A DNA stretch of 36,227 nt from an uncultured Bacteroidales bacterium (lineage in GTDB: Bacteria > Bacteroidota > Bacteroidia > Bacteroidales > UBA932). The stretch is taken from positions 1 to 36,227 of the forward strand of contig ONRD01000026.1 in assembly GCA_900320185.1 (NCBI GenBank), written 5' to 3'. Below, piece after piece: positions 1 to 36,227 of this stretch (positions are counted from its first letter, which is position 1; each line of letters opens with the position of its first letter). The notes below the pieces were generated by a model. It had not been told where the DNA came from. It worked only from the letters and a program-made list of their open reading frames with translations, and did no database searches. The translations under genes and the position numbers were made by a program.

Positions 1-2
1 CC

Positions 3-1859
3 GACGGCTACCCGGATAGCCCGCTTTCGCTTTCCGACAAAGACATCTCCGCCATCAGGGAGAAGGACCTTCGGGTCTTTGCTGAATATGCGACCCTGCC
101 TGGAGAAAAGGCCGACATCAGGGAGATCGGAGTGGAAAGGGTCGTGGTGACCGCTCCGATCGGAGACAGCCTGCACCCGATGGACCTGCTGAGCATCAAC
201 AGGGCGGCTTACCTTAAGAAGGACGCAGCCGATCCCTTGATGGTGATAGCCAGGGTGGCCGGCTTCGACTCCGCCGTCTTCGGGCTGGACGGGACTCCGT
301 GCACTCCCCTTGTCTACAGGCACTCCGGCAACCTCCTTGTCAGCACGTCGAAGCTTTCCGACTTCGCGAGGCTCCGCCTGATGCCCGAGTCCAGGTGGAA
401 GCCATTCTGGGAAGCCGTCATCTCGGAACTTACCGGGAAGGCTGTCTCCTTCAGGCAATGGCCCACGGCGATAGCCCCTGCATATTCACAGGACGCTCCC
501 CTGCCGCGCGACGCGAGGAAGCAGGCCATCCGGAAAGGGATCGAATGGTTCTTCAACGGCCATTTCCTCATCCACCCCGACTGGAAGGAATCATGGGTCA
601 TGAAATACATCGGGGACGGGACCATGCCGGTCGGCCCGGAACTGCCTGAAGACGCGCCTGACGGCGACGGCTCCCTCGGGGTACTCGAGGGGCACTGCTC
701 CGCCATCTACAAGGACGGACGCCAGGCCTACCGCTACTGGATCCGGGACGACATCCAGGGCGAGAGTTCCATGGCCTTCGCCCTCGCCGGGGAACTACTT
801 GGGAACCAGGAGTACCGAAGGATCGCGGAGCGCCTGTCCGACTATTCGTTCAAGGAGTTCCAGGACGGTCCAAGGAGCGATCCCGGAAGCCCGACCTACG
901 GCCTCCTGGGCTGGGCATATACCCACAAATGGGTCTACTACGGCGACGACAACGCGCGCTCCATCCTCGGCACCATCCTCGCCTCGAAGGTCCTTGGCAC
1001 CCACAGATGGGACAAGAACCTGGACGCCGCGATCGAGGCCAACTTCAACACCACGGGGAAGAACGGATTCCGCGGCCCCAGGCTCCACGAGCAGGACATC
1101 CAGGCCAACGGACTCGACTACTACCGCAACGGGGAGGCCGTCAACCCGCACCCCCACTTCGAGAGCTGGCTCTGGGCCTGCTATCTCTGGCAATATGCCA
1201 GCACCGGCGACCGGAAGTACTTCGACAAGGCCGAAAAAGGAATATCCATGACCATGGCCGCCTACCCCGACCTCTGGCACTGGACCAACGGAATCCAGCA
1301 GGAAAGGGCAAGGATGGTCCTTCCGCTCGCGTGGCTCTACAGGGTCAGCCCGACAGAGGAGCACAAGGCCTGGCTCGAGCGGATAACCTCCGACATCGCC
1401 CGGAACCAGGTAGCCTGCGGGGCGATACGCGAGGAACTGGGAGACCCTTCAAAGGGATCTTTCGGGGCGGAAAGGTGCAATGCAGACTACGGACAGAACG
1501 AAGCACCACTCATATTCAGGAACGGAGACCCTGTCGCCGACATGCTCTACACCTGCAACTTCGCCGTGTTCGCCCTCAACGAGGCAGCCTGCGCCACAGG
1601 CGACCCGAAGATCCGGAAGATGGCCGACTCGCTCGGGGAGTTCCTGGTCAGGATACAAGTCCGCAGCGAAAGCCGCAAGAATGTGGACGGAGCCTGGTTC
1701 AGGGCCTTCAACTACCGCAACTGGGACTACTGGGCATCCAACGCCGACGCCGGCTGGGGAGCGCAGAGCACCCTGACCGGATGGATCCAAAGCTGGATCG
1801 TCGCCACGCTCGCCCTGATGGAGAAGGGCACTTCCTTCTGGGATGTCACCCTGCCCTGA
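3..1859 (+). CDS. C-terminal part of a probable (alpha/alpha)-barrel carbohydrate-active protein (partial at left edge)
   Basis: The frame is open from the first bases of the window, so the gene starts upstream; the GTG at 132 is internal. The first ~45 codons read smoothly into the rest. The visible ~618 residues have an N-terminal segment of unknown fold, then, from about a third of the way in, a long helical region rich in Trp, Tyr, His and Gly-Asp turns (for example WFFNGHF, HPHPHFESWLW, NYRNWDYW, GWGAQSTLTGW). This pattern is typical of six-hairpin (alpha/alpha)6 glycosidases and polysaccharide lyases. I cannot assign a CAZy family or name catalytic residues. The next gene, 167 bases downstream on the same strand, is a GH16 lipoprotein, which supports a glycan-degradation role. 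The last ~15 codons are the first unit of an imperfect tandem repeat that continues past the stop. Confidence 0.6.
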   Translation, partial: DGYPDSPLSLSDKDISAIREKDLRVFAEYATLPGEKADIREIGVERVVVTAPIGDSLHPMDLLSINRAAYLKKDAADPLMVIARVAGFDSAVFGLDGTPCTPLVYRHSGNLLVSTSKLSDFARLRLMPESRWKPFWEAVISELTGKAVSFRQWPTAIAPAYSQDAPLPRDARKQAIRKGIEWFFNGHFLIHPDWKESWVMKYIGDGTMPVGPELPEDAPDGDGSLGVLEGHCSAIYKDGRQAYRYWIRDDIQGESSMAFALAGELLGNQEYRRIAERLSDYSFKEFQDGPRSDPGSPTYGLLGWAYTHKWVYYGDDNARSILGTILASKVLGTHRWDKNLDAAIEANFNTTGKNGFRGPRLHEQDIQANGLDYYRNGEAVNPHPHFESWLWACYLWQYASTGDRKYFDKAEKGISMTMAAYPDLWHWTNGIQQERARMVLPLAWLYRVSPTEEHKAWLERITSDIARNQVACGAIREELGDPSKGSFGAERCNADYGQNEAPLIFRNGDPVADMLYTCNFAVFALNEAACATGDPKIRKMADSLGEFLVRIQVRSESRKNVDGAWFRAFNYRNWDYWASNADAGWGAQSTLTGWIQSWIVATLALMEKGTSFWDVTLP

Positions 1860-1946
1860 TGCTGGCTCCGGACAACTCTTGGATACTCCTCCGGATGTCA
1901 CCCTGCTCTGACGGAGAAGGCACCTCCTTCCGGGAAGTCGCCCTGC
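1813..1946 (+). repeat. imperfect tandem repeat spanning a gene end and the following spacer
   Basis: The last codons of the upstream gene (1813-1859) are echoed in the spacer. GGATGTCACCCTG occurs at 1841 and again at 1893, and a diverged form (GGAAGTCGCCCTG) starts at 1933. The block CTGATGGAGAAGGGCACTTC (1815) is echoed by CTGACGGAGAAGGCACCTCC (1908). Spacings are 52 and 40 bases. It looks like a duplication of the gene end followed by drift. Confidence 0.6.
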
Positions 1947-2026
1947 ATGGGGGAAGGGGCCGCACAAGCCGGATAAAGCCAACGAACACGGAGAAGGCAA
2001 CAACATATTCAAAACGATCATCAGCG

Positions 2027-2806
2027 ATGAAAACAAAAACACTGATCCTTCTTTCAGCAGCCGTCTGCCTTTTCGGCTGCAAGGCTTCCGCGCCCGGCTG
2101 GTCGCTCGTCTGGACGGAAGATTTCAACGGGCCCGCAATCGACACTTCGACCTGGTCCCGTGTCAGCCTCGGACCTTATGACTGGAACAACATGATGTCC
2201 CTGAGGGAAGACCTGGCCTACATCGAGAACGGTGAACTGGTCCTGCTGGGCAAGGTCAACGACGGCAGTTCTCCGGACACGACAAGGTTCGTCACGGGAG
2301 GAGTCCAGAGCTGCGGGAAAGTCTCGTTCACGCTCGCCAAGTTTGAAATCAAGGCCAGGTTCAATTCTGCCGGCGGCTTCTGGCCCGCCCTTTGGCTGAT
2401 GCCGGACTGCAGTTTCCCGAAAGAGAAATACGCCGAGGTGGACCTTATGGAGCATCTGAATTCGGATCCTTTCGTCTACCAGACCGTCCACTCTGGCTAC
2501 ACCCTGAATGTGAATGACTCGATCCCTCCCCACCACACGACCGTCCCCGTGGACCCGGACGGATGGAACATCTACGGCGTCGAGATCTACAAGGACAGCC
2601 TCTGCCTCTTTACCAATGGGGAGAAGAGCTTTACCTACCCCAGGGTCGACTCCCTGACAAATCAGTTCCCCTGGGCGGAGTTCCCCTTCTACATGATCCT
2701 TTCCAACCAGCTGGAAGGTGGTTGGGTCGGCAAGGTGACCGACCCCGGAGAACTTCCGTCGGAACTCCGCGTCGATTGGATCAAGGTCTATGAATGGAAG
2801 GAATAG
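2027..2806 (+). CDS. GH16-family beta-glucanase-like lipoprotein
   Basis: A 259-residue protein starting MKTKTLILLS with a lipobox ending LFGC (Cys ~18), so it is a predicted lipoprotein. The mature part opens with the GH16 hallmark WSLVWTEDFNG. It carries the catalytic signature ExDxxE as E137-V-D139-L-M-E142 (nucleophile, assisting Asp, acid/base), preceded by the typical GGFWPALWLMP strand, and it ends in RVDWIKVYEW, the usual last strand of GH16. The ExDxxE (beta-bulge) form is typical of laminarinases and related endo-beta-1,3/1,4-glucanases, so a beta-glucan substrate is inferred but not proven. The reading frame is open far upstream by chance; ATG 2027 is chosen because the signal peptide begins there. 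A terminator-like hairpin overlaps the stop. Confidence 0.88.
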   Translation: MKTKTLILLSAAVCLFGCKASAPGWSLVWTEDFNGPAIDTSTWSRVSLGPYDWNNMMSLREDLAYIENGELVLLGKVNDGSSPDTTRFVTGGVQSCGKVSFTLAKFEIKARFNSAGGFWPALWLMPDCSFPKEKYAEVDLMEHLNSDPFVYQTVHSGYTLNVNDSIPPHHTTVPVDPDGWNIYGVEIYKDSLCLFTNGEKSFTYPRVDSLTNQFPWAEFPFYMILSNQLEGGWVGKVTDPGELPSELRVDWIKVYEWKE

Positions 2807-2840
2807 ACCGCCCCGCCCGTGAGGGGGGACGGTCCTTTTT
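2806..2840 (+). terminator. rho-independent terminator after the GH16 gene
   Basis: GACCG (2806-2810) plus a C-run pairs with a G-run plus CGGTC (2830-2834), followed by TTTTT at 2836-2840. It starts at the last base of the GH16 stop codon. Confidence 0.7.
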
Positions 2841-2877
2841 CGTCGCATCGCGGCACCCGGCCAGGACGGCCGGCCCG

Positions 2878-4653
2878 CTACTTCTCCGGGAGGGGACGGA
2901 TGTCCAGATTCAGTTCGTCGAGCTGGACCTGGTCTATTTCCGACGGAGAGTCGATCATCACGTCGCGGCCCTGGTTGTTCTTCGGGAAGGCAATGAAGTC
3001 GCGGATGGACTCCTTGCCTGCGAACAGGGTGCAGACGCGGTCGAAGCCGAAAGCCAGGCCTCCGTGGGGCGGAGCGCCGTACTGGAAGGCGTGGATGATG
3101 AAGCCGAATTTATATTCAGCCTCCTCCGGGCCTATTCCGAGCACTTCGAACATCCTCTTCTGGACGTCGGCATTGTGGATCCTGATGGAGCCGCCGCCAA
3201 GTTCGTTGCCGTTCAGCACGAAGTCGTAGGCATTGGCGCAGACCCTTTCGAGATCCTCCTTCCTGTTGCTGTTGAACCAGTCCATATGCTCCGGCTTGGG
3301 AGCGGTGAAGGGATGGTGCATTGCGTAGAAACGGCCGTCCTCCTCGCTCCACTCAAGAAGCGGGAAGTCAACGATCCAAAGCGGTGCGAACACCTTCGGG
3401 TCCCTGAGGCCGAGCCTGCCGCCCATCTCGAGGCGCAGGACGCCCAGCATGGTCTGGACCTTGCGCTTCTGATTTCCGCTCATCACGAACACCATGTCGC
3501 CCGTCTTGGCCTCGACAGCCTCGGCGATGGCCTTGAGCTGCTCGGGAGAGTAGAACTTGTCGATCGAGGACTTGACCGAGCCGTCAGCATTCAACTTGAT
3601 GTAGATCAACCCCTTGGCCCCTACCTGCGGCCTCTTGACCCATTCGGTTACCTCGTCGATCTGCTTGCGGGTATATTCAGCACCTCCGGGGACCGCGATC
3701 GCGCCGACATAGGCCGCGTCGTCGAGGACGGAGAATCCGTTGCCCTTGACAAGGTCGGTGATTTCATGGATCGTCATCCCGAAACGGACGTCCGGCTTGT
3801 CGGAGCCGTACTTGTCCATCGCATCGTACCAGCTCATGCGGGGCAGCGGGTCGGGAATATCCACTCCGATGACGTTCTTGAACAGGGTCCTCATCATCCC
3901 TTCGAACATATTCAGCACATCCTCCTGCTCGACGAAGCTCATCTCGCAGTCGATCTGGGTGAACTCCGGCTGACGGTCGGCACGAAGGTCCTCGTCGCGG
4001 AAACACCTCACGATCTGGAAGTAACGGTCGTAGCCGGCCACCATGAGGAGCTGCTTGAAGGTCTGGGGCGACTGGGGAAGGGCGTAGAACTGGCCCGGGT
4101 TCATCCTGGAAGGGACCACGAAGTCGCGCGCGCCTTCAGGGGTGGACTTTATGAGATACGGAGTCTCGATCTCCATGAATCCCTTGGAATCGAGATAGTT
4201 CCGGACCTCGTGGGCCATCCTGTGCCTCAGTGCCAGGGCGCTCTGGAGCGGGCCGCGGCGAAGGTCCAGGTAACGGAACTTCGCACGGATGTCCTCACCG
4301 CCGTCGCTCTCATCCTCGATGGTGAAAGGAGGGGTGACCGACTTGTTGAGTATGTTGATGGTCTCAAGCTTCAGCTCTATGTCGCCTGTCGGCATCTTGG
4401 GATTCTTGCTCTGGCGCTCCACGACCTGTCCTGTGGCCTGGATGACATATTCGCGTCCAAGGGAGGTGGCTGTCTCCACGAGGGAGGCCTTCGCGTCGGC
4501 TTCCACTACGAGCTGGGTGATGCCGTAACGGTCCCTCAGGTCTATGAAGGTCATTCCGCCGAGTTTCCTGGACCTCTGGACCCATCCGGCCAGGGTTACG
4601 GTCTGTCCGACGTTGGCGATGCGGAGTTCTCCGCAAGTGTGAGTTCTGTACAT
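2878..4653 (-). CDS. aspS: aspartyl-tRNA synthetase
   Basis: 591 residues, the full length of bacterial-type AspRS. In order: N-terminal OB-fold anticodon-binding domain (~1-105, starting [11 protein letters not shown]), class II catalytic core with motif 2 containing [18 protein letters not shown], an inserted GAD domain (~290-420), and motif 3 [15 protein letters not shown] near the C terminus. It charges tRNA-Asp in the cytoplasm. The anticodon-domain position that is Leu in discriminating E. coli AspRS and His in non-discriminating enzymes reads RSRKLGG, i.e. Leu (~32); from recalled alignments this suggests an enzyme specific for tRNA-Asp. It is divergent from ksgA, separated by a GC-rich spacer. 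Confidence 0.97.
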
Positions 4654-4837
4654 ATCTTCGATGTTGTTGTATTATCGTTCTTCCCGGCCGTACCGCCCTT
4701 CAGGGCGGCTGCGCCCGCGTCCTTCAAGGCTGTGCCTGCTCCGTAGCGGCGCCTGCGTCCTCCTGGGCGGCGGCCTTCCGGTACTTACATGCTCCGGAGT
4801 CGGGACCCGGGCCGGAGGCTGCAATCCAGCCAAAGCG
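4654..4837. other. GC-rich structured spacer between aspS and ksgA
   Basis: No gene seen. It contains a perfect hairpin, CCGCCC-TTCA-GGGCGG (4693-4708), and further C/G-rich near-repeats up to ~4790. If aspS is transcribed from the box at 4838-4845, this would be a long folded aspS leader of ~180 nt; no known riboswitch or T-box signature was recognised. Confidence 0.45.
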
Positions 4838-4845
4838 CAAATTTA
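4838..4845 (-). promoter_or_regulatory. candidate -7 box for aspS
   Basis: On the minus strand the sequence is TAAATTTG, matching TAnnTTTG. No convincing -33 element was seen, and it lies ~185 bases from the aspS start, so it is tentative. Confidence 0.35.
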
Positions 4846-4866
4846 GCAAATATTAACGAAGGTTGT

Positions 4867-4874
4867 TATCTTTG
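4867..4874 (+). promoter_or_regulatory. -7 box of ksgA, 4 nt before the start codon
   Basis: TATCTTTG (TAnnTTTG consensus), followed by CAGC and then ATG at 4879. Bacteroidota transcription starts a few bases after this box, so the mRNA would begin at or next to the ATG. The -33 region (around 4842) is AT-rich with no clear TTTG. Confidence 0.65.
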
Positions 4875-4878
4875 CAGC

Positions 4879-5874
4879 ATGGAAGTTAGACCAAAGAAGG
4901 CCTTGGGGCAGCATTTCCTCACGGACCTCGATATTGCTGAAAGGATTGTCCACGCGCTCCGTGGAGAAACGGTACTGGAAGTCGGTCCCGGGACCGGCGT
5001 GCTCACACGCATCCTCCTAGACCGCATGGCCCCTTCGAAGGATGGCGGCCACAGCTCTGCGGCGCCCGGTCAACCGTACGGCACGGCCACGGACGGCCCC
5101 TGCCCGGACAAAGGACGGCGCAACGGAGCCCAGGCGTCCACGGACGGCCACGGCGGCATGATCCGCTGCCTCAAGGCTATCGAGATCGACAGGGAATCAG
5201 CCGCTTATCTGAGGAAGAACCTGAGTGGGATCGCGCCCGGGCTGATCGAAGGAGACTTCCTGAAGCTCCGCCTGGACGAACTCTTTCCAAGCAGTTTCTC
5301 GGTCATCGGGAACTTCCCCTACAACATTTCCTCGCAGATATTCTTCAAGATACTGGACTACAAGGACTTGATTCCGGAAGTTGTCTGCATGGTCCAGAAG
5401 GAAGTCGCCCAGCGTATAGCCGAGAAACCCGGTACCAAGACCTATGGGATACTATCCGTGTTCCTCCAGGCCTGGTACGACATTGAATATCTCTTCACGG
5501 TGGAGCCCGGATCTTTCAATCCTCCGCCGAAGGTCCGGTCGGCCGTCATCCGCCTGACACGCAACGGAAGGACCAGCCTGGGTTGCGACGAAAAACTGTT
5601 CAGGACCATCGTCAAGACCGCTTTCGGGCAGCGCCGCAAGACCTTGCGGAATTCCCTGAAGCCACTGTTCGCCAACAAGACCGAGGCTGCCGGGACTGCT
5701 GGGGCTACCGGAGTGGCCAGGAGTGTCGAGACTACCGAGGCTGCAGGGGCTGCAGGGGGACAAACCGCCCCATCGGCTGGGACACAACTGTCCGACCCTG
5801 TTTTCGACCTTCGCCCCGAAAGACTGTCAGTCGAAGACTTCGTCAGACTTACATTGATGCTTCAGCAACCGTAA
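4879..5874 (+). CDS. ksgA: 16S rRNA (adenine(1518)-N6/adenine(1519)-N6)-dimethyltransferase with in-frame insertions
   Basis: 331 residues against a usual ~260. The start MEVRPKKALGQHFLTD is the canonical KsgA beginning, so ATG 4879 is chosen over upstream codons. Motifs: SAM-binding EVGPGTG (~34-40), acidic strand end AIEID (~100-104), catalytic NFPY (145-148) and the C-terminal helical domain (GQRRKTLRN at 250-258). Two extra segments explain the length: ~45 residues (about 50-96, rich in Gly/Asp/Ala, encoded by very GC-rich DNA) between the first helix and the second strand of the Rossmann fold, and an Ala/Gly/Thr-rich stretch (~267-305) between helix KPLFANK and DPVFDLRPERLS. Both are in frame and avoid the catalytic motifs, so the enzyme may still work in dimethylating the 3' end of 16S rRNA. 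Promoter geometry predicts a leaderless mRNA. Confidence 0.93.
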   Translation: MEVRPKKALGQHFLTDLDIAERIVHALRGETVLEVGPGTGVLTRILLDRMAPSKDGGHSSAAPGQPYGTATDGPCPDKGRRNGAQASTDGHGGMIRCLKAIEIDRESAAYLRKNLSGIAPGLIEGDFLKLRLDELFPSSFSVIGNFPYNISSQIFFKILDYKDLIPEVVCMVQKEVAQRIAEKPGTKTYGILSVFLQAWYDIEYLFTVEPGSFNPPPKVRSAVIRLTRNGRTSLGCDEKLFRTIVKTAFGQRRKTLRNSLKPLFANKTEAAGTAGATGVARSVETTEAAGAAGGQTAPSAGTQLSDPVFDLRPERLSVEDFVRLTLMLQQP

Positions 5875-5879
5875 GGGAA

Positions 5880-5894
5880 AGGCCCGGCGGGCCT
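5880..5894. terminator. short perfect hairpin between convergent ksgA and AGE genes
   Basis: AGGCCC-GGC-GGGCCT, 6-bp stem with 3-nt loop, between the two stop codons. It has no long T-tract (TTT on the minus side), so it is a weak bidirectional terminator candidate. Confidence 0.4.
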
Positions 5895-5905
5895 CAAGCC
5901 GAAGG

Positions 5906-7006
5906 CTACCTGAACAGGCTCAGGAGCATCGAGCAGGCCCGGGCGTCGTGCATGGGATACATCCGGAAGGCCGGGCTTTCCTGCGTGTCCTCCAAATGGT
6001 CCTTGATGAAATCCCAGATCCGAAGGGCATAGTCAGCCCCGTCGGGACAGTTCTGGTACTTCCACGCGCATAGGTTGGCGATCATGGCCTCAGCCTGCAC
6101 CCACGGCTCCATCCTCTGCTCCACCGCTCCGTCAGCATCCTTGGCATAGACCACGTAGCCGTCGCCGCAAAGACCGTCCATTCCGGCCTTGTAGAGCTTG
6201 AGGCAGGTGTCCTTGACGAGGTTGATCTCGTCGATGTCGGCAACCGCATAGGCAGCGTCGAGGATGACCCAGGATGCCTCCAGGTCGAGACCGTACAGGC
6301 AGCCGCCCTGCATAGGTGCCCAGCCGGCCGATGCCGACAGTTCCAGATGACCGGTCGCAGGATTGAAGAACTTCGAGACGACCAGCTCGAGGAGGGCCGA
6401 GAGGACTTCGCGCAAAGTTTCGTCCTTCCAGACCCTGTACATGTTGGCGTAGGCTTCCAGGAGATAGATGTGGGAGAAGGCGACCTTGTTGTCGTTCTTG
6501 ACTTCGAAGTCCCTCCTGAGGGTCTCGAAGTAACCGCCGTTCACGGGGTCCTTGAACTCCTTCTCGACAATCTTGAAGAGGTTGACGGCCTGCTTGAGGG
6601 ATTCGTCGTCCTTGATCGCACCGTAGAACTCGCTGAGGGCGTAGATCGCCAGGGCCTGGTTCGACAGGTGGGCGTCCGTGTCCAGCTTCTCCCCCCAGGA
6701 GTCCACCGAGGTGAAGGCTCCTCCGTACTTGTGGTCCAGGAAATGCTGGATGAAGTAGTCCTTGGCGTTCATGGCAGGCATCAGGTACTCCCTCTTGCGG
6801 AAGCGCCTGTAGGCGTTTGAATATGCCCAGAGGATCCTGGCGTTGAGCTGCTCCTCCCTGACAGCCTCCTTGTCGGCGGTCAGGTCAGGGGCGATCGATC
6901 CGTAGAAGCCGCCCCTGGGGTCCTGCATGCCTGCCCAGAATTTGAGTATGTCCCACTCGAGGACTTCCCTGGCTTCCCTGACCAGGATGTCGGTCCTTCC
7001 GTTCAT
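5906..7006 (-). CDS. AGE-family (N-acylglucosamine / cellobiose 2-epimerase-like) protein lacking one catalytic His
   Basis: 366 residues, an (alpha/alpha)6 barrel of the AGE superfamily, whose members epimerise or isomerise sugars at C2. Family landmarks: Arg57 in LNARILWAY, SHIYLLEAYANMYRVWKD (~178-194), LDLEASW (240-246), WVQAEA (302-307) and a terminal YPMHDARA with His353. The landmark spacing matches cellobiose 2-epimerases, where the third of these is G-H-D-I-E and the His is one of two acid/base residues; here that position is Leu240. The other His (353) and the Glu/Trp pair are kept. The activity may therefore be changed or lost. It is 3 bases downstream of the DUF1080 gene (stop at 7010), clearly in the same operon, so a role on the same (possibly oxidised) disaccharide is inferred. 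No signal peptide, so cytoplasmic. Confidence 0.85.
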   Translation of the reverse strand: MNGRTDILVREAREVLEWDILKFWAGMQDPRGGFYGSIAPDLTADKEAVREEQLNARILWAYSNAYRRFRKREYLMPAMNAKDYFIQHFLDHKYGGAFTSVDSWGEKLDTDAHLSNQALAIYALSEFYGAIKDDESLKQAVNLFKIVEKEFKDPVNGGYFETLRRDFEVKNDNKVAFSHIYLLEAYANMYRVWKDETLREVLSALLELVVSKFFNPATGHLELSASAGWAPMQGGCLYGLDLEASWVILDAAYAVADIDEINLVKDTCLKLYKAGMDGLCGDGYVVYAKDADGAVEQRMEPWVQAEAMIANLCAWKYQNCPDGADYALRIWDFIKDHLEDTQESPAFRMYPMHDARACSMLLSLFR

Positions 7007-7009
7007 GGC

Positions 7010-8296
7010 CTAGAGGGTCTTGATGTGGATGTTTCTCCAGCGGACCTTGATGCCGCCTCCGTCGTGTATCTGCAGGCAGATCCTGCCGTGGCCGCTGCCG
7101 ATCTTGGCATCGTGGATGTCAGTCATGGGCTCTCCGTTGAGCCAGGACTGAAGATGGTCGCCTTCCAGGCGGATGCGCATGGTGTTCCACTCGCCGTATT
7201 TCAGGATGGACTCCTTCTCGTCGGGAATCTGGTACAGCCAGCCGCGGCCGTAGGATTCATAGACGCCGCCGGTGTCGCATCCCGGAGGCGCGACCTCGAC
7301 CTGCCAGCCGCTGACGGTGACATCGTGGGGAACGACCGAACGGATGAACACGCCGGAGTTGCCGGAGGATTCCTGCTTGAACTCGAGGGTGAGGTCGAAG
7401 TCGTCGTAGTATTCGGTAGTGCCGAAGTAGCCGTAGGTGTTGTCGGTACCGCTCTCGCATACCAGGCATCCCTCCTCGTCGACGTACCACGGGTCAGTCC
7501 CGTAGACGATCCATCCTTCGGTGTCCTTGCCGTTGAACAGGTCCTTCTCGACGGGTTCGGGCTTGGGCAGTTCCTTGATCTTGATGTTCCTGAACCAGGC
7601 AGGGTAACCATGGTCCTGGAGGCATATGTGGCCTGTCCTGGACATTCCATATTCAGAGCACTCGGCCCACTTGCCGGCGGCTTTGCGGGCGAACCAGTCC
7701 TCGGACCATGCGTCGAACTCGACGGTCACCTTCCCGTTGAGGAGGTAGGTCACGTGGCCGTTGTCGAATATGATCTCGGAGCTGTTCCACTCCCCTGCCG
7801 GCTTGAGGTTCCTGGTCTCGAAGTCAGGGACGTACATGGCGTAGTCGACGCCGCAGCGCTGCCACGGTTCGAGGACATAGCCGTCGTTCATCTCGGTGAA
7901 GTTCTCGTCGTCGATGAGCTGGTATTCGGGCCCGGTGATGTAAGGCACGTCGAATCCGGGGCGCTCGACCACATGGTAGAGCATTCCGGAGTTGCCGCCC
8001 TTGCTGATCTTCCACTCCCACTTGAGGTCGAAGTTGGTGTATTCCTTGTCGGTCACGATGTAGCCGTTGGAGTCACTGCCCTTGCCGGTCGCCTCGATGA
8101 CTCCGTCCACCACGGTCCAGGGGCCGGAGAGTCCCTCGCCGTTGTAGTCGCGCCATCCTTCCAGGTCCTGGCCGTTGAAAAGCAGCTGCCACCCATCCTT
8201 GATCTCCTTATTCGTCAGTTTGTTGGGGGCGTTGCAGCCTCCGAGCATCAGCGAGGCAAGGACCGCCACGCCGAGCATTTTGAGAGTTTTGTTCAT
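7010..8296 (-). CDS. tandem DUF1080 (3-keto-disaccharide hydrolase/lyase-type) lipoprotein
   Basis: 428 residues. MNKTLKMLGVAVLASLMLGGC gives a lipoprotein signal (Cys ~21). Two DUF1080 jelly-roll domains follow: ~35-245 (GWQLLFNGQDLEGW, GNSGMLYHV, GPEYQLIDD) and ~250-428 (KDLFNGKDTEGW, GNSGVFIRS, GWQVEVAPPG, ending RWRNIHIKTL). DUF1080 proteins are linked to cleavage of 3-keto-glycosides, often beside Gfo/Idh/MocA oxidoreductases and TIM-barrel isomerases; proteins of both types lie in the operon at 16965-19265. It is the first gene of an operon with the AGE-family protein, and divergent from the aminopeptidase gene. Domain assignment is secure; the exact reaction is inferred. Confidence 0.9.
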   Translation of the reverse strand: MNKTLKMLGVAVLASLMLGGCNAPNKLTNKEIKDGWQLLFNGQDLEGWRDYNGEGLSGPWTVVDGVIEATGKGSDSNGYIVTDKEYTNFDLKWEWKISKGGNSGMLYHVVERPGFDVPYITGPEYQLIDDENFTEMNDGYVLEPWQRCGVDYAMYVPDFETRNLKPAGEWNSSEIIFDNGHVTYLLNGKVTVEFDAWSEDWFARKAAGKWAECSEYGMSRTGHICLQDHGYPAWFRNIKIKELPKPEPVEKDLFNGKDTEGWIVYGTDPWYVDEEGCLVCESGTDNTYGYFGTTEYYDDFDLTLEFKQESSGNSGVFIRSVVPHDVTVSGWQVEVAPPGCDTGGVYESYGRGWLYQIPDEKESILKYGEWNTMRIRLEGDHLQSWLNGEPMTDIHDAKIGSGHGRICLQIHDGGGIKVRWRNIHIKTL

Positions 8297-8329
8297 ATCG
8301 TTGATGATTGGTGTTACATTGGTTTAAGA

Positions 8330-8337
8330 CAAAAGTA
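8330..8337 (-). promoter_or_regulatory. -7 box of the DUF1080-AGE operon
   Basis: Minus strand reads TACTTTTG (TAnnTTTG), ~28 nt before the start codon after allowing for the start site. No clear -33 TTG. Confidence 0.5.
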
Positions 8338-8359
8338 GTCATTTTATTGTTATTTTGGA

Positions 8360-8367
8360 TAACTTTG
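8360..8367 (+). promoter_or_regulatory. -7 box of the Xaa-Pro aminopeptidase gene
   Basis: TAACTTTG, giving a leader of ~23 nt to ATG 8396. It lies in the shared divergent promoter region with the box at 8330-8337. Confidence 0.55.
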
Positions 8368-8395
8368 CATGAATTGACACTACCTTCCATTGAAT

Positions 8396-9835
8396 ATGTT
8401 TGCAAAAGAAGTCTACATCGCGCGCCGCAGCACCCTGCTGCAGAAGATGGCGCAGACCGCCCCCCAGGGGCAGAGGGGAATCGCCCTGTTCGTCGGCAAC
8501 GCCGAAGCGGCCGCCCAGTACAGGGATAACGCCTACAAGTTCCGCCAGGACTCTTCCTGGCTGTACTATTTCGGGATTGACGAGCCTTTCATGGCAGCCG
8601 TGATCGACCTCGACTCCGGGGACGAGTGCATATTCGCAGACGACGTCGAACTCGGCGACATCATCTGGATGGGCCCGCAGCCTTCCGTGGCCTCGAAGGC
8701 CGCCCTGGCGGGAGTCGGAAGGACGGCTCCGTACAATGACGTCCGCCCCGTGGTCGAGGCAGCCCTTACCGCCGGCCGCAAGGTCCACTTCCTCCCTCCG
8801 AGCCGATATTTCAACACGATGAAACTCTCCTCCCTGGCAGGAGTGGCCACCGAAGACGTTACCAAGGTGGCCCCGATGGACAAGGACGGAGGCAGGCATG
8901 CTTCCGAGGAACTGGTCAAGGCCGTGATCTCCATGCGCCTTGTCAAGGAGCCTTGCGAGATCGAGCAGCTCGACGATGCAGGAGCGCTGGGACAGCTGAT
9001 GCACACCGTGGCCCGCAACAACGTCAAGCCCGGAGTCCTGGAGCAGGAGATTGTCGGGATCATGGAAGGCGTGACCCTCTCCAAGGGATGGGGCGTGTCG
9101 TTCCCGACCATCCTTTCCCAGCACGGGGAAACCCTCCACAACCACCTCCACGACAAGGTGATCGAGCCCGGGAAGCTCCTTGTCATCGATGCCGGTGCGG
9201 AGAACGACATGCACTACGCATCCGACTTCACGCGCACCCTTCCCACCGGAGGCCGTTTCACTTCCAGGCAGAGGGACATCTACCAGATCGTGTGTGACTG
9301 CAATGAACTGGCATTCTCACTGACCAGGCCGGGAACCGCCTACCGCGACGTGCACATCGCCTCCTCCAAGCTCATGCTCGAGGGGCTCCGCTCCCTTGAC
9401 ATAGTGCGCGGAAGCATCGACGACATGGTCGAGGAGGGTATCGCAGGCCTCTTCCAGCCTCACGGACTGGGCCACAACATGGGACTGGACGTCCATGACA
9501 TGGAAGACCTCGGAGAGAACCTGGTAGGCTACGATCCAGACCAGAAAAGGTCCTCCCAGCTGGGTCTGGGCAGCCTGAGGATGGCCCGTAGGCTTGTCCC
9601 CGGCAACGTGATCACCGACGAACCGGGAATCTACTTCATCCCGGCGCTGATCTCCCAGTGGAAGGCAGAGGGACGGGACAAGGGGTTCGTCAACTTCTCC
9701 AAGCTTGAATCCTACTTCGACTTCGGCGGCATCCGCCTCGAAGACGATGTCCTGGTCACCGAAGACGGAGCCCGCAGGACAGGCCCCAACCGCCTGCCCA
9801 TCCAGCCCTCCGACGTCGAAGACGCCATGTCGTAG
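8396..9835 (+). CDS. Xaa-Pro aminopeptidase (M24B, PepP-like)
   Basis: 479 residues. ATG 8396 (MFAKEVYIARR) is preferred over TTG 8390. An N-terminal AMP_N domain (~1-140, with QDSSWLYYFGI) is followed by the pita-bread peptidase domain. The five dinuclear metal ligands are visible: Asp in LVIDAG, Asp in YASDFTRT, His in GLGHNMGLDVHD, Glu in DEPGIYF and Glu in GGIRLEDD. It removes an N-terminal residue preceding proline and is expected in the cytoplasm (no signal peptide). It has its own promoter in the divergent region. The repeat elements start directly after its stop. Confidence 0.95.
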   Translation: MFAKEVYIARRSTLLQKMAQTAPQGQRGIALFVGNAEAAAQYRDNAYKFRQDSSWLYYFGIDEPFMAAVIDLDSGDECIFADDVELGDIIWMGPQPSVASKAALAGVGRTAPYNDVRPVVEAALTAGRKVHFLPPSRYFNTMKLSSLAGVATEDVTKVAPMDKDGGRHASEELVKAVISMRLVKEPCEIEQLDDAGALGQLMHTVARNNVKPGVLEQEIVGIMEGVTLSKGWGVSFPTILSQHGETLHNHLHDKVIEPGKLLVIDAGAENDMHYASDFTRTLPTGGRFTSRQRDIYQIVCDCNELAFSLTRPGTAYRDVHIASSKLMLEGLRSLDIVRGSIDDMVEEGIAGLFQPHGLGHNMGLDVHDMEDLGENLVGYDPDQKRSSQLGLGSLRMARRLVPGNVITDEPGIYFIPALISQWKAEGRDKGFVNFSKLESYFDFGGIRLEDDVLVTEDGARRTGPNRLPIQPSDVEDAMS

Positions 9836-9926
9836 TCGTCCTGGGCGAAGCGAAGGATCCCACTGCGAAGGACCTGCCCGATGCCATCCTGAAGGCCGAT
9901 GACGTCCTGAGCGAAGCGAAGGATCC
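9836..9926 (+). repeat. interspersed CCTGAGCGAAGCGAAGGATC-type repeats (upstream pair)
   Basis: Two close copies (TCCTGGGCGAAGCGAAGGAT at ~9839-9858 and TCCTGAGCGAAGCGAAGGAT at ~9905-9924) with degenerate pieces between, e.g. CTGCGAAGGACCTGC. They begin directly after a stop codon. Related units occur at 12222-12300 in the same orientation. Short repeats of this kind are dispersed in many bacterial genomes. Confidence 0.75.
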
Positions 9927-9962
9927 GAACATCACCAGAAACCAACAAAACATCACCCGGAA

Positions 9963-12215
9963 ATGAGACATCTCCTGCTGCTCCCCCTCCTGCTGCTCCA
10001 GGCCATGGCCGCCTTAGCCCAGCAGGTCGACCCCTACCACTCCTCGACCGGAGGCTTCGGCTACCCGGTCTCCTCCTCGGCCGAGGCCACCGTCTGGTGG
10101 GCCGAAGGAACGTACAAGATAATGCAGGACATGGAAGCCCCGCAAGGCAAGGCCTCCGGAGTCAGGATCTGGGGCGCCCGCAACGAGTGGGAATCCTTCC
10201 AGGTCGTGATCCGGCCCGCCCATGTGCTGAAGGGCCTGGAAGTGAGCCTGTCCGATTTCAAGTCGAAGAAAGCCACCCTTCCGTCGGAGGCCTTCTCCGT
10301 CAGGAAGGTGGAATATGTCCAGGTCAAGCACCCTACGGACTCCTACGGGAAGGCCGGACTATGGCCAGACCCTCTTCCGACATACTTCAAGCCCGAGGAC
10401 CTCGCCCCAGGGCGCAACCATCCGTTCTGGATCACCGTAAAAGTCCCGAAAGGGACAGCTGCAGGCGTCTACGAAGGGAAAGTGACCATGTCTTCCTCCG
10501 GCGGTTGGAAAGAGGAAGTCCCCGTGAAACTGGAAGTCTGGGACTTCGAACTCCCTGACACGCCGACCATGCGGTCCGGATTCGGGTTAAGCCGCCTCGA
10601 GGCTTCCGCAAGGTACAACAACCTAACTACCGAGGAGCAGAAGAGAAAGCATTTCGACCTCTACATGAAGGCCATGTCGGACCACAGGATATCCCCCTAC
10701 AATCCCTTCATATTCACACCCATCAGGGAGACGGTGACGGGGGTGGCATGGCAGGGCGGCCGTTTCGACCCGAAGGATCCCCGGTCGGGGAAATATTCCC
10801 TTAAGGTCGTTGACGGTTCCTACACCTCCACCCCCGAGGCTTCGCTCCGGGAAAGGATCCCCGTCACCGGCGGGAAGGCCTGTACCCTCTCCTGGTGGAG
10901 CCGCTCGGACAAGGACGGACAGGGGCTCACGGTCGGCGTCGAGTGCTATGACTCCGAAGGCCGCCTCCTTCCGTTCGAGGGAAGGTTCGAGGCTTTCACC
11001 TGCGGAAAGGAATGGACAAGCCTGACCTTCCCGCTCGGAGTGCTGCCCGAAGAAGCCGCACAGGTGAATGTCCGTTTGTTCCCTTCGAAGAGAATGCCTT
11101 CAGGGAACGACCTCGGTACGGTCTGGTTCGACGACATGGTGCTGGTGGAGGAGGGCTCCCAAGGGAATCTCCTTCCCGCCGGAGGTTTCGAGGTGGACCC
11201 TGACGCCATCGACATCTCGCTTGACTTCTCGGAGTTCATCCCGGCTGCAAGGAAATACTTCGGGGAATATGGCTTCACCGGTTTCAGGCTGGGCCTGAAG
11301 GGCCTGGGGAGCGGGACATTCTACAACCGCAACGCCGGCGTCTTCGCCGGGTTCGAGCAAGGGACCCGGGAATACGACCGCTTGATGCAAAGGTACCTGT
11401 CCCAGATGCAGGACGCCCTGGAGGCAGCCGGCATCCTCGGCAAGGAATACATCTACTGGTTCGACGAACCTGGGGAGAACGACTACGGGTTCGTCCGCGA
11501 GACTAACCGGATGATCAAGGAATATGCCCCGAAACTGACGACCTTCCTGACCGAGCATCTTCCCGGACACGACGTCTCCGACGTGACGGACATCTCCTGC
11601 TCGATCTGGAACGCGATCGACCATGAGAAGGCCGAAAGGATCGCCGGCCAGGGCAAGGAGTACTGGACCTACCTGTGCACGGGCCCGAAATCCCCGTGGA
11701 TCACCCTCTTCATCGACCACGATGCCATCAACATGAGGATGTGGTCCTGGGGGTCATATGTCCATCACCTGAGCGGCCTCCTGGTCTGGGAGACAATCTA
11801 CTGGAACTCCCCCGAGGCTTCCCCGGCGGGCGTCCGCCAGAATCCGTGGGAGGAGGCGATGTCCTGGTCCACCAGCTACGGCCTGATCCAGGGCAAGAGA
11901 CAGCCGTGGGGCAACGGGGACGGAAGGCTTTTCTACCCCCAGAACCGCCATGTCGGAGAGGACGGCAAGCCATACCTGGATGAGGTCGTCCCCTCTTTCC
12001 GGCTGGAACTCCTGAGGGACGGCATCGAGGACTATGAGTACCTGAAGATCCTGGAAAGGCTGGCCGCCGAGAAACCCCGGAAAGCCTCTGCCGCAAAGCG
12101 CCTTCTCCAGATTCCGGAATCCATCTACAAGGACGAATCCCACTACAACAAGGATCCGCAGGCCATCCTGCAGTACCGCAAGCGGCTTGCAGAGGCCATC
12201 CTTCGCCTGAAATAG
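9963..12215 (+). CDS. secreted GH123 / DUF4091-like glycosidase with an embedded jelly-roll domain
   Basis: 750 residues with signal peptide MRHLLLLPLLLLQAMAALAQ. The N-terminal beta domain (~30-200; GARNEWESFQVVIRP, VPKGTAAGVYEG) and the TIM-barrel region ending in GIEDYEYLKILE are typical of DUF4091/GH123 proteins. The adjacent acidic pair in YIYWFDEPGEN, Asp501-Glu502, matches the Asp-Glu pair of GH123 N-acetyl-beta-galactosaminidases (Asp stabilises the substrate acetamido group, Glu is the acid). An extra ~150-residue segment (~255-405) splits the catalytic part and looks like a CBM4/9-type jelly roll (SGKYSLKVVDG ... GTVWFDDMVLVEEG). Hydrolysis of an N-acetylhexosaminide is inferred from family only. 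Short repeat clusters lie on both sides of the gene. Confidence 0.8.
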   Translation: MRHLLLLPLLLLQAMAALAQQVDPYHSSTGGFGYPVSSSAEATVWWAEGTYKIMQDMEAPQGKASGVRIWGARNEWESFQVVIRPAHVLKGLEVSLSDFKSKKATLPSEAFSVRKVEYVQVKHPTDSYGKAGLWPDPLPTYFKPEDLAPGRNHPFWITVKVPKGTAAGVYEGKVTMSSSGGWKEEVPVKLEVWDFELPDTPTMRSGFGLSRLEASARYNNLTTEEQKRKHFDLYMKAMSDHRISPYNPFIFTPIRETVTGVAWQGGRFDPKDPRSGKYSLKVVDGSYTSTPEASLRERIPVTGGKACTLSWWSRSDKDGQGLTVGVECYDSEGRLLPFEGRFEAFTCGKEWTSLTFPLGVLPEEAAQVNVRLFPSKRMPSGNDLGTVWFDDMVLVEEGSQGNLLPAGGFEVDPDAIDISLDFSEFIPAARKYFGEYGFTGFRLGLKGLGSGTFYNRNAGVFAGFEQGTREYDRLMQRYLSQMQDALEAAGILGKEYIYWFDEPGENDYGFVRETNRMIKEYAPKLTTFLTEHLPGHDVSDVTDISCSIWNAIDHEKAERIAGQGKEYWTYLCTGPKSPWITLFIDHDAINMRMWSWGSYVHHLSGLLVWETIYWNSPEASPAGVRQNPWEEAMSWSTSYGLIQGKRQPWGNGDGRLFYPQNRHVGEDGKPYLDEVVPSFRLELLRDGIEDYEYLKILERLAAEKPRKASAAKRLLQIPESIYKDESHYNKDPQAILQYRKRLAEAILRLK

Positions 12216-12221
12216 CGCCAT

Positions 12222-12300
12222 GTCGTCCTGAGCGAAGCGAAGGACCTGCTCCCAACATCGTCATCCTGAGCGCAGCGAAGGAGCGAAGCGAAGGTCCTGC
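12222..12300 (+). repeat. interspersed CCTGAGCGAAGCGAAGGA-type repeats (downstream pair)
   Basis: Copies at 12222-12249 (TCGTCCTGAGCGAAGCGAAG core) and 12260-12300 (TCATCCTGAGCGCAGCGAAG, then GAGCGAAGCGAAGG), in the same orientation as the 9836-9926 copies. They fill the spacer between the convergent GH123-like gene and the FAD/Fe-S dehydrogenase. Confidence 0.75.
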
Positions 12301-12302
12301 CG

Positions 12303-15170
12303 TCAGCGGACTTTCGCGGTGGTGCACTTGTCCACCAGATAGGCTATTGACATATACGGGACCCCCGAAGCGGCCGACAGCCCGATCTCGCAGGTCCGGG
12401 AGTTCGAGTACCCGACCGGGACCCTTCCCCTGACCTGGCCCCTGAGATTCCTGAGGGCATATGCATTCAGTTCCGGTGTGGTCATCCCTTTGTCGCCGGC
12501 AAAGCCGCAGCAGCCCACTCCTTCCGGCACCAGGACGTCCGAAGAGCACAGGCCGGCAAGTTCGAGCATAGCCCTGTCGAGTTTCATCAGGCGCATCGAA
12601 CAAGTGAGATGGACCGCAACAGGGATGTCGCTGCGGTGGAACTCCAGCCTGTCGCGGAGGAAGGTCAGGATGAACTCGGCCGGCTCGTAGAGTTGCAGGG
12701 AGCGCATCTTCTTCCTCATCCGGTGCAGGCAGGGGCTCTGGTCGCAGAGGACAGGATATTCCCCGCCGCGGGAAGCCTCCAGGAGGGCGGCTTCGAGTTC
12801 GGCGGCCTTCCTGTCCGCCTCTTCTTCCATCCCCTTGCTCTCCCAGATGGTGCCGCAGCAAAGGCTGTCCATGCCCTGTGGGAATATCACCTCGCATCCT
12901 GCCTTCTCCAGCAGGGAGACCATCTCCTCCACGAGGGGCTTGTCCACCGGGGAGCCGTGCCTGGGCAGTCCCATCATCTGGTTGATGCACGAAGGGAAGT
13001 ACACCACCTTCAGTATGCCGCCCACGTCCCGCGCCGCCGCGGCCGGGGATGCCGGGATGGACCTGGGGACCTTGTAGGCGCGCGGAGTGGAGGAGGTCCA
13101 CAATGGCAGCCCCACACCTTTGTGAAGGATCCTGCAGAGGCCCTCCATGGCGGCGTCCCCCATGACGGCCTCGCCGAAGGAGGCAAGCCGGAGGGCTCCC
13201 CTCAGGGCGGACTTCACCTGCGGGAAATGCCTGGAAGCGAAGGTCAGGCCGCCGAAGGCAATGGTTCCTGGGCGGTTCTTCTCCGCCCTTACTGCGTGGG
13301 TCAGGTCGGCGACGTTGATTCCCATGGGGCAGGACATCGAGCACAGGCCGTCCCCGGCGCAGGTCTCCTCCCCAAGGTAGGAATATTCCTTGCGGAGGGT
13401 CTTGAGAGTGCGGATCTCTTCGGTGGAAGGCTCCTTCAGGGCTTCCAGCCTGGCTATCTCCCTTCGCGCCGCTATCCTGGTGCGAGGCGAGAGGGTGAAG
13501 CCGCACGAGACGCAGTTGACCTCGCAGAAACCGCATTCGATGCATTTGTCCAGGCCCGCACCGTAGGGAAGGAGAGGCAGGGCCTTGAAGTCCCTGAGAT
13601 GGCACGCAGGGTCGTCGTTGAATATCACCCCGGGATTGAGGATCCCTTCCGGGTCGAAGGCGGCCTTGACTTCCTTCATGATCCCGAAAGCCTTGTGCCC
13701 CCATTCATATTCAACATAGGGAGCCATGTTCCTGCCCGTCCCGTGCTCCGCCTTGAGGGAGCCGTCGTAGCGGCCGACCACCATCCGCGCCACGTCGTCG
13801 ATCATGGCTCCGTAGCGGGCCACCTCCTCCGGGGAGTCGAAGGACTGGTTGATGATGAAATGGAAGTTGCCCTCCAGGGCATGGCCGTAGATGCAGGAGT
13901 CGTCGTAGCCGTGCCTGTCCAGAAGGGCGGACAGGTCCTCGACAGCATCGGGCAGGTCCTCGATGTGGAATGCCACGTCCTCGATCAGGCAGGTGGTCCC
14001 CTGCCTTCTCAGCCCGCCCACGGAAGGGAATATTCCCGAACGGAGGGCCCAGAAGCGGGAGCTCTCCGACGGGTCGGTGGTGAAACGGACTTCCCCGAGG
14101 GTGTCGCAGCCTCCAAGCACAGCCTCTATCCGGGATATGTTTTCCTTCAGGGCCGCCTCCGAGAACGCCGCCGTGCGGGTGAGGACGGCCGTCACGTCGG
14201 TACCTGGATTCTCCCCGAGCACGGGGTCTCCTACCGACTGGAGCGACCTGCGGTCGAGCAGTTCAGCGGCACTGACCACCTCCAGGCCAAGGGCCGCCTT
14301 CATCGCCACCACCGCCTCGGAAGCCTTCCTGATCGAAGGGAAATAGACCATGGCATCCGCCTTGTACGGCTCCTCGGGAAGGGTCCTCATGGTGACGCTG
14401 CCCATGAAGGCGAGCGTGCCTTCAGACCCGGCGAGCAGGTGGGCGACGATCTCGAAAGGGTCGGAGAACCTGACGAACGGCAGCAGGTTCAGGCCTGTCA
14501 CATTCTTGATGGAATACTTGTACTTTATCCTTTCCACAAGAGACTCGTCCTCGAGTATCCGCGCACGGATCCGCAGGACGGCGTCCAGGATGTCCGGACG
14601 GGTCTTGCGGAAGCTCTCCCGGGAAGTTTCATCCTCGGTGTCCAGGACGGTCCCGTCGGCGAAGACCATCCGCGCCCCAACCATCAGCATGTCCGAGTTG
14701 GCATGGGTGCCGCAGCTCATCCCGGAGGCATTGTTCATCACGATCCCTCCGACCATGCAGCTTCCGATGGACGCCGGGTCTGGGCCGAACCTGCGGCCGT
14801 AGGGCTTGAGCAACTCCCCCACCATTGCCCCGACGATGCCTGGCCCGAGGGTTACCGTGTCCGCGTCCGGACCCGGGCTGAAGGCTTCCCAACCCTTTCC
14901 GGCAACAACCAGCACCGAGTCGCTCACGCTCTGGCCGGAGAGGCTGGTGCCAGCCGCCCTGAAAGTCACGGGAACCTTGAGCCGGGATGCCAGTCCAAGG
15001 ATGCGGGAGACTTCCCGTTCGTCCCGGGCAAGGATGACTATCTGCGGGGTGAGGCGGTAGAAACCTGCATCGGTCCCCCAGGCAAACCGCCTGAGAGGAT
15101 CGGTCAGCAGCCTGTCGCGGGGGATGAAGGAGCCTGCCTCCTTGAGGAAAATGGCGTGACGCTGGTCCAT
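12303..15170 (-). CDS. FAD-linked oxidase / 4Fe-4S / CCG-domain dehydrogenase (D-lactate or D-2-hydroxyacid dehydrogenase type)
   Basis: 955 residues, the single-chain GlcD-GlpC type (YdiJ/Dld-II-like). The N-terminal PCMH FAD-binding domain (~35-215) contains FRAAGTSLSGQSVSD and GSCMVGGIVMNNASGMSCGT. A FAD-oxidase C-terminal domain (~225-520) follows, then two 4Fe-4S motifs (CIECGFCEVNC ~545 and CAGDGLCSMSCP ~610). Finally come two cysteine-rich CCG motifs (VVYFPSC...DSLCCGTIW and VHLTCSM...GVGCCGFAG). Such enzymes oxidise D-2-hydroxyacids and pass electrons through FAD and Fe-S to quinone at the inner membrane face. Substrate not determinable. It is monocistronic, with a well-formed promoter and a direct repeat just upstream, suggesting regulation. 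Confidence 0.92.
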   Translation of the reverse strand: MDQRHAIFLKEAGSFIPRDRLLTDPLRRFAWGTDAGFYRLTPQIVILARDEREVSRILGLASRLKVPVTFRAAGTSLSGQSVSDSVLVVAGKGWEAFSPGPDADTVTLGPGIVGAMVGELLKPYGRRFGPDPASIGSCMVGGIVMNNASGMSCGTHANSDMLMVGARMVFADGTVLDTEDETSRESFRKTRPDILDAVLRIRARILEDESLVERIKYKYSIKNVTGLNLLPFVRFSDPFEIVAHLLAGSEGTLAFMGSVTMRTLPEEPYKADAMVYFPSIRKASEAVVAMKAALGLEVVSAAELLDRRSLQSVGDPVLGENPGTDVTAVLTRTAAFSEAALKENISRIEAVLGGCDTLGEVRFTTDPSESSRFWALRSGIFPSVGGLRRQGTTCLIEDVAFHIEDLPDAVEDLSALLDRHGYDDSCIYGHALEGNFHFIINQSFDSPEEVARYGAMIDDVARMVVGRYDGSLKAEHGTGRNMAPYVEYEWGHKAFGIMKEVKAAFDPEGILNPGVIFNDDPACHLRDFKALPLLPYGAGLDKCIECGFCEVNCVSCGFTLSPRTRIAARREIARLEALKEPSTEEIRTLKTLRKEYSYLGEETCAGDGLCSMSCPMGINVADLTHAVRAEKNRPGTIAFGGLTFASRHFPQVKSALRGALRLASFGEAVMGDAAMEGLCRILHKGVGLPLWTSSTPRAYKVPRSIPASPAAAARDVGGILKVVYFPSCINQMMGLPRHGSPVDKPLVEEMVSLLEKAGCEVIFPQGMDSLCCGTIWESKGMEEEADRKAAELEAALLEASRGGEYPVLCDQSPCLHRMRKKMRSLQLYEPAEFILTFLRDRLEFHRSDIPVAVHLTCSMRLMKLDRAMLELAGLCSSDVLVPEGVGCCGFAGDKGMTTPELNAYALRNLRGQVRGRVPVGYSNSRTCEIGLSAASGVPYMSIAYLVDKCTTAKVR

Positions 15171-15193
15171 GGGCGAATGACGATCTTTCCGGC

Positions 15194-15222
15194 AATATAA
15201 GAAACAGTTTGATTCTTGTCAA
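15194..15222 (-). promoter_or_regulatory. promoter of the FAD/Fe-S dehydrogenase gene
   Basis: On the minus strand TTGACA (15222-15217), 17 bp, TATATT (15199-15194), an E. coli sigma-70-like arrangement unlike the other promoters here; TATATTGC also partly resembles the -7 box. The leader would be ~20 nt. Confidence 0.5.
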
Positions 15223-15246
15223 CTTTAAGTGTGATCCTTGTCAACT
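15211..15246. repeat. 14-bp direct repeat over the -35 region
   Basis: GATTCTTGTCAACT at 15211-15224 and GATCCTTGTCAACT at 15233-15246 (one mismatch), spaced 22 bp, i.e. two helical turns. The first copy covers the TTGACA element of the dehydrogenase promoter, so it is a candidate operator. Confidence 0.5.
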
Positions 15247-15329
15247 CTGACCTTTGGGATTACTGTCATCTCCGGACTGTGGGACTGCTGTCCTTCGAGG
15301 ACCGCGGAAGGCAGCAAAATGCCCAAAAA

Positions 15330-15360
15330 TTTGAACTGTACCGGAAAATTCTTATATTTA
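15330..15360 (+). promoter_or_regulatory. promoter of the cytochrome-sugar enzyme operon
   Basis: TTTG (15330-15333), 19 bp, TATATTTA (15353-15360); one mismatch from TAnnTTTG. Start site ~15365, leader ~15 nt to ATG 15380. Confidence 0.65.
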
Positions 15361-15379
15361 TGGGATTTAATTAGATTGC

Positions 15380-16915
15380 ATGGGAGAGAAGAAGAACAGG
15401 AAAGCGGTTTGGCTGGCCGGACTGGGAGGTCTGGTTCTCGGCGCATGCCTCCTCGTCCTGCTGGGCAGCGAGATGAGCAGGACATCCACCAACGAGTACT
15501 GCATGAGCTGCCACTTCCACGAAGGCGCCGACGCCTCCTGGAAGAAGTCCCAGCACTACATGAACTCCAGCGGGACGGTCTCCGACTGCGCCGCCTGCCA
15601 CCTTCCTCCGAAGGAGGACGGCTACTTCAAGCATTACATGGCAAAGGCCAGGATGGGCGCCAGGGACATCTGGTCCAAGATGACCAAGGACAAGGACGAG
15701 ATCGACTGGGAGGCCAAGAAGGAACTCGGCTACGCCTCCACGATCGTCTACAACTCCTCCTGCGAGAAATGCCACCACAACCTTCTTCCGGAAGGGATTT
15801 CCGACGATGGCATCACGGCCCACCTCTACTACAAGGACAACGCAGAGAAACTGGACCTCCAGTGCATCTCGTGCCACCTCAACGCCGGGCATGAGATCCC
15901 CGGCTACCAGCACAAGAAGCTGGACAACGGGCAGAAGATAGACACCGGCACCGGAGAGATCTACGACTCCCCGGCCGACATCACCGCCTTCGAGAGCTTC
16001 ACCGAAACAGTCCCCGGGACCAACGCCAGCATCCGCATGGTCGCCGTCCCCGGAGGTGAGTTCACGCTCGGGAGTCCCGAGGACGAACCTTTCAGGAATC
16101 CCGACGAGGGACCGGCCAGGAGGGTAAGGATAAGCCGGTTCTTCATGGCCGAGACCGAAGTGACCTGGAACCAGTTCTGGGCTTTCTACAACGAGACCAT
16201 GTCGGAAGGGAGGACTCCCCCGGCGGTGATCTACGCCAACAACACCCGGGAGGACATCGACGCCGTGAGCGGCCCGACCCCTCCTTTCGGATTCCCGGAC
16301 CAGGGCTGGGGAATGGGAGAGCGGCCGGCCATCACCATGTCGCACTACTGCGCCCAGACCTTCTGCCAGTGGCTCACCTTGAAGACCGGACACACCTACA
16401 GGCTGCCTACCGAGGCGGAGTGGGAATATGCGGCCAGGGGCGGCACCGACACTCCGTACTTCTTCGAGGGCAGCCCGAAGAAGTACTCCAACAAGGGCTT
16501 CCTCCGCAAGTTCAGCAAGGCCGACACCTCCATGATCTCCCGCTACGTGGTGTTCGAGGGAGACAGCAGGAGCAAGACCCAGGAGGCCTCCTCCGTAAAG
16601 CCCAACCCGTTCGGCCTCAAGAACATGCTGGGCAACGTGATGGAATACTGCTCCGACTGGTACGCTGAGGATGCATATTCCCGCATCCAGGACGGCGCCC
16701 TCGACCCTGCAGGTCCGGCCTCCGGGACAGAACACGTGGTCCGCGGCGGAAGCTATGCCGACGACGCCTCCGCCGTGCGCTGCGCTTCCAGGGGACGCAC
16801 CTTCAACGACGACTGGCTGAAGACCGACCCCCAGAACCCCAAGAGCATCTGGTGGTACTCCGACATCAAGGGAATAGGCTTCCGCGTGGTCTGCGAAGTG
16901 CCCGAGGGAATATGA
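15380..16915 (+). CDS. NapC/NrfH-like tetraheme cytochrome c fused to an FGE/SUMF1-like domain
   Basis: 511 residues. One N-terminal TM anchor (~9-29) is followed by a NapC/NrfH-like domain with four CxxCH heme sites: CMSCH (41-45), CAACH (70-74), CEKCH (128-132) and CISCH (162-166). KARMGARDIWSKM between hemes 2 and 3 is typical NrfH. From ~215 to 511 there is a formylglycine-generating-enzyme-like fold (RMVAVPGGEFTLGSP, FFMAETEVTWNQFW, YRLPTEAEWEYAARGG, NPFGLKNMLGNVMEYCSDWY, HVVRGGSYADDASAVRC, GIGFRVV). The two copper-binding cysteines expected after RGGS in true FGE are absent (RGGSYADDASAV), so FGE catalysis is unlikely and a binding or scaffold role is inferred. NrfH-type proteins pass electrons between menaquinol and periplasmic partners. 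First gene of a five-gene operon. Confidence 0.9.
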   Translation: MGEKKNRKAVWLAGLGGLVLGACLLVLLGSEMSRTSTNEYCMSCHFHEGADASWKKSQHYMNSSGTVSDCAACHLPPKEDGYFKHYMAKARMGARDIWSKMTKDKDEIDWEAKKELGYASTIVYNSSCEKCHHNLLPEGISDDGITAHLYYKDNAEKLDLQCISCHLNAGHEIPGYQHKKLDNGQKIDTGTGEIYDSPADITAFESFTETVPGTNASIRMVAVPGGEFTLGSPEDEPFRNPDEGPARRVRISRFFMAETEVTWNQFWAFYNETMSEGRTPPAVIYANNTREDIDAVSGPTPPFGFPDQGWGMGERPAITMSHYCAQTFCQWLTLKTGHTYRLPTEAEWEYAARGGTDTPYFFEGSPKKYSNKGFLRKFSKADTSMISRYVVFEGDSRSKTQEASSVKPNPFGLKNMLGNVMEYCSDWYAEDAYSRIQDGALDPAGPASGTEHVVRGGSYADDASAVRCASRGRTFNDDWLKTDPQNPKSIWWYSDIKGIGFRVVCEVPEGI

Positions 16916-16964
16916 CAAGACAAGGAATCGACATAAAACAATAATCAAACAAATCCAAGAAGCT

Positions 16965-18317
16965 ATGAGCGAAAAAATGAACAGAAGAGACTTCCTCGGC
17001 GCAAGCGCCAAGGCTGGAGTCGTCGGTCTTGTAGGCGGCAGCGTACTGCTTTCAGCCTGCAGCGAGAAAAAGGACAAGCAGACGCCTCTGAGGCAGCCCG
17101 GTGAGTATTATGTTCCGGAGCTTCCCGACAAGGCTATCGACGGAGAAGAACTCAAGGTCGGTGTAATCGGCTGCGGCGGAAGAGGTTCCGGCGCCGTGAT
17201 GAACCTTCTGAACGCTGCTGACGGAATCACCGTCACCGCCCTCGGCGACACTTTCGCCGACCGCCTAGGCAACCTCAAGGGAAGCCTCGCCGAAAAAGGC
17301 CAGGTCGTTCCCGACGAGAACTGCTTCATAGGGTTCGACGCCTACCAGAAAGTGATCGACTCCGGAGTCGACATGGTCATCGTCGCCACCCCTCCCGTGT
17401 TCCGTCCCGTCCACTTCAAGTATGCCACCGAGAAGGGAGTCCACTCCTTCCTCGAGAAACCTATCGCCGTCGATCCCAAGGGCTACCGTACCATCATGGC
17501 CACGGCCGAGGTGGCAAGGCAGAAGGGCCTGAGCGTGGTCTGCGGAACGCAGCGCCACCACCAGCGTCCCTATGTGGCTGCATTCCAGAAGATCCAGGAA
17601 GGCTTGATCGGCGAGATCACCGGAGGCAACGTCTACTGGAACCAGGGAATGCTCTGGTACAGGACCCGCGAGAAGGGCTGGAGCGACATGGAATGGACCA
17701 TCCGCGACTGGGTCAACTGGAAGTGGCTGTCCGGCGACCACATCGTCGAGCAGCACGTCCACAACATCGACGTCTTCAACTGGATGTTCGGATACAAGCA
17801 TCCGCTCAGGGCAACCGCTTTCGGAAGCCGCCAGCGCAGGATCACCGGTGACCAGTACGACAACTTCAGCGTCGACTTCGAGTACGAGAACGGCGTCCAC
17901 CTCCACAGCATGTGCCGCCAGATAGACGGCTGCTCCAACAACGTCAGCGAGGAGGTCCGCGGAACCAAGGGCTACTGGAAGTCCGCCGACAATGCCATCT
18001 ACGACCTCCAGGGCAACAAGATCTGGGAATTCGACTTCGAAGCTTCCAAGGCTGAGTTCCAGCAGGACGATCCCTACGTCCTCGAGCATGTCGACTGGGT
18101 CAACCACATCCGCAAGGGCGAGGCTCACATCGAGGCCGACGAGTGCGGAATGTCTTCCCTGTGCGGCGTGATGGGACGCGAGGCCGCCTACTCCGGCCAG
18201 ACCATCGAATGGGACGCCATCGCAGCTTCCGAGCTTGACTACATGCCCGAGAAGCTCGAGCTCGGACCCCTCGACATGGCCAAGTTCACCGTTCCCGTCC
18301 CCGGATCCGGCAAATAA
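16965..18317 (+). CDS. Tat-exported Gfo/Idh/MocA oxidoreductase lipoprotein
   Basis: 450 residues. MNRRDFLGASAKAG is a twin-arginine signal, followed by a lipobox ending LSAC, so the folded protein with bound NAD(P) would be exported and lipid-anchored. The Rossmann domain has VGVIGCGGRGSGAV (~65) and the family EKP motif in FLEKPIAVDP (~165). The catalytic-domain signature GDHIVEQHVHNIDVFNWMFG (~260) carries the conserved His/Asp residues. Relatives oxidise sugars or sugar derivatives, commonly at C3 in 3-keto-glycoside pathways. In this operon, between a tetraheme cytochrome and cytochrome c maturation genes, reoxidation of the cofactor through the cytochrome is a plausible but unproven inference. 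49 bases after the cytochrome gene. Confidence 0.9.
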   Translation: MSEKMNRRDFLGASAKAGVVGLVGGSVLLSACSEKKDKQTPLRQPGEYYVPELPDKAIDGEELKVGVIGCGGRGSGAVMNLLNAADGITVTALGDTFADRLGNLKGSLAEKGQVVPDENCFIGFDAYQKVIDSGVDMVIVATPPVFRPVHFKYATEKGVHSFLEKPIAVDPKGYRTIMATAEVARQKGLSVVCGTQRHHQRPYVAAFQKIQEGLIGEITGGNVYWNQGMLWYRTREKGWSDMEWTIRDWVNWKWLSGDHIVEQHVHNIDVFNWMFGYKHPLRATAFGSRQRRITGDQYDNFSVDFEYENGVHLHSMCRQIDGCSNNVSEEVRGTKGYWKSADNAIYDLQGNKIWEFDFEASKAEFQQDDPYVLEHVDWVNHIRKGEAHIEADECGMSSLCGVMGREAAYSGQTIEWDAIAASELDYMPEKLELGPLDMAKFTVPVPGSGK

Positions 18318-18353
18318 TCCAGTCCACGGAACTGCAAGCAAAAGGAATCTCAG

Positions 18354-19265
18354 ATGGACAGAAGATCATTCCTGAAGACATCGGCAGTTGGTTCGGCGGC
18401 AATCGCCGCCGGAACCATCCTGCCTGCCTCCTGCTCATCCGGCAAGGGAGGAGTGAAAGACAAATCCAAGGTCAAGCTGAACCTCTCCTTCCAGGAAGGG
18501 ATCGCGCCCGGCAATTCCCTGGCCGAGAAACTTGACTTCATGGAGCAACTCGGCATCGCAGGCTTCGAACCCGGCGGCCGCGGCCTCGCTGCACGCATCC
18601 CGGAGATACGTGAGGCCCTCAGCGGCAGGAACATCAAGGTTTCTGCAATATGCGCCGGCTTCGATGGTTTCATCCTCGCCGACGACCCTGCCGTCAAGCA
18701 GCAGTTCGACACCACCATGCGGGAGATCGTGGCTGCGGCAGGCGAACTCGGTTCCACCGGTGTTATCATGGTCCCTGCATTCAACGGTCAGGAACCATGC
18801 AAGCCCCACAACCAGCAGACCCGTGACTACCTGTGCGAAGAGCTCCACAAACTCGGTGAGTTCGCCAAGGAACATGGCACTACAGTGATCCTCGAACCGC
18901 TCAACCGCAGGGAGTGCTTCTACATGAGGCTTGTGGCAGACGCTGCCGCGATAGCCCGTGATGCAGACTCTGAAGGAGTCAAGGCCATGGGAGACTTCTG
19001 GCACATGCAGGAGGAGACCTCCGACTACGGTGCCTTCATGTCTGCCGGCATCAAGTACCTCCAGCACGTCCACATCGCCAGCCGCGGCCGCAGGATCATG
19101 CCCGGTGAAGACGGAGAGAAGGACAACTACGTGGAGGGATTCAGGGCCCTCAAGGAACTTGGCTACGACAAGTACGTGAGTTTCGAGTGCGGCTGTGAAG
19201 GCGACCGTGAGACTGCCGTCAAGAACGCCGTCAAGCTGCTCCGGGAGCAGTGGGCCCAGGCCTGA
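18354..19265 (+). CDS. Tat-exported TIM-barrel (hydroxypyruvate isomerase / sugar epimerase-like) lipoprotein
   Basis: 303 residues. The start MDRRSFLKTSAVGSAAIAAG is a Tat signal, ending in a lipobox-like LPASC. The rest is an AP-endonuclease-2 / xylose isomerase-like TIM barrel. Metal-ligand candidates are at the usual strand ends: Glu in VILEPLNRRE, Asp and His in MGDFWHMQEE, His in LQHVHIASR, Glu in VSFECGC. Family members isomerise or epimerise keto sugars, or act as lyases/hydratases on 3-keto sugars when next to Gfo/Idh/MocA genes. Tat export is unusual for this fold and matches the preceding exported oxidoreductase. The stop overlaps the ResB-like start (TGATG), indicating translational coupling. 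Confidence 0.88.
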   Translation: MDRRSFLKTSAVGSAAIAAGTILPASCSSGKGGVKDKSKVKLNLSFQEGIAPGNSLAEKLDFMEQLGIAGFEPGGRGLAARIPEIREALSGRNIKVSAICAGFDGFILADDPAVKQQFDTTMREIVAAAGELGSTGVIMVPAFNGQEPCKPHNQQTRDYLCEELHKLGEFAKEHGTTVILEPLNRRECFYMRLVADAAAIARDADSEGVKAMGDFWHMQEETSDYGAFMSAGIKYLQHVHIASRGRRIMPGEDGEKDNYVEGFRALKELGYDKYVSFECGCEGDRETAVKNAVKLLREQWAQA

Positions 19266-20161
19266 TGTCTTTCCTGCACCATCCGTGGGGGCTGGTTGCA
19301 GCCCTCGTCTATACCTATCTCCTGGTCGTCACCCATTTCCTTGGATCCAGACGGCCAGGACTTAGGGTTTTATGGAGCGCCAAGGCTTCCATTGCCGCCG
19401 CATTGCCGCTCCTTGTCCTGATGGTCATCTTCGGACTGTTTCCCCAGAGCGGGATGAACGGCAAATGGTACTTCATCCTGGTGCTGCTCCTGTTCACGTC
19501 AGTGCTGGGACTCGCCGCCGTCGACGGCATCGCAAGGATGGCCGAAAGCGGCTTCTCCTGGCGCCTTGCCGGGAAGACCCTGTCGCACCTCGCCATGTTC
19601 CTCGTGCTCGCAGGCGGCCTTTTCGGAAGCGGAGACACCCGCCACGTCGTGGTCTCGGCGACCGAGGGAACAACAGTCTCCACCGGCATCGACGAGGACA
19701 GCGGGGAGATGGTGCCGATGCCCTTCGAACTGACCCTGGACAAATTCACTTTCGAACGGAAGGGCAACAGGCCATATTTCCTTTCAGAAGTGACTTTCAC
19801 CGAAAAGGGCAAGGCTCCCTGGAAGGAGGATATCCTGGTAAACCATCCTGCGAAGGTCGGTTCGTGGATCCTCTACCAGTACGACTACGGCAAGTCGGAA
19901 GACGGGCGCAACACAAGCATCTTCGAGTGCGTTTCCGACCCGTGGGCCGGCTTCTTCAGGGTCGCATTGTGGCTGATGATGGTCTCCGCCGCGGCCATGA
20001 TAGTCCTTGCCGTGTCCTGGAAGCCGGGAAAACGCAAGCCCGCGCCGGCGGAAGGCAGCGCTGAGGGAACAGCCGCCGATGCGGGCGCTGAAGGAACAAT
20101 ACCCGAAGCGGAAGTGTCGGAACCGGCTTCGCCGTCAAAAGAGAAGGAGGGCAGAGCATGA
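19265..20161 (+). CDS. ResB-like cytochrome c maturation protein (system II, short form)
   Basis: 298 residues from ATG 19265, chosen because it overlaps the previous stop (TGATG). There are four TM helices (about 7-28, 40-58, 66-85, 100-118), an extracytoplasmic domain (~125-225; PYFLSEVTF, NHPAKVGSWILYQYDYG) and a fifth TM (~235-255). The C-terminal cytoplasmic tail (~258-298) is low-complexity, made of AEG/EGT/PEA-type repeats. ResB/CcsB works with CcsA to ligate heme to CxxCH apoproteins outside the membrane; the tetraheme protein two genes upstream is the obvious client. In Bacteroidota this short ResB followed by ccsA usually closes nrfHA operons. Confidence 0.8.
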   Translation: MSFLHHPWGLVAALVYTYLLVVTHFLGSRRPGLRVLWSAKASIAAALPLLVLMVIFGLFPQSGMNGKWYFILVLLLFTSVLGLAAVDGIARMAESGFSWRLAGKTLSHLAMFLVLAGGLFGSGDTRHVVVSATEGTTVSTGIDEDSGEMVPMPFELTLDKFTFERKGNRPYFLSEVTFTEKGKAPWKEDILVNHPAKVGSWILYQYDYGKSEDGRNTSIFECVSDPWAGFFRVALWLMMVSAAAMIVLAVSWKPGKRKPAPAEGSAEGTAADAGAEGTIPEAEVSEPASPSKEKEGRA

Positions 20162-20934
20162 GTTGGAACGTATTCACCTGGTTCGCCGTGGCAGCCATGG
20201 TATTATGGGCGGCAGGTTCGGCCGCCTCTTTAAACGGGAACTCCCGCAGGCTGTCCGCCTTCCTGTACGGCGGCGGCGTGCTGGTTCTTCTCGCCTTCAT
20301 CGCAGGGTACTGGATCACGGTGCAGCGGCCGCCAATGCGCACCATGGGCGAAACCAGGCTTTGGTTCAGCCTGTTCCTGTCCCTGACCGGCGGAGCAATG
20401 TTCCTGAGGCTGCGCAACAAGTGGATAATGCCGCTCTGCGCCGTGCTTGCGGGAATATTCATGTGCATCAACATATTCAAACCGGAGATCCACAACAAGG
20501 TCCTGATGCCGGCGCTCCAGAGCGCCTGGTTCGTACCGCACGTCATCTCCTACATGCTTGCATATGCCACCCTTGGCGCAGCAACGGTAGCGGGAATCCT
20601 TCTCCTCGTGAAGCCTTCCCGCACCGACATCCGTAGCGGGATGGAAGACTGCGACACTCTCGTACGGATCGGATGGGGCTTCCTGACCCTCGGTATCGTG
20701 ATGGGAGCATTGTGGGCAAAAGTGGCCTGGGGTGATTTCTGGACATGGGACCCGAAGGAGACATGGGCGGCCGTCACATGGCTGGGCTACATGGTCTATC
20801 TGCACCATCGCAGGACCGGAGCTTCGCCGCGGGTCTCACTCGCCATCCTGATGATCTCCTTCGTCCTGCTCCTGATGTGCTGGTTCGGCGTCAACTATCT
20901 CCCCTCCGCCCAGGGCGGCATGCACACATATTGA
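20158..20934 (+). CDS. ccsA: cytochrome c biogenesis protein CcsA (heme handling protein)
   Basis: 258 residues, start overlapping the ResB-like stop by 4 bases (ATGA). Multi-TM protein with the heme-binding WWD-type signature AWGDFWTWDPKETWA (~187-201) and conserved His residues in external loops (e.g. WFVPHVISYM). With ResB it forms the system II cytochrome c synthase. Last gene of the operon. Confidence 0.93.
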   Translation: MSWNVFTWFAVAAMVLWAAGSAASLNGNSRRLSAFLYGGGVLVLLAFIAGYWITVQRPPMRTMGETRLWFSLFLSLTGGAMFLRLRNKWIMPLCAVLAGIFMCINIFKPEIHNKVLMPALQSAWFVPHVISYMLAYATLGAATVAGILLLVKPSRTDIRSGMEDCDTLVRIGWGFLTLGIVMGALWAKVAWGDFWTWDPKETWAAVTWLGYMVYLHHRRTGASPRVSLAILMISFVLLLMCWFGVNYLPSAQGGMHTY

Positions 20935-20961
20935 CACTTTTCCTTCGGAGGGCAGGAACCG

Positions 20962-21657
20962 TTAGAGAAGGACGCCTGGCAGCTGGTCGATGGAAGACAG
21001 GCGGAAAAGCCTTGGGTGGTCATATTCATCGACATGCTCAAGCTTCCAGAGGACTTCGAAGGGAATATGAACTCCCCAGCCCCCAAGCCTGAGAACGGGG
21101 TCGATGTCCGACTTGAAAGAGTTGCCTACCATCATGAACTGGCCCGGCTCGATTCCGAGCTTTGCGCACAAGGAAGAATATTCCCTGCCAGACTTGTTCG
21201 AGAGTATCTCGATGTGGCTGAAAAAACCCGCCAGGCCGGAGCGGGCGATCTTGTGCTCCTGATCAAGCAACTCGCCTTTCGTGAGAAGGACCAGGCTGTA
21301 GGCTCCGGAGTCGGATAGCTTCCGAAGCGTTTCCACGACGCCGGGAAACGGCTTCGCGGGGTTGTGGAGTATCTCGCGGCCGCTGTCGATGATGAACTTT
21401 ACGGTCCCGGCATCCACCTTGCCCTTGCTGATGTTTACGGCGGTTTCAACCATGGAAAGTATGTAGGCCTTGGCTCCGAAACCATAGTCTTCCATGTTCG
21501 CGCACTCTGTCTTATAGAGTTCAGAAGAGATGTAGTCGAAATCTCCGTACTCGGAAAGACGCTCCGCAACGAGCTTTTCGGCTTTGCGGAAACGCTTCTC
21601 GTTCTCCCACAGCGTGTCGTCGGCATCGAATGCCACTACCTTGATCTGATCCAGCAT
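20962..21657 (-). CDS. HAD-superfamily hydrolase
   Basis: 231 residues from ATG 21657 (MLDQIKVVAFDADDTLW); the frame stays open further upstream through repeat DNA but that part is not protein-like. Motif I is DADDTLW (nucleophile Asp ~11), motif II VLLTKG, motif III a Lys in LSNKSG, and motif IV GNSFKSDIDPVL. The helical cap between motifs I and II suggests a class I phosphatase of the YjjG/PhoE-like kind; substrate unknown. Its -7 box ends 4 nt before the ATG, predicting a leaderless mRNA. It is convergent with the cytochrome operon, with 27 bases between stops. Confidence 0.88.
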   Translation of the reverse strand: MLDQIKVVAFDADDTLWENEKRFRKAEKLVAERLSEYGDFDYISSELYKTECANMEDYGFGAKAYILSMVETAVNISKGKVDAGTVKFIIDSGREILHNPAKPFPGVVETLRKLSDSGAYSLVLLTKGELLDQEHKIARSGLAGFFSHIEILSNKSGREYSSLCAKLGIEPGQFMMVGNSFKSDIDPVLRLGGWGVHIPFEVLWKLEHVDEYDHPRLFRLSSIDQLPGVLL

Positions 21658-21661
21658 GGAA

Positions 21662-21669
21662 CAAATGTA
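21662..21669 (-). promoter_or_regulatory. -7 box of the HAD gene, 4 nt before the start codon
   Basis: Minus strand TACATTTG, then TTCC, then ATG at 21657. Same spacing as ksgA and the GH2 gene. Confidence 0.6.
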
Positions 21670-21706
21670 AGCAAAAAAACCGAGACCGGCATGGGGGCGT
21701 GCCAGG

Positions 21707-21828
21707 GTCGCAAGCAGTGTTGTCCTGAGGACCCTGGCCACCCGCGGCCGTAAGCGGGGGGCACCGCGCCGCCAGGCGTGGGGGGATGAAGCGAAGCGGA
21801 AGGTCCTCAGGACAACACGGCTTGCGAC
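21707..21828. repeat. 27-bp inverted repeat in a 343-base gene-free stretch
   Basis: GTCGCAAGCAGTGTTGTCCT (start of the 21707-21733 arm) is matched by the reverse complement of 21802-21828 with one mismatch. The 68-base interior is GC-rich and would fold too. It lies between the HAD start and the tRNA terminator. Confidence 0.7.
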
Positions 21829-21921
21829 CACCACGTCGACCATGAAAATAAGGAAACCACAAGCGCAGCGCCGTGGGGGGATGGAGTGAAGCGGAAGGTC
21901 CGAAGGACAATACCGCTTGCG
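21778..21921 (+). repeat. two tandem copies of a ~49-bp unit, period 95
   Basis: Copy 1 at 21778-21826 and copy 2 at 21873-21921. Both start GTGGGGGGATG, share GAAGCGGAAGGTCC and end CTTGCG. The GAAGCGAAGCGGAAGG core resembles the interspersed repeat at 9836 and 12222. Copy 1 contains the right arm of the inverted repeat. Confidence 0.65.
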
Positions 21922-21938
21922 GACACCGCGCCGACCAT

Positions 21939-21987
21939 AAAAAAAGAGGATGACCTCCAAGTCAATAGACTTTTTAGTCATCCCCTC
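21939..21987 (-). terminator. rho-independent terminator after tRNA-Met
   Basis: Minus strand GAGGGGATGAC (21987-21977) pairs with GTCATCCTC (21954-21946), with a two-base bulge, followed by seven T (21945-21939). It ends the rpsL-to-tRNA transcript or the tRNA alone. Confidence 0.8.
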
Positions 21988-22000
21988 TCCTGTAAGTAGT

Positions 22001-22074
22001 GGTCCCGGCAGAGACTTGAACCTGCGACCCACTGATTATGAGTCAGTTGCTCTAACCAACTGAGCTACGGGACC
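22001..22074 (-). tRNA. tRNA-Met (CAT)
   Basis: Cloverleaf on the minus strand: acceptor GGTCCCG/CGGGACC, D arm GCTC-AGTTGGTTA-GAGC, anticodon arm ACTGA-CTCATAA-TCAGT with anticodon CAT, variable loop GGGTC. CTCATAA and the overall form fit elongator tRNA-Met; Ile2 (lysidine) is a less likely alternative. CCA is not encoded. The T arm reads GCAGG-TTCAAGT-CTCTGC, one base longer than normal on its 3' side, so it pairs fully only with an 8-base loop and a G-U pair. Confidence 0.88.
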
Positions 22075-22110
22075 GATTTCCCGGCTCAAAGGTCGGGAAA
22101 ATATTCGGAA

Positions 22111-22132
22111 AATCCAACTTCAAGGCTGGATT
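22111..22132 (-). terminator. weak hairpin after rpsJ
   Basis: Minus strand AATCCA (22132-22127), 10-base loop, TGGATT (22116-22111), continuing TTCC. Short stem and short T-run; possibly a processing or attenuation site between rpsJ and the tRNA. Confidence 0.3.
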
Positions 22133-22146
22133 GACTGTCAAGGATG

Positions 22147-22452
22147 TCAGACCTTGATCTCCACCTCGACACCAGAGGGAAGCTCGAGCTTCATCAGGGC
22201 ATCGACGGTCTTTGCGTTGCTGTCGTCGATGTCAAGGAGCCTGCAGTAAGCATCCAGCTCAAACTGCTCGCGAGCCTTCTTGTTGACGAAGGTTGAGCGG
22301 TTGACAGTGAAGATCTTCTTGTTGGTGGGAAGAGGAATGGGTCCATTGACCTTCGCGCCCGTAGCCTTCACAGTGTCGACGATCTTTGCGGCTGACTTGT
22401 CAACCAGCATGTGATCGAATGATTTGAGTTTAATTCTGATCTTCTGACTCAT
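22147..22452 (-). CDS. rpsJ: 30S ribosomal protein S10
   Basis: 101 residues, full length: [46 protein letters not shown] and a C-terminal [11 protein letters not shown], all typical of S10. It follows fusA by 38 bases. It is not followed by rplC and the rest of the S10 cluster, as is common in Bacteroidota, but by a tRNA and terminator. Confidence 0.96.
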
Positions 22453-22490
22453 ATCAATTGTTGTTTATTATCTTTTAAAAACTTTGTGTA

Positions 22491-24614
22491 CTACTCGTCA
22501 TCCTCGGTAAACTTGTAACCGCTCTTCTCGACGATGTCCTTGGCAAGGTTCGCAGGGACCTCGGAATAGTGGTCGAAGGACATGGTGCTGGTGGCGCGCC
22601 CGGAGGACAGGGTCCTCAGGACGGTCACGTAGCCGAACTGCTCCGCGAGCGGAACGAATGCCTTCACTATCCTTGCACCGTTGGCCGTAGAATCCATTGC
22701 CTGGATCTGGCCGCGACGGCGGTTGAGGTCTCCGACGATGTCGCCCATGTAGTCCTCGGGAGTGACGACTTCCAATGACATGATGGGCTCAAGGAGCACC
22801 GGCTTCGCCTTCGGGCAGGCGTGGCGGAAAGCCATGCGGGCTGCCATTTCGAAGGAGAGCTGGTCGGAATCGACCGGATGGTAGGAACCGTCGAGGACGG
22901 TAACCTTCATGGACTGGACTTCATAGCCGGCGAGGACTCCGTTGGCCATGGCGGCCTTGAAACCCTTTTCGATGCTCGGGATGAACTCCTTGGGAATGTT
23001 ACCACCCTTGACCTGGTTGTCGAACTGCAGTCCGGTGACACCTTCGTCCGCAGGGCCGATTTCCACGATGATGTCCGCGAACTTTCCGCGGCCTCCGGTC
23101 TGCTTCTTGAAGACTTCGCGATGCTGTACCTTGCACGTGATGGCTTCCTTGAAGTTGACCTGGGGAGCACCCTGGTTGATCTCAACGCCGAATTCACGGC
23201 GCAGACGGTCCACGATGATGTCCAGATGCAGTTCGCCCATGCCGCTGATCACGGTCTGGCCGGTCTCATGGTCGGCCTTCACCGTGAATGTGGGGTCCTC
23301 TTCGGCAAGCTTGCCGAGAGCGACGCCGAGTTTGTCCAGGTCGGCCTGGGTCTTGGGTTCGATGGCGATGCCGATGACGGGATCCGGGAAGACCATGGAT
23401 TCGAGTACGATCGGATGGTTTTCGTTGCAGATCGTGTCACCGGTACGGAGATCCTTGAATCCTACCGCCGCGCAGATGTCGCCAGCCTCCACGAAATCGA
23501 TGGGATTCTGGTGGTTGGAGTGCATCTGGTAAAGACGGGCGATCCTTTCTTTCTTTCCGGTACGCACGTTGTAGACATAGGTCCCCGAGTCGACGCGTCC
23601 TGAATATACCCTCATGAAGGCGAGACGGCCCACGAAGGGATCGGTCGCGATCTTGAAGACCAGGGCGCAGAACGGCTGGGAAGCGTCGGGAAGAAGGTCA
23701 ACCTCCTTGTTGGTCTTGGGGCTGACACCTTTCACGACTCCCTTGTCGAGCGGCGAAGGGAGATAACGCATCACTGCATCGAGAAGGAACTGGACTCCCT
23801 TGTTCTTGAACGAGGAACCGCAGCAGGCGGGAACGATCTGCATGTTGATCGTACCCTTGCGCAGGGCGGCTATTATCTCCTCGCCCGTGAGCGAATCGGG
23901 ATTGTCGAAGTACTTCTCCATGAGAGACTCGTCGCACTCGGCGGCGGCCTCCACAAGCTTGTCCCTCCACTTTTCGACTTCGCCGGCCATGTCGGCAGGG
24001 ATGTCCTTTATCTCGTAGTTGACAAGTTCGTCACCGGAATCATAGTAGATAGCCTTCCTGTCGATCAGGTCCACTATACCCTGGAATTTGTCTTCAGCCC
24101 CGATGGGGAGACAAACAGGAACGGCCTTGGCTCCGAGTTTGGTGTAGATCTCCTCGACACAGGCGAGGAAATCGGCACCCACGCGGTCCATTTTGTTCAC
24201 GTACGCGATCTTGGGGACACCATACTTGTCTGCCTGGCGCCATACGGTCTCGCTCTGAGGCTGTACACGGCCGACTGCGCAGAAAGTGGCGATAGTCCCG
24301 TCGAGGACGCGCAGGGAACGTTCCACCTCCACGGTGAAATCGACGTGACCGGGAGTGTCGATCAGGTTGATCTGGTACTCCTTGGAATTGTAGTGCCAGA
24401 ACGCGGTGGTCGCAGCGGAGGTGATGGTGATTCCCCTCTCCTGCTCCTGGACCATCCAGTCCATGGTAGCCGCACCGTCATGGACCTCACCTATCTTGTG
24501 GGTCTTGCCGGTGTAGTAAAGGATGCGTTCGGACGTGGTCGTCTTTCCGGCATCGATGTGAGCCATGATGCCGATGTTCCTCGTGAAGGTAAGATCTCTT
24601 TTGTTGCCTGCCAT
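22491..24614 (-). CDS. fusA: elongation factor G
   Basis: 707 residues, full length. GTPase motifs: G1 [10 protein letters not shown]2 around [11 protein letters not shown]3 DTPGHVDF, G4 NKMDRVG. Domain II, domain III ([14 protein letters not shown]), domain IV (about 480-600) and domain V ([26 protein letters not shown]) follow. It drives ribosomal translocation and, in some lineages, recycling. Second-to-last gene of the str cluster, 13 bases after rpsG. Confidence 0.98.
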
Positions 24615-24627
24615 CTAACCTGGTGAA

Positions 24628-25046
24628 TTAGAAACGGAAGTGAGCGAATGCCTTGTTGGCCTCCGCCATCTTGTGCATATCCTCCTTTCTCTTGAATGCA
24701 CCACCTTCGTTGTTGTAGGCGGCCACGATCTCTGCACAAAGTTTTTCTGCCATTGAGTGGCCGGAACGCTTGCGGGCGTAATTGATCATGTTCTTCATGG
24801 AAAGCGAGACTTTCCTTTCCGGACGCAACTCAGTAGGCACCTGGAAGTTTGCACCACCTACACGACGCGACTTGACCTCGATCTGAGGGGTCACGTTTTC
24901 GAGGGCCTTTCTCCAGATATCCAGAGGAGCCACGCGATACTCTTCTTCCCCTGCAACATAAGGTTGTTCACGAAGCGGGTCACCTCGACATCGTGATACT
25001 TAGGATCAGGAAGTAGAATCCTCTTTTTAGGCTTCGATTTTCTCAT
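24628..25046 (-). pseudogene. rpsG: 30S ribosomal protein S7, internal out-of-frame deletion
   Basis: The S7 start is intact at 25046 ([20 protein letters not shown] ... MLQGKKSIA, residues 1-38), and the S7 C-terminal part is intact from 24933 ([20 protein letters not shown] ... [10 protein letters not shown]). The two halves are in different frames and about 19-20 residues of helix between them (normally YRIFYDA...) are missing. The junction lies at about 24933-24936; a deletion of about 58 nt (any length 1 mod 3) fits. Read from its own start, the gene would stop after about 50 codons. S7 nucleates the 16S 3' domain and is essential, so this is either an assembly fault, a minority variant, or there is another copy. 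Flanking rpsL and fusA are intact. Confidence 0.85.
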
Positions 25047-25083
25047 TGTGAGTAAAAATTAAAGGTGAAAAAACAAAAATGAA

Positions 25084-25467
25084 CTACTTCTTAGATTTCT
25101 TCGGCCTCTTGGCGCCATAGAGCGAACGGGACTGGGTCCTTCCCTCTACGCCAGCGGTGTCCAAAGCTCCTCTAAGGATGTGGTAGCGCACACCGGGAAG
25201 GTCCTTGACACGGCCTCCGCGGACCAGCACGATGCTGTGCTCCTGGAGGTTGTGGCCTTCGCCCGGGATGTAGGCATTGACCTCTTTCGAGTTGGTAAGG
25301 CGTACCCTGGCGACCTTTCTCATCGCTGAGTTAGGCTTCTTGGGAGTCGTCGTGTAAACACGCAGACACACGCCCCTCTTCTGAGGACAAGCATCCAGCG
25401 CACGAGACTTGCTTTGAGAAACAAGGCTCTCGCGTCCTTTGCGAACTAATTGTTGAATTGTTGGCAT
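25084..25467 (-). CDS. rpsL: 30S ribosomal protein S12
   Basis: 127 residues, full length: [13 protein letters not shown], the decoding-centre loop [13 protein letters not shown] (with the Lys corresponding to E. coli K42/43) and [13 protein letters not shown] (K87/88), ending in a Lys-rich tail. The wild-type Lys residues at both streptomycin-linked positions are present. First gene of the str cluster, with a strong promoter upstream. Confidence 0.97.
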
Positions 25468-25518
25468 AAATGATTGTAAATCTAATATTTATGTTTTTCC
25501 CAATAGTTTTTGGGGCTG

Positions 25519-25549
25519 CAAATTTACTGATAATTCTTCAATTAACAAA
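25519..25549 (-). promoter_or_regulatory. promoter of the rpsL-rpsG-fusA-rpsJ cluster
   Basis: Minus strand TTTG (25549-25546), 19 bp, TAAATTTG (25526-25519). Full match to the Bacteroidota -33/-7 consensus; leader ~45 nt to rpsL. Confidence 0.75.
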
Positions 25550-25581
25550 GTTTTCAACAATTTCATTTGCCCTTCAAAACG

Positions 25582-25610
25582 TTGCAATTCATGGATTTTG
25601 CCTATATTTG
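25582..25610 (+). promoter_or_regulatory. promoter of the GH2-S9 peptidase pair, leaderless geometry
   Basis: TTG (25582-25584), 18 bp, TATATTTG (25603-25610), then GACT and ATG at 25615. The best of the three boxes placed exactly 4 nt before a start codon. It sits next to the oppositely oriented str promoter. Confidence 0.7.
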
Positions 25611-25614
25611 GACT

Positions 25615-28044
25615 ATGAATAAACACATCTTGCTCACTCTTGCGGCAGTCATTTCCGCAGCACTGTCCCAGAGCCTCCCGGCACAGCCCTCATCAAGACA
25701 ATCCTGGAACGAGGGATGGACTTTCACCAAAGACGGAAAGACAACGGTACTGGACCTGCCCCACGACTGGGGAGTCGAAGGGCCCTTCAACATCGAGTTT
25801 CCGGGAGAGACCGGCAAGCTGGGATGGTGGGGCAAGGCTGAATATTCCAAGACGCTCCGGGTGGAGGAATCCGGGAAGAACTACTTCCTGGACCTGGACG
25901 GCGTCATGCAGTGGGCCCAGGTCTGGTGCAACGGCGAACTCGTCACAGGCTGGCCCTACGGCTACGCTTCCTGGAGGGCCGACCTGACGCCCTTCCTCCG
26001 CCAGGGGGACAACTCCGTCAAGGTCACCATAGACAACCCGGAGGAGTCCAGCCGCTGGTACCCCGGAGGCGGGATCTACCGCAATGTCTGGCTCACCGTC
26101 GCAGACGACGCGGGTGTCGCCCACTGGGGGACCTTCGTCACCACCGAAGGCGACCGCGCCAAGATGGAGATCACCCTGCGCAACGCCTCGGCCCCGGTCC
26201 GCGGCAAGGTCTGCACGGTCATCTATGAATATTCAGGGACTGCTCCTGTCGCCTCCGCAGAAGACGACGTGACGGTCTGCGACGGCACAGTCCTCACCCA
26301 GGAATTCACCGTCAGGGACGCCTTGCGCTGGAGCCCCGCCAGGCCCAGTCTCTACAGGGCTGTCACGACCGTGACTGCCGGCGGTTCAAGGGACGAGTAC
26401 ACTACCGTGTTCGGCTTCCGCGACCTCAGGTACGGGGAGGACGGCCTCTACGTCAACGGAGAGAAGACCTTCATCAAGGGAGTATGCCTCCACCACGACG
26501 CGGGAGCCCTCGGAGCGGCCTGGAACACCACCGCCTGGGTCCGCAGGCTGAACATGCTCAAGGAAATGGGCTGCAACGCCATCCGCACCTCCCACAACCC
26601 TCCGGCTCCCGAACTGCTCGACCTTTGCGACCGGATGGGCTTCCTGGTGATGGACGAACTGAGCGACACCTGGTCCATCCCCAAGAGGGAGAACGGCTAT
26701 GCGAAACTCTTCGACGAATGGGCGGACAAGGACATGGAGGCTCTCCTCAGGCGCGACCGCAACCATCCGTCGGTGATAATGTGGAGCATCGGGAACGAGG
26801 TCCCCGAGCAGGGCTACCCTGACAAGTACCACATCGCCTACCATCTTTCGGAAATATGCCACACCCTGGACCCTACGAGGATAACCACGGTTGGGTCCGA
26901 CAATCCCTGGGCCTCCGAGCAGGACTTCCGCAACGCGGTGGACGCCTACGGATTCAACTACAAGCCGCACCTTTACGCGAAGTTCCATGCAGCCAATCCC
27001 GGGAAACCCTACCTCGGCAGCGAGACCGCTTCGACCATTTCCTCCCGGGGTGTCTACATGTTCCCGCTGGGAGAGTCGGTGGAGGCGTCCGAACAGGACT
27101 TCCAGGTGTGCTCCTACGACATCCACACCGTTCCCTGGGGACAGACTCCCGAACAGGAATGGAAGTACGAGGACGAGAATCCCTCCTGTCTCGGAGAGTT
27201 CGTCTGGACGGGCTTCGACTACCTGGGCGAGCCTACTCCGTACAACACCGACCTGACCATCCTGAGCAACTTCCACGATGCCGAATCCCTGGACAGGGCG
27301 ATGAAGGAACTCAAGGAGAAAGGGAAGATCGCTTCCCCGGCCAGGAGCTCATATTTCGGGATAATCGACCTGGCGGGCTTCCCGAAGGACCGCTACTGGC
27401 TGTACAAGGACCGCTGGAGCGACAAGAAGGTGCTCCATGTGCTGCCGCACTGGACCTGGAACGGACGGGAGGGTGAAGTCACCCCGGTGCACGTGTACAC
27501 CAACTACGACGAAGCCGAACTCTTCGTGGGCGGCAAGTCGCAGGGCGTGCGCAGGCGCGCCGAAGGCCAGTACCGCCTCCGCTGGGACGACGTTGTCTAC
27601 ACCGGGGGCACGATCAAGGTGGTCGCCCGCGAAGGCCGCACGAAGGAGGTCAGGAAGATCCGCACCGCAGGAGCTCCCAGGAAACTCATGATGGAAGTCG
27701 AAGGCTGTTCCGGACCTTCCACCGGATTCGGTGGCGACGTCAAAAGGACCAAGGGTGCAAGGACCGGCGAGGACGGCCTGGCCTTCGTGGATGTCAAGGT
27801 CGCCGACCGCAGGGGCGATGTCGTCCCTGTCGCCGGGCCCGAAATAGTGTTCACCATCAGCGGCCCGGGCGAGATCGTAGCCGTGGACGCCGGGGACCCT
27901 ACGTGCCTGACGCCTTTCAAGTCCGACAGGATAAAGGCTTTCGGAGGGCTGGCCACGGTTATCGTCCGCCGGACCGGGAAGGGAAAGATCACCCTCACGG
28001 CAAACAGCGAAGGACTTAAGAAAGCAAAGTTGAAAATCAAATAG
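25615..28044 (+). CDS. GH2 family glycoside hydrolase (beta-galactosidase-like)
   Basis: 809 residues from ATG 25615, where the signal peptide MNKHILLTLAAVISAALSQSLPAQ starts; in-frame codons upstream lie in promoter DNA. Domains: sugar-binding jelly roll (~30-175, WNEGWTFTKDG, DLPHDWGVEGPF), Ig-like (~180-285), TIM barrel (~290-590), DUF4982-like Ig (~640-695) and a C-terminal GH2 Ig-like domain (~705-808). Catalytic residues: acid/base Glu395 in IGNEVPEQG and nucleophile Glu470 in LGSETAST. It is a retaining exo-glycosidase, most likely periplasmic; galactoside versus other substrate cannot be decided. The S9 peptidase starts 8 bases after its stop, so the two are co-transcribed. Confidence 0.92.
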   Translation: MNKHILLTLAAVISAALSQSLPAQPSSRQSWNEGWTFTKDGKTTVLDLPHDWGVEGPFNIEFPGETGKLGWWGKAEYSKTLRVEESGKNYFLDLDGVMQWAQVWCNGELVTGWPYGYASWRADLTPFLRQGDNSVKVTIDNPEESSRWYPGGGIYRNVWLTVADDAGVAHWGTFVTTEGDRAKMEITLRNASAPVRGKVCTVIYEYSGTAPVASAEDDVTVCDGTVLTQEFTVRDALRWSPARPSLYRAVTTVTAGGSRDEYTTVFGFRDLRYGEDGLYVNGEKTFIKGVCLHHDAGALGAAWNTTAWVRRLNMLKEMGCNAIRTSHNPPAPELLDLCDRMGFLVMDELSDTWSIPKRENGYAKLFDEWADKDMEALLRRDRNHPSVIMWSIGNEVPEQGYPDKYHIAYHLSEICHTLDPTRITTVGSDNPWASEQDFRNAVDAYGFNYKPHLYAKFHAANPGKPYLGSETASTISSRGVYMFPLGESVEASEQDFQVCSYDIHTVPWGQTPEQEWKYEDENPSCLGEFVWTGFDYLGEPTPYNTDLTILSNFHDAESLDRAMKELKEKGKIASPARSSYFGIIDLAGFPKDRYWLYKDRWSDKKVLHVLPHWTWNGREGEVTPVHVYTNYDEAELFVGGKSQGVRRRAEGQYRLRWDDVVYTGGTIKVVAREGRTKEVRKIRTAGAPRKLMMEVEGCSGPSTGFGGDVKRTKGARTGEDGLAFVDVKVADRRGDVVPVAGPEIVFTISGPGEIVAVDAGDPTCLTPFKSDRIKAFGGLATVIVRRTGKGKITLTANSEGLKKAKLKIK

Positions 28045-28052
28045 TTACATCC

Positions 28053-30536
28053 ATGAAAAGACTGTTGACAGCTATCCTTCTGCTCTCAGCCTGCTTCGTA
28101 GCAAGCTCGCAGGAAAGGATTACCAAGGCCAATTACGCCCTTGCCGAGCGCTTTTCCGCAAAGAAAGTCGGGCAGATGGTTTTCTCCACCAGGGTCCAGC
28201 CGCACTGGTTCAGGGATTCCGACAGGTTCTGGTACGAGTGGAAGACCTCCGAAGGCACGCAGTACTACCTGGTAGACCCCGTGAAGGGCACCAAGACGGA
28301 GGTATTCGACCTTGAGAAACTAGCGATGCAGCTGACCGAGATCGTGAAGGACCCCTACGACGCCAAGCATATTCCCATCAGCGGCCTTAAGCTCAAGGAC
28401 GACAAGTACTTCACCTTCGACATCCGGAGCACCCAGGACAAGCCCGACACCTCGAAGGCCGGCCGTGGAGGCAGGAGGGGCGTCGCTCCCGGCGGCCCTG
28501 CCGGCAACGGAGGCGGCGGGAAGAAAGTGTTCCATTTTGAATATGACTTCGTCTCCGGGACCCTCGCCGACGTGACTGAGGCAAAGGAGAAGGAGCAGCA
28601 GAAATATCCGTACTGGGCCTCTGTCTCGCCCGACGGGAAGGTAGGAGTCTATGCCAGGAACTCCAACCTCTGGATAATGGACTCCACCAGCCTGAGGAAG
28701 GCCGCCAAGGACCCCAAGGACAGCACCATAGTGGAGCACCGGCTGACCACTGACGGGATCAAGGAATTCGGCTACGGCTACGGAAACTACTCCGGGGACA
28801 CCGAGAGCGACACCACCCGCAGGCACCATCCCGGGGAAATCGCCTGGAGTCCGGACTCCCGGCACTTCGCCGTCAGCAAGTGGGACACAAGGAAACTGGA
28901 AGACCTGTGGGTGATCAACTCCACAGGCGGGAAGAGGCCCAAGCTGGAGACCTACAAGTACCAGATGCCGGGCGAACCCGGACCCAAGGGCTACCTCTAC
29001 GTGTTCACGCTGGACGGGCTTGAGGCCACATCCCGCGAAGTCAAGTGCCAGGCTTTCAAGGACCAGGACTTCAGCATCCAGGATGCCAGGAGGCTCTCCA
29101 AGGATGATTACCTGGACTTCCGGAAAAGCGTTTGGCTGGGAGACGACAGCGGCTTCTACCTGGTCCGCCAGAGCAGGGACATCAAGAGGGTCGACCTTTG
29201 CTGGGTCGGAGTCGACGCCGACTCCACAAAGACGATAGTGTCCGAACGGAGCAACACTTACATCGAATACCGCAAGCCCTTCCTGCTCAAGGACGGCCGG
29301 CAGTTCATCTGGTGGTCCGAGCGCAACGGATGGGCCAACCTCTACCTCTACGACAAGGACGGCAGCCTCCAGAGGAACCTTACCGAGGGGGCCTTCCATG
29401 TCGACAACGTGCTCGGGGCCGGAGAGAAGGAAGGCTACGTGCTCTTCTCCGCCTGCGGCGTGCAGAAGGATGAGAATCCCTACCAGATGCACACCTACAG
29501 GGTGCCGCTTGCCGGAGGCGCCATGCAGAAACTGGACATGGACGACATGGACGTCCTGTCCACCGCCAGCGACGACGCCAGGTTCTTCGTGGCCAACTAT
29601 TCGAGGGTGGACTGCACTCCCGCCGTGGCCCTGATCGGGGCCGGAGGAAGGAAGATCCTGGACCTCGAGACTGCGGACCTGAGCCTCCTGCTCGAGGCCG
29701 GCTACAAGTTCCCGGAAAGGTTCAAGGTCAAGGCCGCCGACGGCATCACCGACCTGTACGGAGCGATGTACAAGCCTTACGACTTCGATTCGACCAAGGT
29801 CTATCCCATCTGCGACTACGTCTATCCGGGGCCCCAGGTGGAGGCCAACAACATCTCCTGGAGCAAGGGCTTCACCCGTACCGACAGGCTCGCACAGCTT
29901 GGGATCATCGTCATCACGGTGGGCAACAGGGGCGGACATCCCAACCGTTCGAAATGGTACCACAACTACGGCTACGGCAACCTCCGCGACTACGGTCTCG
30001 AGGACCAGAAATACGCCATCCAGCAGATCGGCGCCCGGTGCCCGTTCGTCGACCTTGAAAGGGTCGGCATCCACGGCCACTCTGGCGGAGGCTTCATGAG
30101 CACCGCAGCGATACTGAAATATCCCGACTTCTTCAAGGTGGCCGTTTCCTGCGCCGGCAACCACGACAACAGCATCTACAACCGCTGGTGGAGCGAACAG
30201 CACCACGGAATCCTCGAGAAGATCGACAAGGGTGACACCACTTTCGTGTACTCCATAAAGACCAACCAGGAACTGGCCGGAAACCTCAAGGGGCACCTGA
30301 TGCTGGTCCACGGAGACATCGACAACAACGTCCATCCTGCCAATACCATCCGCGTGGTGGATGCCCTGATAAGGGCTAACAAGCGCTTCGACATGCTGAT
30401 CCTGCCTGGCCAGAGGCATGGCTTCGGAGACATGAACGAATACTTCTTCTGGAGGATGGCCGACTACTATGCTGAATGGCTGATCGGTGATTCCGAAAGG
30501 TCCAAGGTGGACATAACGCAACTCAACAACGACTGA
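28053..30536 (+). CDS. S9-family serine peptidase (dipeptidyl peptidase IV-like)
   Basis: 827 residues with signal peptide MKRLLTAILLLSACFVASS. An N-terminal DPP-IV-type beta-propeller (~60-560, including a Gly-rich linker at ~140-160) is followed by an alpha/beta hydrolase domain. The triad is visible: Ser677 in GHSGGG, Asp757 in HGDIDNNV and His789 in GQRHGFG. The nucleophile elbow GHSGGG differs from the common GWSYGG of DPP-IV. It likely trims peptides in the periplasm. Linked to the GH2 gene by 8 bases. A stem-loop follows the stop. Confidence 0.92.
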   Translation: MKRLLTAILLLSACFVASSQERITKANYALAERFSAKKVGQMVFSTRVQPHWFRDSDRFWYEWKTSEGTQYYLVDPVKGTKTEVFDLEKLAMQLTEIVKDPYDAKHIPISGLKLKDDKYFTFDIRSTQDKPDTSKAGRGGRRGVAPGGPAGNGGGGKKVFHFEYDFVSGTLADVTEAKEKEQQKYPYWASVSPDGKVGVYARNSNLWIMDSTSLRKAAKDPKDSTIVEHRLTTDGIKEFGYGYGNYSGDTESDTTRRHHPGEIAWSPDSRHFAVSKWDTRKLEDLWVINSTGGKRPKLETYKYQMPGEPGPKGYLYVFTLDGLEATSREVKCQAFKDQDFSIQDARRLSKDDYLDFRKSVWLGDDSGFYLVRQSRDIKRVDLCWVGVDADSTKTIVSERSNTYIEYRKPFLLKDGRQFIWWSERNGWANLYLYDKDGSLQRNLTEGAFHVDNVLGAGEKEGYVLFSACGVQKDENPYQMHTYRVPLAGGAMQKLDMDDMDVLSTASDDARFFVANYSRVDCTPAVALIGAGGRKILDLETADLSLLLEAGYKFPERFKVKAADGITDLYGAMYKPYDFDSTKVYPICDYVYPGPQVEANNISWSKGFTRTDRLAQLGIIVITVGNRGGHPNRSKWYHNYGYGNLRDYGLEDQKYAIQQIGARCPFVDLERVGIHGHSGGGFMSTAAILKYPDFFKVAVSCAGNHDNSIYNRWWSEQHHGILEKIDKGDTTFVYSIKTNQELAGNLKGHLMLVHGDIDNNVHPANTIRVVDALIRANKRFDMLILPGQRHGFGDMNEYFFWRMADYYAEWLIGDSERSKVDITQLNND

Positions 30537-30567
30537 CAGGGACCGTCCGCCGCAGGACGGCTCCCTG
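30537..30567 (+). terminator. stem-loop terminator after the S9 peptidase gene
   Basis: CAGGGA (30537-30542) pairs with TCCCTG (30562-30567), and CGTCC with GGACG inside it. It begins directly after the stop codon. Only a short TTC follows, so it may be a weak or protein-assisted terminator. Confidence 0.55.
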
Positions 30568-30598
30568 TTCCCCGGACGAAGAAGTACTGACGGCAAGA

Positions 30599-30630
30599 TT
30601 TGAGAATTAAGAAATTCCGTCGTATCTTTA
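30599..30630 (+). promoter_or_regulatory. promoter of the channel-RyR cassette
   Basis: TTTG (30599-30602), 20 bp, TATCTTTA (30623-30630), leader ~42 nt to ATG 30677. Shows the cassette is separate from the upstream operon. Confidence 0.6.
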
Positions 30631-30676
30631 TCGGAAAATCCGCTGTATCCATCCAAAGAAAAACCATTCGGCTCCA

Positions 30677-32518
30677 ATGAACTTAAGACGAAGACTCGAC
30701 AGCATCGTCTCCGAGGGACAGGGCATCCAGCTTCTGGTTATGACGCTGATCGTCATGGCCGTGCTCGCTTTCCTCATCTTTGTAGGCCAGACCTACGGGG
30801 GCATGATCTGGCAGGAGGTCCTGGCGCTGTTCCTCGATCCCGGGAATTTCACCGGGCAGGGCAACCATGACCATGACTGGCTCCAGATCCTGACGGTGCT
30901 CATGGGTGTGTTCCTTTTCTCGGCCCTCCTGGTTTCCGTGTTCACCAACATCATCCAGAACATCGCGGAAGCCTACGAGAAAGGCGACAACCGCTACAAG
31001 TTCGAGGGGCACATCCTCATCATCGGATCTCGCAGGATCCTGCCGCACATGCTCGAAACAATCTACGGGAACGAAGACCTTTACGGCAGGGACATCCTCA
31101 TCGCCACCATGGCCGACGTGGCCAAGCTTCGGTCGGACATAAAGAGCACGATCCCCGACAAGAAGTTCTGCAGGCGGATAACATATTACCACATCGACCA
31201 GCTGACGCGCAAGCTCATCGAGGAGACCTGCGCCGACAAGGCAAGCATGATCTACCTCACGGGAGAGGACAACGATCCGAGCCACGACTCGCGGAACCTC
31301 CTTTGCCTGAACTACATCCGGGAGATTTGTACAGGTCCCGGCCCCATGATTCCTTGCTTCCTGACCCTGGACATGCATTCTTCCCTCGACGTCATCCAGT
31401 ACAAGAAGAAAGACCTCGACAACCGCATCAACCTCGAAGTTGTCAGCACCAGCGACTACACTGTGGAACAGGCCCTGGTGAATTCCGACATCCTCCCGGC
31501 AATCGGCCTTGACAAGCCCTCCCGCAGGGCGCGGATCGTCATCGCAGGGAACTCCAAGATCGGAAGGTCCGTTTCAAGGATTGCCTCGCAGCTGTGCCAT
31601 TATCCCAATTTCAACGGAGAAAACCGCACGAGGATCACCTTCATCGACTCCGGGATGAGGGAGCAGATGGCCTTCTTCGTCTCCAACAACAACGGGATGT
31701 TCCAGGTCTGCCACCGCAACTACATCTCCCCTGAAGGCTGCTCCTCGACAGGGCCGTCTCCTGAAATCGGCGACTTCATGGACCTGGAATGGGATTTCGT
31801 CGACGCGGACCTGGCCTCCGTCTTTGCCAGGGGTCTGCTCAGGCAGTGGGCCCTGGACCCGGACGAAGAACTGGTCGTGGCGATATGCTATAAAGAGAAT
31901 GACCGGAACCTGTCCGCGGCATTGCACCTGCCCGAGGAGGTTTACCGGTCCGGCTGCCCGATAATGGTGTACCAGGACAACAATCCTGTCCTCGTGAAGG
32001 AAGCCAGGAACACCGGAATGTTCGGAAACATGATCCCGTTCGGAGAAGGGCTCGTCGAGTCCGACAGCCTCTTCCTGAAAAGGACTGCCGCAGGGAAGCG
32101 CGTAAACAGGCTCTACGACGAGGAATACGGCAACCCTCCGGCTCCGGACGAAGACAGTGCATGGAAGGGCCTTTCCCAGGCGCATAAACTCTCGAGCATC
32201 GCCAGCGCCAACTTCATGCCGATGGTCCTCCGCTGCTTCGGGCTGGAGCCCGACAGGGAGACATTCGACAAGATCCCCGAAGACATCATGGAGACAATCT
32301 CGGAGACCGAACACAGAAGGTGGATGTCCTCCGTCCTGGTGATGGGTTATTCTCCCGCCACCAAGGAGCAGAGGAAGGACAAGAGCCGCATGAAGTACCT
32401 CAAGGACGAGAAGTTCATCCACCTGGACATCGCCCCCTACGACGAACTCAAGCACGAACAGAAAAAGGATTTGCTGCTTGTAAGCAACATCCCTTACATA
32501 TTGACAGGAAAAAAATAA
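30677..32518 (+). CDS. two-TM POLLUX/CASTOR-like ion channel with RCK-like domains and a C-terminal RyR domain
   Basis: 613 residues. TM1 ~17-37 and TM2 ~69-92 flank a short pore-like loop containing LDPGNF, which recalls the D-x-G-N filter region of CASTOR/POLLUX (DMI1) channels and lacks the K+ TVGYG filter. Two Rossmann/RCK-like units follow, starting GHILIIGSRRI (~111) and RARIVIAGNSKIGR (~284). The last ~100 residues (ETEHRRWMSSVLVMGY ... HLDIAPYDELKHEQKKDL) match the RyR repeat pattern (charged H-x-x-W, GY/GW, and hp-pYdeL). RyR domains in bacteria have been proposed to sense NAD-derived nucleotides. I infer a ligand-gated channel, with ion specificity unknown. The next gene starts 15 bases downstream. 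Confidence 0.75.
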   Translation: MNLRRRLDSIVSEGQGIQLLVMTLIVMAVLAFLIFVGQTYGGMIWQEVLALFLDPGNFTGQGNHDHDWLQILTVLMGVFLFSALLVSVFTNIIQNIAEAYEKGDNRYKFEGHILIIGSRRILPHMLETIYGNEDLYGRDILIATMADVAKLRSDIKSTIPDKKFCRRITYYHIDQLTRKLIEETCADKASMIYLTGEDNDPSHDSRNLLCLNYIREICTGPGPMIPCFLTLDMHSSLDVIQYKKKDLDNRINLEVVSTSDYTVEQALVNSDILPAIGLDKPSRRARIVIAGNSKIGRSVSRIASQLCHYPNFNGENRTRITFIDSGMREQMAFFVSNNNGMFQVCHRNYISPEGCSSTGPSPEIGDFMDLEWDFVDADLASVFARGLLRQWALDPDEELVVAICYKENDRNLSAALHLPEEVYRSGCPIMVYQDNNPVLVKEARNTGMFGNMIPFGEGLVESDSLFLKRTAAGKRVNRLYDEEYGNPPAPDEDSAWKGLSQAHKLSSIASANFMPMVLRCFGLEPDRETFDKIPEDIMETISETEHRRWMSSVLVMGYSPATKEQRKDKSRMKYLKDEKFIHLDIAPYDELKHEQKKDLLLVSNIPYILTGKK

Positions 32519-32533
32519 ACGCACGCCTGCAAG

Positions 32534-33985
32534 ATGAAATCCACTATTACCATATTCGTTTCCGGTTCCAAGAGCCTGAAAGAGCACAGGCTGAGGCTGA
32601 AGGCCCTTGTGAACAACATCAACGGAGAAAACAGGCTCAAGGATTATCCTGTTTCCCTCAGCATGTTCTCCTACACGAACCTTGGAGACAACCAGGCGGA
32701 ATACGACGACTTCATAGAGCACAAGTCGGACATCGCCATATTCCTCCTGGAGGGAAGGATGGGCGAGAAGACCAAGGAGGAGTTCCTCCTGGCTTCCAGG
32801 GCGCTCAAGAAAACCGGGACCCCGAAGATCTACGTCTTCATGAAGGAGTTCGAAGAGCGGACCCCGCAGATTGAAGAGATAGAGAAACTGGTCAGCGAGC
32901 ACTCGGACTCCTACTACGTCGAGTATTCAAACCTGGAGGACCTTGAATCCAAGGTGAAGACGCGCCTGGACCAGGAGGTTGAGGAGCTTGTGGCCAGCAC
33001 CATGGTCTCGCCGAAGAAGAAACTCTTCCGGCTCGGACTTTGGGCCTGGGCGGCAACCGCAGTGGGAATAATCGCCCTTGCGGCCTTCGCCGGGAAGGTC
33101 ATATCCGAAAGGAATGACGCCACCCTTCTCTTCATCGGGGGCGGCTCCGCCGTCAACTGCCTGGAGGAATATGAAGGGATCGGCAACATCTATGAATACA
33201 AGGAAGCGATCTGCCTGTCAGTCCCGACAAGCGTCTCATGGCCAATCATTTCCAGCGACGTCCACCACAGGCACGCCATGAGGGGGGCGGAGAATTCAAA
33301 GCTGTTCTATCCGGTCTGCCTTTCCGCCATGGATGCCGAAGACGCCAGCTTCCTGAAGATGAGCAACCGAGAGCAGTTCGTCAACAAAGGGGCCGTTCTG
33401 TGCTACCACCTGGGAGACGATTATCTGGCCGTCTATGTGAAAAAAGATTACAGCAACCCCATCATAGACGGGAAGGACAGCATCAGCGTGACCGAACTCG
33501 CAACATTCCTCCGCGAGGTCTCCAAGGAGCATTTCATGATCTTCACGACGGAGGAAGGCAGCGGTACCCTTACCTTCTACCAGAAGCACCTCGAGCCGCA
33601 TGGGATGACGGTCTCCAAGGCCAGCCTCGGAGAGCATGTGGACAAATTCACCGACATGACCCCAAAGAGCAAGATCAGAAGGGACGACACTCCGTACATG
33701 ATGCTCGGCAGCCGCTACTACGTCGCCAAATCCGTGTACCAGGACGGAGACTGCAGGAAGATCCAGGTCCTTGAAGACGACGGCACGCCCATCGTCAAGT
33801 CCATCAACCTGTACTTCGCCGGTTACAACCTCGACGGCGGAACCTCATTCTGGATTCCCGACGTGATGGTGGAATTCCTAAAGAAGCTCGACCCGAGATT
33901 CAACGATGTCATCAAGAAAAACAAAATCCCGAGGGAGAGCGAACGGGTGATCGTTTCCATGAACGAACTGCTTGATTCAAAGTGA
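32534..33985 (+). CDS. TIR/DUF4062-like domain, TM helix, and PstS-like solute-binding domain fusion
   Basis: 483 residues. Residues ~1-150 look like a flavodoxin-fold TIR/DUF4062-type domain: ITIFVSGSKSLKEHR at the first strand, then YDDFIEHKSDIAIFLLEGRMGEKTKEEF, where Glu82/83 sits at the position of the catalytic Glu of TIR NADases. A TM helix follows at ~166-188 (LGLWAWAATAVGIIALAAFAG). Residues ~196-465 resemble a type II periplasmic binding protein: LLFIGGGSAV at the first strand, and FTTEEGSGTLTFYQKHL (~337-352), like the GSGT loop of phosphate-binding PstS. Predicted topology: TIR-like part in the cytoplasm, binding domain outside. With the channel-RyR gene 15 bases upstream, a sensor-to-nucleotide-to-channel circuit is inferred. 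Domain calls rest on motif reading only. Confidence 0.65.
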   Translation: MKSTITIFVSGSKSLKEHRLRLKALVNNINGENRLKDYPVSLSMFSYTNLGDNQAEYDDFIEHKSDIAIFLLEGRMGEKTKEEFLLASRALKKTGTPKIYVFMKEFEERTPQIEEIEKLVSEHSDSYYVEYSNLEDLESKVKTRLDQEVEELVASTMVSPKKKLFRLGLWAWAATAVGIIALAAFAGKVISERNDATLLFIGGGSAVNCLEEYEGIGNIYEYKEAICLSVPTSVSWPIISSDVHHRHAMRGAENSKLFYPVCLSAMDAEDASFLKMSNREQFVNKGAVLCYHLGDDYLAVYVKKDYSNPIIDGKDSISVTELATFLREVSKEHFMIFTTEEGSGTLTFYQKHLEPHGMTVSKASLGEHVDKFTDMTPKSKIRRDDTPYMMLGSRYYVAKSVYQDGDCRKIQVLEDDGTPIVKSINLYFAGYNLDGGTSFWIPDVMVEFLKKLDPRFNDVIKKNKIPRESERVIVSMNELLDSK

Positions 33986-33986
33986 T

Positions 33987-34571
33987 TCAGCGGCTGTAAA
34001 GCTGCTTCTCAATGGCCCGCCTTTTCAAGTCCGGGCCATATTCGTATCCGCCGACGTCTATCGAGTCGAGCAGATAAAGGTCGGAACCTTTGAATATGGT
34101 TCCTTGGGCGACCGAACGGATCCGGAGGATCTTGTCTATGGATTCCTTTGGGACGACCAGGTGGCAAGGGATGATGTAGGCTATGGGATTCAGGGCCACT
34201 GCATGCGCCACGGCACGTACTCCTCTGGGGTTGCCGCATCTTTCAGCCAGCTCGCTGTAACTCAGGAGCCTGATGCCTTCCTCGGGCTTGACGGCCGAGC
34301 CGTCGGGGCGATGGGTAAGGTCGTAGAGCTGCTTCCACACTCCTTTCTGGAAAGGCGTTCCCCAGAGGAAAAGGTCGTCCCAACGGATCCCATCCGAAAG
34401 AGAGGCAAGGTCGTCCATCCCGACCGTTTCCACTTTGATCGAGGAAATGCTCCCATAGGGCATGGAAGCCACATTTTCCGCCATCCTCACCAGGTGGCGG
34501 TAGTCGGCGCATACGGAAGCGATCTTCCCGTCTATGCGTGTTACCAGCCAGTTTGTCTGTGCCGTTGCCAT
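33987..34571 (-). CDS. O6-alkylguanine-DNA alkyltransferase-like protein (PCHL variant)
   Basis: 194 residues. The C-terminal Ogt/AGT domain has GTPFQKGVWKQL (~92), YSELAERCGNPRGVRAVAHAVALNPIAYIIPCH, i.e. the winged-helix recognition segment with the Arg finger in NPRGVR, and the active-site PCH. The canonical PCHR is PCHL here, and the following segment (VVPKESIDKILRIRSV) differs from the usual GxxGxLxG(F/Y)xxG loop. The acceptor Cys is kept, so alkyl transfer from DNA is possible, but substrate range may differ. The N-terminal ~85 residues are a short Ada/Ogt-type domain. Its stop lies 1 base from the stop of the convergent binding-protein gene. Confidence 0.82.
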   Translation of the reverse strand: MATAQTNWLVTRIDGKIASVCADYRHLVRMAENVASMPYGSISSIKVETVGMDDLASLSDGIRWDDLFLWGTPFQKGVWKQLYDLTHRPDGSAVKPEEGIRLLSYSELAERCGNPRGVRAVAHAVALNPIAYIIPCHLVVPKESIDKILRIRSVAQGTIFKGSDLYLLDSIDVGGYEYGPDLKRRAIEKQLYSR

Positions 34572-34593
34572 ATTCCCAAACCTTTAATCCCCA

Positions 34594-34624
34594 TAAAGTT
34601 AGGTATTATCTACGAAGAATGCAA
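34594..34624 (-). promoter_or_regulatory. promoter of the alkyltransferase-like gene
   Basis: Minus strand TTG (34624-34622), 20 bp, TAACTTTA (34601-34594); leader ~17 nt. Confidence 0.5.
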
Positions 34625-34688
34625 CCGCTCTTCCCGAGAATGCCCCCCCTCCCATCCGCCGGATTGTTCCGAACCGAGGACGAGTTCC

Positions 34689-34720
34689 TTTGATTAATTG
34701 ATAATTAATTCATATCTTTG
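34689..34720 (+). promoter_or_regulatory. promoter of the AT-rich accessory genes
   Basis: TTTG (34689-34692), 20 bp, TATCTTTG (34713-34720). Exact consensus. Transcription would start ~34725, leaving a leader of over 100 nt that contains a 19-codon frame. Confidence 0.65.
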
Positions 34721-34808
34721 AAGCAATCCACCCTTGTATCAGTGATTTAATCGTTCCTCATTGTTTTATCATATCATTAAGGATTACAAAACTCGTAAAG
34801 AAAGTAAT

Positions 34809-34868
34809 ATGCTTGGGAATTCATATCTGTTATATGTATGGGTAGAATTCAATTCAAAAGTGTTATGA
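34809..34868 (+). other. possible 19-codon leader ORF overlapping the next start
   Basis: ATG at 34809 opens a frame that ends in TGA at 34866-34868, overlapping ATG 34865 as ATGA. No family is recognised. The overlap is what a translation-coupled leader peptide would look like; it could also be chance in AT-rich DNA. Confidence 0.25.
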
Positions 34869-35290
34869 GGAGAGTACTGAAGTGCTTCCTGATCAGCATT
34901 GGCTCCATATTCTGTTTTTTCTTGACGATGGGCCTCATAAGAGATTTCATTGATGACTTCATCTACACGAAACCTTTGGGAAAAACAGGATATTATCTGG
35001 TCTATTGGGATCCTGCTTGGATAGTTCAACTTGTAGCTAAATCGAGCAGGTTTTCTTCCGTTGCTTACATAATCATCGACGAGGAAGTGAAGGAAGTCTA
35101 CTGGAATAATCGATTCATTATTGCAAAAAGCAATATCGAGGGTGATAAAACGTGGTACATTGTCGAGATTAGTCCCGGAGGAGGGCCCTGTGTACTCCAT
35201 ACTTATTCAGATTACGATCAATTCATAGGTGCAGGGCGCTCCTTCTCTTTGGATACACTCAAAATGGAGCATCTTGTTTGGAAAGACTGA
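34865..35290 (+). CDS. small membrane-anchored hypothetical protein (DUF3997-like)
   Basis: 141 residues from ATG 34865; ATG 34838 in the same frame would add 9. The start at 34865 puts basic MRRVLKC directly before a hydrophobic helix (CFLISIGSIFCFFLTMGLI). The soluble part (GYYLVYWD, AYIIIDEEVKEVYWNNRFIIAKS, TWYIVEI) resembles the DUF3997 pattern of a repeated beta fold, a weak match from memory. GC content is clearly lower than in all genes to the left. It lies just before another AT-rich lipoprotein gene and an Rhs tip module, so an immunity or accessory role to an Rhs toxin is possible; nothing in it proves that. Confidence 0.6.
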   Translation: MRRVLKCFLISIGSIFCFFLTMGLIRDFIDDFIYTKPLGKTGYYLVYWDPAWIVQLVAKSSRFSSVAYIIIDEEVKEVYWNNRFIIAKSNIEGDKTWYIVEISPGGGPCVLHTYSDYDQFIGAGRSFSLDTLKMEHLVWKD

Positions 35291-35306
35291 TTGTTTAGGC
35301 CGGTTT

Positions 35307-35948
35307 ATGAACTCATATTGTCACTTCTCAAAGGGAGCAATTAGCACTATCCTTGCCACAACGATATTGTTTGTTTGTTCGTGCAAGCAGAGCTTTAAAT
35401 CTGCTTTTTGGTCAGAACGTCTTAATCCGGAAATCGTGTATTTCCAAAAATGCGATATCGAGGATCCTGTCGTTTTCAAGATTGACAGCGTTTATTATAT
35501 TGCTCCTTCTACTTGTTTGGAGCTGTTGGACACTTTGGACTTGAACAAGAATGAGAATAATCTTAACCAGATATTCCCACTTCTTAATCCAGATCTCTAC
35601 ACTGACTTCCTTTATTTCATAGATGAAATCCCTCTTAAAGATTTCATTCGCATGACTTACGATATCCCACTCGGCCTGGATGACATTACCACTTACCAGA
35701 AAACAGAAGGGCGAATCGAGTTTTATGGTTTTACTCATCAACCGGTAGGTTTTGCGGAAGCATTCAAGGCGGACAAGCTTACGACTTTTGTTATCAATGG
35801 CATTTGCGCTGAAGTCGATATCAAGCAATATGACACCTATAGAATATACATAGAGCCTGTTTTTGATAAGAAAACGGTATGGAATACATTGGTCGAACAC
35901 TATAAACAACTTGAAGACCGTTCTAGCAGGGATGAAGAGAAAAGGTAA
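35307..35948 (+). CDS. AT-rich hypothetical lipoprotein
   Basis: 213 residues from ATG 35307 (MNSYCHFSKGAISTILATTI), chosen because the signal sequence begins here and ends in a lipobox FVCSC. The rest is acidic and soluble with no family I recognise. It starts 16 bases after the previous gene and overlaps the start of the Rhs module by 17 bases (ATG 35932). Low GC and its position just before an Rhs C-terminal segment suggest it belongs to a displaced toxin/immunity cassette; by the usual order (toxin, then its immunity gene) it would protect against a tip further upstream that is no longer visible. Confidence 0.6.
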   Translation: MNSYCHFSKGAISTILATTILFVCSCKQSFKSAFWSERLNPEIVYFQKCDIEDPVVFKIDSVYYIAPSTCLELLDTLDLNKNENNLNQIFPLLNPDLYTDFLYFIDEIPLKDFIRMTYDIPLGLDDITTYQKTEGRIEFYGFTHQPVGFAEAFKADKLTTFVINGICAEVDIKQYDTYRIYIEPVFDKKTVWNTLVEHYKQLEDRSSRDEEKR

Positions 35949-36227
35949 CGCACCCGCGGGGGTCACCCTCCGCGACGCCTTCTCAGGCAAGGAGGACCAG
36001 CAGCCCGACTTCGGCGTCCCATGGCTCGACTTCGGGGCAAGGGCATATTCACCCGCCCTCCGGCGGTGGATGGTCCCCGCCCCCCTCGGGGAGAAGTACT
36101 ACGGGGTCAACCCCTACGCCTACTGCAGCGGGGATCCGGTGAACTATGTGGATCCGGAGGGGAGAGATATTTGGAAAGTTTATTCAAACGGGAAAATCAA
36201 AAAAGTGCGACCCTCTTCAAAGACTGT
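35932..36227 (+). CDS. orphan Rhs core-tail plus variable C-terminal module (partial at right edge)
   Basis: From ATG 35932 the frame reads MKRKGNAPAG, then the conserved end of the RHS-repeat core: LRDAFSGKEDQQPDFGVPWL, DFGARAYSPALRRWM, GEKYYGVNPYAYC, DPVNYVDPEGR. The variable tip begins right after DPEGR (DIWKVYSNGKIKKVRPSS) and leaves the window. No long Rhs beta-cage precedes it, so it is a displaced tip of the kind that can recombine onto a full Rhs gene through the conserved core. GC is high across the core (35950-36160) and drops at the tip, marking the module boundary. The tip's toxic activity cannot be read from the few residues present. Confidence 0.82.
   Translation, partial: MKRKGNAPAGVTLRDAFSGKEDQQPDFGVPWLDFGARAYSPALRRWMVPAPLGEKYYGVNPYAYCSGDPVNYVDPEGRDIWKVYSNGKIKKVRPSSKT

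Follow-up and report, generated by a model that had tools for sequence, protein, structure and literature searches.

Many Bacteroidota, Planctomycetota and Verrucomicrobiota export oxidoreductases of the Gfo/Idh/MocA family. Outside the cytoplasm there is no free NAD, and we know of no route by which such enzymes dispose of their electrons there. This question is raised by a locus in a 36,227-nucleotide stretch of DNA (hereafter the window) from an uncultured Bacteroidales bacterium, in which genes for a Gfo/Idh/MocA enzyme and a TIM-barrel protein lie between a cytochrome gene and two cytochrome maturation genes. A preliminary description read the locus as an nrf-like operon with the nitrite reductase NrfA replaced by the two sugar enzymes.

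Gene content of the locus and export signals

ORF and Pfam analyses confirmed the five genes where they had been placed, all co-directional on the forward strand. Gene A (15380..16915) encodes a 511-amino-acid protein with an N-terminal membrane anchor, in which a NapC/NrfH tetraheme domain (Cytochrom_NNT, E 1.9e-24) is fused to an FGE-sulfatase (SUMF1)-fold domain (PF03781, 142 bits, E 3e-41). Gene B (16965..18317) encodes a Gfo/Idh/MocA oxidoreductase (GFO_IDH_MocA, E 2.8e-10) and gene C (18354..19265) a xylose-isomerase-like TIM barrel (AP_endonuc_2, E 4.9e-32, plus TAT_signal). Gene D (19265..20161; ATG at 19265, alternative GTG at 19250) encodes a short ResB-like protein for cytochrome c maturation (PF05140, E 3.3e-16), and gene E (20158..20934) a CcsA/CcsB-type heme lyase (Cytochrom_C_asm, PF01578, E 1.2e-31). 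The overlaps reported for the end genes, TGATG between C and D and ATGA between D and E, were both seen. Locating the genes at the loci of relatives by homology (tblastn), we found the A-B-C order again.

With a ResB-like and a CcsA-like gene side by side, the locus carries the pair that defines CcsBA (System II) maturation; the two are fused at loci L060 and L053. Gene E is the sole PF01578 match of the source assembly. CcsA was present in 26 of 29 genomes with A and in 57 of the 120 without it; its dedication to A is only partly supported.

Both sugar enzymes had been credited with a twin-arginine signal and a lipobox. B has the two (NRRDFL...LLSAC, lipobox-like), with R7 and R8 invariant in 49/49 copies, whereas C has RR but, in the window copy, a lipobox (LPASC) that departs from the consensus. 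C orthologues such as those at L045 and L047 carry LTGC/LTSC. Among 15 copies of C, R3 is invariant and the pair reads RR in 8, RK in 6 and RQ in 1. TatC gave no match in the source assembly (92.8% complete) and was found in 23/27 operon-bearing genomes.

In B, the Rossmann glycine-rich loop reads GVIGCGGRG, and E164-K165-P166, with the EKP lysine, is invariant in 49/49 copies; its AlphaFold model had a mean pLDDT of 90.1. B resembles glucuronide-3-dehydrogenase (8tdi, E 6e-8), and C resembles 3-keto-D-glucoside 4-epimerase (6wn6, E 2e-34) and is also kin of 3kws. Nine loci (L153-L161) carry B-like paralogues (43-49%) but neither A nor ApbE; the B family therefore does not depend on A.

A gene for a 3-keto-disaccharide hydrolase (PF06439; 7010..8296, reverse strand) is possibly linked to the operon, the order being kept in genome G129 (locus L043). 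DUF1080 adjoins the operon in the window and in L043. At seven loci (L050-L056), a GH78 rhamnosidase gene lies immediately upstream of gene A. Naming the sugar from such neighbours was rejected, since GH78 and DUF1080 occur too inconsistently.

Co-inheritance, NrfA and the tetraheme domain

Among 149 genomes of the family, A was present in 29, of which 29 also had B and 28 had C; B and C without A were seen only in G104 and G146. Fisher's test on the presence of A and B across the 149 genomes gave p of about 7e-29, which is indicative only since the genomes are related. Genus g20 keeps all three genes even though A and the other two are found on different (short) contigs. That the cytochrome, Gfo/Idh/MocA and TIM-barrel genes form one co-inherited module is well supported, as the preliminary description had supposed in treating cytochrome and sugar enzymes as one unit.

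NrfA had no match in the source genome and was not found in 24/27 operon-bearing genomes; in the other three it was always on a contig other than that of A, once as a fragment at a contig end. Over the 149 genomes, NrfA accompanied A in 3/29 and occurred without A in 20/120, showing no association (p 0.57). NrfA is not part of the operon, in agreement with the earlier claim. The possibility that NrfA or another reductase stands just outside the conserved block was checked for NrfA at these three levels (source genome, operon-bearing genomes, family) and rejected.

The tetraheme domain of A spans residues 1-185 (15380..15934, forward strand), with CXXCH at residues 41, 70, 128 and 162 and a membrane helix at residues 4-35 in the AlphaFold model (mean pLDDT 75.9). 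The PF03264 score (86.8 bits, cut-off 24.1), the four CXXCH motifs and the helix place A in the NapC/NirT superfamily, but against the NrfH equivalog TIGR03153 it scored 56.3 bits, far under the cut-off of 134.2. Thus the gene is tetraheme as first described, but it falls below the NrfH cut-off, and its FGE half had been missed. In the alignment, K89 and D96 of A correspond to K82 and D89 of NrfH, its quinone-site residues, and H47 to M49; K89 and D96 are invariant in 36/36 copies of A. Four CXXCH motifs were present in 45/47 copies; the exceptions, L041 and L042, are truncated by contig ends. In a scan for c-type cytochromes other than A, CXXCH as a DNA pattern gave 167 matches and a reversed-pattern control 103, among the matches listed.

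In the tree, the heme-FGE fusions formed a single clade (45 rows, support 100/100) spread over Bacteroidia. By FGE domain, the fusions are closest to proteins that have no NapC hemes and that often come as a pair with a Gfo enzyme, and this placement does not support the description of the locus as an nrf operon with NrfA replaced. A degenerate nitrite reductase operon that has lost NrfA would account for NapC/NrfH, ResB and CcsA, all common to nrf operons, but it does not agree with a monophyletic fused clade of such spread, with a cytochrome below the NrfH cut-off or with the lack of association with NrfA, and we consider it barely credible. The module has the look of a pair of FGE and Gfo genes to which hemes were added, not of an nrf operon minus NrfA. 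At four Verrucomicrobia loci, FGE domains of this clade are joined to another type of heme domain, PSCyt1; B-like genes are absent within 1.3 kb of all four, and ApbE is near one only (L108).

The FGE-fold domain and its linkage to Gfo and ApbE genes

The FGE-fold domain of A occupies residues 219-472 (16034..16795, forward strand). It matches FGE and PvdO entries in the PDB, and with Foldseek its model matched FGE at E of about 1e-14. The active-site cysteines of human FGE are C336 and C341; at the FGE active-site positions A reads RGGSYADDASAVRCASR, the first position being without Cys. An active formylglycine-generating enzyme was rejected on the absence of the copper-site cysteines (RGGSxxC...C), and so was copper/O2 chemistry in this domain as an electron sink of aerobes.

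Two other features mark the clade. At the C-terminal side lies the signature W479...D-P-Q-x-P-K-S-x-W-W492 (16814..16855, forward strand), of which D483, P484, P487, S489 and W491 are present in 45/45 NapC-fused and 49/49 other clade rows; of the 11 outgroup FGEs, 10 or 11 have a gap there (L122 and L126 were not taken as outgroup rows in the signature counts). Within the FGE domain, residues D294-A-V-S-G-P-T300 (16259..16279, forward strand) make up a predicted ApbE flavinylation loop with T300 as the predicted FMN acceptor. Its pattern, D-x-x-x-x-[PA]-[TS], was found in 45/45 fused and 49/49 other clade rows and in 0/11 aligned outgroup FGEs. Among 1380 six-frame ORFs (within 6 kb, 63 loci), D[AG]x[ST]G[AP][ST] matched 21 FGE ORFs and no other. 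The window motif DAVSGPT is close to motifs in the same genome that served as positive controls, DAVSGATPL and DAITGATPL of NqrB/RnfD-family proteins and DAITGATMTS of an FMN_bind protein. The canonical ApbE motif is given as [S/T]GA[S/T] in the available text of PMC11334425. Its exact GA form was seen in 3/45 fused and 4/49 other clade copies, the window copy reading SGPT with P for A. No flavinylation motif was found on B (0/49 copies) or C (0/15). In the AlphaFold model the loop region is of low confidence (pLDDT <50 at 297-309). We know of no FGE-fold protein that carries a flavin, and in the open-access library searched no title or abstract opening linked FGE/SUMF1 to Gfo/Idh/MocA, NapC/NrfH or ApbE, the Gfo/Idh/MocA side being less thoroughly covered.

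FGE-Gfo pairs without NapC hemes occur in many phyla. At 38 of 66 distant loci of FGE without NapC hemes, a B-like gene lay within 1.3 kb; the matches were 37 downstream, 3 upstream and 0 opposite, versus 2 in 531 kb of farther flank. At 50 of these 66 loci no nearby CXXCH ORF was found, which means that the wider family can do without hemes. ApbE was encoded within 4.4 kb of the FGE gene at 20/52 clade loci without NapC hemes versus 0/14 outgroup FGE loci (p 0.006; L126 and L127 were counted within the clade, both having the loop motif and L126 lying inside the clade in the tree), and within 1.5 kb at 19 of these 20. All ten ApbE neighbours tested belonged to PF02424. At L080, L108 and L121, FGE and ApbE occur without a B-like gene within 1.3 kb, which indicates that ApbE follows FGE. 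FGE, Gfo and ApbE genes are consecutive on the same strand at L093, L107, L112 and L139, with a TIM-barrel gene after the row at L093 and L112. ApbE was beside none of the 45 heme-fused copies; it was encoded in 26/27 operon-bearing genomes, including the source genome.

The wide occurrence of FGE-Gfo pairs without NapC hemes would also suit a redox-neutral scheme, in which B would oxidise a sugar and later reduce it again through a single bound NAD, C meanwhile catalysing an epimerisation or elimination; the levoglucosan and YcjS/YcjR schemes work along these lines. The FGE domain would then serve as a lectin-like scaffold, and the hemes would do other work. B and C alone could run such a cycle, and C is close to a 3-keto-D-glucoside 4-epimerase. 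The levoglucosan pathway, as far as the available text of PMC7676230 goes, consists of C3 dehydrogenation, sugar-isomerase-type proteins and a Gfo-family reductase with no cytochrome named, and in PorK an FGE fold plays a structural role (fold matches; title of PMC12421860). However, four heme sites kept in all 45 copies not truncated at that end and co-inheritance of genes that are not adjacent are hard to explain in this way, and the scheme accounts for neither the loop motif nor the linkage to ApbE. We regard the redox-neutral scheme as somewhat unlikely.

Direct exchange of electrons between B and the hemes of A, with no flavin, is what the earlier proposal of a sugar-linked electron transfer chain implies; the FGE domain would then only dock B. 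Fusion and co-inheritance agree with such an exchange, and a quinone-linked electron path is plausible. The step from NADH to heme lacks a two-to-one-electron converter: we know of no precedent for direct hydride transfer to heme c, and such a step ignores the loop motif and ApbE. A flavin-free transfer is quite improbable in our judgement. The evidence points to ApbE-attached FMN on the FGE domain as the converter.

Proposed electron path and comparison with known systems

We propose, at slightly short of an even chance, that the locus encodes a cell-envelope dehydrogenase module for a sugar, probably a glycoside, linked to the respiratory chain via FMN and hemes. B, as a Tat-exported lipoprotein, would oxidise a sugar hydroxyl (most likely at C3) with retained NAD, and C, a metal-type TIM barrel, would remove or rearrange the keto-sugar. 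ApbE would attach FMN to T300 on the flexible FGE loop of A. A would then re-oxidise the NADH: its FMN would accept the hydride and release the electrons one at a time to the four hemes, which would hand them to menaquinone at the NrfH-like site. ResB and CcsA would mature A. Electrons would thus run from sugar to NAD in the Gfo enzyme, covalent FMN on the FGE loop, hemes and menaquinone.

The reverse direction has to be considered, since NapC/NrfH proteins are normally quinol dehydrogenases. A would then draw on menaquinol and feed a reduction outside the membrane, the terminal reductase being the flavinylated FGE domain or B (acting, for example, on a keto-sugar). Menaquinol lies at about -74 mV and NAD at -320 mV, and if the NAD of B is involved, menaquinol cannot easily reduce it. 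Flavinylated extracytosolic reductases are known (PMC8238504, available text; compare the fumarate and urocanate reductases), but ApbE-linked members without NapC hemes occur also in groups that, judged by organism names, seem mainly aerobic, and there it is not evident why such an acceptor would be needed. We consider this direction unlikely.

Extended beyond the window, the path from sugar to menaquinone suggests, tentatively and as a real possibility, that the FGE-fold domain in several phyla is a new class of covalent flavoprotein, with ApbE-attached FMN on the conserved loop, serving as dedicated acceptor of exported Gfo/Idh/MocA sugar dehydrogenases. The loop would enter the substrate pocket of the Gfo enzyme in a ping-pong reaction, and fusion to a tetraheme quinone reductase in (probably anaerobic) Bacteroidia would complete a sugar-NADH-FMN-heme-menaquinone chain outside the inner membrane. 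If so, FGE proteins without the sulfatase-maturase cysteines would acquire a function, Parabacteroides relatives and similar bacteria would have a direct link from the oxidation of sugars or glycosides to respiration, and the module would be a concrete answer to electron disposal by exported Gfo enzymes: an FGE fold that bears a flavin and, in some cases, is combined with hemes.

NrfH (PDB 2j7a/2vr0), like A, is a membrane-anchored tetraheme protein with the aligned quinone-site K and D, whereas A has a fused FGE domain, CXXCHxH instead of CXXCHxM at heme 1, no NrfA partner and 56 bits against a 134-bit cut-off. ApbE-flavinylated carriers (FMN-bind, NqrB/RnfD, DUF2271, DUF3570, Flavodoxin_4, FMN_red) share with A an extracytosolic location, a near-identical DAxSGAT-type motif and, for the kin of A without NapC hemes, ApbE nearby; the classes listed in the available text of PMC8238504 and PMC11334425 do not include the FGE fold, and most copies have proline in place of alanine in the motif. 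FGE and PvdO (PF03781) share the fold, but A lacks the RGGSxxC...C cysteines and has the clade-specific loop and C-terminal signature. The FAD glucoside 3-dehydrogenase of the Agrobacterium/Halomonas type is a periplasmic GMC flavoenzyme linked to a c-type cytochrome; it resembles the proposed module in a periplasmic oxidation of sugar C3 linked to a c-type cytochrome, with a GMC flavoenzyme there and a Gfo enzyme plus a separate predicted flavin here. YcjS/YcjR of E. coli (6wn6), whose pathway acts on 3-keto sugars, pair a sugar 3-dehydrogenase with a sugar-isomerase-type enzyme, as B and C would. LgdA/B1/B2/C of the levoglucosan pathway likewise combine a 3-dehydrogenase with an isomerase-type enzyme on 3-keto sugars, and the available text of PMC7676230 mentions neither a heme/FGE partner nor export. 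The fold of B also matched Zymomonas glucose-fructose oxidoreductase (1h6d, 1rye). That enzyme is an exported Gfo protein with a tightly held cofactor and ping-pong kinetics; there fructose regenerates the cofactor, whereas in the module an electron-carrier protein would do so.

Operon genes and their relation to nitrite reductase

The genome carrying the window (uncultured Bacteroidales; 2.28 Mb in 49 contigs, the window being contig C34) encodes five genes, all in the same direction, at 15380-20934. Gene A (15380-16915) is a fusion of a NapC/NirT tetraheme domain (residues 6-174; PF03264, E 1.9e-24) and an FGE-sulfatase domain (residues 219-472; PF03781, E 3e-41). Downstream, a Gfo/Idh/MocA oxidoreductase (B, 16965-18317) is followed by an AP_endonuc_2 TIM barrel (C, 18354-19265), a short ResB-like protein (D, 19265-20161) and a CcsA-type heme lyase (E, 20158-20934). 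The preliminary description had correctly recorded the tetraheme part, genes B to E, the Tat signals and the gene overlaps, but in reading A as a tetraheme protein it overlooked the FGE half. TatC had no match in this assembly, although Tat substrates are encoded; as TatC is present in 23 of the 27 operon genomes (family genomes with full-length A), its lack here is probably an assembly gap.

The same description had called the operon nrf-like with NrfA replaced. The absence of NrfA was confirmed: PF02335 had 0 matches in this genome, and NrfA occurred in 3/27 operon genomes, always on contigs other than that of A (one of the three genes is incomplete, lying at the end of its contig). Among 149 family genomes, NrfA was found in 3 of the 29 with A and in 20 of the 120 without it. 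The designation nrf-like was not borne out, given this location of NrfA and the score of A against the NrfH model (56 bits; cut-off 134). In an alignment of A with the NrfH structure 2j7a, K82, D89 and M49 of NrfH correspond to K89, D96 and H47, which are unchanged in 36/36 aligned copies of A; K82 and D89 belong to the quinone pocket of NrfH. Four CXXCH motifs were present in 31/33 copies of A in the first set and 14/14 in the second, the two short copies (L041 and L042) both ending at contig ends.

Elsewhere in the window, an AGE-type epimerase and a 3-keto-disaccharide hydrolase (PF06439) form a pair on the minus strand (5906-8296), in an order identical to that in G129 (L043), and a 955-aa FAD and Fe-S protein resembling GlcD/D-2-hydroxyglutarate dehydrogenase is encoded divergently from the operon (12303-15170, minus strand). 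At seven loci of one genus, g15 (L050-L056), a GH78 alpha-L-rhamnosidase gene lies directly upstream of A, a hint at rhamnosides as the substrate source.

Co-inheritance of A, B and C

A, B and C are inherited together as a unit. A was found in 29 of the 149 family genomes (27 full length; partial in G026 and G036), B in 31 (at E 1e-80) and C in 30 (at E 1e-60); all 29 genomes with A had B and 28 had C, in statistics drawn from related genomes, which overstates their independence. In G115, C is cut off at a contig end behind B (L152). Only G104 and G146, both fragmented assemblies, had B and C without A. In genus g20 the association holds despite separate contigs, which are short there, the separation of A from B/C being no measure of true distance. 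Four g20 genomes (G038, G081, G093 and G115) each carry two diverged copies of A, neither on B/C contigs (L031, L036-L040, L058 and L059), and also hold B-like paralogues (about 45%).

A scan of genome contigs gave 561 confirmed matches, and the best 80 of them, selected by FGE peptides, make up the sample of distant loci. Among these, a B-like gene adjoins A in 14/14 full-length loci (L063-L076; 13 downstream, one upstream), and 6 of the 14 have a C match of at least 57%; the hosts are Parabacteroides, Tannerella, Dysgonomonadaceae, Sunxiuqinia, Maribellus and other Bacteroidia.

Relatives of the FGE domain and the linkage to ApbE

In 66 of the best 80 of 561 matches, the FGE part was matched without the NapC part, and 38 of these 66 loci have a B-like Gfo gene within 1.3 kb. 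B-like matches by the NapC-less genes were 37 downstream, 3 upstream and 0 on the opposite strand; the farther flank held 2 in 531 kb. No CXXCH ORF was found near the FGE gene in 50/66 by the criteria set. Hosts among the matches listed include Planctomycetota, Verrucomicrobiota, Acidobacteriota, Flavobacteriia, Sphingobacteriia, Rhodothermota and Balneolota.

In a tree of 105 FGE domains, the 45 NapC-fused copies form one clade (support 100/100), nested in a group of 94 rows (99/96) whose remaining 49 have no NapC part. A C-terminal signature (D483, P484, P487, S489 and W491) is shared by 45/45 fused and 49/49 other clade rows; 10 or 11 of the 11 outgroup rows show a gap there. The division between clade and outgroup was made by hand from tree and motif, with L126 and L127 reassigned before the final count. 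We also considered the FGE domain as a formylglycine enzyme, which is unlikely because the first FGE copper-site cysteine is absent in the rows inspected.

Neighbour clustering over 63 loci (L063-L125) revealed a third partner, ApbE (PF02424 in 10/10 tested), which is an FAD:protein FMN transferase. It occurs near the FGE gene in 20/52 NapC-less clade loci versus 0/14 outgroup FGE loci (Fisher p 0.006), within 1.5 kb in all cases except L111 (about 4.3 kb); near heme-fused FGE genes it was found in 0/45 loci. ApbE goes with FGE rather than Gfo, since L080, L108 and L121 have ApbE and no B-like gene within 1.3 kb, and nine B-like paralogue loci (L153-L161) lack ApbE. FGE, Gfo and ApbE are consecutive on one strand in L093, L107, L112 and L139, followed in L093 and L112 by a TIM gene.

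PSCyt1-FGE is a second kind of heme-FGE fusion: four Verrucomicrobia loci (L084:7512-8915, L085:7365-9065, L086:7035-8915 and L108:7230-8954) join FGE to PSCyt1 (Planctomycete cytochrome c), another cytochrome c domain. At none of the four is there a B-like gene within 1.3 kb; ApbE adjoins the fusion gene in L108 and was not found at the other three. In Maribacter algarum (L091:9558-11900), a PSCyt1-PSCyt2-PSD1 gene (domains of unknown function per Pfam) lies just downstream of an FGE gene with no B-like Gfo within 1.3 kb. L103, whose FGE gene has Gfo and ApbE neighbours, encodes, 3.4 kb from that gene, a protein that combines eight CXXCH motifs with TPR and HEAT repeats (12220-14460).

A loop of the form D-x-x-x-x-[PA]-[TS] is present in 45/45 fused, 49/49 other clade and 0/11 outgroup rows, and reads D[AG][VI][ST]G[PA]T in fused copies. 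The ApbE target is an [S/T]GA[S/T]-like motif, according to PMC11334425. The exact GA form occurs in 3/45 fused copies (L071, L072 and L076) and 4/49 others, Flavobacteriaceae with DAVSGAT among them. The window copy (IDAVSGPTPPFG; the motif itself is D294 to T300, T300 being the predicted FMN acceptor) has P in place of the canonical A, and its loop is predicted poorly in the structure model. Positive controls from the same genome were two NqrB/RnfD-family proteins (VDAVSGATPLGF and ADAITGATPLSY) and an FMN_bind protein (IDAITGATMTS). The pattern D[AG]x[ST]G[AP][ST] matched 21 of 1380 six-frame ORFs (at least 100 aa, spurious ones included, within 6 kb at 63 loci), and all 21 are FGE ORFs. 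ApbE is encoded in 26/27 operon genomes, in that of the window elsewhere than in the operon.

A predicted route from sugar to menaquinone

B keeps the G-rich loop and the EKP lysine (invariant in 49/49), and its D95, acidic and invariant, presumably suits NAD rather than NADP. C keeps E181, D214, H240 and E278 in 15/15, which we interpret as the metal site typical of the family. By sequence, solved relatives of B include glucuronide-3-dehydrogenase (8tdi, E 6e-8); for C they are 3kws, annotated as a putative sugar isomerase (E 9e-147), and the 3-keto-D-glucoside 4-epimerase 6wn6 (E 2e-34). From these relatives, B would be expected to oxidise C3 of a sugar or glycoside and C to process the product. 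The predicted FMN on the loop of A would re-oxidise the NADH bound in B and pass electrons through the four hemes of A to menaquinone; such a flavin would overcome the two-to-one-electron problem of a direct NADH-to-heme step. Energetics favour this direction, NADH being at about -320 mV and menaquinone at about -74 mV.

In the searched text of the eLife 2021 survey of flavinylated systems (PMC8238504), neither MocA nor formylglycine nor PF03781 is named; the survey describes flavin and cytochrome domains that substitute for each other in related systems.
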